Shown here: positions 1-46,539 of the stretch, piece after piece | Position numbering within the stretch: the first letter of the stretch is position 1 | Layout: every line of letters starts with the position of its first letter | Virus record (IMG/VR): IMGVR_UViG_3300018080_000038 | Span: 1 to 46,539 of that record | Strand: one strand, 5' to 3' | DNA: 46,539 nt | DNA from: a virus | Position numbers and translations under genes: made by a program | The notes under the pieces: generated by a model | The model's database searches: none | What the model saw: the letters and a program-made list of their open reading frames with translations, nothing else | Told to the model about the DNA's origin: nothing

Positions 1-69
1 ATCGTCGAGGTCGATCCGATCGACAGCGGAGATCTGACTCAGGCGTATCGTATCTGGTTGGGAAGATAA
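1..69 (+). CDS. Head closure protein, 3' fragment (duplicate of the end of 46150-46485)
   Basis: The first base is codon position 1 of the last 22 codons of the gene that is complete at 46150-46485, ending in TAA at 67-69. It is a fragment only because the circular molecule was opened here. On the circle the gene is intact and the next gene begins two bases after its stop. Confidence 0.9.
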   Translation: MVEVDPIDSGDLTQAYRIWLGR

Positions 70-123
70 AAGTGGGCGTCAATATCAGAATGGTCAACTC
101 GAAATCCTTTGTGAAGGATCTGA
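1..123. repeat. 123-bp terminal direct repeat (left copy)
   Basis: Bases 1-123 are identical to 46417-46539. The repeat covers the 3' end of the head-closure gene and the start of the next gene, so it interrupts coding sequence rather than marking a natural boundary. Either this is a circular map with an assembly overlap, or the virion DNA is terminally redundant. The unique unit is 46,416 bp. Confidence 0.97.
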
Positions 124-497
124 CGAAGTTCGCCAACAAGAACGCTCCGGAGAAATTCGATATGATTATGATCAAGGTCGTATCGGATCTCGTGACGTCG
201 GTCGTCTTCCTGACGCCGGTCGATACGGGACGGCTCCGGGGAGGCTGGCAGGTCGGAGTTGGATCCATGGATCTCTCGAGCGAGCTCCCTCCCGATCCGG
301 GAGGATCTCAGACGGTCAAGAGAGCTCAGGACGAGATCCGGGCTGCAGCTGCCGGAGGAAAGACGCTCATCGGAAAAATCGTGTATGTATACAACAACGT
401 TTTCTATGCCGAGTATATAGAATACGGGACGGACAGGATCGCACCGTTCGCCATGCTTCGAGAGTCGATCGCTCTCGTTCAGGGATCTTTCAGGTAG
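72..497 (+). CDS. HK97 gp10-like neck / head-tail connector protein
   Basis: The protein has 141 residues, a usual length for the HK97-gp10 family, which joins the connector to the tail terminator. Supporting signs are the segment TPVDTGRLRGGW (about residues 49-60), typical of this family, and a C-terminal stretch YAEYIEYGTDRIAPFAMLR that matches the family's YA.YvEyGT signature. The GTG start at 72 follows the upstream stop by two bases and has a weak GGAAG site; an ATG at 90 is an alternative. It lies between the head-closure gene and the tail terminator candidate, as expected. Function is inferred from family pattern and gene order. Confidence 0.82.
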   Translation: MGVNIRMVNSKSFVKDLTKFANKNAPEKFDMIMIKVVSDLVTSVVFLTPVDTGRLRGGWQVGVGSMDLSSELPPDPGGSQTVKRAQDEIRAAAAGGKTLIGKIVYVYNNVFYAEYIEYGTDRIAPFAMLRESIALVQGSFR

Positions 498-506
498 GAG
501 TGACAG

Positions 507-941
507 ATGGCATATCAGGCAATGATCACGGCTATAAAAGCGGACGTCAACACGAAACTCGGGACGGGCGGTTTTAACTATTCGATTCAGTACGAAAACG
601 ATCCGGCGTTTCAGAAGCCGGATAACGCAGTCTGGATCAGGGCGTCGATCAGGCCGGCAGGAGCGAACACTGTCTGCATAAGCGAAAAAAACACATATCG
701 CCAAGAAGGGATTCTCGATCTTCAGGTTAATGCTCCGTTTGGATTCGGAGAAACAGAAGTTAATCTCGCGGTCGAGAGATGTATTCAGGCGTATGATTAT
801 GTTAATATAAACGTCGGTGACGCGGAGGGAACCATCGTGAAATTCGACATGGCTCCGTATCCGACAGTTGTCGGAAGGGCTGCTGGAGAACATCAGGTCA
901 ACGTGACCTGTCCTTACAGGGCTGATTTCACTCAAACTTAA
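507..941 (+). CDS. Tail terminator / tail completion protein (DUF4128-like)
   Basis: The product has 144 residues with no membrane segments. It sits between the gp10-like neck gene and the tail tube gene, where siphophages encode the tail terminator that caps the tube and joins it to the head. The sequence begins with a helix (residues 1-15), followed by an alternating beta pattern with a strand QEGILDLQVNAPFG, as in DUF4128/tail terminator proteins. AGGAG lies eight bases before the ATG at 507. Assignment rests mainly on position and fold-like pattern, with moderate confidence. Confidence 0.7.
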   Translation: MAYQAMITAIKADVNTKLGTGGFNYSIQYENDPAFQKPDNAVWIRASIRPAGANTVCISEKNTYRQEGILDLQVNAPFGFGETEVNLAVERCIQAYDYVNINVGDAEGTIVKFDMAPYPTVVGRAAGEHQVNVTCPYRADFTQT

Positions 942-967
942 TTCGATTTTTTTATAGGAGACAATCG

Positions 968-2158
968 ATGAGTGATGCTAATAGAACAGTACTGAGGTAC
1001 TACGAGGAAACCACGTGGGGAGTGATCACCGGGAACCCGAAGATGACCAACCTGCGTGAAACAGGCGAGAGCCTGAAAGGAACGAAAGCAACGGAGGTCT
1101 CGGAAGAGATCCGTTCCGATCGCCAGATCCCTGGCATTATCCGTACAGGCATTGGAGCTGAGGGTGATCTCAACTTCGAATATTCGTATGCCAGTTATCA
1201 CGACTTCCTGCGGGCTCTTCTTATGGCTGCAGCGTGGAGCTCGGCAGTAACAGTGGCGACGGCTGCTCAGGTGGACGTTACCGCTGCAACCGGGACATTT
1301 ACTCACGCCACGGCGTGGGATACGGCTCCGACTGTTAATCAGTGGGTGAGAGTCTCGGGATTCACCGGCGCGTATATCGCGAACAACGGATATTACAAAG
1401 TTGCGACTTCTGCAGCCGGGACGTTCACTGTCTACAATAAAGACAATCTCGTGGACGCTGCCGGTCAGACCGGGATCACGATCAAGCAGGGCGCGCAGAT
1501 CGTCAACGGCGTGACACCCGTTTCCTTCTCGATCGAGAGGGAACATGAGGATCTGACGAATATCTTCGAACTCTATCGCGGTATGATGCCCGAGAGCATG
1601 TCTCTCGACATACCGGTTGACGGGAGGATCACGGGCTCCTTCTCCTTTATGGGGAAAGACGAGCAGGCTCTTGCAGCTACTTCCGGAGACGGATCTCCGA
1701 CTGCTGCGAACGAGAACGACATCGTCAGCTCTGCGAATGACATCCAGTTTATAAACGTCGATCACGGAAGCGTCTGCCTGATGAGCGGATCGATCGAAGT
1801 GACCAACAACCTCCGTCCGATCCGGTGCGCGGGAGAGCTCGCCAACCACGCGATCGGCACGGGACGTTTCGGGGTGACGGGAGATCTCGAGCTCCTTTTT
1901 GAGGATCACACTCAGAAGGATAAGTATCTGGCTCACACTGAAGCCGGGGTCGCGATCGCGATCGAGGATGCTATGACATCCGGAGCTCTCGGGCTCGGGA
2001 ACGGCACCCTCTTCGAGATCCCATCTTTTCAGATGAGCGACGACGAGACGGTTGCCGGCGGAGTCGACACGGAGCTTTCAGAGAGCATCTCGTTCGAGGC
2101 TCACATGAACGCGACTGAAGACATAACCATGAGAATCGTTATCTGGCCCGCAGAGTAA
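968..2158 (+). CDS. Major tail tube protein
   Basis: This 396-residue protein begins with a pattern typical of the phage tail tube family (Phage_tube_2): a hydrophobic start, EETTWGV near residue 14, then EIRSDRQIPGIIRTG near residue 49. Rings of this protein form the tail tube through which DNA passes. It is longer than minimal tube proteins (about 150-250 residues). An Ig-like or insertion segment rich in Ala, Thr and Gly around residues 90-165 probably decorates the tail surface. It stands directly upstream of the tail chaperone genes and the tape measure gene, the standard order. The start has a GGAG site nine bases upstream. Confidence 0.85.
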   Translation: MSDANRTVLRYYEETTWGVITGNPKMTNLRETGESLKGTKATEVSEEIRSDRQIPGIIRTGIGAEGDLNFEYSYASYHDFLRALLMAAAWSSAVTVATAAQVDVTAATGTFTHATAWDTAPTVNQWVRVSGFTGAYIANNGYYKVATSAAGTFTVYNKDNLVDAAGQTGITIKQGAQIVNGVTPVSFSIEREHEDLTNIFELYRGMMPESMSLDIPVDGRITGSFSFMGKDEQALAATSGDGSPTAANENDIVSSANDIQFINVDHGSVCLMSGSIEVTNNLRPIRCAGELANHAIGTGRFGVTGDLELLFEDHTQKDKYLAHTEAGVAIAIEDAMTSGALGLGNGTLFEIPSFQMSDDETVAGGVDTELSESISFEAHMNATEDITMRIVIWPAE

Positions 2159-2189
2159 ACGGGCGTACTTTTTTATGAAGGAAAAAGAA

Positions 2190-2609
2190 ATGGCCGACAA
2201 AGAGAAAAAAGGTTTCAGACTGTCGAATTTCAAGACAGACATGAAGGCGGAACAAGAAGGCGTGTGGGTGCCTTACGAGAACGGGTTCCGGATCTTGATC
2301 GCAAGATTCGGGAACAGGAAGTGCGAAGAGTATCTGCTGAAGAAGGGAAAGAGGTTCCTCCGGAGCGTGAAGAGCTCCGTGTCCTCTCTCAAGGATTCAG
2401 ACAGAGACTTTATGCGCGAAGTAGTCGCTGAGACGATCCTCCTCGGATGGGAGGGGCTTCTCGACGACAACGATGTTGCGATCCCGTACTCGAAGGAAGA
2501 AGCTCGAAAGGCTCTCGAGATAGAGGACTTCTTCAAGGAAGTCATCGAGCTCTCCCAGCAGCGTGAACTCTACGCTTTAGAAGACAAAAAAGCGGCAGAG
2601 GGAAACTGA
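2190..2609 (+). CDS. Tail assembly chaperone G (shorter product)
   Basis: A 139-residue charged, helical protein between the tail tube and tape measure genes, the position of lambda gpG. It is expected to coat the tape measure during tail assembly. ATG at 2190 is preferred over ATG 2175 because AAGGA lies seven bases before it. The last three sense codons overlap a canonical slippery heptamer, GGGAAAC at 2600-2606, immediately before the TGA stop at 2607. A fraction of ribosomes should slip -1 here and continue into the T frame. The fold is not recognisable from sequence alone; the call rests on position plus the frameshift arrangement. Confidence 0.85.
   Translation: MADKEKKGFRLSNFKTDMKAEQEGVWVPYENGFRILIARFGNRKCEEYLLKKGKRFLRSVKSSVSSLKDSDRDFMREVVAETILLGWEGLLDDNDVAIPYSKEEARKALEIEDFFKEVIELSQQRELYALEDKKAAEGN
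2600..2606 (+). promoter_or_regulatory. Programmed -1 frameshift site GGGAAAC
   Basis: In the G frame the codons are GAG GGA AAC TGA, giving the X_XXY_YYZ heptamer G_GGA_AAC directly before the stop. It differs by one base from the lambda G-T slip site GGGAAAG. A second, less well phased A6 run lies at 2586-2591. The downstream frame is clearly coding, which supports use of this site. Confidence 0.85.
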
Positions 2610-2965
2610 AAGCGCGCCTTGAGTGGGAGTACGAATGGGGACCAAGAGCGAAAAAACTCGAGGCGCAGGAAGCGTTAGGAAAGAACGTCAAGGCGCTGAA
2701 TGCAAAACCGGATCTCAGGCTGGATCTTTTTCCGGCCTGGGATGCCTTTATATCCCTGCACAACCGACGCCAGAACGGGTTCGACATGAATCCGCTCGCG
2801 GTCTCGGACATAGAAGCGTGGATGGACATAAAAGGATATCACGATCCGGAAGCTCGCGAGACTCTTTTCCACTACATCACCTTCTTGGACGACACTTGGA
2901 TGAAAAGGTATTTCAACGATCCGAAGCGAAAAAAGAAGAAGAAAACGGATCAGAAAAAGAGGTGA
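2606..2965 (+). CDS. Tail assembly chaperone T domain, made as G-T fusion by -1 frameshift
   Basis: Reading frame -1 to G is open from well upstream of 2606 to TGA at 2963-2965 and encodes about 119 residues. Its middle reads DLRLDLFPAWDAFISLHNRR, then a DIEAWMDIKGYHD segment, a pattern usual for GT-type chaperones. It ends in a Lys/Arg-rich tail. There is no good start codon or ribosome site of its own, so it should be made only as a fusion after slippage at 2600-2606. A different ATG frame over the same bases (2623-2976) has unlikely composition and is a shadow. The tape measure gene starts three bases after this stop. Confidence 0.85.
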   Translation: MKARLEWEYEWGPRAKKLEAQEALGKNVKALNAKPDLRLDLFPAWDAFISLHNRRQNGFDMNPLAVSDIEAWMDIKGYHDPEARETLFHYITFLDDTWMKRYFNDPKRKKKKKTDQKKR

Positions 2966-2968
2966 TCT

Positions 2969-5548
2969 ATGGCTAACACGGCAGTTCTCGCAGTAGCCAT
3001 CAGCGCGAGAGGCGCGGTTCAGGGAGCACGTCAGTATAACACCGCAATCAAGCAGATGATCGCGGGAACTCACGGTGCATCCGGCGCGATGGCCGGCATG
3101 CGAGGAGTCGCGCTCAGACTCTTCGCAGCGGTCGGAGGATATATGGTGTTCAGGAAAATGACGAGCACCATAATGGACTTCGAGGACACGATGGCCAGAC
3201 TTCAGGGAGTAACGAGCGCGACAACTGACGAGATGGAGAGGTTTAACTCCGTCGCGAGAGAACTCGGAGCGACTACTCGATTCACGGCCACTCAGGCGGG
3301 TGAAGGACTCCTGAACTTGTCTCGAGCCGGTTTTACAGTGAACGAAAGTGTCGCAGCGATCGAAGCAACTCTCAATCTCGCATCAGGCGCGATGCTCGAG
3401 CTCGGAGAAGCGAGTTCATTTGTCGCCAATTCAATAAGGCAATTCCGCCTTGGGGCGGATGAGGCCGGTCGTGTGACTGACGTTTTAACCAATACCGCCA
3501 ATAAGTCTAACACGACCGTCAGGGAACTGGCAGACGGTATGAACTACGCCGGTGTTATTGCTGCCCAGGTCGGGATGTCGATCGAAGAGACGGCTGCGGC
3601 CATGGGTGTTATGGCAGACGCCGGTCTGCGAGGATCTAAATCCGGTATGGGGCTGAGACAGGTTCTTGCGGATCTTCTCGCTCCGTCAACGAACGCCGTG
3701 AAGGTCTTGAAGGAACTCGGCCTGACGTACGATCAGATAGATCCGCAGAAGGTCGGACTGGTTCCCGCTCTTCAGGCTCTGAAGGATGCAGGGATGGATA
3801 CGGGTCAGGCGTTCCGGATCTTCGGAGCTCGCGCTGCAACCGCAGCTCTGGCGATGTCTCAGAATATCGAGAAGATCAATCAGCTGACCGACGCGAACCG
3901 GGAAGCGGAGGGAGTCGCGAAGAGAAACGCGGATCTAATTAACAACACTCTCCGGGGCGCGTACCTCCAACTGATCTCGACGCTTCAGGAAGTTACGCTG
4001 ATGATCGGAGAGCGCGGATTCACGAACGCTCTGAAAACGGCGGTCCAGAACATAACTCAGTTCATCCGGGTTCTTGCCGGGATAAAGACGGAAAGTGCGG
4101 AAGTATCCGACGGAGTCCTCCGGGCGGTTATAATGGTCAGAAAGCTCTGGGACTGGCTCGTGAAGTTAAAGACGGTATTCATCGCGATCGTCGCGATCCA
4201 TCTTTCTGCGAAACTCGTTCTTATGGCGAATGCAATGTTTATGTTCGGTAAAGCAACGATATTCGCTGCAGGCGGACTCTTAAAGATGGCAGCCGGGATT
4301 GCCGGCGTTCTTCTTCCCGCTCTCGGTATTCTCGCAACGGCGATCCTCGCGATCGAATTCGGCCGGTGGCTCGAGAGTCTCGAACCGGTTCAGGTGGCTA
4401 TGCAGAACTTCATCTGGTGGATAGCTGAACGATTCCAGTGGTTGAAAAAAATCCTCAACGAAGTGTGGGTTGCGATGAAGGATCTCGCGGTCAGATTTTT
4501 TATAAATCCGCTTATCAATGTTTTCTCCGGAGTATTTACTGAGATTATGGATCTTCTTCGGAAAATGGCTGTTCGAGCAAAGAAGCTGACGAGAGCTCTT
4601 GGGATGGATGAGGCATCAGATAAACTCGCGAAGTTTATCGGTTTTGCAATAGAGAATAGGACGGCTCTAAAGGAAATCGATCTCCCGGATCTCGGCGAGG
4701 AGATGGCAAAGATCGCATCAGATTATGAAACAGAACTCGAGAATATAAAATCTGCTCATAAGCGTGCTCTTGATTCGATCGCGAAACATCAAGCCGGCAA
4801 AACAGAGGATCAGACCTTTTTTGATTTCGCCAGCGCGGACATCCAGAAGATTGTCGACAAGCTCGGACTCTTTAAAGAGGAGACATCCGGAGCGAACGAC
4901 GAGCTCGCGAAATTCCGTGCTGAACTCGACGCGTTCGGAAAAATCGGCGTCAGCTCGACAGAGGATCTGAAGAACGAAATGATCGGGACGAAAGCAGCTA
5001 TTGCTGCAGCAGGCGATACGGCGAGAGCTGCAATGGAGAAGATCGGAACCGATGCGGATGCGACGAAAAAGAAGGTGTCCGATTTTACTGTATCGTGGGA
5101 TGATATGAAGGGAACAATCGGCTCCGGGATAACGGATCTGATTCTCCAGACGAAAAGCTGGAACCAGTCGATCCGGGACGTCACGGACTCGCTCGTTCAG
5201 ATGGCTGTACAGGCTGCAGTTATGAGAGCGATCAGCGGAGGGATCGCCGGCGGAGGAGCCGGAGGAGCAGCGGTTGCTGCAAGCGGTCTTGTCGCTATGG
5301 CTGCAGGAGGAGTCGTTCACGGTCCAACGGCTGCTTTAATCGGAGAACGTGGGCCGGAGGTCGTGATGCCTCTCTCGAGAGACGAACGCGGGAGAATAGG
5401 CGTCGCCGGCGGAGGAGCGGAACAGGTAACAAATAATTTTAATTTAATCAGTCCGGATTCTCGAGGGATAAAAGATATGCTCCTCCGAGATCCGAAACTG
5501 ATCAGGCAGATGAACGAGACGTACAAGCAAGGGTACGCGATAGATTAA
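2969..5548 (+). CDS. Tail tape measure protein
   Basis: An 859-residue protein that sets tail length and fills the tube before DNA ejection. The N-terminal third shows the TP901-type tape measure core: a FEDTMARLQGVTSATTDEM segment near residue 72, then RELGATTRFTATQA and repeated small helices up to about residue 310. Residues about 390-470 contain long hydrophobic helices that could insert in the host membrane. The C-terminal region has the conserved GGVVHGPTAALIGERGPEVV stretch (about 785-805), seen in many tape measure proteins. It directly follows the G/GT chaperone genes. The length would fit a tail of roughly 120-130 nm if about 1.5 Angstrom per residue applies, which is inference. Confidence 0.95.
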   Translation: MANTAVLAVAISARGAVQGARQYNTAIKQMIAGTHGASGAMAGMRGVALRLFAAVGGYMVFRKMTSTIMDFEDTMARLQGVTSATTDEMERFNSVARELGATTRFTATQAGEGLLNLSRAGFTVNESVAAIEATLNLASGAMLELGEASSFVANSIRQFRLGADEAGRVTDVLTNTANKSNTTVRELADGMNYAGVIAAQVGMSIEETAAAMGVMADAGLRGSKSGMGLRQVLADLLAPSTNAVKVLKELGLTYDQIDPQKVGLVPALQALKDAGMDTGQAFRIFGARAATAALAMSQNIEKINQLTDANREAEGVAKRNADLINNTLRGAYLQLISTLQEVTLMIGERGFTNALKTAVQNITQFIRVLAGIKTESAEVSDGVLRAVIMVRKLWDWLVKLKTVFIAIVAIHLSAKLVLMANAMFMFGKATIFAAGGLLKMAAGIAGVLLPALGILATAILAIEFGRWLESLEPVQVAMQNFIWWIAERFQWLKKILNEVWVAMKDLAVRFFINPLINVFSGVFTEIMDLLRKMAVRAKKLTRALGMDEASDKLAKFIGFAIENRTALKEIDLPDLGEEMAKIASDYETELENIKSAHKRALDSIAKHQAGKTEDQTFFDFASADIQKIVDKLGLFKEETSGANDELAKFRAELDAFGKIGVSSTEDLKNEMIGTKAAIAAAGDTARAAMEKIGTDADATKKKVSDFTVSWDDMKGTIGSGITDLILQTKSWNQSIRDVTDSLVQMAVQAAVMRAISGGIAGGGAGGAAVAASGLVAMAAGGVVHGPTAALIGERGPEVVMPLSRDERGRIGVAGGGAEQVTNNFNLISPDSRGIKDMLLRDPKLIRQMNETYKQGYAID

Positions 5549-5557
5549 GGAAGAGAT

Positions 5558-6193
5558 ATGGCGAAGAAGACATTCATACTGAACGACGAAGTCAGATGCT
5601 TCTCGTACGGATACGGATCGAAATATGCTCCGCTCGTCACGATTCAGCAGAATCCGAATCAGACGGTCACGCAGGAGCTCGTTCACGATCCATACGACTG
5701 GGCAACTTTTTCTCTTCCGATGAACCAGCTTCAGGAGGCCGATAAACTCGAGCTGGCGAACGTCATACTGAACGTCGGAGGAAATCAGGACAGCTTCCTT
5801 TTCCGGGACGAGTTCGGACTCGTCGGAAACAAGATCAACAGGAACACGATCGGGAACAAGCCGACTTCGGCTCCCGTAACGCTTCAAGCGATCCGGACAT
5901 ATACGATCGGAGTTGACAGCCGGACGTATGAGGTCTGGAATATAGAGCTTACTCTCGGATTCAGTCTCTGGGTTGGAGGAACGCTCAAAACTATTGTGGC
6001 GGATTACGTTGTTAATGACGAGGACGACGGGACGATCGACGTGAACTGCGCCGACACCGGTGACGTGGAGATCGAGGGATATTTTCTCCGCAGATGTCGC
6101 TTCACCGGAACAGCTGAGGCGATTCTTTCCGCATACGATCTCGTCAATATGACTTTAGGGATTAAAGAGGAGAGCCCTTTCAATGGTACTTGA
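5558..6193 (+). CDS. Distal tail protein (DUF2460-like)
   Basis: This 211-residue protein follows the tape measure gene and precedes the BR0599-type and NlpC/P60 genes, an order seen in many lambda-like and rhizobial-type tails where a DUF2460 protein occupies this site. It contains the phrase SFLFRDEFG (about residues 78-86), which corresponds to the family's F.F.D..D motif, and a predominantly beta pattern. It probably forms part of the distal tail ring that joins tube to tip. The ATG has GGAAGAG upstream. Its last ten bases overlap the next gene. Confidence 0.75.
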   Translation: MAKKTFILNDEVRCFSYGYGSKYAPLVTIQQNPNQTVTQELVHDPYDWATFSLPMNQLQEADKLELANVILNVGGNQDSFLFRDEFGLVGNKINRNTIGNKPTSAPVTLQAIRTYTIGVDSRTYEVWNIELTLGFSLWVGGTLKTIVADYVVNDEDDGTIDVNCADTGDVEIEGYFLRRCRFTGTAEAILSAYDLVNMTLGIKEESPFNGT

Positions 6194-6995
6194 TGCCGAT
6201 GTCCAAAACATAACTCTGATCGAGCTTTACGAGTTCGAATATGAGGACGGCACTTTCGAGAGGTTCACGAGCTTCTCGAAGCCGGTGACGTTCCAATCGA
6301 ACACGTATATCAATGCGCCGATCTCGAGGGATAGCAACGAGATGGAATCGTCTATGAAAGTCGGTACGATGAGGGTTTCTTTTCTTTTAAGCGACTACAC
6401 GAAAACGCTTATCGATTTGAACAAGATCCGGAACCGGCGCGCTCTCGATCGAGGAAAGTTTCGTCTTTATCAGGCGGAGCTCGGAGACGAGGACGCGAAC
6501 TACAGATTGAAATTCGCTGGCACGACCGGGAAAGTTGAAGTCAGCCGGCTTTCTCTCGAGATAGAATTCCGGGACATCTTCTTCCTTATGAAGAAAAACG
6601 TTCCGCCGTACATATACGGAGAACAGTGCAACGTGATATTTGGAGATCCGATCGAGTGCACGATCGACTGGGATACGATAAAGGTCACGGGAGCTGCTCA
6701 AGCCGGAAGCGACGACAGAACGCTGATCGATTCCGGAAGATCCGAAGCTGACGGATATTTTACTCGAGGCAAGATCCGGATAGACACGGGAACGCTCGCC
6801 GGCGAGGAGAGCACGATTCAGGAATACACGGTTGGGGAGTTTAAGCTGATGCCTCCGCTCTCCGGAGATCTCTCGATCGGGGATCAGTACACCGCGTGGC
6901 CTCATTGTCAAAAATCTTATGGAGGCTGCGAAGGCCTCGTCAACACTGATAATTTTTTAGGATTCAGGCATGTCCCAAGACCTGAGCAGATGTAA
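6183..6995 (+). CDS. Tail assembly protein, DUF2163/BR0599 family
   Basis: The protein has 270 residues. Its C terminus carries the family hallmark: Cys-rich C..SYGGCEGLVN followed by NFLGFRHVP, matching the C-terminal region of DUF2163/BR0599 tail proteins. The N-terminal half resembles a beta-rich baseplate hub domain, with FERFTSFSKPVTFQSNTYI near residue 20. This family sits between DUF2460 and NlpC/P60 genes in gene-transfer-agent-like and siphophage tails and is thought to form part of the hub. The start lies inside the previous gene with GAGGAG nine bases upstream. Confidence 0.8.
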   Translation: MVLDADVQNITLIELYEFEYEDGTFERFTSFSKPVTFQSNTYINAPISRDSNEMESSMKVGTMRVSFLLSDYTKTLIDLNKIRNRRALDRGKFRLYQAELGDEDANYRLKFAGTTGKVEVSRLSLEIEFRDIFFLMKKNVPPYIYGEQCNVIFGDPIECTIDWDTIKVTGAAQAGSDDRTLIDSGRSEADGYFTRGKIRIDTGTLAGEESTIQEYTVGEFKLMPPLSGDLSIGDQYTAWPHCQKSYGGCEGLVNTDNFLGFRHVPRPEQM

Positions 6996-7461
6996 AAAGG
7001 AAAGCGAGATCCTCCGGGAGGAAATCGTCAAGCACGCGAAGTCGTTGCTTGACGCGCCGTATGTCTGGAACGGCGTCCAGCCGGAAAGAGGATCTCATTG
7101 CGCGACGTTCGGCCTGACTCCTTACAAGATGGCCGGACTGATTCCGAAGAGCGCGAAACTTCCGATCCATCACAGAGATTGGATGCTCGGGAAGGACGTC
7201 GATCCGAACGAGTTCCGGGACTATATACTTCAATTCGGAGTTGAGATCTCATTCGACGATCGGAAGCCGGCGGATCTCGTGACGTTTATGTTCAGAGGGA
7301 TCGAGAGCCACGTCGGAATAATAACAGATGTGGATCCAGACTGGTTTATTCATCAGCCAAGCGGATGTACGGTAAAATTTGACAGACTTCTCGAGATCGG
7401 ATCTCTGAAATCGATTTACAGGCATAAAAGAATAGTGGAGCTTGAAAATGGCGGGTGCTAA
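6970..7461 (+). CDS. NlpC/P60-type tail peptidase
   Basis: A 163-residue protein of the NlpC/P60 cysteine peptidase type, expected to act as a tail-tip cell-wall hydrolase or tail assembly protease (lambda gpK region). Visible catalytic candidates are Cys44 in GSHCATFGL (Asp of the usual DC pair replaced by His), His114 in ESHVGIITD, and His128 in IHQPS as the polar third residue. It overlaps the DUF2163 gene by 26 bases and is overlapped by the tip protein gene, so translation is likely coupled. As no separate endolysin was recognised, this is the only clear peptidoglycan-type hydrolase in the window. Confidence 0.85.
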   Translation: MSQDLSRCKKESEILREEIVKHAKSLLDAPYVWNGVQPERGSHCATFGLTPYKMAGLIPKSAKLPIHHRDWMLGKDVDPNEFRDYILQFGVEISFDDRKPADLVTFMFRGIESHVGIITDVDPDWFIHQPSGCTVKFDRLLEIGSLKSIYRHKRIVELENGGC

Positions 7462-10400
7462 CGAAAACGTAAAAGCTGCCGGAAGACTCGGACTGACGTT
7501 CGGTCTCGGCGCGTGGTTGGGAGTCCCGGGCTACATAGCCGGCGGAGCTCTCGGTGCGGTTCTCTTCGCGCCAGATCCTCCGGAGGCTCCAGATCCGTAC
7601 ACCGCCCTGAATATGAACACGGCTGACGAGGGAGCGAGCTCCCCACTCCATTACGGCGTCTGTAAGGTCAAAGGGAACTTCATCTATAAAGGCCCACTGA
7701 GATCCCGGAAGATCGAAGAGGGAGGAAAAGGCGGACAGAAGACGGTCACGGGATACAAATACTGGACGTGGGCAGCACTCGGAATCGGTCACGGAGTTCT
7801 CGACGTTACGAGAATGTGGAAGAACGACGACATTATGGTCCCGGAGGGAGACTCGACGATCAACGTTTATCGAGGGACTCCGGAGCAGACCGTCGATCCG
7901 GACTGGGACTCGAGAGCAGATGACGTCGTTCCTTTACCGCGTCAGGCATATACTTATTTCAATCAGTTCTATCTCGGAGAAGACAACAACACTTTTCCGA
8001 CGACGTCGAGCGAGGTTCATCGATTCCCGTGGGATGACGCCATGGACTCGATCCCTCCGTATATCGTAAACAAGGTGAGCGAGCAGACGGTTGGAGGGAA
8101 TAAGATCCTCCGGGATAAGTTCGATCGGATCTATACTCTCACTCAGACGGAGATGAAAGTCTATAACGCGAATTGGACTCTCCAGAAGACGGTCGATCTG
8201 TCGAATCTTAATCTGACGTCATATACCGGAACGTGGGATGCCTGTATCACCTATCTGAGCAATCGGCCTTATATAAACATAAGTTATAATAATGGACTCG
8301 ACGGAAAGCTGTACATCATTAGATGGGCTGCCGATCGCGGATCTCTAACAACCGAGAAGACGGACACGACTCGAGGTCAATACACGAAAACGGAGATTTA
8401 CGATTTCGGAACCGGCATCACGAATACGAGGATCAGATCGAACAGTCAGTACATATTTATAGCAACGGATTATTTTGCTGCCGGCGTCGATATGTTCAAG
8501 GTTTCCTTAAACGGTCAGACGCTTCTGGCCCATTACGATTATTCGGCAGTATTCGATATAGCAGCCATGGGAGACTTCGCGGTCAACGAGGATTTCTGCT
8601 TCTGGAATAATAACGGAGGAAAAACTTCGATAATCGATTTCAACGGAAACGTGAAGGACACTCTCGCTGCGAGTTCCGACTGGGGACCAGCATACATAGT
8701 TCCGCTAATCGGTTCGAATTGTATTATGGGTTTCAGCCTCGGAATTCAGGTCAGTCCTCCGGATAAAGATTATGATCGGCTTCAGTTCGCTATGTACGAT
8801 CGCGAGACCGGCCTATTCGAAACGGTAACGCAGAACGAGCTCGAACTCGACGAAACTTGGTGGACCAGCCACGGGAGCTCTCCGTTCTTCGGAGCGCAGG
8901 GAACTATGATGTGTCACGAAGGAGCGAACGGAACCGTGTATTTGTCCGGCCACGATAGCTCGAGCAATTTTTATACTCTTGAGCTTATAGTCGATGCGAA
9001 TCCCGCTCAGATCATATACGACCTCTTTAAAAATACGAAGGGTTTCGATCTGACAATGGTTGACGCGACTCAACTCGAGACCGTCGGTGATACCTGTTTC
9101 GATAATCGGATCGGAATGTCGTTTTCGGTTCTCCGGAAGAGAAACGTCGGAGCGGTTATTCGCGACATACTCGGTCATCTACAAGCTCATCCGTATCAAA
9201 CAACTGCCGGGAAATTCGGTTTCTTTATGCCGAACCCGAACGACGCCGTTGTTGATACGATCGGAGAAGAGGACATTCTCTCGATAAAGAATCAGGGAGC
9301 TCCGGACATGTCGATCGTTTCGTCGAGTATGAAAGATATAGGCCTCTGTCCGAACCGTCTGAACGTCGTTTACGAAAACCGGTTAAACCAATACAAAAAG
9401 GACGCGACGTTCCAGCTGGACGATATGCTGTCTCAGGATCTTGACGGAGAAATTATCGAAGAGAATCTCAATTATCAGATGTTCTCGAATCCCGCCGTTA
9501 TATCGAAGATGGCATGGAAGGCGTGGAAGATAGGACGCTTTCAGAATATGCTTCACGTTCTCGTTCTTAATGGGAGATGGCTCGGGATACGTCACGGAGA
9601 CGTATACAATATAAATCTTCCGGACGAGAATCTGAACAACGCGCGCTGCCGGGTTTTCTCGGTCGATGATCCGCCGGTCGGAATCGACGCCGGCGTGACA
9701 GTTACCTTTATGATGGACGACGAATATCTGACCTCGTATGAGGAAATCGATTATGACGCGTCGATATCAGAGGACACGTCTGTTGGTCCTCCGGAGGAAG
9801 TTACTCCGCTTCTCTGGGAGGAAGACGCGAGGCACAACAACGATACGTACACGATGGCGTTCAGCGCGATCCGGAATAGCGAAGCGACGGCCTATTGCGA
9901 CATCTGGCTCAGTCTCGACGCTCCGGACAATTTCTTCTATGCGAAAAGGTTGACTCAGTTCGGGAATGTCGGAGATCTCGTCAGCGATATCGTTAAGAGG
10001 AACAGGAAGCTGACCATAAATACAGATGATTACGGAGGGAGCTCTTTCTCGGCCTATACGAGGACGAACCAGAGGAACAATCTCTCGTATTGTCTGATTG
10101 GAGAAGTCCGGGGCGACTTCGATCTCGCTATGACGAATATGGAATTTATGACGTATCGAAACGCTGAGGTTTCCGGATCGAATATCGTTCTAAAGGATTG
10201 CGTGCGGGGAAAAGATTACACGATACCGAAGGATCACGATATTGCAGACGATACAGTCGTGATCCATACCGGGATCTCGTATAACAAAATCGAGATCCCT
10301 TCCGAATGGATCGGAAAAAAGATATATGTTAAATTCGTTCCGTATAATCTCCGGGGAGACGGACTCGACATCGACGAGATCGACACGTTCGAATATACGG

Positions 10401-10825
10401 TTATGGGATGGACTCGGAAGGCCACCCACGCGGATCGGGTTCAGATCGAGGACAGCGCGCGTGGGGAGCTCGGTCACAGGACGAAGACTGAAGACTTGGA
10501 TGTTAAGGTCATCTGGGAATATACGAACCGGAACAGCGGAATGGGCGAGGGAACTCTCGACACGTGGGAGTGGCAGGGATGGCAGGCCGGAGACGTGGAC
10601 GACTACGACATAATAGTGTTTCAAGCCGATGGGGTAACACAGCAGGCAGAACACCTCGGAATCGGCCTTGTTGATAATTATACGTACGACAATGCGACGA
10701 ACGCAGCAGACTTCGGAGGGACTCCGTCAGATCATTTCTGGCTGGGTGTGAGGCCTGTCGTGACCGGTCGAGGAGTCGGAAGAGAAGGCTATGACTTAGT
10801 CAAGCAGGAAGTAGAGAGGGTATAA
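7448..10825 (+). CDS. Tail tip / host-specificity protein (J-like)
   Basis: A 1,125-residue protein in the place of lambda gpJ. The N terminus has a Gly/Ala-rich hydrophobic stretch (about residues 12-40) then a PDPPEAPDPYTALN turn region and a GKGGQKTVTGYKYWTW motif, common in phage tip attachment proteins. A beta-rich propeller-like segment spans about 200-500, and a phage-tail domain with LRKRNVGAVIRDILGHLQAH lies near 560-580. ATG 7448 is chosen over TTG 7442 because GGAG is seven to eight bases ahead. It should bind or penetrate the receptor at the tail tip and anchor the following fibre. The very long receptor-binding region is not assignable by eye. Confidence 0.85.
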   Translation: MAGANENVKAAGRLGLTFGLGAWLGVPGYIAGGALGAVLFAPDPPEAPDPYTALNMNTADEGASSPLHYGVCKVKGNFIYKGPLRSRKIEEGGKGGQKTVTGYKYWTWAALGIGHGVLDVTRMWKNDDIMVPEGDSTINVYRGTPEQTVDPDWDSRADDVVPLPRQAYTYFNQFYLGEDNNTFPTTSSEVHRFPWDDAMDSIPPYIVNKVSEQTVGGNKILRDKFDRIYTLTQTEMKVYNANWTLQKTVDLSNLNLTSYTGTWDACITYLSNRPYINISYNNGLDGKLYIIRWAADRGSLTTEKTDTTRGQYTKTEIYDFGTGITNTRIRSNSQYIFIATDYFAAGVDMFKVSLNGQTLLAHYDYSAVFDIAAMGDFAVNEDFCFWNNNGGKTSIIDFNGNVKDTLAASSDWGPAYIVPLIGSNCIMGFSLGIQVSPPDKDYDRLQFAMYDRETGLFETVTQNELELDETWWTSHGSSPFFGAQGTMMCHEGANGTVYLSGHDSSSNFYTLELIVDANPAQIIYDLFKNTKGFDLTMVDATQLETVGDTCFDNRIGMSFSVLRKRNVGAVIRDILGHLQAHPYQTTAGKFGFFMPNPNDAVVDTIGEEDILSIKNQGAPDMSIVSSSMKDIGLCPNRLNVVYENRLNQYKKDATFQLDDMLSQDLDGEIIEENLNYQMFSNPAVISKMAWKAWKIGRFQNMLHVLVLNGRWLGIRHGDVYNINLPDENLNNARCRVFSVDDPPVGIDAGVTVTFMMDDEYLTSYEEIDYDASISEDTSVGPPEEVTPLLWEEDARHNNDTYTMAFSAIRNSEATAYCDIWLSLDAPDNFFYAKRLTQFGNVGDLVSDIVKRNRKLTINTDDYGGSSFSAYTRTNQRNNLSYCLIGEVRGDFDLAMTNMEFMTYRNAEVSGSNIVLKDCVRGKDYTIPKDHDIADDTVVIHTGISYNKIEIPSEWIGKKIYVKFVPYNLRGDGLDIDEIDTFEYTVMGWTRKATHADRVQIEDSARGELGHRTKTEDLDVKVIWEYTNRNSGMGEGTLDTWEWQGWQAGDVDDYDIIVFQADGVTQQAEHLGIGLVDNYTYDNATNAADFGGTPSDHFWLGVRPVVTGRGVGREGYDLVKQEVERV

Positions 10826-10827
10826 AT

Positions 10828-13800
10828 ATGGCTGATAATCAGACACCTCAAGCACAGTACGAACTCCCGGAAGGAACCGGGAACAATCCGCAAGAGGATT
10901 ACAACGAAAACTGGGAGGCAGCCGATCACGCCGGAGGATGGGTGACTGCTGAGATCGAAACCGGCCACGGAGGATCGGAAGGGGAATGGTACACCTTTAA
11001 TAATTCCGGTAAAGCTGTCAAGGCTCAGGCGGACTCGCTCGATAACTGCGCGATTGTTTTTATGCTGACAGAGGATACTGCGGAAACAGAAGAGGGACTC
11101 TTTCTAAAAGCCGGTAACTGGTGGAAAAATACGTGGGGGCTCGATCCGAGCAAGATCTATTATCTGTCTCAGACGACCGCCGGTGCGTGGACGACTACCC
11201 AGCCGGCTTCTGGATTGATAATCGTTCTCGGACGATGCGATCAGGACACGGAGACTTTCCATATCGCTGAAGGCGGAGGCGGAGGAGGCGGAGGCCTTAA
11301 CGACCACGCCACTCTGACTAATCTCGCGTGGAGCGTTGCCGGGCATACGATGGACACGACTCTGGATATGGCCCAGAATAGAATAATCAATATAACTCAT
11401 CTCGAGCTGAATCCTCAGGGAACGGTTGAGGCAATCGCTGTCTCGATCAATCAGGGTAGTTATACCGCGAATCCGACTTTTACATACTACGGAACTTTTC
11501 AGTATATAAACAAAACCGGCGGAGCGACTTCGACCGCTTGGGAAATGACTGGACATTATACTGAACTCAGACAGTCAGACGCAGCAAACACGATGGGGTA
11601 TATTTACGGGAATCATAATATCCTGCGGGCGTATGAAAGTTACGGGAATAGTTCGGACGCTATGACCGGTATGTGGAACGATTTTACACTCGCAGCAGGA
11701 AAAACTATAACCGGTCGTGTTAAAGGAACTTATTTCCGCTTTCATCCGGAAGGAACCGTCACACTTCAGACTTACGGAACGCTGAATTGGGTAGGGCCAA
11801 GTAGTGGCGGAACGCTTAACACCGTGTACGGAAGCTATCAGAATATAATTTGCGCGACGCTCGGAACAATAAACGGCGACGCATACGGTCATTATTCAGA
11901 TATGAATATCAGCGGAACGAACAGGCTCTCGGGTGATGAGTATGCGTTTATCGCGAAGAGTGCCAGCACGGGAGTGACCGGGACCAGTTACGCATATTAT
12001 GCGGAGGGAGCCGGGTTCGATTATTTCCTTTATTGTAACGTCGATACTATGCCGTCATATATCGCCGGAGTTGTTCAGATCGACAACACGATATGGGGCG
12101 AAGGGACGACCGGCGCGACTCCGACGAGCGGAGCCGGGACGCGGTTTATGTGGATTCCTTCAAAAAGAGCGATGCGGGCAGGAGAAGTTGACTCCACCCA
12201 ATGGGACGACGCGAATATCGGACAGGGTTCTTTCTGTTTCAGTCGTTATAGAAGTACGGCATCTGGTGCCGATTCTTTCGTGACCGGTTGGAACTGCTCA
12301 GCGTCCGGACAGTACGGCGTGGCAATGGGATATTACGCTTCTGCGACTGGCGCAGCCTCAATCGCTTTAGGGAACACAGTAACAGCGAACGCTTTTAACG
12401 CGGTTGCTATCGGGCAGAGTATCACGGCCGGGACCAGCGCGAAATGCTTCGGTGAATCAATTACCGCTTTCACAGACAGTACGATAATTGGATTTAATCT
12501 CGTTACGAATACCTGTTATAGAGCGGTTTATGTCGGGAGAAATATTACTGGGGCAAGCGGAACGAATGACGACTGCTATGGGTTCGGACAGTTTATCGGA
12601 TTCATAACCGGTGACGATAACTGGGTCTTCGGAAAAGGTGTTGACTCGGGTAATCCATTAATGAGTGTGGGATCTAATCAGCTCGTTATCGGTATGAATT
12701 CAAATCTGGCTTCGATCGTTATCGACGGATCATCTGCCGGAATCGGAACCAGAGCAGATGTAATAATTTATGGAGCTCTAACCTTAAACGATGACGTTCA
12801 CGTTATCGGAGAATTTTATGTTACTCCTTCTGGATCGGGAATAAATTCTGAGGCATACGGTCAGGGTGCGGCAGCTACGGGTGATAATTCATTATCGGTT
12901 GGCTATCAGGTAACGAGTAGCGGAGTCGAGACGGTTATGGTTGGTAATAATATCAACACAGTCGGAAATTCGATCGTTGCCGTCGGTCATAATATAAGCG
13001 GACTGGCTCAGAGAAGTATCGGAATAGGTGTCGATATAACAGGCACAGCATCCTTAACCGATTCAGTACTTATCGGAACGCTTGGGCAGCTGACAGGAAC
13101 AGAAGCTGAGAACGTTATGATCGGAGCGAGTTTCGGACTTGTTAATGCAACGGGAGTTGTCGGTATCGGTTATGACGTAGCGATCAGCGCAGATAATTGC
13201 GTATGTATAGGACAGGATGCATATATCGGAGTCGGCTTCAGTCAGGCAACGGTTGTCGGAGAAACATCGACTGTAACCGGAGCCAGCGCGACAATCGTTG
13301 GGCAGGGAGCGACGGTCGGAGCTCAGTCTGTCGGTCTCGGTTCTCAGGTAACAGGCGGAGGTGCCAGAGGCGTTGCTATTGGTTATGACGCAGATATTGC
13401 GTTTGATGAGTGTATCGCGATAGGTCACGGAGCTACGCCGACACAGGCGAATGAAATGGCAATTGGATCAACCGGAGAGGAGATCGACCATCTCAGATTT
13501 ATTGTATCGGGGACACATTTATCGTGGTATAATCTCGTGAGCTTTCAGCCGTCAACTGCTGGAGCGAATTCGGAAGTTATCGGAGCGGGTTCGCAAGGCG
13601 TAACAGGTGCCGATACGGTTGCGTTCGGAAAAGACATTATTGCCTCGGGTGGCAACTCGGTTTTTATCGGACATAATATCCAACCTGCCGGCGGAACTGC
13701 AGCGAATTCCGTTCTGATAGGCGCAGATGTTGATTTGAATTTCAACGCGTCGGTAATAATCGGTTATGCGGCAAGCGCGAATCAGACGAGTTGCGTAATC

Positions 13801-15186
13801 GGTTATCAAGCCACAGGAGGAACGGAGTCAGTATCGATCGGAAACGACGCCAACGGCGGAAGCGGAGTATGTATCGGAGTTAGAGCAGCCGGGAGCGGAG
13901 TCACGATCGGAACGGACACGGTCGGCCATTCCAGCTGTACTATTATCGGAGAAGACGCGACGCGGAACGGATTCACGGATGTTATCTGTATCGGAAGGAA
14001 CGCGACGGCAACCCAGGCGAACGAGATGATGATCGGCGGAACGTCGTACGAAATTGATTACTTGAGCTTCGTCGTTTCGGGAACTTTCCTGACCGTCGAA
14101 ACGCTGTTCAGTTTTGAGCCGGGCGCAACCCCTGCCACGTCCCAGTGTATCGGAGGAGGGGCGAGCGCGTCCGGAGGTTTCTCGGTAGCTCTCGGAATAA
14201 GCGCGGTGGCAAGCGCGACGGGAGCGATCGCGATCGGTAACGGTCCAGACGCCGTGGGAAATTACGCCATCGCGATCGGGAATAACGCTCAGGCAACTAC
14301 GAACGGAATCGTGATCGGAGGAAACGCGGACGACAATGCGAACTCTGATTGTATCGTAATCGGAACTGGATCGACTGCCGACGGACAGGACGCGGTTGTT
14401 ATAGGACATGGAGCAACCAACGGAAAATTCGGAGTCGTTATCGGAAGCGGTGCAACGAGTACGGATCTCCACGCGATTTCGATCGGACTTTCAGCAACTG
14501 CGGATCTCGACGCGATCGCGATCGGAAGAGATGCTGATGCGAGCTTCGCCGAATCGATCGCGATCGGAAGAGGAGCGACGACATCTCAAGCCAATGAAAT
14601 GGTTATCGGTTCTGTTGGATACGAAATCGATTATCTGACCGTTACCGTAACAGGAACAGCTCTGAGCGTTTCGACGATATTCGAATTCACGAACGGCCTC
14701 TGGGTTTCAGCAGATAACGATTTTAATCTCGACGGTTCAACAGGCGATCAGAAAATAAAGGCCGTATCAACACCGTTTGCTATGTTAGAATTTTACGGCG
14801 GGTCAAATGGTAATAAGATGTTTACCTTTATGACTGACCTCGGAGTTCTCGGAGATAAAGTTTCGTATGTCGCAGATATTGAAATGCAATCAGGAACCAT
14901 TATCGATTCCGATGGTATAATTCGAAACGTTGTAAGAAAAACAGCAACCTATACAGTCACCTTAAACGATCATATACTTTTCGGTGTTACCAGCGGAGCT
15001 GCGTTTGACTTCGCGTTGCCCGCAGGTGCCCAAGGAGAGGAACACAGAATCGTTAATACGGGTTCAAGCAATTTAACTATTACGCCGAACGGGGCGGAAT
15101 TACTTCTCGGTGTTAATGCTGCATTTACATTATCGCCGGGGAATTCTTTAATTATCCATTACGATACTACGGAGGGATGGTGGTAA
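10828..15186 (+). CDS. Tail fibre with YadA-like collagen-type head repeats
   Basis: A 1,452-residue trimeric-fibre candidate. After an N-terminal domain (about 1-150, ending in a Gly run at about 151-157) and a beta-rich middle, residues about 480-1290 consist of short repeats of the form AIGxxAxAxGxxAIAIG, the pattern of YadA-type left-handed beta-roll heads. A larger unit of about 190 residues recurs three times, each ending QANEMxIGxxxxEIDxL then a VSGT beta segment. The C-terminal 150 residues form a distinct domain ending FALPAGAQGEEHRIVN and a GNSLIIHYDT stretch typical of fibre tips. It follows the J-like gene by two bases and probably binds the cell surface. Confidence 0.85.
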   Translation: MADNQTPQAQYELPEGTGNNPQEDYNENWEAADHAGGWVTAEIETGHGGSEGEWYTFNNSGKAVKAQADSLDNCAIVFMLTEDTAETEEGLFLKAGNWWKNTWGLDPSKIYYLSQTTAGAWTTTQPASGLIIVLGRCDQDTETFHIAEGGGGGGGGLNDHATLTNLAWSVAGHTMDTTLDMAQNRIINITHLELNPQGTVEAIAVSINQGSYTANPTFTYYGTFQYINKTGGATSTAWEMTGHYTELRQSDAANTMGYIYGNHNILRAYESYGNSSDAMTGMWNDFTLAAGKTITGRVKGTYFRFHPEGTVTLQTYGTLNWVGPSSGGTLNTVYGSYQNIICATLGTINGDAYGHYSDMNISGTNRLSGDEYAFIAKSASTGVTGTSYAYYAEGAGFDYFLYCNVDTMPSYIAGVVQIDNTIWGEGTTGATPTSGAGTRFMWIPSKRAMRAGEVDSTQWDDANIGQGSFCFSRYRSTASGADSFVTGWNCSASGQYGVAMGYYASATGAASIALGNTVTANAFNAVAIGQSITAGTSAKCFGESITAFTDSTIIGFNLVTNTCYRAVYVGRNITGASGTNDDCYGFGQFIGFITGDDNWVFGKGVDSGNPLMSVGSNQLVIGMNSNLASIVIDGSSAGIGTRADVIIYGALTLNDDVHVIGEFYVTPSGSGINSEAYGQGAAATGDNSLSVGYQVTSSGVETVMVGNNINTVGNSIVAVGHNISGLAQRSIGIGVDITGTASLTDSVLIGTLGQLTGTEAENVMIGASFGLVNATGVVGIGYDVAISADNCVCIGQDAYIGVGFSQATVVGETSTVTGASATIVGQGATVGAQSVGLGSQVTGGGARGVAIGYDADIAFDECIAIGHGATPTQANEMAIGSTGEEIDHLRFIVSGTHLSWYNLVSFQPSTAGANSEVIGAGSQGVTGADTVAFGKDIIASGGNSVFIGHNIQPAGGTAANSVLIGADVDLNFNASVIIGYAASANQTSCVIGYQATGGTESVSIGNDANGGSGVCIGVRAAGSGVTIGTDTVGHSSCTIIGEDATRNGFTDVICIGRNATATQANEMMIGGTSYEIDYLSFVVSGTFLTVETLFSFEPGATPATSQCIGGGASASGGFSVALGISAVASATGAIAIGNGPDAVGNYAIAIGNNAQATTNGIVIGGNADDNANSDCIVIGTGSTADGQDAVVIGHGATNGKFGVVIGSGATSTDLHAISIGLSATADLDAIAIGRDADASFAESIAIGRGATTSQANEMVIGSVGYEIDYLTVTVTGTALSVSTIFEFTNGLWVSADNDFNLDGSTGDQKIKAVSTPFAMLEFYGGSNGNKMFTFMTDLGVLGDKVSYVADIEMQSGTIIDSDGIIRNVVRKTATYTVTLNDHILFGVTSGAAFDFALPAGAQGEEHRIVNTGSSNLTITPNGAELLLGVNAAFTLSPGNSLIIHYDTTEGWW

Positions 15187-15187
15187 A

Positions 15188-15841
15188 ATGAGTAGACAAT
15201 TTTCAAGAGATTTTTTGCTGGAAGTAGCAAAGGGAAGTATAGATGGATATTCCTGCATAAACAAATTCGGCCATAACCCGGACGTCGATATCGCATCTGC
15301 TCCGGAGGACGTGTGGGCCGGTGGAGGTATATACGGGTTTTATCCTACTACTGCCCAATCGATGGAGGCTGTGAGCACCAGCACGAATGATGACTATTCG
15401 CCGGCGGGAACCGGAGCCCGGACAATTCAGGTTTACGGTTTAGACTCTAATTGGGATCTACAAGAGGAAACCGTACAGATGAACGGGACGACACCTGTTG
15501 CTCTTTCGAATACTTATATTCGAATTTACCGAGCACTCGTCTTAACCGCCGGGAGTGTCGAGACGAACGATGGAAACATTACAATTCGGATCGTGACCGT
15601 TGGAACGGTCGCTGCGTATATTATGGCTGGAGACGGTCAGACTCAGCAGGCGGTTTATACTATACCGAATAACAAAACCGGATATTTTATGAAGGGATAC
15701 GTCGGAATGTCTGACGGCGGAAGTTCCGTATCGAGAGAATCCGTTCAGTTTAAATGGAAAGCGAGACCGGCAAACGGAGCAGGTGACGGAGCGTGGCAGA
15801 CGAAAGGTCAGATCGAGGTTATAAACGACGGCCAGCCGTGA
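15188..15841 (+). CDS. Virion-associated protein, interrupted by an in-frame UGA
   Basis: The open frame gives 217 residues, mostly beta-rich, with SINKFGHNPDVDIASAPEDVW-like features near the N terminus (INKFGHN..V) that I associate with phage structural proteins found near fibre genes. No enzyme motif is seen. After TGA at 15839-15841 the same frame stays open for 45 codons to TGA 15977-15979 and continues sensibly with WQYEYGVPAGALVEKTDIRI, so the natural protein probably extends to 262-263 residues. Either the UGA is read through, or it is a nonsense change of a Trp codon. It is adjacent to the fibre gene, so a fibre accessory or decoration role is likely. Confidence 0.7.
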   Translation: MSRQFSRDFLLEVAKGSIDGYSCINKFGHNPDVDIASAPEDVWAGGGIYGFYPTTAQSMEAVSTSTNDDYSPAGTGARTIQVYGLDSNWDLQEETVQMNGTTPVALSNTYIRIYRALVLTAGSVETNDGNITIRIVTVGTVAAYIMAGDGQTQQAVYTIPNNKTGYFMKGYVGMSDGGSSVSRESVQFKWKARPANGAGDGAWQTKGQIEVINDGQP

Positions 15842-15979
15842 TGGCAATACGAGTACGGCGTCCCAGCCGGCGCGCTCGTCGAGAAAACGGATATCCGAAT
15901 TGAATGCGTTGCTGTTACCGCTGACGACATTGGAGTCGTCGGTGGTTTTGATTTAGTTTTAGTTGACGATGGCTATTGA
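15842..15979 (+). CDS. Readthrough extension of the 15188 gene
   Basis: These 45 codons are in the same frame as the upstream gene, without shift, from TGG directly after the UGA to a second TGA. The encoded segment is beta-rich with KTDIRIECVAVTADD and ends FDLVLVDDGY, a natural end for the domain. There is no ribosome site for independent translation; the ATG at 15841 is in another frame. The next gene begins 18 bases after the second stop with a good AAAGGAG site. Confidence 0.6.
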   Translation, partial: WQYEYGVPAGALVEKTDIRIECVAVTADDIGVVGGFDLVLVDDGY

Positions 15980-15997
15980 TTTTAAAGGAGAAGAAAA

Positions 15998-16288
15998 ATG
16001 GCTGATGTTTTAGAGATGAATGAAAGCGTCCAGAAAAAGATCCACGCTCAGGGGATCCAGATCGCGAAGGGACTGACCGGTCAGCTCCTGACGGACAACG
16101 GGAAGAGGGGCAAGGTATATCTTGCGGACTTTACCGAATCCGAGCAGGCGAAGATCAAAGAAGTCTATGGAATCGTATCTGCGAAACTGATTAAGCAGGT
16201 GGACAGCGCGTCAAGCGCGACTGCTTCGGCGATCGTGACCGAGGTGGAGAAGAACATCGAAGCGAAACCGGAAGAACCGGCAGAGTAA
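15998..16288 (+). CDS. Small protein of unknown function (96 aa)
   Basis: I do not recognise this protein. It is helical, charged and soluble, with an Ala/Ser-rich segment SASSATASAIVTEVE near residues 70-84 and a Glu/Pro tail. A strong AAAGGAGAAG site precedes the ATG. It lies between the fibre accessory gene and the lysis-like genes, and a short coiled-coil or capsid/fibre accessory role would fit, but nothing in the sequence decides this. Confidence 0.7.
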   Translation: MADVLEMNESVQKKIHAQGIQIAKGLTGQLLTDNGKRGKVYLADFTESEQAKIKEVYGIVSAKLIKQVDSASSATASAIVTEVEKNIEAKPEEPAE

Positions 16289-16316
16289 TTATTTTTTTTG
16301 AAAAGGAGAAGACACA

Positions 16317-16862
16317 ATGGCCGACAAAGACAAAAAGGAAAAAGAAGTGGAAGAAAAAGAAGCTAAAGAAGAAACGGGAGAATTCGAAGTTGAAGTTGAA
16401 TACTCTGATATCGCGAATCCGTTTCATCCGACTATGCAATCGATAGGTCGCTTCTGCAATCTGTACATCGGGATCGAAGAGAATTTTCAGCTCCTCGAGC
16501 TAAATGATGCTATGCTCGAGAAGCAGAAAAAATTCGAAGCGATAAAGGCGAAACTCTACAAAGAGGTGTACGATCGCCCGATCCCTCAATCCGTCCACGC
16601 TCTTCCTGACGAAGACGATCAGAAAAAGATGACGACGGAAGAGAAGGAGGAAAAGAAAAGGCTTGACAAGGAGTATGGGAAGAAACTGACCGAAGCCCAG
16701 AAGGTAAAAGTCAAGCTGTCATATCCGGAGATCCGGATCAGCAAGGAAGCTCTCGAGGAAGCTATGGAGCGGGAGAAGAAAAAGGTGGAGGCCGGCAAGG
16801 ACGCGATCTTCATCTCTCCGAACGACATAGCCATCTTGAGGCAATTCGTTACTTTCATATAG
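16317..16862 (+). CDS. Charged helical protein of unknown function (181 aa)
   Basis: Not recognised. The first 25 residues are almost all Lys, Glu and Asp; residues about 55-140 are helical and highly charged and could form a coiled coil. It is preceded by AAAAGGAGAAG and a T8 run (16293-16300) in the 28-base gap after the previous gene. The N terminus MADKDKKEKE resembles the starts of other genes here (for example at 2190), a composition feature only. The 10-base gap to the next gene contains AGGAGG, so it is cotranscribed with the membrane proteins that follow. Confidence 0.7.
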   Translation: MADKDKKEKEVEEKEAKEETGEFEVEVEYSDIANPFHPTMQSIGRFCNLYIGIEENFQLLELNDAMLEKQKKFEAIKAKLYKEVYDRPIPQSVHALPDEDDQKKMTTEEKEEKKRLDKEYGKKLTEAQKVKVKLSYPEIRISKEALEEAMEREKKKVEAGKDAIFISPNDIAILRQFVTFI

Positions 16863-16872
16863 GAGGAAAGTC

Positions 16873-17295
16873 GTGAGCAGGGAAAAGATCAGGAGCGTTA
16901 TACTCGGATGTCTCGTCGTTCTTGGACTCGCGATCCTCTGTTTTTTCGTTTGGGGATGCAACGGGAACTCGGCGAATGTTAAACCGAATAACGATATGGA
17001 GACGTCGCTGAAGAACCAGCAGAAGATGTCGGAGAAGATCGAGAAGCTGGACGGAGATCTGACGAAGATCCAGCAATCGATATCAACCGTCATAAATATG
17101 GTCACCCAGACGTTCGAGACGCTTCAGGGAAGTGTAAAAACGGGAGATGTTGAAGGAGGCGTGCACACGAGCCACGATACAAATTCCATCTGGTATGGCA
17201 TCGGACTCGTGGCCGTGGTCTTGGCGTTCGCTCTGATCCTTATCTGGCTGCTCGCGAAGATGCTAAAAGAGGTCGCGTTGAAATTCTTGAAATGA
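16873..17295 (+). CDS. Membrane protein with unimolecular-spanin-like architecture
   Basis: A 140-residue protein. Residues about 8-27 are hydrophobic and end in VWGC, resembling a lipobox with Cys29 (Trp at -2 is unusual). Residues about 40-80 form a likely periplasmic coiled coil, and residues about 106-128 form a second membrane segment with Lys at the end. Unimolecular spanins of Gram-negative phages have exactly this order: lipoprotein signal, linker helix, C-terminal transmembrane anchor, about 130 residues. It would then fuse inner and outer membranes at lysis. Alternatively it is a two-span holin-type protein. GTG 16873 has AGGAGG seven bases upstream. Confidence 0.6.
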   Translation: MSREKIRSVILGCLVVLGLAILCFFVWGCNGNSANVKPNNDMETSLKNQQKMSEKIEKLDGDLTKIQQSISTVINMVTQTFETLQGSVKTGDVEGGVHTSHDTNSIWYGIGLVAVVLAFALILIWLLAKMLKEVALKFLK

Positions 17296-17309
17296 AATAG
17301 GAGGAAGGG

Positions 17310-17666
17310 ATGGACAACTGGATAATACAACTCGGAGTCGGCGGTATATTTGCGGTTCTGATAATAAGAGAATTCGTCAATCTTTTGGCGAAGATGAAGG
17401 GGAACGATTCCAAGCCGACAGGAACGAACCCTCAAATCTGTCAGGACATAAAATCGATAACGATCGACACGAACGATAAAGTCAAGGAGATCCATTCCAT
17501 CCAATCGCAAAAGGATGCGGACGGATTACCGCTTTCCTATTTCCCGAGATCGATAGCGAAGAGTCAAGAAAAAATAGCGAAAGATCAAGCCGTGACCGCT
17601 CAGCACATGAAGACGATAGCGGACGCGGTAACAGAGCTCAAAAAAGAAAGGAGCCATAATGGATGA
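17310..17666 (+). CDS. Membrane-anchored small protein, holin-cluster candidate
   Basis: 118 residues with one N-terminal membrane helix (about residues 4-22, IIQLGVGGIFAVLIIREF), then a soluble, charged, helical tail from about residue 30. This resembles single-span accessory proteins in phage lysis cassettes, and some class III holins. It lies between the spanin-like gene and the 75-residue membrane protein, with AGGAGG before the ATG. No catalytic motif is visible. Function is inferred from topology and neighbours only. Confidence 0.6.
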   Translation: MDNWIIQLGVGGIFAVLIIREFVNLLAKMKGNDSKPTGTNPQICQDIKSITIDTNDKVKEIHSIQSQKDADGLPLSYFPRSIAKSQEKIAKDQAVTAQHMKTIADAVTELKKERSHNG

Positions 17667-17886
17667 AGAGAAAAAATCGTTTAAGGACAAAGTAGTTGGA
17701 ACTCTGGAGAGACTGTACGGCAGCGCGGAGAACGCGCTCAAGGCCGTGACGTCCAAACGCGCATACGTGATCGGGGCTCTCGTTTATCTCGGCATCAGCG
17801 AGATGGACTGGAGAAAATTTCTCGGACTCTGCGCGCTCGGATGCGTGTTCATCTGGAGCGAAACGAAGAGAAAACCGAAGGAGTGA
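17659..17886 (+). CDS. Small membrane protein, holin candidate (75 aa)
   Basis: A 75-residue protein with a charged N terminus (about 1-33), two short hydrophobic segments (about 35-46 and 53-65) and a Lys/Arg/Glu-rich C terminus. The size, two hydrophobic stretches and charged tail fit a class II holin. It overlaps the preceding gene by eight bases and is the last gene before the terminator at 17930-17977, so it closes the late transcript. Confidence 0.6.
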   Translation: MDEEKKSFKDKVVGTLERLYGSAENALKAVTSKRAYVIGALVYLGISEMDWRKFLGLCALGCVFIWSETKRKPKE

Positions 17887-17929
17887 CGGGCACGTGGCGC
17901 GCATAGCGCGTCGCCCGGATCTCTGGCGG

Positions 17930-17977
17930 GGAGGGTATCAGGCGTCTGTCGGCCACCTGATCCCTCCTCTTTTTTTT
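17930..17977 (+). terminator. Strong rho-independent terminator of the late operon
   Basis: GGAGGG-T-ATCAGG (17930-17942) pairs with CCTGATCCCTCC (17956-17967), a 12-bp stem with a one-base bulge, followed by T8 at 17970-17977. It lies 43 bases after the last late gene and separates it from the early promoter. Confidence 0.9.
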
Positions 17978-18038
17978 CGAAAAAGGCCGAATTCCCACAC
18001 CCCTATAAATGCCCGTTTTCGGGATCTCCCGGCCGAAA

Positions 18039-18074
18039 CTGATCTTTTTAGACAAAAACCCTGATCTTTTTAGA
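18039..18074. repeat. Two 14-bp direct repeats upstream of the early promoter
   Basis: CTGATCTTTTTAGA occurs at 18039-18052 and again at 18061-18074, start-to-start distance 22 bp, about two helical turns, so both copies face the same side of DNA. They end ten bases before the -35 element at 18084, a position suited to an activator or a phage regulator. Confidence 0.85.
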
Positions 18075-18083
18075 AAAATACAC

Positions 18084-18111
18084 TGGACAACCCTCCGGCG
18101 CATTCTATAAT
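18084..18111 (+). promoter_or_regulatory. Sigma70-like early promoter
   Basis: TGGACA (18084-18089), 16-base spacer, TATAAT (18106-18111). It is five of six plus six of six matches to consensus and lies after the terminator and before the replication region. Transcription should begin near 18118, leaving a leader of about 145 bases to the ATG at 18263. Confidence 0.8.
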
Positions 18112-18135
18112 ATAGGGTAAGTATTTAACAATTTA

Positions 18136-18221
18136 TGAGGGTGCGAGCGTGAACGATATTACTTCACAACGGCAAGCAGGTAGCGGGAGGCGTGCACTCC
18201 ATCTGGATGCTCGCACCCTCA
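18136..18221 (+). promoter_or_regulatory. Long-range stem in the early leader RNA
   Basis: The 13 bases at 18136-18148 are perfectly complementary to 18209-18221; a G-U and a U-A pair extend this to 15 pairs, closing a 56-nt loop. The left arm contains a GAGGG ribosome site placed seven bases before GTG 18149, so pairing would hide that start. This may be a leader switch or an mRNA-stabilising structure. Confidence 0.65.
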
Positions 18222-18262
18222 CTCCTGCTCCTGCTGCCGGCCATTTAATCGGAGGGTTAAAA

Positions 18263-18445
18263 ATGGATAAGGAAACAAAGGAAAGAATGGACGGGCTTCA
18301 CAGCCAGGATGCAGAACGTCGTTTCAGAGACGCGACTGCTGAAATGGTTCACGAACTTAAAAAGGAAGGGTTCGATGAATACGAGATCCACGAATTCCTT
18401 CAGGAACTGACAAAGGACAGTTTTGTAAAATCCTTTTTTAAATAA
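18263..18445 (+). CDS. Small helical protein, first early gene (60 aa)
   Basis: Not recognised. Starting at ATG 18263, with CGGAGGG eight bases upstream, it encodes 60 mostly helical charged residues, including HELKKEGFDEYEIHEFLQEL. A GTG start at 18149 would add 38 residues with low-complexity, unlikely composition, though its GAGGG site is also good. As the first product of the strong early promoter it may act on the host soon after infection; that is inference. Confidence 0.7.
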   Translation: MDKETKERMDGLHSQDAERRFRDATAEMVHELKKEGFDEYEIHEFLQELTKDSFVKSFFK

Positions 18446-18472
18446 ACATACCTTTTATTAGGAGGGCAAACC

Positions 18473-18742
18473 ATGGTATGTGATCTCAGGGCAAAAGAAG
18501 AGAGGGCAAGACGCGAACGCGAGCGTCAACTCGAAGAGCTGGAACAACAGCTCAAAAACAAATCAGCTCAGATCGTTAGAAACGGCAACACCGTCACGAT
18601 CGAGGGTTGGTCCACGCGCGGAGGCTGGTGCGACGCCTGCGCGATCCGGAAGCTCCGGAATTCAGACGACGCCTTTATCCGTCATCAGGTTGCTGCTGCG
18701 GCACCGGCGGGTCAGGCACTCACGTACGGACACGGTCATTAA
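18473..18742 (+). CDS. Small CxxC protein (89 aa)
   Basis: Not recognised. The first 30 residues form a charged helix rich in Arg and Glu. Residues 35-65 contain GWSTRGGWCDACAIRKL, a single CxxC with nearby His, then an Ala-rich end with three His. The pattern could bind a metal, perhaps as a dimer. AGGAGGG lies before the ATG. It is placed just upstream of the AAA+ ATPase gene and could be its partner or substrate adaptor. Confidence 0.65.
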   Translation: MVCDLRAKEERARRERERQLEELEQQLKNKSAQIVRNGNTVTIEGWSTRGGWCDACAIRKLRNSDDAFIRHQVAAAAPAGQALTYGHGH

Positions 18743-18756
18743 TCGGAGGGTTAACA

Positions 18757-20280
18757 ATGACTAATTATTTAGAAGAAATCGAAGTTGCGATGCGGGCAAA
18801 GACCGGCATCGTATGGTTGCGGACTCCGGAAGAAGTCAGAGTCGAAAGATCTCTGGTCCCGATCGCCGACAGGCTCCAGTATGAGCTCTGGACATGGACG
18901 GTCACGAAGGGAGTCGAAAGAGTCGGACAGACGAACCAGATCAAAAAAGACGAGACTCGCCCGTTCGACGGAGCGATGGACTGGCTGTCCGGATACGAGA
19001 ACCGCGTCATCCTGATCGCGAAGGATGCCGGCGCGTGGTTGTCAGATCCGATCGCGAAAAGGAAGGCTCGGGACATCCATCTCGATCTTCAGAGTATGCC
19101 GAAGGATAAAGCGAAACAGATCCTGATCGTCGATCAGGAGGCTCCCGGACAAGGGTTGAATCTCTTTACCTTTATAGAGTGCTCGCTTCCGGATCGCGAA
19201 GAGATGGCAGCGATACTGGAAAGCGTTATGACCTGGGCTCCTCCGAAGGCCATCCAGGATGTGAAGAAGAACGGGAACCGGGACGATATAATCGGCGCAA
19301 TGCTCGGCCTTACTTCCGAGGATGCAGCAAACGCTCTCGCGCGATCTCTCGCAGCGACTGGGCTGTTCAAGCCGGATCTTATATCGAAGGAAAAGGCTCA
19401 GGTGGTTAAAGGCTCCGGCCTCGAATGGTACGAGCCAGACGAAAGAGGGATGAACGCTGTTGGCGGAATGGATCGCCTGAAGGCTTCTCTCGTCGTCCGG
19501 AAAAAGGCTTTCGGTCAAGAGGCGAAGAAGTACGGCCTCCCGGCTCCGAAGGGTTTTCTGCTCGTCGGAATTCCCGGCTGCGGGAAGAGCCTGACCGCCA
19601 AGTGCATCGCGAATACGTGGAACCTTCCTTTATTAAGGATGGACGTGGGCGCGCTGTTCGGAAAATACGTTGGAGAGTCCGAGGGAAAGATCCGGACGGC
19701 TCTCCAGACTGCGGAGGCGATCGCTCCGTGCATCCTCTGGGTGGACGAGATCGAGAAGGCTTTCGCTCAGGGTTCCGGGGAAACCGACGGAGGAACATCC
19801 ACGCGCGTCTTCGGAGCCTTCCTGACCTGGATGCAGGAACGGAAAGACGGAGTGTTCATCATAGCCACTTCGAACGACATCTCGAAGCTCCCGCCGGAGT
19901 TCCTCCGCGCCGGTCGCTGGGATGATCTCTGGTTCGTCGATCTTCCGAACGTAAAAGAGCGCGAGGAGATCTCAAGGGTTATGGCGAAAAAGTTCGAACC
20001 CTGCAAGAACGCAGATGAAGTCAAAATCGCGGAGATGTCGGACGGATACACCGGCTCGGAAATCGAGCAGGCCTTCATCGACGCAATGTATATTGCTTTC
20101 GAGGACGACGCTCGCGAAGTCGAGACTCTCGATATTTGCGAAGCCGTCAAGAGTCGAGTCCCTCTCTCGCAGACGATGCGTGAGAAGATCGACGAATTGA
20201 AGAAGTGGGCAAAGGGGCGCGCTCGTGTCGCCTCGAGCTCGGAAACAGTTTCAGCCGAAATTGGTCGTTCAATCGAATAA
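18757..20280 (+). CDS. AAA+ ATPase, Ycf46/FtsH-like
   Basis: 507 residues from ATG 18757 (CGGAGGG upstream; the longer frame from 18607 overlaps the previous gene and is rejected). The N-terminal 220 residues match the start of Ycf46-type ATPases (YLEEIEVAMRAKTGIVWLRT..E..RVE). The AAA core has Walker A GIPGCGKS (271-278), a pore-loop FGKYVGESEG (301-310), Walker B ILWVDE (326-331), sensor IIATSN near 375 and a GRWD arginine-finger region. Such phage ATPases likely form hexamers that remodel protein or nucleoprotein complexes. The exact substrate is unknown. Its position at the head of the early operon suggests host takeover or replication control. Confidence 0.88.
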   Translation: MTNYLEEIEVAMRAKTGIVWLRTPEEVRVERSLVPIADRLQYELWTWTVTKGVERVGQTNQIKKDETRPFDGAMDWLSGYENRVILIAKDAGAWLSDPIAKRKARDIHLDLQSMPKDKAKQILIVDQEAPGQGLNLFTFIECSLPDREEMAAILESVMTWAPPKAIQDVKKNGNRDDIIGAMLGLTSEDAANALARSLAATGLFKPDLISKEKAQVVKGSGLEWYEPDERGMNAVGGMDRLKASLVVRKKAFGQEAKKYGLPAPKGFLLVGIPGCGKSLTAKCIANTWNLPLLRMDVGALFGKYVGESEGKIRTALQTAEAIAPCILWVDEIEKAFAQGSGETDGGTSTRVFGAFLTWMQERKDGVFIIATSNDISKLPPEFLRAGRWDDLWFVDLPNVKEREEISRVMAKKFEPCKNADEVKIAEMSDGYTGSEIEQAFIDAMYIAFEDDAREVETLDICEAVKSRVPLSQTMREKIDELKKWAKGRARVASSSETVSAEIGRSIE

Positions 20281-20292
20281 AGGAGTACAGAC

Positions 20293-21156
20293 ATGACAAA
20301 AGCTAATTACATAAAAGATGGTTACCTGGTTGTTGGCGGGATCTCGCAGAGAGGTTGCGTCAGTTACACGCATTCCGGACGGAAGAAAAACGAGTCCGGC
20401 GAAAGACTCGAAGAGGACTGGGAGACACACAAGGTTGTTCTCTCGGTTGACGAACAGAAGAACCTCTCCTCAACGAGGAGACTCCTCCGGAGGAAGATCT
20501 CGAGTCTGGGATCTATTATAAACGATTTCGGGATATACGTTCCGCGCGAGGCCGGGAACGAACTCGAAGCTGCAATCAGCGTCGCGAACGAAGGAGTCCG
20601 GGAGTACAACAAAAAAGCGAAGTACACCAGGCTGCAGGCCAACTTCACGGTCTTCGAGATCGGAGGCGGTGACGAGCGCGTCGCGAAAGCTCTCTATGAC
20701 AACACGGTTAATCTTCTCGACGATATGAACGAGGCGATCGAGAAGGGCGACATTAAGGCTCTTCGCTATTCTATAAAAAGGATGCGCGGGATCTCGAGCG
20801 TACTTCCTCCCCAGACCGGGAAGAAACTCGCAGCTCAGATTAAGGAAGCGCGCGAGGCAGCGAAAGAGGCGGTCAAGGCCCAGAGCGAATCGGGCAGCGA
20901 GAAGCAGAAACTCGAGAAGGCGGTCAAGGCTCTTAAAAAGGTGAGCGTCAACGGTCTGAGGATCTCGCTCGTCGAGACGGTCACGAAGATGGACAAGAGC
21001 GCGAAGAAAGCAAGCTATGTCCCGGACGCGGATCTGATAAAGGCTCGGCAGATCGAGGTCGAGATGAAGAAGGAGACGCCGAAAAAGAAGGCCTCGAAAA
21101 AGAGCCCGAAAAAGAGCTCGAAGAAGGCCTCGAAGAAGGGAGGAACCCGGAAATGA
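20293..21156 (+). CDS. Unknown protein with histone H1-like Lys-rich tail (287 aa)
   Basis: Not recognised as a family. Residues 1-95 are mixed. Residues about 95-250 are strongly helical with Lys/Glu/Ala repeats. The last 35 residues are built of KK(A/S/T)(S/P)KK units, like the tails of histone H1-like and AlgP-type DNA-binding proteins. It likely binds nucleic acid. It starts 12 bases after the AAA+ gene with AAAGGAG upstream, and the pair could work together on nucleoids. A similar Lys/Thr/Val-rich tail sits at the N terminus of the gene at 21600. Confidence 0.7.
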   Translation: MTKANYIKDGYLVVGGISQRGCVSYTHSGRKKNESGERLEEDWETHKVVLSVDEQKNLSSTRRLLRRKISSLGSIINDFGIYVPREAGNELEAAISVANEGVREYNKKAKYTRLQANFTVFEIGGGDERVAKALYDNTVNLLDDMNEAIEKGDIKALRYSIKRMRGISSVLPPQTGKKLAAQIKEAREAAKEAVKAQSESGSEKQKLEKAVKALKKVSVNGLRISLVETVTKMDKSAKKASYVPDADLIKARQIEVEMKKETPKKKASKKSPKKSSKKASKKGGTRK

Positions 21157-21186
21157 GGGTATTTCCGGCCTACACCAGCGATTATA

Positions 21187-21220
21187 GGGCTATTTGGGCA
21201 GGATTCACCTGCCCAAGCCC
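21187..21220 (+). terminator. GC-rich hairpin, possible attenuator
   Basis: GGGC-(TAT)-TTGGGCAGG pairs with CCTGCCCAA-GCCC across a five-base loop, 13 pairs with a 3-nt bulge. Only GTTT follows, so it is a weak intrinsic terminator at best and may be a pause or processing site. A perfect 12-bp palindrome, CGGAGATCTCCG, follows at 21226-21237. Confidence 0.5.
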
Positions 21221-21315
21221 GTTTCCGGAGATCTCCGACGAGAAGGACGTCCGGATCTCCACGGCCTTAAACAGGCTATAAACAGGTGAGACCAATTTTA
21301 AAGGAGGGCATTTAT

Positions 21316-21507
21316 ATGGCAAGCCAAATCAAGAAACGGCTCCGGAAGGGCAAGGACAAAGTTGTCCACGTCGTCAACGATCTTCGGAAGGAAATCGAGG
21401 ATGATAAAGACGGGAAGATCCCGCTGAAAGTTCGCGGGTTGATCCATCAGGCTCGGGATCTTTTAATCGACGCGACGAACAAGCTCACCGAAGCTATTCA
21501 CGAATAG
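21316..21507 (+). CDS. Small basic helical protein (63 aa)
   Basis: Not recognised. ATG 21316 has AAAGGAGGG upstream; an upstream ATG frame start at 21286 lacks this and is rejected. The 63 residues are basic at the N terminus (KKRLRKGKDK) and otherwise helical and amphipathic, suggesting a nucleic-acid or membrane surface contact. The G of its TAG stop is also the first base of the hammerhead ribozyme that follows. Confidence 0.65.
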   Translation: MASQIKKRLRKGKDKVVHVVNDLRKEIEDDKDGKIPLKVRGLIHQARDLLIDATNKLTEAIHE

Positions 21508-21572
21508 CCGAAACGCCCGGAGAGATCCGGGCGTCCGTCCGGGACGATCTCCGGACGCTGACGAGGCAGATC
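21507..21572 (+). ncRNA. Type II hammerhead ribozyme 1
   Basis: Core elements are all present in order: GAAA (21510-21513); stem III ACGCCCGG/CCGGGCGT (21513-21520/21527-21534, including the A15.1-U16.1 pair); cleavage base C17 at 21535; stem I CGTCCGG/CCGGACG (21536-21542/21551-21557); CTGACGA (21558-21564); open stem II GCC/GGC (21507-21509/21565-21567). Loop I GATCT (21546-21550) pairs with AGATC (21568-21572), the pseudoknot expected of type II hammerheads. Predicted cut is after 21535. It lies between two early genes and should cleave their shared mRNA. Confidence 0.9.
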
Positions 21573-21599
21573 CCTCAAAGCCGACAGTTGGAGAAAAAA

Positions 21600-21947
21600 A
21601 TGGCGAAGGCGAAGGCGAAGAAAAAGACGGTGAAGAAAAAGACGGTAAAGAAATCACCGGCGAAGAGCAAGCAGCCAGAACTGGAAAAGAAGCCGGCACC
21701 CGGGAAACTCTTCCCGGAGGCGAAGATGCCGAAAGACATGGTTGCGCTCGCGAAGAAGATGAAGAGTGCCGAACTCGAGAGGAAGCGTCAAGGCGGAATC
21801 GAGAACGAGGCGCGCGAACTTCTCTGCGCGAAAATGATCCAGAAAGGCTTCAGTCGTTTTCTTGTAGAGGTCGGAGGACAGGACTATGAATTCGAGCTCA
21901 AGGAGCTGACCAAAGTAACGTCACACAAGATGGACGACGAAGAGTAA
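21600..21947 (+). CDS. Lys-rich small protein flanked by two ribozymes (115 aa)
   Basis: Not recognised. ATG 21600 is preceded by TTGGAG; a TTG reading from 21588 would include the ribosome site and is rejected. The first 20 residues are (A/V/T)KK repeats like a histone H1 tail, then a linker rich in Pro, then a helical and beta segment (about 45-115) containing FLVEVGGQDYEFELKEL. It probably binds nucleic acid. It is the only gene between the two hammerhead ribozymes, so it would sit alone on a roughly 441-nt RNA after cleavage. Confidence 0.7.
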   Translation: MAKAKAKKKTVKKKTVKKSPAKSKQPELEKKPAPGKLFPEAKMPKDMVALAKKMKSAELERKRQGGIENEARELLCAKMIQKGFSRFLVEVGGQDYEFELKELTKVTSHKMDDEE

Positions 21948-22017
21948 CCGAAACGCGGGGAGCCGTCCCCCGCGTCTCCGGGGAATAGGATCAGCCCCGG
22001 ACTGACGAGGACGATCC
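21948..22017 (+). ncRNA. Type II hammerhead ribozyme 2
   Basis: Same arrangement as element 1 with different paired bases: GAAA (21950-21953); stem III ACGCGGGG/CCCCGCGT (21953-21960/21968-21975); C17 at 21976; stem I TCCGGGG/CCCCGGA (21977-21983/21995-22001); CTGACGA (22002-22008); open stem II CC/GG (21948-21949/22009-22010), only two pairs. Loop I GGATC (21988-21992) pairs with GATCC (22013-22017). Core bases are unchanged while helix bases covary relative to element 1, which is strong support. Predicted cut is after 21976, upstream of the ribosome site of the nuclease gene. Confidence 0.9.
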
Positions 22018-22043
22018 GAAACTGTTCTATTAAGGAGGGCAAG

Positions 22044-23102
22044 ATGGCAAAGAAGATTTTAACCTATTCATCGATGAGCTGCGCGAAGACGTGCTTGAGG
22101 ATGTATCGCTTTCGATACGTTCTCGGACTTCGCAAACAGGTCGTGGACACCCCACTCTATGTCGGGAAGATGTTCCACGAGGGACTCGAGAAAAAAGAGA
22201 TCCCGAAGAAACCGGAGAACCCGGACTGGCTCGGACTCGAAGGAGACTGGGACGCGGACAAGTACAAGTTCGATTGCGATTATCAGCTCGCGTGCGCTAT
22301 GGTCAACGCGTATCTCGAATACTGGTCAGACGACGCGGTCGAAACGATCAAGGCTGAGTGGGAATTTAAAAATCCGATCGGAAATCCCGAGACGTCCGGA
22401 TCTTCGCGAACGTTCGACACCGCCGGGAAGATCGATAAGATCGTCAAGCTCCCTGACGGGAGGATCGCGATAATGGAGCACAAGACGACGAGCGACGATC
22501 TCGATCCGGAGGGAGCGTACTGGCGGAAGCTCCGGATGGACCAACAGATCTCTCACTATTTCCTTGCGATCCAAGAATACTCCCCAGCCGATACAGTTCT
22601 CTATGACGTGACACGGCGTCCGGCTCTTAGGCCGAAAACGATCCCGAACCTCGACAAGGACGGGAAGAAGATCGTTCACGACGGAGACGGGAACCGGATG
22701 TTTAAAAAGAACGGCGATCCGTATGAGTCCGGAGACGAGAAGAAGGGACGGTTCCTGCAGACGAGATCTGAGAGCCCGGAGGAGTACGGACTCCGCGTGT
22801 TCAACGAGATGTCCTCGAACCCGGAGAGATACTTCTGCCGGCGCGAAGTTCCGAGGCTCCAGCAGGATCTCGACGAGTACAAATATGAGCTCTGGCAACA
22901 GCAGCAGATGATCGGAGATTGTTATCGAAACGATCGTTGGTTCAAAAATACCGGAGCCTGTTTCAAATGGAATAAGCCGTGCCCGTATTTCGACATCTGC
23001 ACGGCAGGGTTAGAAGTAAACGAAGGCGATGACGCCCCATTAGGTTTTGAATTCGGAGAGAAACACGCGGAGCTCTCGATCAGGGAAGGAGGTGAGGAGT
23101 AA
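22044..23102 (+). CDS. PD-(D/E)XK nuclease, RecB/Cas4-like
   Basis: 352 residues. The nuclease core shows Asp131 in GKIDKIVKL and Glu145-x-Lys147 in IMEHKTT, then a helix with DQQISHYFLAIQ that matches the QxxxY-type motif. Cys13 and Cys17 near the N terminus and a C-terminal Cys cluster (CFKWNKPCPYFDIC) suggest an iron-sulfur cluster as in Cas4/AddB-type enzymes. It is expected to be an exonuclease in recombination-dependent replication. AAGGAGGG precedes the ATG. The next genes are a Sak4-like ATPase and a likely SSB, so the three probably form a recombination module. Confidence 0.9.
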   Translation: MAKKILTYSSMSCAKTCLRMYRFRYVLGLRKQVVDTPLYVGKMFHEGLEKKEIPKKPENPDWLGLEGDWDADKYKFDCDYQLACAMVNAYLEYWSDDAVETIKAEWEFKNPIGNPETSGSSRTFDTAGKIDKIVKLPDGRIAIMEHKTTSDDLDPEGAYWRKLRMDQQISHYFLAIQEYSPADTVLYDVTRRPALRPKTIPNLDKDGKKIVHDGDGNRMFKKNGDPYESGDEKKGRFLQTRSESPEEYGLRVFNEMSSNPERYFCRREVPRLQQDLDEYKYELWQQQQMIGDCYRNDRWFKNTGACFKWNKPCPYFDICTAGLEVNEGDDAPLGFEFGEKHAELSIREGGEE

Positions 23103-23150
23103 TCGACCGCGATTTTTTATTTAACATTTTTCAAATAGGAGAAAAAAGAA

Positions 23151-23999
23151 ATGGCAAAAAGAAAAGGAAAAGCCGCACCACCTCCTCCTCCGAAGAGGCA
23201 CGTGGAGAAGGAAGGTGAAATCGTCAAAACGTCTCCGGCAGGATTCTCAATGCCCGAGACGGAATTCCGGCCTCCCAAGCTGGTAGTGGTCGGTGTAGAG
23301 GGATGGGGAAAAACGAGCCTCGCAGCGAACGTCCCGGACGTCGCGATCCTCATGCCTCAAACAGAAACAGGATACCTGACTCTCGTCGGAGCGAAAAGAG
23401 CTCGGGAGGTTCCGTGTCTTGTTTCGAACACGTGGAGCGAAACCCTGAAGGCGGTTAAATCGTTCGAGGGCTACAAGGCTCTTGCTCTCGACGAGCTTTC
23501 AGGATTCGAGAAACAATGTCACGAATACGTCTGCAACAACGAGTTCGGCGGAAGATGGGACAAGTTCTGGGCGTATTACAAAGGCATAAAAATGGCTATT
23601 CCGGAATGGTTAAAATTCCTGAAAGCTCTCGAGGATCTTAACTGTATGATTGTCGCGCTTTCCCACTGCGCGATAGAGACCTTCAAAGATCCTACGAACG
23701 ACGATCACGATCGATACGTCGCTGCGCTCTACAAAGACACGTGGGGAGTAACAAGAAGATGGGCCGACGCCTGTCTCTTTGGAACGTTCGTCTCTTCTGT
23801 AGATCCGGAAAGCGGAAAAGGGATCGGCGGAGAGGAACGCGTATTATATACGGAGCATCGGGACACGCACGATGCTAAAAATCGATATGGGATGGCACCA
23901 GAGATGGATGTTCCGGACGAACCGACTGAGGTCTGGCCAATGCTCTGGGATGCGATAATAGATCCCGAAAAAACCATTGAAGAAGAAGAGGAGGAATAA
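23151..23999 (+). CDS. Sak4-like RecA-fold ATPase (AAA_24)
   Basis: 282 residues. After a Pro/Lys-rich tail (1-40), Walker A GVEGWGKTS lies at 48-56, Walker B LALDE at about 111-115, and later ALSHCAIETF. This is the AAA_24 pattern used by phage Sak4 recombinases, which promote strand annealing with a phage SSB. The C terminus ends in a Glu run, a common protein-contact tail. It is between the PD-(D/E)XK nuclease and the SSB-like gene, as expected for this module. Confidence 0.85.
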   Translation: MAKRKGKAAPPPPPKRHVEKEGEIVKTSPAGFSMPETEFRPPKLVVVGVEGWGKTSLAANVPDVAILMPQTETGYLTLVGAKRAREVPCLVSNTWSETLKAVKSFEGYKALALDELSGFEKQCHEYVCNNEFGGRWDKFWAYYKGIKMAIPEWLKFLKALEDLNCMIVALSHCAIETFKDPTNDDHDRYVAALYKDTWGVTRRWADACLFGTFVSSVDPESGKGIGGEERVLYTEHRDTHDAKNRYGMAPEMDVPDEPTEVWPMLWDAIIDPEKTIEEEEEE

Positions 24000-24001
24000 C
24001 T

Positions 24002-24697
24002 ATGATTGACATTGGAGTATACACCGGTGTATTTCGTTCTATTGAAGTCGGAAAGTCTCCGAATACCGGAACGCCTTGCGTGGCAACGGTCTGGTATATC
24101 GAGGAAGAAGATTGCGAGCGTACTGTTTATACTTACATAAACAAGAACACGCAGAAGATCTCTTTCCAGAAGCTCGACTCGATCGGCTTTAACGGAGATT
24201 TCGACAATCCGGAAGTCTCGATCGAAACTGTTCAGCTCAGATGTACGCATTCTGAATACAACGAGCAGGAGCGGGAGAAGTGGGACTTCGCGAGCTGGGG
24301 CGGGGCTTCGGTCGAAGAAGCCGAGAAAAAAGTGATCAAAGATCTCAACGCCCAATGGAAGAAGGAGATGGGAGCTCCGGCGAAGAAGAAAAAGAAGTCG
24401 GACAAAAAATCGAAACCGGCTCCGCCTCCGGAACCCGAAGAGACCGAAGAGGTCGAAGAAGAAGCCGAAGAGGAAGAAGACACAAGCGGTCAGACTCCGC
24501 GCGAGATCGCGTGGGGATCTTTCCTCGAACATAAGGCTTCAGCCGACGCGATCGAAGGGCTCGAGAACGGGAAGAGCGCGAAAGCCACTATGGAATGGGC
24601 TGCGCTTCTCTCGAAGGCGATCCCGAACAAGGAGGAGGAAGACTTCACAGCAGAAGACTGGGAAGCCGTCAGACTCTATTGCTCGGTGCCGATGTAA
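24002..24697 (+). CDS. Putative ssDNA-binding protein
   Basis: 231 residues. The first 120 form a beta-rich domain (IGVYTGVFRSIEVGKSPNTG) with the look of DUF669-type ssDNA-binding proteins, then a Lys-rich and Glu-rich linker (about 122-165) and a helical C-terminal domain (about 168-231). Phages with Sak4-type ATPases usually encode an SSB partner next door, and this gene starts two bases after the ATPase stop. The assignment is mainly from context; the beta pattern is supportive. Confidence 0.6.
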   Translation: MIDIGVYTGVFRSIEVGKSPNTGTPCVATVWYIEEEDCERTVYTYINKNTQKISFQKLDSIGFNGDFDNPEVSIETVQLRCTHSEYNEQEREKWDFASWGGASVEEAEKKVIKDLNAQWKKEMGAPAKKKKKSDKKSKPAPPPEPEETEEVEEEAEEEEDTSGQTPREIAWGSFLEHKASADAIEGLENGKSAKATMEWAALLSKAIPNKEEEDFTAEDWEAVRLYCSVPM

Positions 24698-24698
24698 G

Positions 24699-26129
24699 AT
24701 GTTTACGCCACCCCCAATGGCATGGCCGTTTCAGCGGACTGCGGTAACACGCCTGACCGATCAGCTGAACGATCTTCCGATATTGGTTTCACCAACAGGA
24801 TCAGGTAAGACGTTTATGTTGACCAGGCTCTGTAAGAAACTGGATACGGCTGTGCTATGGGTGGCGCATCGACGCGAACTGATAGGACAGGCAGCCAATC
24901 ATCTCGACGAGATCGGCTTCCGGGACTACGTCGTGACATCTGTTCAGAAACAGGCGAGGAGACCGATTCCTGACGGGGTCGGTCTCATCGTCATAGACGA
25001 ATGTCATCACGCAATTCGTGACAGTCAGTATCAGAAATTATTCGAAGCGGGATTGCCGGTTGTCGGAGCGACGGCGACTCCGTTCAGGCTTGACGGAAGA
25101 GGACTCGGAGATATGTTCAAATCGCTGGTAGTCGCAGCGACTCCGAAACAGCTCGTCAAGGAAGGATATATTCAAGATCCGACGATATACTCCCATCCGG
25201 CTCCCGATATGACCGGGGCAAAAAGGATCGGAGGAGACTGGTCGATGAGGGAGACCGGTCGAAGATCCAACAAACCGAAAATAGTCGCGGACATTGTCGA
25301 TACGTGGCGTCAGAGAGCTGACGGAATGAAGACGATAGGGTTCGCGTGTACGATAGATCATAGCAAGGCGGTTGTCGCGTCGTTCGTTCGAGAAGGAATC
25401 CCAGCTGAACATCTGGATGGTACAACTCCCAAACAGGAACGCGACGATATTCTCGGACGGTTAGGTGACGGAATTACCCTTGTCGTGTCCAACGTGGGAA
25501 TCGCCACGGAAGGATTCGACCTGCCGGCTCTTGATTGCGCGATAACCGCCAGACCTACAGCGAGCCTCTGTCTGTGGCTCCAGATGTGCGGTCGTATAAT
25601 GAGAAGAGAGGGAGAAGCTCTGATCCTCGATCATTCCGGAAACGCGATCCGTCACGGATCTCCGTTGCAGGATATAGAATACTCGCTTGACGTAACGACG
25701 AAACAAAAAAGCGAGTCTCTCGGTCTGAAGATCTGCCCAGGTTGTCTTCTGATGGTTCGATACGGAGCTTGGAGATGTCCGGACTGCGGATATGACCTCT
25801 CACCGATCGCGAAGGTCCACGCCAAACAAGAGGCCGGAGAGCTCGTTCTCTTCCGGGACAAAGAGGAAGTCTGGATGCAGATCGACGGCGATCGGGACAA
25901 ATACAAGATAATATTCGGAGAGGCTCCCGTCGTGATAGACGGCCAACTCGTTCAGCCGAACGAAGCTAACAAGAAAATGATATATGAACACTTCTGTCAG
26001 ATCGCTTGGGATCGAGGTTATAAAATGGGATGGGCTCGGCTTCAGTATAAAAGAATATACGGTCACTGGCCGGGTTCCGCTTTAAATAAGATCGTGACAG
26101 GACTGCTTAATACAAAATGGAGAAAATAA
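24699..26129 (+). CDS. SF2 DEAD/DEAH-type helicase with zinc ribbon
   Basis: 476 residues. Motif I SPTGSGKT (31-38), motif II DECH (100-103), motif III near GATATPFR (123-130), motif VI QMCGRIMRREGEA near 288. After the helicase core a zinc ribbon CPGC..CPDC lies at about 348-370, followed by a C-terminal basic region ending in GHWPGSALNKIV. This type-III-restriction/XPB-like family is frequent in phage replication modules and likely remodels forks or D-loops. The start overlaps nothing and has little ribosome site, so it may depend on the upstream gene. Confidence 0.9.
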   Translation: MFTPPPMAWPFQRTAVTRLTDQLNDLPILVSPTGSGKTFMLTRLCKKLDTAVLWVAHRRELIGQAANHLDEIGFRDYVVTSVQKQARRPIPDGVGLIVIDECHHAIRDSQYQKLFEAGLPVVGATATPFRLDGRGLGDMFKSLVVAATPKQLVKEGYIQDPTIYSHPAPDMTGAKRIGGDWSMRETGRRSNKPKIVADIVDTWRQRADGMKTIGFACTIDHSKAVVASFVREGIPAEHLDGTTPKQERDDILGRLGDGITLVVSNVGIATEGFDLPALDCAITARPTASLCLWLQMCGRIMRREGEALILDHSGNAIRHGSPLQDIEYSLDVTTKQKSESLGLKICPGCLLMVRYGAWRCPDCGYDLSPIAKVHAKQEAGELVLFRDKEEVWMQIDGDRDKYKIIFGEAPVVIDGQLVQPNEANKKMIYEHFCQIAWDRGYKMGWARLQYKRIYGHWPGSALNKIVTGLLNTKWRK

Positions 26130-26323
26130 TGAAAGTCTGTCCGAAGTGCGGAAAGCAGCTCGTTGTCGTAAACGAAAACGAGAGCTGGGAATGCCGGCAC
26201 TGTTTCACGGGCGCGTACGTTTATCAATGTCCCGGATGCGGACTCTGGATCGTTAAGGAATACGATACAGGTCTTCCACCGGCAATCGAATGCAGTGGTT
26301 GCGGGACAATCGTTTCTACATAG
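26129..26323 (+). CDS. Small double zinc-ribbon protein (64 aa)
   Basis: TAATG overlap with the helicase stop, ATG at 26129, with GGAG nine bases upstream. It has CPKCGK, CRHC, CPGCG and CSGCG, four Cys pairs that can bind two zinc ions. Such proteins usually contact nucleic acid or partner proteins. Position directly after the helicase suggests a helicase partner, but no function is established. Confidence 0.7.
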   Translation: MKVCPKCGKQLVVVNENESWECRHCFTGAYVYQCPGCGLWIVKEYDTGLPPAIECSGCGTIVST

Positions 26324-26331
26324 GAGGAAAT

Positions 26332-26733
26332 ATGATTATGTCGAAGAGAAAAAAGTTCGGAGAAAAACAAGAACCGACGATTTGCAAGAACTGTACAATA
26401 AAGCTGCAGGCGTCTTCGGTTATCCAATCTCAGGAAAAGGCCGGAGCGATAATCTGGGAGGTCGCCGGTCGAGCTATGCAGGACGCGCATCACGCGTGCC
26501 CGGCAGTGGTTTACAATACGAAGTTCGAAGATTGGTGCCCGAAGATCGAGGCCGTGTTCGGTCCATCCTGTCACCGGGAGGACGTCGGAGACGCCGTCCA
26601 TCCGTCTTGGAAGTGCTGGGCGTATTATATGGGAAGGCAGATGCTTCCCGGCGGAATGTACGATTTAACGAGATTTCATGAGGAGCTAAAAGGTGGCGGA
26701 AGAGAAAAAGATCCAGAATCAGATCCTGCGTGA
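26332..26733 (+). CDS. Cys/His-rich protein of unknown function (133 aa)
   Basis: Not recognised. ATG 26332 follows AGGAGG by six bases; the frame start at 26290 lies inside the previous gene. Visible Cys/His positions are CKNC, ACP, WCPK, SCHRED and CWAYY, consistent with one or two metal sites. The first 20 residues are basic. The end overlaps the VRR-NUC gene by 41 bases. It could be a DNA-associated accessory of the replication module; this is inference. Confidence 0.6.
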   Translation: MIMSKRKKFGEKQEPTICKNCTIKLQASSVIQSQEKAGAIIWEVAGRAMQDAHHACPAVVYNTKFEDWCPKIEAVFGPSCHREDVGDAVHPSWKCWAYYMGRQMLPGGMYDLTRFHEELKGGGREKDPESDPA

Positions 26734-27079
26734 GTTCGCTACTCGTCCGGAGATGAGACTCTGGAGAGCGAATGTCGGAACCGCTGTTCCGATCTCCTTC
26801 TGCAAGCTTGTCGAGAGAGCGATTCTCGACGGCGATCGGAAGAGAGCTCTCGATCTTCTCGGATCTATGCCGGTGATTCAGTTCGGAATAAAAGGACAGG
26901 CCGACTTGACCGGGATCTTGCCCGGAGGAACTCGTCTCGAGATCGAGGTGAAATCTTCGAAGGGGAAGCAGCGGAAGGACCAGAAAGTGTTTGGAAATAT
27001 GATCGAGAAAAAAGGCGGGTTATATGTACTCGCCAAGAGCACCGGCGATGTCGCCGATGCAATAGATTCTTTTTTGTAA
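26693..27079 (+). CDS. VRR-NUC domain nuclease
   Basis: 128 residues, the usual size for stand-alone phage VRR-NUC proteins. The nuclease core shows GIKGQADLTGI with Asp71, then LEIEVKSSKGK with Glu85-x-Lys87, and QKVF(G)NMIEKKGG as the later helix motif. This family (PD-(D/E)XK superfamily) includes structure-specific nucleases resembling Holliday junction resolvases. GTG 26693 is the start, inside the preceding gene. It likely resolves branched DNA before packaging. Confidence 0.88.
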   Translation: MAEEKKIQNQILREFATRPEMRLWRANVGTAVPISFCKLVERAILDGDRKRALDLLGSMPVIQFGIKGQADLTGILPGGTRLEIEVKSSKGKQRKDQKVFGNMIEKKGGLYVLAKSTGDVADAIDSFL

Positions 27080-27091
27080 AGGAGGGCAGTT

Positions 27092-27493
27092 ATGTTTAAT
27101 GAAAAAGAGATTTGCGTATCCGCAGAGGATTACGGGATCGACTCGAAGAGGCTCGCTGAGCTTGACGCGAAGATGATCGATTGCGTCTTCACGGCTTGCG
27201 GGAGCGAGGAAGAAGTCGAGGAAAGACAGAAGGAGCTCGAGGAGGCCGGGACTGAACGACTGAAAGAGATATACGACATCCTTCAGGACTTCAATCAGCT
27301 CGAGATCGCGTTCTATATAACGCATCTTGTCGGAGCGACTCTCCAGCCGGATGTTCTTTCGCATCACAATCGTATGCGCATGCTCTGGATGGCGAAGAAG
27401 GCTCAGGATACCGGCGAAGAAAAATATGCTGCGATCGCTTCGAGGATCGCTATGTCGAATATAAAAGATTTTCTTGGAGGGCTTTTCAGATGA
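27092..27493 (+). CDS. Helical protein of unknown function (133 aa)
   Basis: Not recognised. Residues about 18-70 are an acidic helix with GSEEEVEERQKELEEAG, followed by a hydrophobic helical part (FNQLEIAFYITHLVGATLQPDV). No enzymatic motif. AAAGGAGGG precedes the ATG. The last four bases overlap the CmoA-like gene, so the two are translationally coupled, and this protein could be part of the modification cassette; nothing in its sequence proves it. Confidence 0.65.
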   Translation: MFNEKEICVSAEDYGIDSKRLAELDAKMIDCVFTACGSEEEVEERQKELEEAGTERLKEIYDILQDFNQLEIAFYITHLVGATLQPDVLSHHNRMRMLWMAKKAQDTGEEKYAAIASRIAMSNIKDFLGGLFR

Positions 27494-28173
27494 ACGAAAA
27501 AAGAAACAAAGGTGATTTCTCGTTCGATACGATCGAGAGTTTCGATGAGCATATAGGAACGTCGATCCCGAGATACAAAGATATCCACGCGTGCATAGAC
27601 GGGATGCTTCAGTATTTCGTTGTTGACGGATCGAAGATCGTCGATCTCGGATGTTCGACCGGATCGCTTTTAACGCGGATCGATAAGAAGTATCACGACA
27701 AGGATCTCGTGCTGCACGGATACGACAGCAGCAAGAATCTGCTTCCGTCCGATTCGTCCGGGCGCGCCCACTTCTTCCTTAACGATATAACGGACGAAGA
27801 GCTCTGGGACGAGATGAAAAAGTCAGACATCATTTTCTCGATCTTCACGCTCTGTTTTATACCATACGCGGAGAGGCGCGAGCTCGTTCAGAACGTTTAT
27901 TATAATCTGAACGATGGAGGAGTCTTTATCTTTACCGATAAAGTCTATGCTTCAGATCCGAGAATACAGGACATCTTTACGTTTCTGTATTACGATTTCA
28001 AGCGTCAGACTTATACGTCGGAACAGATCCTCGACAAGGAGATCTCGCTCCGGGAAATCCAGAAGCCTCTAACGACGGAACAGAACTATGACATGTTATC
28101 TGACGCCGGTTTTGATCGAGTTGAGAGCTTCTGGAAATATTATAACTTCCAGGGATGGATCTGTATAAAATGA
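27490..28173 (+). CDS. CmoA-like SAM-dependent enzyme (carboxy-SAM synthase homologue)
   Basis: 227 residues aligned by eye with E. coli CmoA over nearly its full length: FD..E.FD..I..SIPRY.DI at 12-32, motif I VDLGCSTGS (51-59), Asp79 in HGYDSS, IFTLCFIPYAERREL (118-132), YYDFKR (167-172) and the C-terminal DMLSDAGF. CmoA makes carboxy-S-adenosylmethionine from SAM and prephenate for tRNA wobble uridine modification; its partner CmoB is absent here. As I recall, E. coli Arg199 holds the carboxylate; the aligned residue is Glu184, with Arg188 close by, so substrate use is uncertain. It may supply carboxy-SAM, or a related cofactor, to the nearby methyltransferase. Confidence 0.82.
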   Translation: MNEKRNKGDFSFDTIESFDEHIGTSIPRYKDIHACIDGMLQYFVVDGSKIVDLGCSTGSLLTRIDKKYHDKDLVLHGYDSSKNLLPSDSSGRAHFFLNDITDEELWDEMKKSDIIFSIFTLCFIPYAERRELVQNVYYNLNDGGVFIFTDKVYASDPRIQDIFTFLYYDFKRQTYTSEQILDKEISLREIQKPLTTEQNYDMLSDAGFDRVESFWKYYNFQGWICIK

Positions 28174-28613
28174 AGATTCTCGTAATAGGGCAAGCCCCGA
28201 GTCGGAAATCAGATCCGTGCAAGCCGTGGAGTCACGGAGCGAGCGCGAAAAGGCTCTGGAAATGGTTCGGCGTTGAATCCCGCGATCAGCTTTTGGAAGT
28301 GGCTGATCTTTTTAACGCCGTACCATACTGGCCGGGATCTGCCGGTGCGAAGGGAGACAAGATCCCGAGAGGCGAAGAGCTCTCCATGGTCCGAGATCGA
28401 GTTATCCGGAAGATCCGGCGCGGAGGATACAAGCACGTGATCGTCGTCGGAAAATTCGTGGACGATCTTGTCAGGGATTATTTGAGAAGGAAAAACATAA
28501 CAGCTCTAACGATCCCGCATCCGTCCGGAGCGAACATCTCGGCGAACGGGATCGACGAAGAGATGATTATGAAGCTGGTTAAATTTATGATGATAATAGG
28601 AGAAGAAAAATGA
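28170..28613 (+). CDS. Uracil-DNA glycosylase superfamily-like protein
   Basis: 147 residues from ATG 28170 (ATGA overlap); ATG 28155 is an alternative. It has the two UDG-fold signatures: GQAPSRKSDP at 7-16, where motif A GxxPG lies in UDGs, and IPHPSGAN at 115-122, corresponding to the HPSxxN/H loop. This subgroup, with GQAPS and a WSHGASAKRL segment, is common in phages, but its substrate is not established. Between a SAM-enzyme and a cytosine methyltransferase it could remove or act on modified or mismatched bases. Catalysis is unproven. Confidence 0.75.
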   Translation: MKILVIGQAPSRKSDPCKPWSHGASAKRLWKWFGVESRDQLLEVADLFNAVPYWPGSAGAKGDKIPRGEELSMVRDRVIRKIRRGGYKHVIVVGKFVDDLVRDYLRRKNITALTIPHPSGANISANGIDEEMIMKLVKFMMIIGEEK

Positions 28614-29740
28614 GGAACGTTCCGCCGGTTGCAAGAAGGTACAAACCACCAACTATGGTCCAAGTTTATCAGGGGGAGGCGAAGAAACTTTTCAACGTGA
28701 TATCGACATTCGCCGGTACGGGAGGATCATCTACAGGATACAGATTGGCCGGCGGATACGTTCTCGCCATGAACGAGTTTATAAAAGAGGCAAGGGATTG
28801 TTACGCCGAGAATTATCCGTACACCATAATCATGCCGGAGGACATCCGGAAGCTGACGGGGAAAGAGATCCTCGAGAGAGTCGGACTCGACGTTGGGGAG
28901 CTTGACATACTTGACGGCTCCCCACCCTGCGCCTCGTTCTCTATGTCCGGGAAGCGCGAAGAGCACTGGGGCAAGGAGAAGAAGTACAGCGAAACGAAAC
29001 AGAGAACCGATGATCTCTTTTTCGAGTTCGCGCGCATCCTCGAGGAGATCCAGCCGAAAGCGTTCGTTGGAGAGAACGTTCAGGGACTGACGGTCGGCAA
29101 AGCTGCGGCGATGCTCGGAGACGGTCAGCCGGATCTCTTCGGAGAAAGCGAAGACACGATCATCGGAACCCTTCAGAACTGCGGATACAGAGTCGCAGCG
29201 AAGGTTATAAACGCGAAGGATTACGGAGTCCCGCAGAATCGGCCCAGACTAATAATGATAGGCGTTCGGAAGGATCTCGAGATCTCACCGACGCATCCGC
29301 CGATTCTAACTCCGAGACCGTACACTCTCATCGAGGCCTTGACGGATCTCGAGCAGACGGAGGAAGACATACAGGAGGCCGTTATCGGAAAACAGTATCA
29401 GGTGTACAAGTGGCTCGAACAGATGGAGCCCGGACAGGCCGGCTCCGACGTTCATCCGAACGGTTCCTATTTCAATCTGAAAAGACTCGCGTGGGACGAG
29501 CCGGTCGGAACCGTCTGCCAGTCTCACGGATCTCCCGGAATCGCGTGCTCGCACATGCATCCGGACGAGATGAGGAAATTATCGATGCCGGAATTGAAAC
29601 GCGTCTCGAGCTTCCCGGACGACTTCGTCTTGACCGGGACGTTCCAGCAGCGTTGGGAGAGGATCGGGAGAGCCGTCCCGCCTCTTATGATGAAAGCTAT
29701 CGCAGAACATGTTTATAACACTGTTTTAAAGGATAAATAA
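28610..29740 (+). CDS. Cytosine-C5 DNA methyltransferase with Arg in motif X
   Basis: 376 residues with the C5-methyltransferase motifs in order: I FAGTGG (34-39), IV SPPC with nucleophile Cys107, VI ENV (155-157), VIII QNRPR (209-213), IX region about 325-343, X IGRAVPP (352-358). Motif X is normally GN(A/S)V; here Arg354 (codon AGA 29669-29671) replaces Asn. From memory, the engineered M.MpeI N374K change at the motif X Asn allows carboxy-SAM use and forms 5-carboxymethylcytosine. With the CmoA-like gene two genes upstream, a carboxymethyltransferase is plausible; a normal C5-methyltransferase is the alternative. ATGA overlap with the UDG-like gene. Confidence 0.93.
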   Translation: MRNVPPVARRYKPPTMVQVYQGEAKKLFNVISTFAGTGGSSTGYRLAGGYVLAMNEFIKEARDCYAENYPYTIIMPEDIRKLTGKEILERVGLDVGELDILDGSPPCASFSMSGKREEHWGKEKKYSETKQRTDDLFFEFARILEEIQPKAFVGENVQGLTVGKAAAMLGDGQPDLFGESEDTIIGTLQNCGYRVAAKVINAKDYGVPQNRPRLIMIGVRKDLEISPTHPPILTPRPYTLIEALTDLEQTEEDIQEAVIGKQYQVYKWLEQMEPGQAGSDVHPNGSYFNLKRLAWDEPVGTVCQSHGSPGIACSHMHPDEMRKLSMPELKRVSSFPDDFVLTGTFQQRWERIGRAVPPLMMKAIAEHVYNTVLKDK

Positions 29741-29770
29741 ATGGTTGAAGCAATTTTTAAGGAGGAGGCC

Positions 29771-29962
29771 GTGAAATACACCGACGAACTGCCGGACAAA
29801 GCCGGCCAGAGAAAACTAACCGCGAAGTGCCCGTTCTGCGGAGAGATCTCGAAGGCGTTCGTCTCTGATCACGCGATAACTTTTATCGGTGGATGCGGTC
29901 ACTTCGACGACACTCAAGCGAATATAGTTCAGGCGATCTTTAAAGAAAAAAGGGAGGGTTGA
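29771..29962 (+). CDS. Small Cys-containing protein (63 aa)
   Basis: GTG 29771 follows AAGGAGGAGG and is preferred to ATG 29741, which lies upstream of that site. The product contains CPFCGE and later GGCGH, four potential metal ligands of a zinc ribbon. It follows the methyltransferase closely and could belong to the modification cassette. No family is recognised. Confidence 0.6.
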   Translation: MKYTDELPDKAGQRKLTAKCPFCGEISKAFVSDHAITFIGGCGHFDDTQANIVQAIFKEKREG

Positions 29963-29963
29963 T

Positions 29964-30404
29964 ATGAAAGACGATAGAAGAGAACAGAAAACACCGAAGA
30001 CGCAATGTCCGAAATGCGGAGAATGGATCGAGGACCACGACGGGTTCGGAGTCCTCTATCACAAGGCCTGCGGGTATTGTAAGCACGCGAGCTCTACCGG
30101 GAACGACGAAGGTCAGTTGATCTGCGATTATTGCGGGAAACAAACCGGCTCGTATATCCCGAGAAAAAAGAACACCTGTTATAAATGCGGGAAAGTTCTC
30201 GAGCTTCCGAAAGCGAAAACTCAATTTATCGGAACGCGCATCAGCATTCTGATAGACGCTCCTCTCCCGGACGCGGATCTCGATCATATCAAGATGCTGT
30301 TCGGGAAGTATTACGACGACGTGAAGAAAAACGGTCAAATCGATTTCTGTCACGAGTGTTGGATCGATTCCCTGATGGGAAAGACAGGAGGAGCGAATGA
30401 GTAA
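29964..30404 (+). CDS. Multi-zinc-ribbon protein (146 aa)
   Basis: Cys pairs at CPKCGEW, CGYCKH, CDYCGK, CYKCGK and CHECW suggest two or more zinc ribbons over about residues 13-140. A GTRISILIDAPLPDADLDHIK segment between the fourth and fifth pairs forms a separate small beta/alpha piece. It overlaps the primase-helicase start by eight bases. Such proteins may bring accessory factors to the replisome. The exact role is unknown. Confidence 0.7.
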   Translation: MKDDRREQKTPKTQCPKCGEWIEDHDGFGVLYHKACGYCKHASSTGNDEGQLICDYCGKQTGSYIPRKKNTCYKCGKVLELPKAKTQFIGTRISILIDAPLPDADLDHIKMLFGKYYDDVKKNGQIDFCHECWIDSLMGKTGGANE

Positions 30405-32790
30405 ATCAGTCAGAGTAGCAGCCACGAAACAAGGTTGGAATCTCGGCTGGTCGTATCTCGCACTGTCCGGAAAAAGACCGATCGAAAAGAAGTGGACCGA
30501 ACGCGATCGGGAGACGGAAAAGGAAGCGACGAATTGGGCAGCTCAGACGAACGTCGGAATCAGAACCGGGAAGATCTCCGGAGGATTGATCGTTGTCGAC
30601 ATAGACAGAGGCGCGGATCTCTCCTCGCTCGATCTCCCGGACACCGTCACGGTAATGACCGGGAACGGCGGACTCCATCTTTATTATCGATCGGACAAGG
30701 AAATCGGGAACAGTTCCGGGAAAGTCGCAACAAAGGTCGATGTCCGGGGAAACGGCGGACAGGTCGTCGCGGTCGGAAGCGTTCACCCGAAAACCAAGAA
30801 GATGTACAGATATGCGCACGATCTTTCGCCGGCGGAGGTCAACGTTCAGCCTCTTCCGGGGTGGATAACCGAAATTCTGCTCGAGAGCAGGCCTAAATCA
30901 GGCGAGAATCAGCCGGAAGGGAACGGCAAGAGGGAATCCCGTCCGAGCGGGAACGGCTACTCGAGCGCAGCCCTATCGTACGAGGCCGAAAAGGTCTCCA
31001 GCGCGAACGAGGGAGAGAGAAACGATACCCTCAATCGATCGGCGTTTTCTATGGGGACAATGATCGGAGCCGGGATGATCGATCAGGCCGAAGTCGAAGC
31101 GATCCTCGAGGACGCTGCGGTCCAGGCCGGCTTATCGATAAACGAAGCGAGACAAACAATTCTCTCCGGGATTAAGGCCGGCATCAAGACTCCCAGAGAG
31201 GTGCCAGAACAAGCGGAGCGTTCAGGAACAGTCGGGAAGAAGGATAGCCCTCCTCCTCCTCCGATGCCAAAGGGTTCCAACGCTCCGCCTCTGGCTACAA
31301 CGAGAAGTCAGAGGAAGGCCGTTATGGTTCCGGGAGCTCACATCAACACGTTCGGATACAGAGAGATCGGGAACGATCTCTTCGCCGAGGAAGTTCTCTC
31401 GAACCTTCCAGAAGGCGTGATATACCGACGCGGAGGGATACCGGTTGAGCTCGTCGGAGAACCGGGGCACAAGAAGCTCCAGACGGTTACGGTCGATCGG
31501 ATGAGGCTGATAATGGACGAGCACATCCGGCTCTTTCAGGGAGTCCGGAAGAACAACAAGCTCCAGCAGGTTTACAAGAACGCGACGAGGAACTGGGCAG
31601 GGCTCGTTCTCGCGTCAGCCGGAGATTCGGTTCTGATTCGAGATATGAAACTCCTGACTCACTACCCAGTGTACATGTCGAACTGGGAACTCGCTCAGCC
31701 GGGATATTACAAAGGCGTTTATTACGACGAACCGGCGGAACTCGTTGGGATGTCTCCGAGAGAGGGAGGCTGGCCGGTTATCGAGGATCTGATCGTCGAT
31801 TTCCCATTCCTGTCGGAGGCCGACAAACAGAACTTCATCTCGCTTCTCTTAACTCCGATGATCAGGCCGGCTCTTCTCGGGAATGTTCCTATGTTCCTGA
31901 TCAAGAGTTCGCTTCCGAGAACCGGAAAGACGAAGCTCGCGGAACAGGTCACCGGCGGGATCTATCTCGGAGAGGAGACGCCGGCAATGCAATGGAGCTC
32001 GAACGAGGACGAGAGGGACAAGAGGATTCTCTCGATCCTTAAACAGGGCGACACGATCCTTCACGTGGACAACGTCGCTCATTACGTCGATTCTCCCGCG
32101 CTCGCGTCTCTCGTGACGTCGAAGTTCTATCAGGGACGGCTTCTCGGTCAGTCTCAGATGATGAGGATCGAGAACACCCTCAGCGTCGTTGCGACGGCGA
32201 ACAATCCGAGAGCGACGGGAGAGATCGTCCGGAGAGCGGTTCCGATAACGCTTCAGCCGGAGGACGACGCTCCGGAGCTCCGGTCGAATTTCAAACACCC
32301 GAACCTCTTCAAGCACGTCCTGTATCGGCGTCCCAGAGTATGGAGCGTCATGACCGGCCTCGTCGAGGCGTGGAAGGAAAAAGGAAGGCCGGCAACGGGA
32401 ATGAAGATGGGAGGATTCGAAGGCTGGGCCGAGGCGATGTCCGGGATAATGTTCGCAGCCGGAGCCGAAGAGTGGATGACCAACTGGCGCGAATGGGTGC
32501 GCGAGGCCGATCCGGAGGGAGAGGATCTGAAGGAATTCGTCAAGCTCTGGTGGGAAGACGCCGGGAATGCGACGATGCACGCGAAAGAGCTCCTGAAGAT
32601 CGTCGAGGACAACGATCTCTTCGGAGAGATCCTGATCCGGGCGAAGAGCTCTCAGGGGAGACTGACCGTCTTCTCGACGAACGTCCTCGTGAAATATCTC
32701 AACGCGCCGGTCGAGGAGTTTATAATCAAAAGAGGTGGAGGCCGATCATATCATCTCGAAAGAATAAAAGGAGGAAATCTTTATGAATAG
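30397..32790 (+). CDS. Bifunctional primase-polymerase / D5-like helicase
   Basis: 797 residues. Residues about 8-160 are a prim-pol domain with the catalytic pair Asp68 and Asp70 in VVDID, GNGGLHLYY (His94) and VRGNGGQVVAVGS (116-128). Residues about 195-265 form a helical primase C-terminal-type region, then a Pro-rich linker. The AAA+/D5-like helicase begins about 330 with Walker A SSLPRTGKT (504-512) and Walker B-like TILHVDN near 555. It should initiate replication by primer synthesis and unwinding. No separate DNA polymerase is encoded, so a host polymerase is likely recruited. Confidence 0.9.
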   Translation: MSKSVRVAATKQGWNLGWSYLALSGKRPIEKKWTERDRETEKEATNWAAQTNVGIRTGKISGGLIVVDIDRGADLSSLDLPDTVTVMTGNGGLHLYYRSDKEIGNSSGKVATKVDVRGNGGQVVAVGSVHPKTKKMYRYAHDLSPAEVNVQPLPGWITEILLESRPKSGENQPEGNGKRESRPSGNGYSSAALSYEAEKVSSANEGERNDTLNRSAFSMGTMIGAGMIDQAEVEAILEDAAVQAGLSINEARQTILSGIKAGIKTPREVPEQAERSGTVGKKDSPPPPPMPKGSNAPPLATTRSQRKAVMVPGAHINTFGYREIGNDLFAEEVLSNLPEGVIYRRGGIPVELVGEPGHKKLQTVTVDRMRLIMDEHIRLFQGVRKNNKLQQVYKNATRNWAGLVLASAGDSVLIRDMKLLTHYPVYMSNWELAQPGYYKGVYYDEPAELVGMSPREGGWPVIEDLIVDFPFLSEADKQNFISLLLTPMIRPALLGNVPMFLIKSSLPRTGKTKLAEQVTGGIYLGEETPAMQWSSNEDERDKRILSILKQGDTILHVDNVAHYVDSPALASLVTSKFYQGRLLGQSQMMRIENTLSVVATANNPRATGEIVRRAVPITLQPEDDAPELRSNFKHPNLFKHVLYRRPRVWSVMTGLVEAWKEKGRPATGMKMGGFEGWAEAMSGIMFAAGAEEWMTNWREWVREADPEGEDLKEFVKLWWEDAGNATMHAKELLKIVEDNDLFGEILIRAKSSQGRLTVFSTNVLVKYLNAPVEEFIIKRGGGRSYHLERIKGGNLYE

Positions 32791-32962
32791 TTTCGAAGCG
32801 ATCGAAAAGGTTAAAAAGAAAAAGCGGATCACGTGGAACGATCTTCTTTATCTGCGAAAGATCGGAGTCTCGGAAGTCAAGATCTCGAACGAGTTCGGAA
32901 TATCGCTAAAGAAGATCCGGAAGAAGCTAAAACAGATAGATAAAGAGGAAGGAAGAAAATGA
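32783..32962 (+). CDS. Small helix-turn-helix protein (59 aa)
   Basis: ATG 32783 lies inside the end of the primase-helicase, with AAGGAGG ahead; TGA at 32960-32962 overlaps the next ATG (ATGA). The product has a basic N terminus (KKKKRITWND) and an HTH-like segment VKISNEFGISLKKIRKKL (about 32-49). It likely binds DNA, perhaps at the replication origin or an operator. It is shorter than 60 residues and is easily missed. Confidence 0.65.
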   Translation: MNSFEAIEKVKKKKRITWNDLLYLRKIGVSEVKISNEFGISLKKIRKKLKQIDKEEGRK

Positions 32963-33144
32963 GTTTCGGAGAACGGAGTTGCAGATTTTACGAGGACTGC
33001 CCGATCCCGGAACAGCGCGACATAGACACCTGCACGATCAACTGTCGCGAATTCGAATGGAACGGAACGACCAAGCCCGATACGGGTAAACTTTTTTTAA
33101 ATGAAGGAGAAGAAGATGAATGCGAGGATTTTTTTCAAGAATGA
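32959..33144 (+). CDS. Small Cys-rich acidic protein (61 aa)
   Basis: Not recognised. It overlaps the HTH gene by four bases and contains five Cys (CRFYEDC, CTINC, one near the end), with an acidic C terminus EEDECEDFF. A single zinc site is possible. The 3' end overlaps the following gene by 29 bases. Confidence 0.55.
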   Translation: MSFGERSCRFYEDCPIPEQRDIDTCTINCREFEWNGTTKPDTGKLFLNEGEEDECEDFFQE

Positions 33145-33388
33145 AGATCCGGACGATACCGGAATCAAAGAAGTGACGGACGAAAGCCCGATGCCGTTCG
33201 GGGAGCACGAAAAGAAGAAGATGAGGGACGTCCCGGCGAAGTATCTTATATGGATGCACGACAATCTCGCCGAACGCGAAGAAGCCGGACAGAAGCTCCG
33301 GGACGACGAGACGGCGGTTCTCAATTACACTTCCGAGAATCTCGACGCGCTCGAGCTTCAGGCAGCAGAGGAGGAAGCAGATGAGTGA
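33116..33388 (+). CDS. Acidic protein of unknown function (90 aa)
   Basis: ATG 33116 follows AAGGAGAAG by six bases; ATG 33101 is an in-frame alternative that would include the ribosome site. It is acidic with YLIWMHDNLA near 47 and a helical Glu-rich C terminus (LDALELQAAEEEADE). No family recognised. It overlaps the next start by eight bases. Confidence 0.6.
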   Translation: MNARIFFKNEDPDDTGIKEVTDESPMPFGEHEKKKMRDVPAKYLIWMHDNLAEREEAGQKLRDDETAVLNYTSENLDALELQAAEEEADE

Positions 33389-33713
33389 GACAACAACGTG
33401 TGATTGCGTATTCGACGGGAAGACGGGAATCGGAGAAGAGTATTGCACGAAGTGCGGGAAGATCAAAGATCCGAAACGCCTTTTCCTCGTTCCTATGACG
33501 AAGGATAAGCGCGAAAGCGATCTCTGCTTCAAGGAATGCGGGAAGATCCACGTCGGTCTGATTTTCTTCGATGGCGTATATCCCTGCCTGCCCTGTTGGA
33601 CGGAGGACTGTCCGCACGAGGAGAACAGGGTTGACGTCGAAGAGGAGGGACTCGTCGAATGTCACCCACAGAACCCGGTCACGTTAAGGAAACTGAAAAA
33701 AAAGGAGGGCTAA
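33381..33713 (+). CDS. Cys-rich protein (110 aa)
   Basis: Cys pairs CDC, CTKCGK, CLPC and DCPHE plus His suggest one or two zinc sites. It is otherwise unrecognised. GAGGAGG lies before the ATG within the end of the previous gene, and the next gene starts at the base after its stop, so translation is coupled to the nucleotide enzyme that follows. Confidence 0.6.
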   Translation: MSETTTCDCVFDGKTGIGEEYCTKCGKIKDPKRLFLVPMTKDKRESDLCFKECGKIHVGLIFFDGVYPCLPCWTEDCPHEENRVDVEEEGLVECHPQNPVTLRKLKKKEG

Positions 33714-34427
33714 ATGAACGACTTAGACAGATTGCAAACGTTACAGGCGGAAATAGGAGGATGGTCGGATGAGACTTTCGGAGACGGCAGCCGGTTGAAA
33801 CCCTGCCTTGCTCATTTTAAAAAGGAAGTCTATGAACTCTATAACGATCCGAGCACCGAAGAGTTCGCGGACTGCCTGATGCTTCTTCTCGACGGAGCCC
33901 GGATGTACGGCCTCTCGACGGAAGAGCTCCTCGAGTACACTGAGCTCAAACTCGAGAGGAACCGAAAGCGGGAGTGGGGATCTCCCGATCGGAACGGAGC
34001 GATCGAACACGTTCGGGACGGAAAGCCGATCGTGTATCTCGCTGGTCCTATGCTCGACTGCAACGAAACTGAGATCTCGACGTGGAGGGAGACCGCGAAG
34101 ATCCTCCTCGAGACGGAGATTCGAGATCCCGGACTGAGGCCTGCCCAGGACGTGGTTTATCAGTCGAAGATCCACGACTCGAGCGACATCGTCGAGCCGG
34201 ACAAGGAGGATATATTCCAGAGCGACGTCATCCTCGCGAACTGCTGGAGGCCGAGCGCGGGAACCTCGATGGAGATCTATATGGGATGGGAGCTCTCGAA
34301 GCTCGTCGTCTCGATCGTCCCTCCGGACAAGAAGATCTCGGCGTGGGTTGACTACCACTCGGACGTCGTCTTCCGGAAGCTCGACACGGCGATCGACGCG
34401 ATCAACGACTGGGCGAGGAGAAAGTAA
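33714..34427 (+). CDS. Fusion of MazG-like dNTP pyrophosphohydrolase and nucleoside 2-deoxyribosyltransferase-like domains
   Basis: 237 residues. Residues about 1-95 match the dATP/dGTP pyrophosphohydrolase (DUF550/MazG-like) family: W(S)DETFG, HFKKEVYEL, STEEFADCLMLLLDGARMYG with acidic metal ligands. Residues about 106-237 match the nucleoside 2-deoxyribosyltransferase family: VYLAGPM at the nucleotide-binding strand, DIFQSDVILANC, and GTSMEIYMGWEL with a likely catalytic Glu. The fusion could hydrolyse dNTPs to dNMP and then cleave or exchange the base, reshaping the nucleotide pool. It may also sanitise unwanted nucleotides if DNA is modified. Both families are known; the joining is the notable point. 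Confidence 0.82.
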   Translation: MNDLDRLQTLQAEIGGWSDETFGDGSRLKPCLAHFKKEVYELYNDPSTEEFADCLMLLLDGARMYGLSTEELLEYTELKLERNRKREWGSPDRNGAIEHVRDGKPIVYLAGPMLDCNETEISTWRETAKILLETEIRDPGLRPAQDVVYQSKIHDSSDIVEPDKEDIFQSDVILANCWRPSAGTSMEIYMGWELSKLVVSIVPPDKKISAWVDYHSDVVFRKLDTAIDAINDWARRK

Positions 34428-34747
34428 TGGCGTGGATTACAGGAAGGATGAACGCGGTAATTCGAGATATGAGCATTTCATACGGCGGATTCGGAATGGA
34501 AGAGATGATGTCAGTCGAGTGTGATATGTCTTTTATAAGGCCGTCGAGTCCGGAGGATCTCGAAAACGTCGTTCAGGATTTCCGCGCGCAGCTTTTGTCC
34601 GTCTTCTTTCCGGGAGAGGTTCCGGAGGAGAAGCCCAAGCCGATGTTGGAAAAGAAACCGAAGGCGAAGAAGGAAGAACCGAAACCAGAGCCCGGAGTCC
34701 GGGACATAGAATTTAAGGAGACGAAAGATGATCAGAAGCGCGTTTAA
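34427..34747 (+). CDS. Protein of unknown function with Pro/Lys/Glu tail (106 aa)
   Basis: TAATG overlap with the previous gene. Residues 1-65 form a small beta-alpha domain (RMNAVIRDMSISYGGFGMEE); residues about 66-106 are disordered and rich in Pro, Lys and Glu, ending with VRDIEFKE. A near copy of that motif, KRDIEFND, ends the protein encoded at 35300, suggesting both contact the same partner. The fold is not recognised. Confidence 0.6.
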   Translation: MAWITGRMNAVIRDMSISYGGFGMEEMMSVECDMSFIRPSSPEDLENVVQDFRAQLLSVFFPGEVPEEKPKPMLEKKPKAKKEEPKPEPGVRDIEFKETKDDQKRV

Positions 34748-35063
34748 AAAACTGCTTCGCGCGATGTGCGTCGTTCAGAAGACGAAGGACATCCGCGCGT
34801 TATGGCCTCACATACGCCGGCTCGAGAAGGCCGTTGCTCCCTCGAGGTCATACGCCATAGTCGAGTGGCCGGATCTCGAGAAGGTCTGCAGCTATCAGCA
34901 CGTACTCCCGGGAAAAACCGTTCTCGGATCGGGAAACGGGATCTTGAAGTGCTCTCACGGATCTCACGGGGAGGTCTATCGCTGCTGCCGGCTTATGTGC
35001 CCCGTCTGGGACGAGTGGTCAGGCGTTATGCCGGAAGTTCGGAAGGAGGGCGAAGATGATTAA
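34728..35063 (+). CDS. Cys/His protein of unknown function (111 aa)
   Basis: Not recognised. The start, with AAGGAGACG ahead, overlaps the previous gene by 20 bases. It has a basic first half, then a SHGSHGEVYRCCRLMCPVW region with three Cys that might form a metal site with nearby His. It overlaps the next gene by eight bases. Confidence 0.6.
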   Translation: MIRSAFKKLLRAMCVVQKTKDIRALWPHIRRLEKAVAPSRSYAIVEWPDLEKVCSYQHVLPGKTVLGSGNGILKCSHGSHGEVYRCCRLMCPVWDEWSGVMPEVRKEGEDD

Positions 35064-35310
35064 ATGGATAAAGAGACTGTTCGAGAAGGCGATGGAGTCG
35101 GAGATCGTCGTCGGAGATTACTGGATGGCAAAGAGGGACGAGGGGAACCCGTTCGCCGAGTGGAAATTCAAGATAACGGGATATCAGAACGGCTGGATCC
35201 AATATCAGTTCGTCAGGAACGACGACGGATATGAAGGGTCGAAGTATTCGAAAAAGGAGAAAGACTTCCGGCTCCTCTTCGAACCGAGGGAGGTCGTCTG
35301 TGGCGAATAG
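35056..35310 (+). CDS. Small protein of unknown function (84 aa)
   Basis: Not recognised. GAAGGAGGG precedes the ATG. The protein has a beta-rich, aromatic centre (GDYWMAKRDEGNPFAEWKFK, then GWIQYQFV) resembling a small beta-barrel, and a basic C terminus. It overlaps the next gene by 11 bases. Confidence 0.6.
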   Translation: MIKWIKRLFEKAMESEIVVGDYWMAKRDEGNPFAEWKFKITGYQNGWIQYQFVRNDDGYEGSKYSKKEKDFRLLFEPREVVCGE

Positions 35311-36061
35311 GATGATCCCGAGAGAGATCCGGGTCAGGCTCGAGCCGAACACTCCGAACCAATCCATCGAGGTGATCACGGAAGTCTTCACCGGCGATGA
35401 TCGGTTCACCGGGAAATTCGAGATCTCTATGCGGGAGGCGAACAGGCCGGAGGTTCTCAACATCGTCGAGAGGCAGACGTCGAAGGTGGTCAAGGAGATC
35501 TTCGCGCAGGCCTTTTACGGCGGGTGGCCGAGTTCCGGGACGATCAACATGGAAATCGATACAGACGCTGCGGAAACGATTCGGGAACTCGAGAGAGTCA
35601 GGTTCGATATGGAGAAGCAGGCAGCGATCAGGGCGGAGGCCGAGAGACGCGCGGAGGAGGCTCGACGGAGATCCCCGGTCGCGAGCTCGAGACGCGGAGG
35701 AAAGACGACGAGCTGGATCGTCGATCTGGTCCGGGCTTTCAAGGAAACGAAGATCTCGCTCGATCAGTTTCAAGCTGCCGTCGCCGAGGTCGGACTGTCT
35801 GTCCCGGACGCCGTTCGGACGTACTTCCGGGAGACCGGGGAAAGCCCGATCACCGGGGAACCGGCGCGAAGATCCCGGAGCCAGAAATCGATCGAAAAAC
35901 GGGGCAGAATCGAGAGATCCAATCGCGCACAGAATCAGCTGTTTAAAACCAAAAAGGAGGAGCCCGAGAACGGCACACCGGAGAAGGAGGAACGGGTGGC
36001 CGGAAAACGGGACATCGAATTTAACGATGGAAACATTACTGTGGATGAGGGCGAGAAATGA
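35300..36061 (+). CDS. Basic protein of unknown function with shared RDIEF tail (253 aa)
   Basis: GTG 35300 is chosen because GGGAGG lies nine bases upstream within the previous gene; ATG 35312 is an alternative and the longer frame from 35231 is not. The first 105 residues form a beta/alpha domain. Residues about 105-145 are a charged helix, then a segment FKETKISLDQFQAAVAEVG like a small helical domain (about 155-190). The final 65 residues are disordered and basic and end with GKRDIEFND, a motif repeated at the end of the 34427 product. Function unknown. Confidence 0.6.
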   Translation: MANRMIPREIRVRLEPNTPNQSIEVITEVFTGDDRFTGKFEISMREANRPEVLNIVERQTSKVVKEIFAQAFYGGWPSSGTINMEIDTDAAETIRELERVRFDMEKQAAIRAEAERRAEEARRRSPVASSRRGGKTTSWIVDLVRAFKETKISLDQFQAAVAEVGLSVPDAVRTYFRETGESPITGEPARRSRSQKSIEKRGRIERSNRAQNQLFKTKKEEPENGTPEKEERVAGKRDIEFNDGNITVDEGEK

Positions 36062-36345
36062 AAACGAAAAGAGGAGGAGCGCACGGCCTTACACGCCTGT
36101 GGCCTGTCAAAAAGGCTGTTTTTAAGTTCTTTTATTTCGAGCTTTCACCTGTTTGCTTTAAGTTCTTTAGGAGGAAACACACCTTTCACACCTTCACACC
36201 CTTTTCCCTACTGGCTCCAAACAGCTTTCTATCAAATATGATCAGTTTAAAGAAGAGCATTTGGAGGCTACGGGAAGAGGCCGCAAAGGTGTGTTAGGCC
36301 GTGACAGACGAAATTCATAAACACGTTAAAAAGGAGAAGAAAACC
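36062..36345. other. T/C-rich intergenic region with direct and inverted repeats
   Basis: This 284-bp region differs in composition from the rest: T- and C-rich tracts and many short repeats. TTTAAGTTCTTT occurs at 36121-36132 and 36157-36168; AACACACCTTT (36176-36186) is complementary to 36285-36295. A 79-codon frame (36058-36297) crosses it with unusual Phe-rich composition and is doubtful. It may hold a replication origin or a promoter for the next small operon. Confidence 0.5.
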
Positions 36346-36882
36346 ATGGATGAACAGACAAAGGCTTTAGTTACAATCGAGTGTCCCCATTGCCAAACGG
36401 AGAACGCGGATCTCGAGCTCGTCGTTGTAGATCCGGAGCTGCCGATCCGGGTCGCCTGTCGAGAGTGCGGAGAACCTATCTGGGTGAAGATCCTCGAGGT
36501 GAAGGAAGACGGAACCGCGAGGCTCCAGATCGGGAAGGCTATCAAGCCGGCGGACATAACGAAACTCCTCGAGGAGAACGGAGGAAAGTGTCCGGCCTGC
36601 GGACGCGAGATCAAGGGATCTCAGGAGCGGACGTACCTGCTCGACGATTCGGTCCACGTCGTCCGTCAGGGGAAGGCTCTCTCACCGAACGGCATCGCCG
36701 TTGTATTGCAGAGACTCTGCTCGGAGGACGTTATCCCGGCGCGGTTTATTTATCGCGAGACGATCAAGGAGACTGGTGCTCTCCGGGTCAAGCTCCGGTG
36801 GAATGATCTCGAGGCTGCTGATCGTGGGTTAAAGATTTGGGAGACTCTTATTCCAGAGGAGGTGACAGATGGCAATGAATGA
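36346..36882 (+). CDS. Zinc-ribbon protein of unknown function (178 aa)
   Basis: ATG 36346 follows AAGGAG by eight bases. It has CPHCQT and CRECGE (zinc ribbon 1, about 12-45), and CPACGRE (about 86) as half of a second site. The C-terminal half (about 100-178) is alpha/beta with no known motif. Similar two-part zinc-ribbon proteins in phages are usually of unknown function. The last 14 bases overlap the next gene. Confidence 0.65.
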   Translation: MDEQTKALVTIECPHCQTENADLELVVVDPELPIRVACRECGEPIWVKILEVKEDGTARLQIGKAIKPADITKLLEENGGKCPACGREIKGSQERTYLLDDSVHVVRQGKALSPNGIAVVLQRLCSEDVIPARFIYRETIKETGALRVKLRWNDLEAADRGLKIWETLIPEEVTDGNE

Positions 36883-37306
36883 GCAGGAAAGGATGTTGAG
36901 AGTCTTCGAGGATCTCGGAGTCCCTCACACCTTTAAACAATTTACTGCTGCTGCGGTTATCCTTATGGACTGTCGAAGCGGACACATCGCGTCTCAGGTC
37001 GATTGCTGGGTGGAGTTCAAATTCGACGACGCCGGGAGCTTCCAACACATGGGCGTTTACACTCGCGACGGTCACGGTCCATTCGAACTCAATCAGCGCG
37101 AGGGTAAAGCTCCGAAGCCAGACACGAGCTTTCCTCCGGAGGAACCGAGAAGGAAGCTCGCTGCGTTCGCTCCGCCTCCTGTCTCTTCTCCTGACGAGCC
37201 GATGACGATCGAGGATCGCGTCGCTCAGATGGATCTCGAGAAGGATTCGGAGAAGAAGAACGACTTGACCGAAATGTACGCGAATTTCAAGAAGGGTAAA
37301 AAATGA
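36869..37306 (+). CDS. Protein of unknown function (145 aa)
   Basis: Not recognised. GAGGAGG lies ahead of ATG 36869. A globular alpha/beta part (1-75) is followed by a Pro/Glu linker (about 78-112) and a helical Lys/Glu C terminus ending in KKGKK. It overlaps the next gene by four bases (ATGA). Confidence 0.6.
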   Translation: MAMNEQERMLRVFEDLGVPHTFKQFTAAAVILMDCRSGHIASQVDCWVEFKFDDAGSFQHMGVYTRDGHGPFELNQREGKAPKPDTSFPPEEPRRKLAAFAPPPVSSPDEPMTIEDRVAQMDLEKDSEKKNDLTEMYANFKKGKK

Positions 37307-37479
37307 TAATCGTCAAGTTCTTAATTAAGTGTAACAACTGTGGAACCAAACACAGCAGGCTCTGCGACTCCGAAGAGGACGCGCGAGAACGCGCGAAGCG
37401 GATCTGGATCTCGACGAAAGATGATCAGCATTTCTGTTCGCCTTACTGTCAGGCGAGATATAAGGAGAAGGATAAATGA
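37303..37479 (+). CDS. Small zinc-finger-like protein (58 aa)
   Basis: ATG 37303 overlaps the previous stop (ATGA), and its TGA overlaps the next ATG (37476), a tight three-gene chain. Cys pattern CNNCG (about 10-13) with later Cys44 and Cys49 (CSPYC) fits one treble-clef or ribbon zinc site. It likely binds nucleic acid or a partner. The gene is short enough to be missed by length cut-offs. Confidence 0.65.
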   Translation: MIIVKFLIKCNNCGTKHSRLCDSEEDARERAKRIWISTKDDQHFCSPYCQARYKEKDK

Positions 37480-37826
37480 CCAGAAGAAATTACACCGGAG
37501 ACAAATACAATTTTTCAAGACACGACGTCCAGACCGCGATAAATAATTCAGGTACGATCAGGGCTGCAGCGAAGACTCTCGGGTGTTCGTACGGCACCCT
37601 GATTCACGCCTGCGACGTCCTCGGAATCGAACGACCGAACCGGGGAAGAACCCGGAGAGCCTTCACGAAGAAGGAGCTCTCGAAATACCAGAAGGGCTAC
37701 TCTTGGGCAGGAATTGCCGAAGTTCTCGGCTGCTCCGTCGGACTCGTCCGAAGGGAGTTTAAACGGCTCGGATTGACCAAACTCGACGAAAGGAGTAAAA
37801 ACGCCGAACATCCCTGTGACATCTGA
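37476..37826 (+). CDS. Double helix-turn-helix DNA-binding protein (116 aa)
   Basis: Two HTH segments are visible: GTIRAAAKTLGCSYGTLIHA (about 26-45) and GYSWAGIAEVLGCSVGLVRR (about 74-93), each with the A..LG(C)S..(T/V) pattern. It probably binds DNA as a regulator. It lies immediately before the palindrome-bearing promoter of the packaging genes and is a natural candidate to control it. Confidence 0.8.
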   Translation: MTRRNYTGDKYNFSRHDVQTAINNSGTIRAAAKTLGCSYGTLIHACDVLGIERPNRGRTRRAFTKKELSKYQKGYSWAGIAEVLGCSVGLVRREFKRLGLTKLDERSKNAEHPCDI

Positions 37827-37838
37827 TCAAATGGAAGA

Positions 37839-37866
37839 TTGAAAAATTTCTGTACATACATAGTAT
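37839..37866 (+). promoter_or_regulatory. Candidate promoter for the packaging/head operon
   Basis: TTGAAA (37839-37844), 16-base spacer, TAGTAT (37861-37866). It is in the 103-bp gap between the HTH gene and the terminase small subunit. The overlapping TATACT at 37875-37880, with TGTACA at 37851-37856 (18-base spacer), is a second possible -10/-35 pair. Confidence 0.55.
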
Positions 37867-37883
37867 TCCCGGTATATACTATG
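37859..37883. promoter_or_regulatory. Palindromic operator candidate
   Basis: CATAGTAT (37859-37866) and ATACTATG (37876-37883) form a perfect 8-bp inverted repeat with a nine-base centre, overlapping the candidate -10 elements. The spacing (17 bp centre to centre) suits a dimeric HTH regulator, possibly the protein encoded just upstream. Confidence 0.6.
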
Positions 37884-37929
37884 GGCGAAAGGCTATCGAG
37901 GCCGAGATCAGTTTTTACTGTTGGAAGGT

Positions 37930-38536
37930 ATGAACAACGACAGCAAGTGGAAACCGAAAAAAGACCTCACGGCCAGAAAAACCCTCCAAAGCGAAGCGCA
38001 GCCGAAGAGCGCGCTCAAAACGCGAAGCGAAGAAGCCCGGATCAGCGAACTTTTTCAAGGGCGGAAAGCCAACCAAAGCTCAGTGCGAGCAAGTAAAGGC
38101 TCTGGCATCCTGCGGGGTCAACCAACGGACGATCGCGGACTATCTCGGCGTGGGCCGGAAGACGTTCTGCACGAAGCTCGAGGAGGACGAGGGACTCAAG
38201 AGAGCGTACCGTCTCGGGCTGGCGGAAGCGAAAGAAAAGATCATGACGAAGGCGTTCGAGAAGGCGACGGAAGGCAAGGGCGATACAGTCATGCTGATCT
38301 TCCTCTCGAAGGCTCTCTGCGGTCTGAGGGAACAGGGCGAACAGGAGGACGAAGTCGCGGACAAAGCTGCCGCGATTCGCGAGGCTCTCGATCGGATGAA
38401 CTCCGGGCTGACGAAGTTTCAGGACAAGAGCGGGAACTTCAAAGATCCGGATGTTTCATCATCATCGACGAAAAAGAAGACCTCTCGAAAGAAGACGTCG
38501 AGAAAATCTTCAAAGTCCTTAAAGAGAGGGAAGTAA
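37930..38536 (+). CDS. Terminase small subunit, apparent +1 frameshift near the start
   Basis: The conserved part reads FFKGGKPTKAQCEQVKAL, then the HTH VNQRTIADYLGVGRKTF and a helical KGDTVMLIFLSKALCGLRE segment, as in small terminases that bind the pac/cos DNA. That frame is open from 37934 but has no ATG, GTG or TTG until GTG 38150, after the HTH. ATG 37930, with GGAAGG close by, is in the frame one base behind; a +1 shift, for example on A6 at 37957-37962, joins them. Either the start is read by frameshifting, or the sequence has an indel. It ends in a Ser/Lys-rich tail. Confidence 0.75.
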
Positions 38537-38776
38537 ATGCCGTTTCCTAACTTCCACGCAGCACGCGTTAAATCGCCGGGACTGTTCTCGAGGATCAAAG
38601 TCTTGAAGACACTCGGCAACGGCGTGATGATATACGGCGGACCATTAAAGCGGGACGGAGGATCGACGGCGCAGTCGTATCGATTCCCGAGAAAACGATT
38701 CACCGCTGAAGAGGCGAAGGCCTGGTTGAAGCGGAACAAGATCAAATACATTATGTTCGAAAAGGCTACGGGATGA
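38537..38776 (+). CDS. Small protein between terminase genes (79 aa)
   Basis: Not firmly recognised. It starts at the base after the small-subunit stop and overlaps the large subunit by four bases (ATGA). The C terminus RFTAEEAKAWLKRNKIKYIMF resembles a segment found in some phage head proteins that carry WL..N/H motifs. A packaging accessory role is possible because of the position between the two terminase subunits. Confidence 0.6.
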   Translation: MPFPNFHAARVKSPGLFSRIKVLKTLGNGVMIYGGPLKRDGGSTAQSYRFPRKRFTAEEAKAWLKRNKIKYIMFEKATG

Positions 38777-40173
38777 GTGCTGCCGGACTACTCGCACCCC
38801 CTCCTCCGATCGGAGGAAGAGCCAATCTGGTAAAGGCCGTTGAAGATCCTCTCTTCTTCGATCACCACGTCAAGCAGGCTCGATACGAGCTCTCGAGAAA
38901 GAGATTCAACGTCGTTCCCGCCGGTCGAAGATCCGGGAAGACGAAGGTGGCGAAGAGACGCGGGTGCAAGATGGCCATGTCGAATACCTTCTGGCCTGAC
39001 TTCCGGATCGCTTTCACGGCTCCGACGTACGGCCAGGTCAAGAGGATCTACTGGGAGGATCTGAAGAAGATGCTCCACGGCCTCTATCGAGATCGGGACA
39101 AGAGCGAGTCGGATCTGATGATAAAGCTTTTTAACGGATCGGAGGTCTGGTGTATCGGGATGGATCGTCCGGATCGATTCGAGGGACCATCCTGGAACTG
39201 GGTTTTCGCGGACGAGGTCGCGAACATGAAACCGGAAGCGATCGAGCAGCACGTGATGCCGGCTCTTTCCGAACGTCTCGGAGGCCTTGATCAGTACGGG
39301 GTTCCGGAAGGCCGGAATCATTACTACAAGACGGCTCAGTTCGCGCAGGAAGCGGAAAACGCGGACGAGTGGATGTATCATCACTGGACTTCGCTCGAGG
39401 TTATGCCGATGTATCTCGGACTTGAGCAAGCGGAACTCGAGCTCGAGAGAGCGAAGAGGCGAATGGATCCATTGACCTTTAAGCAGGAATACGAGGCGGA
39501 CTTCATTCACTTTATAGGCCGGGCATACCACGCGTTCGAAAGAGAAGTACACGCTGCGAAGCGTCTTCAGTACGATCCGAGAGCTCCTCTCCATCTCTGT
39601 TTCGACTTTAACGTCGAGCCGGGAGTCTCCGCGATTATTCAGGAACGGAGAGAACAGAGGATCGAAGGACCACGCGCAGACAAGACTTTGGTTATCGGCG
39701 AAGAGGTCATCCAGAAGAGCTCGACGACGAAACGGATCTGCGAGAAGATCTTAAAGAACTGGGGCACGCATCAGGGACAGGTCTATTGTTATGGTGACGC
39801 GACGGGCGGAGCGAGAGGATCGGCGAAGGTTCGAGGATCTGACTGGGATATCATCAAACAGATCCTCAGGCCGAAGTTTAAAGATCGTCTGAGGTTCCGG
39901 GTTCCGAGAAAGAATCCTCCGGAGCGAGTCAGAGTGAACGCGGTCAACTCGAGATTCTGTTCGGCGTCAGGATTCAGTCGTATGTACATCGATCCGGTAA
40001 ACGCTCCGGAGACGGCGACGGACTTCGATGAGACTATGGTCAAGAAAGACGGAAGCGGGGAGATCGATAAAAGCAACAGCGAACGGACGCACCTCTCAGA
40101 CAGTGTAGGTTATTACGTGGCGAAACGTCATCCGATCGATGGCGGGTACACGACGGAAAATAAACAAATTTGA
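38773..40173 (+). CDS. terL: Terminase large subunit (packaging ATPase/nuclease)
   Basis: 466 residues, a usual size. The ATPase domain shows Walker A AGRRSGKT (50-57), Walker B WVFADE (143-148) with catalytic Glu148, and AFTAPTYGQVKR as the segment after. The nuclease domain has FDFNVEP (about 275, first metal-binding Asp), CYGDATGG (about 338) and a later Asp-rich stretch. It drives DNA into the prohead and cuts the concatemer. It is downstream of the small subunit and upstream of portal. Confidence 0.95.
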   Translation: MSAAGLLAPPPPIGGRANLVKAVEDPLFFDHHVKQARYELSRKRFNVVPAGRRSGKTKVAKRRGCKMAMSNTFWPDFRIAFTAPTYGQVKRIYWEDLKKMLHGLYRDRDKSESDLMIKLFNGSEVWCIGMDRPDRFEGPSWNWVFADEVANMKPEAIEQHVMPALSERLGGLDQYGVPEGRNHYYKTAQFAQEAENADEWMYHHWTSLEVMPMYLGLEQAELELERAKRRMDPLTFKQEYEADFIHFIGRAYHAFEREVHAAKRLQYDPRAPLHLCFDFNVEPGVSAIIQERREQRIEGPRADKTLVIGEEVIQKSSTTKRICEKILKNWGTHQGQVYCYGDATGGARGSAKVRGSDWDIIKQILRPKFKDRLRFRVPRKNPPERVRVNAVNSRFCSASGFSRMYIDPVNAPETATDFDETMVKKDGSGEIDKSNSERTHLSDSVGYYVAKRHPIDGGYTTENKQI

Positions 40174-40185
40174 TGGAGAACCGAG

Positions 40186-41679
40186 ATGGCGGTTGACACA
40201 CCCAGTATACAATACAACGCTATGATGACGGCGGGATCGTGGGATCTCTGCATGGATATTCTTGGCGGGATTCTCTCTATGCGGGCTGCGGGAAAGACGT
40301 GGTTGCCGAAGGAGCCCGAGGAGAAGGAGTCGAAGTACAAAGTCAGGCTCAAGCGATCGTTCCTCAACAACGTCTATAAAGACACGATCGAGAAGTATGT
40401 CGCCAGACCGTTCTCGAGACCTGCCAGATGGGACGTCAAGGGAAACGACGAGGCGAAGGAAGCTCTCGCGCCTGTGATGGACGACATGGACGGAGAGGGA
40501 CAGCACCATCAGGCGTTCTCCAAGAGCCTTTTCCGTATGCTCCTGAAGTGGGGCGTCTGCACGAGCTTTACCGATTATCCGGAGATCGATGATCCGGACA
40601 ATGTCGACAAAGAGACCGAGAAGAACGAGAAGCTCAAACCGATCAACCGCGTTCTCGGCACACCGAAAGTAATCGGCTGGGAGACTCAGGAGCAAAGGAA
40701 CGGGACGGAGAAGATCGTCGAGATCCGGGTCAAGGAATCGTACATCGAGGATACAGATAACTGGGAGCAGGTCGCGTACGATCAGATCAGGGTTATCAGA
40801 GCCGATGGATGGGAGCTCTGGAGACGCGAGAAGAGGAAGAAGGGATCGGCCTCGTCAAAGGAGGACGAGTACAAGAAGGTGAAGAGCGGGACTTTCGTGA
40901 TGGCCGAGAAGACTCCGGAAGATCTCCCCATCGTCACGGCGTACACGGAGAAGATCGCAATGATGAGCGCGCTCCCTCCGTTCCTCGATCTTCTGTGGGC
41001 GAACCTCGAGGATTATCAGTCGAGATCCGATCAGAAGAACATCCTGAGATTCGACCGGCTCGGAATCATAATGGGCTCCGGGTTTACCGAAGAAGAGTGC
41101 AAGGCCGGGATCAAGATCGCTCCGACACAGGCCGTGATGAGCGAGAACCCGGAGGCGACTCTCTCTCGAGTTGAGACGACGGGAAAGCCGGCAGACAATG
41201 GCTGGAAGGATATCCACGATATACGCGAGAGAATGGAGGTTCTCGGGATGGCTCCGATGATCACGCGTCTGGCGAACGTCAAGGCGACGGGTATTGCAGC
41301 GAACGAGAGCAAGAGCCGGAGTCAGATCGAAAGCTGGATCGATGAAGCCAATCTCGCTATGCGGAAAATAATGCAGCTCAATCTGAAATGGATGGGATTC
41401 GACATCCCTCTCGATCAGATCGAATATAACATATATCAGGATTTCGTTTTTAACACTCAGCAGGCTCAGGAGGTCAAGGACGTTATCGAAGCGAGGAAGC
41501 TCGGAGCGATTTCGCACGAGACGTTTATCGAAGAGCTGCAGAGATACGGACGACTCTCAGACAAGGTCGATCCGGAAGTTGAGAAGCAAAGAGTTGCTGC
41601 CGAGAAGGGGAACGGCCTCTCGCTGTTTGACAGAGGAACCCCGACACCGGCGCAGGGACAAGTTGGAGCTGAGATCTAA
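40186..41679 (+). CDS. Portal protein (DUF4055 family)
   Basis: 497 residues, a typical portal length. The N terminus (WDLCMDILGGILSMRAAGKTWLP, then YKVRLKRSFLNNVYKDTI) matches DUF4055 portals, and the region IIMGSGFTEEE near 300 with TGIAANESKSRSQIESW near 370 is typical. The dodecameric ring at one capsid vertex is the DNA gate. It starts twelve bases after the terminase stop and overlaps the MuF-like gene by one base (TAATG). Confidence 0.92.
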   Translation: MAVDTPSIQYNAMMTAGSWDLCMDILGGILSMRAAGKTWLPKEPEEKESKYKVRLKRSFLNNVYKDTIEKYVARPFSRPARWDVKGNDEAKEALAPVMDDMDGEGQHHQAFSKSLFRMLLKWGVCTSFTDYPEIDDPDNVDKETEKNEKLKPINRVLGTPKVIGWETQEQRNGTEKIVEIRVKESYIEDTDNWEQVAYDQIRVIRADGWELWRREKRKKGSASSKEDEYKKVKSGTFVMAEKTPEDLPIVTAYTEKIAMMSALPPFLDLLWANLEDYQSRSDQKNILRFDRLGIIMGSGFTEEECKAGIKIAPTQAVMSENPEATLSRVETTGKPADNGWKDIHDIRERMEVLGMAPMITRLANVKATGIAANESKSRSQIESWIDEANLAMRKIMQLNLKWMGFDIPLDQIEYNIYQDFVFNTQQAQEVKDVIEARKLGAISHETFIEELQRYGRLSDKVDPEVEKQRVAAEKGNGLSLFDRGTPTPAQGQVGAEI

Positions 41680-42767
41680 TGCCCAGTGTAAATGAAGAAC
41701 TAATCGAAAGCGCGTTTCTCGCGGAGATCCGGAGATTCGGTGCGACGAACGAAGTCGTGGCCGAGATCAAACGGGTTATCCGAGAGGAGGTTCTTCCGGA
41801 CATAGCCGAGACTCTGAACCGTCTTCCGTTCGATCAGTTGACGGCTCAGGACATACGTCTGCTCGATCTTCGGAACGCGATCACGGACGCTATGGGATGG
41901 GATCGAGTCACGTCGAAGCTCGAGCAAGCGACGATCGACGCAGCGAGATCCGAACTCGACGATTCGTATCGGGAGTTCAGGAACGCTCTTCCGTTCGAAT
42001 GGGAACCGACACTGATCGCTCCGGCCCAGCTCGTAAACATCGTTATGGACAGGCCGTTCAATAACAAGATTATGCGGGAATGGTTCAGCGAGCTTCAGGC
42101 GACGTCTCAGGAGAACATATACGAGGCTTTCCGGATCGGAATGATCGAAGGGAAATCGATTCCTCAGATGACGAAAGATCTCCTGCTCCGGGAATACGGC
42201 GCGTTCACGACCGGCGGGATCTCTCGCGTGTTCGATAACGCGGAGGCCGTCGCGAGAACGGCGACGACTTATTCATCTGTTCAGACAAGGCTGGCGTTCG
42301 CGGATCAGAACAGCGACGTGATAAAGGGCGTCCAGTACGTGGCGACGCTCGATGATCGGACGACGTTCATTTGTATGTCTCTTCACGGAGACGTCTATTC
42401 GCTCGACGACGTTGGGCCGATCCCTCCCCAGCATTATAATTGCAGATCAACTCTTGCGTACGTAACGAAGAGCTGGGAGGAAATGGGGATCACCGGAGCT
42501 CGCGAGGTCGAGTTCTTCCAGAGATACAGAGTCACGGACGCGACGCGGATGGACGGAAAGATTGCGACGCCTCCGGATTTCGACGTCTGGTTAAAGGATC
42601 AGCCGGTGGGAACACAGAACACTTTACTTGGACCGGTTCGGGCTCAGATGTACCGGGACGGGAAGATCGAGAGCGTGAAGGATCTCGTCGATGCCGACGG
42701 AGCGACGAAGCTCCTCGATCAGTTCGGCGTGAACAGAGCAGGAAATCCATTAAAGGATGCAGGATGA
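41679..42767 (+). CDS. MuF-like head morphogenesis protein
   Basis: 362 residues. The C-terminal half carries the MuF hallmark: VATLDDRTTFICMSLHG (about 225-241), then PPQHYNCRSTLAYVTKSW with conserved His and Cys. The N-terminal half is helical. MuF/SPP1 gp7-type proteins bind the portal and take part in head assembly or are ejected with DNA. Placement directly after the portal gene is standard. Confidence 0.9.
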   Translation: MPSVNEELIESAFLAEIRRFGATNEVVAEIKRVIREEVLPDIAETLNRLPFDQLTAQDIRLLDLRNAITDAMGWDRVTSKLEQATIDAARSELDDSYREFRNALPFEWEPTLIAPAQLVNIVMDRPFNNKIMREWFSELQATSQENIYEAFRIGMIEGKSIPQMTKDLLLREYGAFTTGGISRVFDNAEAVARTATTYSSVQTRLAFADQNSDVIKGVQYVATLDDRTTFICMSLHGDVYSLDDVGPIPPQHYNCRSTLAYVTKSWEEMGITGAREVEFFQRYRVTDATRMDGKIATPPDFDVWLKDQPVGTQNTLLGPVRAQMYRDGKIESVKDLVDADGATKLLDQFGVNRAGNPLKDAG

Positions 42768-42904
42768 TGAAAGCGATTGCGGCTTTCTTTTTTGCCCAGA
42801 CGGGTGAGGGTTTCGTTTTCTTCCCTCACCTGTCGTTTGAATTAAAAAGTCAGGTTGTGCGAGAGGCGCACCACCGAAGAGAGTTCGGCGAGACTATTTT
42901 ATAA
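42764..42904 (+). CDS. Possible small protein (46 aa)
   Basis: ATG 42764 overlaps the MuF stop (ATGA). The 46 residues include FFFAQTGEGFVFFPHLSFEL and a basic end. There is no strong ribosome site, but the ATGA overlap allows coupled translation. A hairpin, GGTGAGGG (42803-42810) with CCCTCACC (42823-42830), lies inside it, so the stretch may instead be regulatory. Real status is uncertain. Confidence 0.4.
   Translation: MMKAIAAFFFAQTGEGFVFFPHLSFELKSQVVREAHHRREFGETIL
42803..42830 (+). terminator. Hairpin between MuF and scaffold genes
   Basis: GGTGAGGG (42803-42810) pairs perfectly with CCCTCACC (42823-42830), loop twelve bases, followed by TGTCGTTT. It may be a partial terminator or a processing signal that raises scaffold and coat mRNA relative to portal mRNA. 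The T run is too short for full termination. Confidence 0.4.
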
Positions 42905-42915
42905 AGGAGACCGAG

Positions 42916-43722
42916 ATGGTTGACGAACTTGATTTGATTGTTGATGATATCAACACTGTGGACGAGAAATACAGAGGAGCCTATCGAGAGGATGGTGGAA
43001 AGTATTTTCTCAACGGAATTGCGGTCGGCAGTTACGAGATAGCCGACACGGGAGCACTGAAAAGTGCGCTGAACAAGGAACGGAGGAGAGCGGACGACGC
43101 CGAGAAGGTCGCGAAGGGATTCGAGAAGTATTCCGACGTGGATCTCGAGGCTGCGATCGACGCTCTGGGAAGGATCGAGGAATTCGATGCGGGCAATATC
43201 GACATGGACAAGGAGATTCAGAGAAAACTGGAAGCCCAAGCCGAGCAGCTCGTTAAACAGCACAACGAGAAGTTGGAGTCTGTTAACACCAGAAGCGAGA
43301 AGCTGATGGGAAAGCTGAGAAAACTCCTCGTGGACAACGAAGCTATGAAAGCGATCGAAGCTGCAAAGGGCGACGTCGAGCTTCTTCTTCCTCACGTTTC
43401 AGGCCGTGTTAAAGTTCTCGAACAGGACGACGATTTCGGGATTCAGGTTCTGACAGAGCAGGGAGAGCCTGCCGTGGATGGCGAAGCCAATCCAATTTCC
43501 ATCGAGGCACTCGTCAAGGGAATGGTTAAGCGTTTCCCCTCTGCCTTTAAGGGAGCCGGAAGTTCCGGCGGAGGCGGTGGAGGAAAAGATGGTGCGCCCG
43601 GAAGCTCTCAGGGCGGAACCATGACCATTTCTAAAGAGGACGCCCGAGATCCTCTCAAGTACCGCGCAGCGAAGGAGCGCGCGGAGAAAGCGGGTCAAAC
43701 ACTTCAACTCGAAGAGAGCTAA
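42916..43722 (+). CDS. Capsid scaffolding protein
   Basis: 268 residues between the MuF-like and coat genes, where scaffold genes lie. Residues about 50-150 are a charged coiled-coil region (ALNKERRRADDAEKVAKGFE, then QLVKQHNEKLESVN), a shape usual for scaffolds. It has a GSSGGGGGGKDGAPG linker near 215-230 and a helical C terminus ending in AAKERAEKAGQTLQLEES that probably binds the coat protein, as in P22. AAAGGAG precedes the ATG. Confidence 0.85.
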   Translation: MVDELDLIVDDINTVDEKYRGAYREDGGKYFLNGIAVGSYEIADTGALKSALNKERRRADDAEKVAKGFEKYSDVDLEAAIDALGRIEEFDAGNIDMDKEIQRKLEAQAEQLVKQHNEKLESVNTRSEKLMGKLRKLLVDNEAMKAIEAAKGDVELLLPHVSGRVKVLEQDDDFGIQVLTEQGEPAVDGEANPISIEALVKGMVKRFPSAFKGAGSSGGGGGGKDGAPGSSQGGTMTISKEDARDPLKYRAAKERAEKAGQTLQLEES

Positions 43723-43737
43723 CAGGAGAATTGAGAT

Positions 43738-44898
43738 ATGGCAAATTCATTAGGTTATTACGTACCGGAATTTTATGCGAACGAGGCTTTGATCCAGCTG
43801 GAAAAAGCTCTCGGGATGGCCAACACCATCTATATGGGCTATGATGAAGAGCGTCGTGTCTACGGACGCGGTGAGAAGATCAACATCAAAAAGCCCTCGT
43901 CTTTCACAGCGGAAGACGCTCCCGGTTCAGCACAGGATCTCGACACCGGTCAGGTGCAGATCTCGCTGGACTACTGGAAAGAGGTCAGGTTCGCACTGAC
44001 CGATAAGGAACTCGCGCTCAGCGAGAAGAACATCATCGAACAGCACATACGGCCTGCAGCGTATGCGCTGGCGGACTTCATTGACTCTTCGCTCTGCGAT
44101 CTGTACAAAGAAGTTCCCTGGCTTTACGATCTGAACGCCACTCCGGGTTCAGTCGTGACGGACATCACTGGACCGCGCAAGGTGCTGTTCGATAACGCCG
44201 TTCCGATGAAAGATCCCGCCATGATGCATTATATGGTCGATGGCGAGATGGAAGCGAACCTCCTCGGACTGTCCGCGTTCGCGCAGTGGCAGGGCGCAGG
44301 AGCCGAAGGTGTCAGAACTCAGGTCTCAGGTGCACTCGGCCAGAGATACGGGTTCAACTTCTTCGCGAACCAGAACGTTAAGACGCACACCGGTGGTACC
44401 TGCGCGGACGCAACCGGGGCGATCGACAACGTGGCGGGTTACGCGAAGGGCGTCTCCACGATCCATATCGACGGCGTGACCGACGGTGGTGACTGGAATA
44501 TCGGCGACACTTTCGTGATCGCAGGAAACACTCAGCGGTATGCGGTAACAGCAGACGTGACCTTCACCGGCGGTGAGGGAGACGTGAGCTTCACACCTCC
44601 GCTCGCTGCAGCGGTTTCCGACGGCGATGTCGTCACCGGGACGATCGTCGCGAGCTCAACGCAGAATCTCGCTTATCACAAGAACGCGTTCGCCATGGCG
44701 TTCGGTCAGCTGCCTTTTGAGCTTCCGAACGAGCTCGGCGCGCGGGTGGTCAGCGTGACAGATCCCGTGACCAACCTCTCGATCCGTTCACGTCTGTATT
44801 ACGACGGAGACAACTCCAAGGTTGTCGTCGTTCTTGACGTGCTCTTCGGAATCAAGACGCTGGACGGGAATCTGGCGGTGAGACCGTACAAGGACTAA
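43738..44898 (+). CDS. Major capsid protein (P22 coat-like)
   Basis: 386 residues. The first 150 (NALYVPEFYANEALIQLEKA-type start, then YGRGEKINIKKPS, LDYWKEVRFALTDKE) match the P22 gp5-type coat family with its HK97 fold. An inserted beta domain (about 220-310, ADVTFTGGEGDVSFTPPLAA) corresponds to the I-domain. The C terminus contains RLYYDGDNSKVVVVLDVLFGI, a typical end. It follows the scaffold gene and precedes a terminator, as the most abundant late product would. AGGAG lies ahead of the ATG. Confidence 0.9.
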   Translation: MANSLGYYVPEFYANEALIQLEKALGMANTIYMGYDEERRVYGRGEKINIKKPSSFTAEDAPGSAQDLDTGQVQISLDYWKEVRFALTDKELALSEKNIIEQHIRPAAYALADFIDSSLCDLYKEVPWLYDLNATPGSVVTDITGPRKVLFDNAVPMKDPAMMHYMVDGEMEANLLGLSAFAQWQGAGAEGVRTQVSGALGQRYGFNFFANQNVKTHTGGTCADATGAIDNVAGYAKGVSTIHIDGVTDGGDWNIGDTFVIAGNTQRYAVTADVTFTGGEGDVSFTPPLAAAVSDGDVVTGTIVASSTQNLAYHKNAFAMAFGQLPFELPNELGARVVSVTDPVTNLSIRSRLYYDGDNSKVVVVLDVLFGIKTLDGNLAVRPYKD

Positions 44899-44906
44899 CC
44901 TTAACC

Positions 44907-44945
44907 GGGCGGGGAGAGTAGTCGCCTCCCCGCCCAACTCTTTTG
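44907..44945 (+). terminator. Terminator after the major capsid gene
   Basis: GGGCGGGGAG (44907-44916) pairs perfectly with CTCCCCGCCC (44926-44935), nine-base loop, followed by AACTCTTTT. The ten-pair GC-rich stem is strong but the T run is short, so it may be only partial, lowering expression of genes after the coat gene. Confidence 0.75.
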
Positions 44946-44959
44946 AAAGGAGGCCGACT

Positions 44960-45331
44960 ATGACTGGAACTTTTGTTGTTTGTTTGGTTCTGTTCGCACT
45001 CGCTCCTTTTTTCCTCGCGAGCCCGCAGAAGGTTCTGCCTAAATGCACCATCGTGAAGGGAAAAAAGAAGCTGAACATCAACGTGGCCGATCTCCCTCAG
45101 TGGGAGAAGGACGGTTGGAAGCGAGCAGATGATCCCGTACCTTCCGAAAGTTCCGACGACGGAGAGGATGGCGAATACACACTCGAGGAAGCGATCCAGA
45201 AGTGTAGATCTAATGCTGCACTGGAAGAAATCGTTGAGGCCAACGGCATTGACGTGGACCTCGCCGAGTTCGACAGTTTCGCGGACAAAAAAGACGCCGT
45301 TCTCGAAGCGTTGGAAGAAGCGGACGAATAA
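44960..45331 (+). CDS. Small head protein with hydrophobic N terminus and HeH/LEM-like end (123 aa)
   Basis: AAAGGAGG lies before the ATG. Residues 3-20 are hydrophobic (TFVVCLVLFALAPFFL), followed by a small domain with LNINVADLPQWEKDGWKR, a pattern seen in short proteins after coat genes. The end, ALEEIVEANGIDVDLAEF then KKDAVLEALEEA, resembles a HeH/LEM-type helical domain. The hydrophobic start is unexpected for a capsid-region protein and may be a signal or anchor; no better start exists. Confidence 0.6.
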   Translation: MTGTFVVCLVLFALAPFFLASPQKVLPKCTIVKGKKKLNINVADLPQWEKDGWKRADDPVPSESSDDGEDGEYTLEEAIQKCRSNAALEEIVEANGIDVDLAEFDSFADKKDAVLEALEEADE

Positions 45332-45334
45332 TCC

Positions 45335-45622
45335 ATGCCGGTTATGCGAGGCTGTCCAAAGTGTAAAGAGCGGAGGGCAGCCCGCATAGCTGAACTTTAT
45401 GACGAGGAGAATAAAATGAAGACAGTTGAGATCCTTACAAAGGCCGGACTCGTGAAGGTTCCGGAAGCGGAACTGAGTCACTACAAGGGACGCGGAGCAA
45501 CGATGCCGGACGGCAAAGAGATAACGCTCCCGGAGCCGAAGAAGGCGGAAGAGCCGAAGCCTGAGAAGAAGACCGAGAAGAAGGAAACGAAAAAGGAAAA
45601 ACCGAAAACTCCGAAGGAGTAA
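45335..45622 (+). CDS. Lys/Glu/Pro-rich small protein (95 aa, or 68 aa from 45416)
   Basis: Not recognised. ATG 45335 gives a Zn-like CPKC near the N terminus but has a weak ribosome site. ATG 45416 has GAGGAG six to eight bases ahead and would give 68 residues: a small domain to about residue 40 and a disordered Lys/Glu/Pro tail. The tail resembles those of other accessory proteins here. The 45335 start is kept because the upstream codons look coding and this genome leaves few gaps. Confidence 0.55.
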   Translation: MPVMRGCPKCKERRAARIAELYDEENKMKTVEILTKAGLVKVPEAELSHYKGRGATMPDGKEITLPEPKKAEEPKPEKKTEKKETKKEKPKTPKE

Positions 45623-45625
45623 ACG

Positions 45626-46153
45626 ATGGCCATACAATTTGTTTTAGAAACAGGTGCCGGACTGACGAACTCGACGACGTATGCGGATCTTGCTGAAGCT
45701 GCGCAGATCGTCGAGGATTACGGTCTGACGTGGCTCTCAGGATACACGGACGATCAGAAGAAGGTCGCCTTGAACAAGGCCACCCAGTATATCGATCAGA
45801 GATATTACGGAGCGTGGAAGGGGATCAGATCCTCTCAGGATCAGGCTCTGCTCTGGCCGAGACAGGACGTCCAAGACGACGATGGATGGTATATCGATTC
45901 AAACGTTATACCGGCGAACCTGAAGAAGGCCGTCGTCGAGGCTGCGGTGTATTACAGCAACAACGACAGTCTTTTCCCGGACACGGATAATGGCGGGACG
46001 CTCAAGAGCGAGAGGATCAAGATCGACGTTCTCGAGTTCGAGGAGGAGTATCTTGCGGGAGATTCCGGATCTGAGACGTCGAAGACGATCGGATCTCTTC
46101 TCGCAGCATATCTCAAAGGAAGAGGCTGCAACGTGGAGGTCGGAAGAGGATGA
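45626..46153 (+). CDS. Head-tail connector protein (DnaT-like family)
   Basis: 175 residues. The pattern NSTTYADLAEAAQIVEDYG, then ALNKATQYIDQRYYGAWKG and LLWPRQDVQDDDG, is that of the DnaT_2-like head-tail connector family, which forms a ring under the portal. It starts with AAGGAG upstream and overlaps the next gene by four bases. Position after coat and before head closure is standard. Confidence 0.85.
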   Translation: MAIQFVLETGAGLTNSTTYADLAEAAQIVEDYGLTWLSGYTDDQKKVALNKATQYIDQRYYGAWKGIRSSQDQALLWPRQDVQDDDGWYIDSNVIPANLKKAVVEAAVYYSNNDSLFPDTDNGGTLKSERIKIDVLEFEEEYLAGDSGSETSKTIGSLLAAYLKGRGCNVEVGRG

Positions 46154-46485
46154 GCAAATATCTCGACGAGCCGAAGTATCAGAAGAAGGTCAAGGACAAG
46201 ATCGAGGGATACGGGAGAGTTGCCCGGTTCTTCGCTGCAAACGACACCGATTATGAAGCGTGGTACATCAGTCCTCCTCGTCAGGCGAAGGCGACGGAGG
46301 CCGACAGCAATCATCCGGTTGACAGTATGATCTGTCTCGTCGCAGCTCTCGATATTCCGTTCACTCCGCAGAGAGGCCTCCGGATGCTCGATATGAAGAC
46401 GAGTATCTCATACAGGATCGTCGAGGTCGATCCGATCGACAGCGGAGATCTGACTCAGGCGTATCGTATCTGGTTGGGAAGATAA
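46150..46485 (+). CDS. Head closure / stopper protein
   Basis: 111 residues, ATGA overlap with the connector. It contains YQKKVKDKIEGYGRVARFF near the start and a beta-rich second half ending SYRIVEVDPIDSGDLTQAYRI, consistent with the small barrel stopper proteins that close the portal after packaging. Its last 23 codons including the stop are duplicated at 1-69. Assignment is mainly by position between connector and gp10-like neck gene. Confidence 0.7.
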   Translation: MSKYLDEPKYQKKVKDKIEGYGRVARFFAANDTDYEAWYISPPRQAKATEADSNHPVDSMICLVAALDIPFTPQRGLRMLDMKTSISYRIVEVDPIDSGDLTQAYRIWLGR

Positions 46486-46539
46486 AAGTGGGCGTCAATA
46501 TCAGAATGGTCAACTCGAAATCCTTTGTGAAGGATCTGA
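46417..46539. repeat. 123-bp terminal direct repeat (right copy)
   Basis: Identical to bases 1-123 with no mismatch. It includes the end of the head-closure gene and the first 52 bases of the neck gene. See the left copy. Confidence 0.97.
46488..46539 (+). CDS. Neck protein, 5' fragment (duplicate of 72-123)
   Basis: Begins with the same GTG and runs 52 bases to the window end. It is the start of the gp10-like gene that is complete at 72-497 and is cut only by the way the circle was opened. Confidence 0.9.
   Translation, partial: MGVNIRMVNSKSFVKDL

Follow-up and report, generated by a model that had tools for sequence, protein, structure and literature searches.

Genes and ribozymes at the locus

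The DNA analysed (the window) was the entire IMG/VR record IMGVR_UViG_3300018080_000038, 46539 bases in length, in which tail, portal, terminase and replication genes were present. Two elements (HH1 and HH2) and the neighbouring genes were located as follows:

21316-21507, + strand: gene of a small basic protein, ending at HH1 (63 aa, without family match)
21507-21572, + strand: HH1, the first type II hammerhead (core 21507-21567 and pseudoknot tail; Rfam, model R1 and orthologues in kin)
21535, + strand: C after which cleavage of HH1 is predicted
21600-21947, + strand: 115-aa gene between HH1 and HH2 (without family match; 44-53% identity in alignment A1)
21948-22017, + strand: HH2, type II hammerhead ribozyme with pseudoknot (direct reading, descriptor, Rfam and an independent covariance model)
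21948-21949 and 22009-22010, + strand: CC and GG of HH2 (direct reading)
21950-21952 and 22002-22008, + strand: core GAA and CTGACGA of HH2 (direct reading)
21953-21975, + strand: stem III hairpin of HH2, 8 bp, ACGCGGGG (21953-21960) with CCCCGCGT (21968-21975)
21976/21977, + strand: predicted cleavage of HH2, after C21976 (C17)
21977-22001, + strand: stem I hairpin of HH2, 7 bp, TCCGGGG (21977-21983) with CCCCGGA (21995-22001)
21988-21992, + strand: pseudoknot strand GGATC in loop I of HH2 (reading; pseudoknot covariation in the family)
22013-22017, + strand: pseudoknot strand GATCC in the 3' tail of HH2 (reading; pseudoknot covariation in the family)
22032-22039, + strand: Shine-Dalgarno-like AAGGAGGG ahead of the exonuclease gene
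22044-23102, + strand: PD-(D/E)XK exonuclease gene downstream of HH2 (Pfam PF12705, 1.1e-11; phrog_1218 exonuclease)

The initial annotation had placed a type II hammerhead with a pseudoknot at 21948-22017, and every coordinate and pairing was found to be correct on direct reading. Stems I and III are closed by loops and stem II is open (the type II helix order), and the RF02276 core (CUGANGA, GAA, A15.1-U16.1 and H17) was recovered both by reading and by the descriptor scan. Stem II has only 2 bp. Loop I and the 3' tail form a pseudoknot of 5 bp, a feature (at least 4 bp) that is common, not universal, in RF02276. The TAA stop of the 115-aa gene (21945-21947) directly adjoins HH2, and the first G of HH1 is the last base of the TAG stop of its upstream gene. 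HH1 starts 441 bases upstream of HH2 and has an identical core with different stems, as had been described earlier (the same core about 440 bases apart, with other stems).

Detection and chance controls

Both strands of the window were scanned with the descriptor, and HH1 and HH2 were the only hits; in 100 Markov-shuffled windows, the same descriptor found 0.01 hits per window at loose settings and no hit at strict ones. With Rfam RF02276, HH1 scored 50.5 bits and HH2 29.9 bits, the latter below the gathering cutoff of 37 bits, which is a curation threshold and no structural feature. A covariance model (R1) was built from 33 viral hammerheads, with the window and its syntenic kin left out. On the window, R1 gave 57.2 bits for HH1 and 47.0 bits for HH2 (E 2.5e-10), and the next match scored 13.6 bits. 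A chance origin of HH2 was ruled out by the shuffled-window control and the R1 scores.

The type III family RF00008 gave no match in the window and 15 records, a weak negative result, as the control genomes gave nothing either. At 2984-3038, the fluoride riboswitch family matched with 20.7 bits (cutoff 34), which we took to be a chance hit. No terminator-like site was found on the + strand between 20000 and 24000, and HH2 carries no T run on this strand, so that the GC hairpin plus T run on the coding strand that marks an intrinsic terminator is absent. From bacterial genomes, 11 descriptor hits were obtained in 119 pattern matches, some of them by chance and too few for a replicate; this sparseness indicates that, outside phages, a match to the DNA pattern is by itself weak evidence.

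Predicted folding

The nested minimum-energy fold of HH2 (-32.3 kcal/mol) is not the hammerhead (-28.1 kcal/mol when nested), because the tail can pair otherwise with the loop I strand; the folding program leaves the energy of the pseudoknot uncounted. When the RNA was ended before the pseudoknot tail, the hammerhead was the predicted fold of HH2. For HH1, the hammerhead was the minimum-energy fold and no such competing structure was obtained. On these predictions, HH2 may have to fold co-transcriptionally, and its cleavage may be incomplete.

The same energies would suit a regulated switch, in which the competing fold, which draws on the pseudoknot strand and wins once the tail of HH2 has been made, ties cleavage to a ligand, a protein, the ribosome or temperature. 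We regard such a switch as highly improbable: the energy comparison leaves out the pseudoknot, HH1 shows no fold competition, and the kin showed no additional conserved sequence.

Covariation of the paired bases

Selection on RNA structure had been proposed from the covariation of HH1 and HH2. Two members alone make a thin case for covariation; 11 syntenic and 33 other viral copies put the covariation on a firm footing. In the 11 copies (the window and its syntenic kin), aligned by placing segments by hand and working outward from the core, 13 of the 14 counted stem pairs were changed on both sides and none was broken, and a pseudoknot of 4-6 bp was possible in every copy. The 33 other viral copies, for which stems I and III formed part of the selection criteria and the pseudoknot did not, gave a covariation score of 0.76, compared with 0.18 for shuffles and at most 0.14 for slid controls. 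All five pseudoknot pairs were changed on both sides across these 33 copies. Model R1, placement in kin and covariation together support the identification as a type II hammerhead, the pseudoknot and the action of selection on RNA structure.

Hammerheads at the matching junctions of related phages

Kin of the flanking genes were found (exonuclease, 51-65% identity; 115-aa protein, 44-53%), and their DNA was inspected for conserved placement, a check that the initial annotation had called for; hammerheads were found at the corresponding junctions. Ahead of the 115-aa gene, they were present in the window (HH1), L008/L158 and L172/L173, with variants in L003, L004 and L006 and a degenerate copy in L005. 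Downstream of this gene they were present in the window (HH2), L158 (position 4640) and L172 (1488), and directly before the exonuclease gene in the window (HH2), L158 (5160) and L172 (2029). The small gene lies before HH1 in the window and before the exonuclease gene in L158 and L172, and the junction ribozymes were kept despite this reordering. ORFs resembling the 63-aa basic protein were present in L003-L006, L008 and L172.

At the HH2 junction of L003-L006, a long hairpin stands in place of the hammerhead, followed in L004 and L006 by a run of six T, like an intrinsic terminator. A search for another known ribozyme at this junction in L003-L006 gave no Rfam family at E values up to 5.

Kin with only hairpins at the HH2 junction are what one might expect if HH2 were a decayed, non-cleaving relic, kept merely as a hairpin after the stop codon, and the score under the Rfam cutoff, the 2-bp stem II and the alternative fold point the same way. 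The core of HH2 is complete, however, both long stems and the pseudoknot are intact, compensatory changes occur throughout, and the independent model scored it at 47.0 bits; we therefore judge that HH2 is very unlikely to be a relic.

A search with the AAA protein as query found no kin. In the nearest annotated phages, neither DNA matching the ribozyme region nor a relative of the 115-aa protein was found.

Several features of the related stretches were recorded in addition. The HH1 orthologue of L003 (797-912) has a one-base core insertion (GAUA for GAA) with intact stems, and that of L006 (5377-5510) has U-A, not A-U, at pair 15.1-16.1. In L005 (5500-5570), the 115-aa gene seems, by comparison with L004, to have lost its stop codon and to run on into the hairpin at the junction. 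L177 carries a direct repeat of about 80 bases with leader and start codon (3250-3340 and 3880-3970), located upstream of an exonuclease homologue that is more distant. A gene with many short repeats of the GIEAG/GIKAG type lies near the exonuclease homologue of L178 (1400-1800).

Placement of type II hammerheads in viral DNA

The viral pattern scan covered at least 120 stretches, and the descriptor confirmed at least 162 distinct type II hammerheads in at least 85 loci. Among the type II matches listed, the core-proximal start of helix II was within 10 nt of a stop codon (counting the stops of ORFs with 50 codons or more) in 82% and within 3 nt in 61%. The within-10-nt controls gave 7% for random positions, 5% for positions shifted by 60-300 nt and 12% for the opposite strand; averaging per locus gave 81% (among the matches listed). 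A Shine-Dalgarno-led start was found within 60 nt in 80% of the type II copies listed, and the next such start, where found, was at a median of 26 nt downstream. In the slack test, a mean of 28% of the spare junction length was on the 5' side, which is a mild bias only.

Cultured phages were also found to carry these elements. Hammerheads that lack an annotation and score above or close to the Rfam cutoff were detected in stretches of 7.5-9.6 kb from the Streptomyces phages Marav (12, L522), Omar (9, L523) and Issmi (10, L525), and one un-annotated type II hammerhead in the Rhodobacter phage RcapMu (L524). In the Streptomyces phage stretches, 25 of the 28 annotated gaps of at least 60 nt hold a hammerhead. 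In the four cultured phages together, the ribozyme lay farther from the annotated stop (median 16 nt), and its spacing to the next start was more regular. Strict stop anchoring as a universal rule was rejected, since it fails in the Streptomyces phages (median 16 nt after the annotated stop). Marav, Omar, Issmi and RcapMu offer laboratory systems for trying the idea that these ribozymes leave hairpin-capped 3' ends at gene junctions.

One metagenomic phage (L157, G012:C1:9000-18500) carries 24 Rfam type II hammerheads between 9932 and 17520 (7.6 kb), almost one per small gene. The Omar stretch also holds, at 550-667 (+ strand), an apparent 16S rRNA fragment, which aligned with positions 106-311 of the bacterial model at 68.4 bits.

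Comparison with type I and type III hammerheads

In a type III hammerhead, helix III is open and parts at cleavage, and so cannot cap the upstream product. If the purpose of the ribozyme is a hairpin end for the upstream message, a type III copy would therefore need an added hairpin. In most type III copies, the stop codon lies 20-40 nt upstream, and a further hairpin is usually present in between, in most cases directly adjoining helix III. Among the matches listed, an added hairpin of at least 6 bp was found in 69% of type III copies (15% in shuffles, 18% downstream of other stops in these contigs) and one of at least 8 bp in 44% (2.4% and 2.6%, respectively). In a second, separately fetched type III sample, the hairpin was found in 80% of the matches listed, compared with 21% and 27% in the controls. 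Type III copies within one clade are not independent in these counts, and several have the hairpin GTGTCTTCAAAGACAC in common. As a rival reading, the added hairpin would stack on helix III and aid folding.

The hairpin GTGTCTTCAAAGACAC was seen just upstream of type III copies in separate contigs (for example L209, L256, L257, L529, L549, L580 and L594).

The upstream product of type I keeps a hairpin at its end. A hairpin opens the downstream product of types II and III, and not that of type I (22%, compared with 23% when shuffled, among the matches listed). Comparison of the three types thus gives, as their common output, a stop codon, a hairpin and a cut end, i.e. an upstream 3' hairpin.

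These data also bear on whether the ribozyme serves the downstream gene instead, by giving the exonuclease mRNA a defined, structured 5'-hydroxyl end or by freeing its ribosome binding site, with the upstream hairpin incidental. The frequency of Shine-Dalgarno-led starts within 60 nt (80% of the type II copies listed) agrees with service to the downstream gene, as do the spacing in the Streptomyces phages, tighter to the next start than from the stop, and the retention of stem I and the pseudoknot by the type II downstream product. Type I copies, on the other hand, occupy similar junctions without such a 5' hairpin, and a downstream function does not need the upstream hairpin that type III copies have added; we consider this explanation rather unlikely.

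Proposed role

HH2 is, in our view, probably a genuine type II hammerhead that cuts co-transcriptionally at the gene junction and leaves the upstream mRNA with a hairpin-capped 3' end. The minimum-energy fold of HH2, its 2-bp stem II and the weak or variant copies in L003, L005 and L006 count against this interpretation, as do the inactive consensus hammerheads of Perreault 2011 and the looser stop spacing in the Streptomyces phages. We infer cleavage, its timing and an effect on mRNA stability along the following lines. In this tailed phage, HH2 is encoded on the coding strand, where it fills the junction between the 115-aa gene and the PD-(D/E)XK exonuclease gene. Stems III and I would fold during transcription, the tail would pair with loop I next, and the RNA would be cut after C21976. 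The upstream mRNA would then end in the stop codon, a short linker and the stem III hairpin, with the polymerase not stopped, and the downstream mRNA would begin with a 5'-OH, the stem I hairpin and the pseudoknot, followed by the ribosome binding site. One polycistronic transcript could in this manner be turned into stable single-gene messages while transcription continues.

As a tentative extension, to which we give slightly less than even weight, phage hammerheads of all three topologies may be a general device that forms mRNA 3' ends without termination. The hairpin would come from helix III (types I and II) or be added (type III) and would be exchangeable with terminator hairpins, and some phages carry a ribozyme at almost every gene junction of a region. 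The purpose of phage hammerheads has been in question since the 2011 report (Perreault 2011, PMC3088659), and the placement rule leads to a precise, testable prediction, namely hairpin-capped 3' ends beside stop codons.

Relation to known systems

HH2 belongs to a kind already known since Perreault 2011 (PMC3088659), where type II hammerheads with the pseudoknot were described in prophages, in clusters flanking single genes, and mRNA processing was proposed. HH2 is like RF02276 and the elements of that report in topology, core, short stem II and loop I-tail pseudoknot. In the same work, tandem arrays cleaved in vitro and one array cleaved in E. coli, and 4 of 18 consensus hammerheads assayed in vitro were inactive. 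Neither 'stop codon' nor 'terminator' occurs in its main text, and the placement rule, the added hairpin of type III and the exchange with terminator-like hairpins were not found in it. The search, which covered mainly open-access papers, did not find these three points elsewhere either; the placement rule seems new, and on that scope the newness of all three is not certain.

With the pseudoknot-containing hammerhead of Zhan et al. 2024 (PMC11300833) and the pistol ribozyme, HH2 shares a pseudoknot that joins loop I to the helix II side, and their G8/G12 chemistry would be expected in HH2 too. The construct of Zhan et al., on which the work was done in vitro, differs by an extra stem-loop, and phages are unmentioned. 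Like an intrinsic terminator, HH2 would leave an mRNA 3' end just past a hairpin downstream of a stop codon; unlike one, it lacks a T run on the + strand, and transcription is expected to continue past the cut. The theta (HDV-like) ribozymes of gut phages (PMC10879173) resemble HH2 as small self-cleaving RNAs in phage genomes, but they have another fold and are tied to tRNA-based recoding, not to mRNA junctions.

Follow-up and report, generated by a model that had tools for sequence, protein, structure and literature searches.

The locus considered here raises the question of whether a phage gene cluster that combines a CmoA homologue with a DNA cytosine C5-methyltransferase carrying an Arg in motif X directs the formation of 5-carboxymethylcytosine (5cxmC), as an earlier note on this DNA had proposed. 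The window, that is, the whole stretch of DNA analysed, is the 46,539-nucleotide viral record IMGVR_UViG_3300018080_000038, in which positions 1-123 are identical to positions 46417-46539. These identical 123-base ends, which may be a terminal repeat or the overlap of a circular assembly, indicate that the 46.5-kb phage record is probably a complete genome. The genome encodes phage tail, terminase, portal and capsid proteins, as well as replication genes. No tRNA genes were found in the window, the ParB partner described for the published system discussed below (PF02195; PMC12783734) was absent from it, and PF08003 had no match in it, which bears out the statement in the earlier note that CmoB is absent.

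The CmoA-like, UDG-like and C5-methyltransferase genes were located in one overlapping run at 27490-29740, where the earlier note had placed them. ATGA overlaps at 27490, 28170 and 28610 link a 133-aa ORF, cmoA, the UDG-like gene and the methyltransferase gene (Table 1). The presence of the UDG-like gene was upheld, but its listed start at 28155 was not, as an ATG at 28170, which forms the ATGA overlap with cmoA, is the likelier start. The 133-aa gene had no Pfam or PHROG match and probably shares a transcript with cmoA. Chance cannot account for the combination of CmoA, UDG and a methyltransferase with a motif X Arg.

Table 1. Features of the window cassette and chorismate mutase genes in related viral cassettes
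Feature	Location	Strand	Remarks
Gene of unassigned role, 133 aa	27092..27493	+	Directly upstream of cmoA, with ATGA overlap
cmoA homologue, predicted carboxy-SAM synthase (SAM + prephenate to carboxy-SAM)	27490..28173	+	227 aa
UDG-superfamily gene, SMUG1-like fold	28170..28613	+	Within cassette; listed ORF 28155-28613
cmoX homologue, predicted DNA cytosine C5-carboxymethyltransferase	28610..29740	+	376 aa
Arg354 codon AGA, motif X IGRAVPP	29669..29671	+	Equivalent to CmoX Arg350 and HhaI Asn304 (PMC12783734)
L019 chorismate mutase	L019:5717-5983		Between cmoA and cmoX; 88 aa, with CM_2 at 71 bits against a cut-off of 27
L016 DAHP synthase-chorismate mutase fusion	L016:3287-4231		
L015 DAHP synthase-chorismate mutase fusion	L015:25-969		
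L113 DAHP synthase-chorismate mutase architecture	L113:3833-4822		Judged from sequence
L116 DAHP synthase-chorismate mutase architecture	L116:632-1582		Judged from sequence
L188 DAHP synthase-chorismate mutase fusion	L188:118-1068		Directly before cmoX
L080 weaker chorismate mutase match	L080:4950-5201		35 bits
L088 weaker chorismate mutase match	L088:2208-2504		35 bits

Natural 5cxmC was established just in December 2025, for one phage, Synechococcus phage S-B43 (Nature Communications; PMC12783734). In that system, phage CmoA converts SAM and prephenate to carboxy-SAM, and CmoX (PDB 8YF3) is a DNA cytosine C5-carboxymethyltransferase that yields 5cxmC in vitro and in E. coli, whose wild-type form accepts carboxy-SAM as its sole cofactor and whose Arg350 touches the carboxymethyl group/carboxylate of carboxy-SAM (PMC12783734). 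A further enzyme, CmoY, an amide ligase resembling Asn synthase, attaches glycine, and the glycine amide alone was detected in S-B43 DNA. The same paper reported 5,615 candidate CmoX sequences, and its results for homologues of the window proteins include both enzyme activities, 5cxmC formation and HhaI resistance. The natural carboxymethylation mechanism put forward in the earlier note has thus been demonstrated with the S-B43 homologues of both proteins, the relevant residues of which are kept in the window, and this publication shows that the modification, which the note could not say was described or not, is already known. The parallel that the note drew with M.MpeI N374K is correct, and Arg350 is likened to it in PMC12783734: a basic residue in place of the motif X Asn permits the use of carboxy-SAM. 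M.MpeI N374K is an engineered CpG enzyme with Lys at this position, whereas the window enzyme is natural and has Arg.

The window CmoX homologue matched PF00145 (E 4e-54), with SPPC and Cys107 in motif IV and WERIGRAVPPLMM with Arg354 in motif X; the ORF and the alignment confirmed the reading IGRAVPP and the retention of the catalytic motifs. The best PDB match was 8YF3, the S-B43 CmoX with Cx-SAM (E 6.7e-82), which also ranked first in Foldseek (E 2.4e-35) when the predicted structure of the window protein (pLDDT 84) was used. Every residue named for 8YF3 was found in the window protein (F34, E56, F57, D78, S104-P105-P106-C107 and R354), with F34, E56, F57, D78 and R354 corresponding to Phe25, Glu47, Phe48, Asp69 and Arg350 of S-B43 CmoX. 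Over aligned positions, the sequence shares 49% identity with the S-B43 enzyme that was assayed and crystallised, and it is 50% identical to CmoX of Synechococcus phage S-CRM01.

The features by which CmoX proteins are recognised, namely SPPC with the catalytic Cys, the motif X Arg, the cofactor residues, and cmoA in the same run, were all present in the window, and as in the S-B43 system cmoA and cmoX lie in one overlapping run. On the basis of sequence, gene order, conserved residues and co-occurrence, the cassette very probably belongs to the CmoA-CmoX system published for carboxymethylation of cytosine in phage DNA. The phage CmoA would convert host SAM and prephenate to carboxy-SAM, Cys107 of CmoX would attack C6 of cytosine while Arg354 would hold the carboxylate of the carboxy-SAM cofactor, and the carboxymethyl group would be moved to C5, giving 5cxmC in phage DNA, a mark that probably shields this DNA from host restriction. 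The activity of the window proteins, the lack of further modification, the protective role and the target sequence are inferred. S-B43 differs from the 46.5-kb window phage in being a 214-kb cyanophage, and its CmoX has the specificity GC; GC dinucleotide counts in the window gave no usable sign of a modification site. S-CRM01 resembles the window phage in having overlapping cmoA and cmoX and a whole record with no Asn-synthase match, but it is a T4-like cyanophage and has no UDG-like gene between the two.

The window CmoA matched TIGR00740 with 107.8 bits (E 6.7e-31), under the equivalog cut-off of 193.3, and is therefore called a phage-type CmoA homologue rather than an equivalog of bacterial CmoA. 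It aligned over its full length to PDB 1im8 and 4gek (E about 1e-22 to 1e-21) and to 4iwn, and it matched PHROG 4752 (E 1e-58). Tyr29, Asp52, Gly54, Asp99 and Lys183 agree with E. coli CmoA. In the E. coli enzyme, Arg199 is described as forming a salt bridge with the carboxylate and as marking the family (PMC3663124); the window protein has Glu184 at this position, followed by Arg188 (i+4) and Lys192 (i+8), encoded at 28039-28065. The assayed S-B43 CmoA (SpCmoA) likewise carries Glu at position 199, with Arg/Lys at 203/207. Since that enzyme is active, Arg199 cannot be demanded of phage CmoA. The score under the cut-off and the lack of Arg199 count against the main reading of the cassette, the match to SpCmoA at the carboxylate site for it.

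Most phage CmoA proteins showed the same exchange, which was near-perfect over the window protein and 123 related CmoA sequences. Arg199 was present in 8 of the 126 aligned CmoA sequences, in none of which was position 203 Arg or position 207 basic, whereas Arg203 and/or Arg/Lys207 occurred in 116 of the 118 sequences lacking Arg199. At a 70% identity cut, seven sequences had Arg199 and the replacement was found in 56 of 58 without it (Fisher p 5e-8, which shared ancestry makes look stronger than it is). A helix would present positions 199, 203 and 207 on the same side, and most simply the residue that binds the carboxylate would in phage CmoA be shifted along it by one or two turns. The shifted basic residue corrects the Arg199-based rule for recognising carboxy-SAM synthases.

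CmoX relatives and cmoA loci were gathered from viral contigs and annotated phages, giving a set of 133 distinct CmoX-like sequences in addition to those of the window and S-B43; two sequences of the whole set could not be read at motif X. A single-sequence scan with the window CmoA gave no matches; an alignment-based scan did recover CmoA loci. The motif X Arg occurred together with cmoA in the locus for 116 CmoX-like sequences and without it for 11, and the readable non-Arg relatives (three Met, two Asn, one Leu) were all six without cmoA in the locus; the CmoX sample was picked by similarity to Arg-type queries, so that these counts show an association rather than an unbiased rate. The annotated phages with Arg (S-B43, S-CRM01, TurkishDelight, Mcat8, PaBG, Yoloswag and fHe-Yen9-02) and those without it (CL131, YS162, Melnitz, FPSV-S2, MD05 and phi18:3) fit this association. 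From the other direction, 70 of 80 viral cmoA loci had a CmoX-like gene within the stretch examined.

Two alternative explanations of the cassette were weighed against these data. The window enzyme might be an ordinary SAM-using enzyme that makes 5-methylcytosine and has its motif X Arg by accident, given that it has the fold and the catalytic motifs of a C5-methyltransferase and that nine related short Arg-type sequences of about 340 aa (L022-L029 and L031) are on contigs where no cmoA was found. The contigs of the L022-L031 group are 4 to 35 kb long, recorded as linear, mostly small fragments, and may be incomplete, and the CmoX-like proteins of the nine perhaps rely on host carboxy-SAM. When the whole records of 12 contigs with no nearby cmoA were searched, the gene was found elsewhere in one (L015). 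The earlier note had held that a motif X Arg common in ordinary SAM-using phage methyltransferases without CmoA neighbours would count against its proposal. The survey cut both ways: the readable non-Arg relatives all lacked cmoA in the locus, but so did 11 Arg-type sequences, and therefore Arg alone is no proof that a phage supplies its own carboxy-SAM. Nevertheless, S-B43 CmoX with the equivalent Arg accepts carboxy-SAM alone (PMC12783734), Arg tracks cmoA in the survey, and the window cmoA is in the same operon. An ordinary methyltransferase with an accidental Arg is very improbable and was rejected on the strength of this association and of the S-B43 biochemistry.

Alternatively, the CmoA might serve the wobble modification cmo5U of host tRNA through the host CmoB, or deplete SAM, with the methyltransferase as an accidental neighbour. 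The known cellular role of CmoA is tRNA modification, and SAM depletion by CmoA was raised as a possibility in PMC12783734. As the window has neither CmoB nor tRNA genes, however, a tRNA route is not evident and this role was rejected, and the frequent presence of a CmoX-like gene in viral cmoA loci also argues against a chance neighbourhood, so that this explanation is extremely improbable. Carboxymethylation of cytosine by the CmoA-CmoX pair remains the preferred reading.

Not every methyltransferase beside CmoA is of the Arg type, which speaks against the preferred reading. In the Staphylococcus phages SscS-F1 and SPbeta-like (L005:6001-8519 and L006:5968-7667), CmoA lies beside a C5-methyltransferase with Gly at motif X (VGGVINQ), which may have another way of binding carboxy-SAM or may do without it; a filter for Arg would miss these enzymes. 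In two other cassettes (L188:1065-3277 and L030:5956-8140), CmoX-like genes occur as a tandem pair, the members of which perhaps differ in target sequence.

If the window phage makes 5cxmC, the next question is whether this is the final base. The S-B43 system has CmoY; in the window no CmoY was recognised by phmmer with three queries, by PF00733, or by a profile built from 46 CmoY sequences of phages (best E 3.6), and a hidden CmoY was rejected after these searches. PF00733 also misses the CmoY of the related contig L012 and is insufficient as a sole test. Gene orders among relatives include cmoA-cmoY-UDG-cmoX (L012), cmoA-cmoY-cmoX (L009) and cmoA-cmoX (S-CRM01 and others). The window arrangement looks like the L012 cassette minus cmoY, with the SMUG1-like gene occupying the place of cmoY, which distinguishes it from S-B43. 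With no recognisable CmoY in an apparently complete genome, the end product and final base predicted for the DNA of the window phage is bare 5cxmC, barring an unrecognised ligase such as a divergent one encoded by an unannotated ORF. It might instead be that the carboxyl group is derivatised after 5cxmC has been made, by an unrecognised phage or host enzyme, as would be in line with the sole detection of the glycine amide in S-B43 DNA, with the position of cmoY between cmoA and cmoX in the close relatives L009 and L012, and with the several window ORFs that have no annotation. Against this stand the searches described above and the fact that no CmoY was seen in L010, L011, L013, L019, L021 or S-CRM01 either, and such derivatisation is unlikely. 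A small, apparently complete genome with no recognisable CmoY is a good test for bare 5cxmC as a natural final base.

The interest of the window lies mainly in this apparent absence of CmoY, in the embedded glycosylase-like gene and in side findings in relatives. Three elements go beyond the published picture: the shifted basic residue of CmoA, the chorismate mutase of related cassettes, and the SMUG1-like gene inside the cassette of the window and of one relative. The SMUG1-like protein matched PF03167 above the cut-off (1.6e-8), and its AlphaFold2 model (pLDDT 77) had Geobacter SMUG1 (5h98) as the best PDB match in Foldseek (E 1e-5, TM 0.62). SMUG1 carries an Asn within a GMNPG motif; the window protein has GQAPS as motif 1 and HPSG as motif 2. 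No match at 1e-5 was found in 50,697 phage records, and a single-sequence scan of the collection gave nothing; an alignment scan recovered the L012 contig alone (IMGVR_UViG_3300032053_000095), where a 50% identical protein (L012:5538-5978) is likewise encoded directly before cmoX. The CmoX of this contig is about 60% identical to that of the window; unlike the window, the contig has CmoY between cmoA and UDG. These two cases are suggestive, without amounting to proof, of a functional link between the UDG-like gene and cmoX.

It is conceivable, but quite unlikely, that the window cassette stands apart as a variant of its own, with bare 5cxmC as the final base and the SMUG1-like protein as a dedicated partner; the protein might, for instance, excise the 5-carboxymethyluracil arising from deaminated 5cxmC or remove unwanted host or phage bases. 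Repair of deaminated 5cxmC, by analogy with the action of Vsr on deaminated 5-methylcytosine, would be speculation.

The chorismate mutase genes of related cassettes (Table 1) bear on the source of prephenate in these phages, which was left as an open question in PMC12783734, the main text of which is silent on chorismate mutase. When viral contigs were scanned with a chorismate mutase alignment, each of the six loci recovered was a CmoX cassette; the query was itself built from CmoX cassettes, and the scan is not an unbiased census. The sole match in phage records, MT837090.1, had bacterial-type genes and no cmoA or cmoX, and was discarded. No chorismate mutase was found in the window, and a search of the available literature found no paper on this enzyme in phage cmoA-cmoX cassettes. 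As chorismate mutase makes prephenate, the co-substrate of CmoA, the cassette-encoded mutases and DAHP synthase fusions would provide prephenate for phage CmoA, which speaks for the carboxymethylation reading.

Elsewhere in the window, a 237-aa ORF at 33714-34427 was found to contain a PF04447 dATP/dGTP pyrophosphohydrolase-like domain and a weak match, below the cut-off, to the nucleoside deoxyribosyltransferase-like family PF05014.
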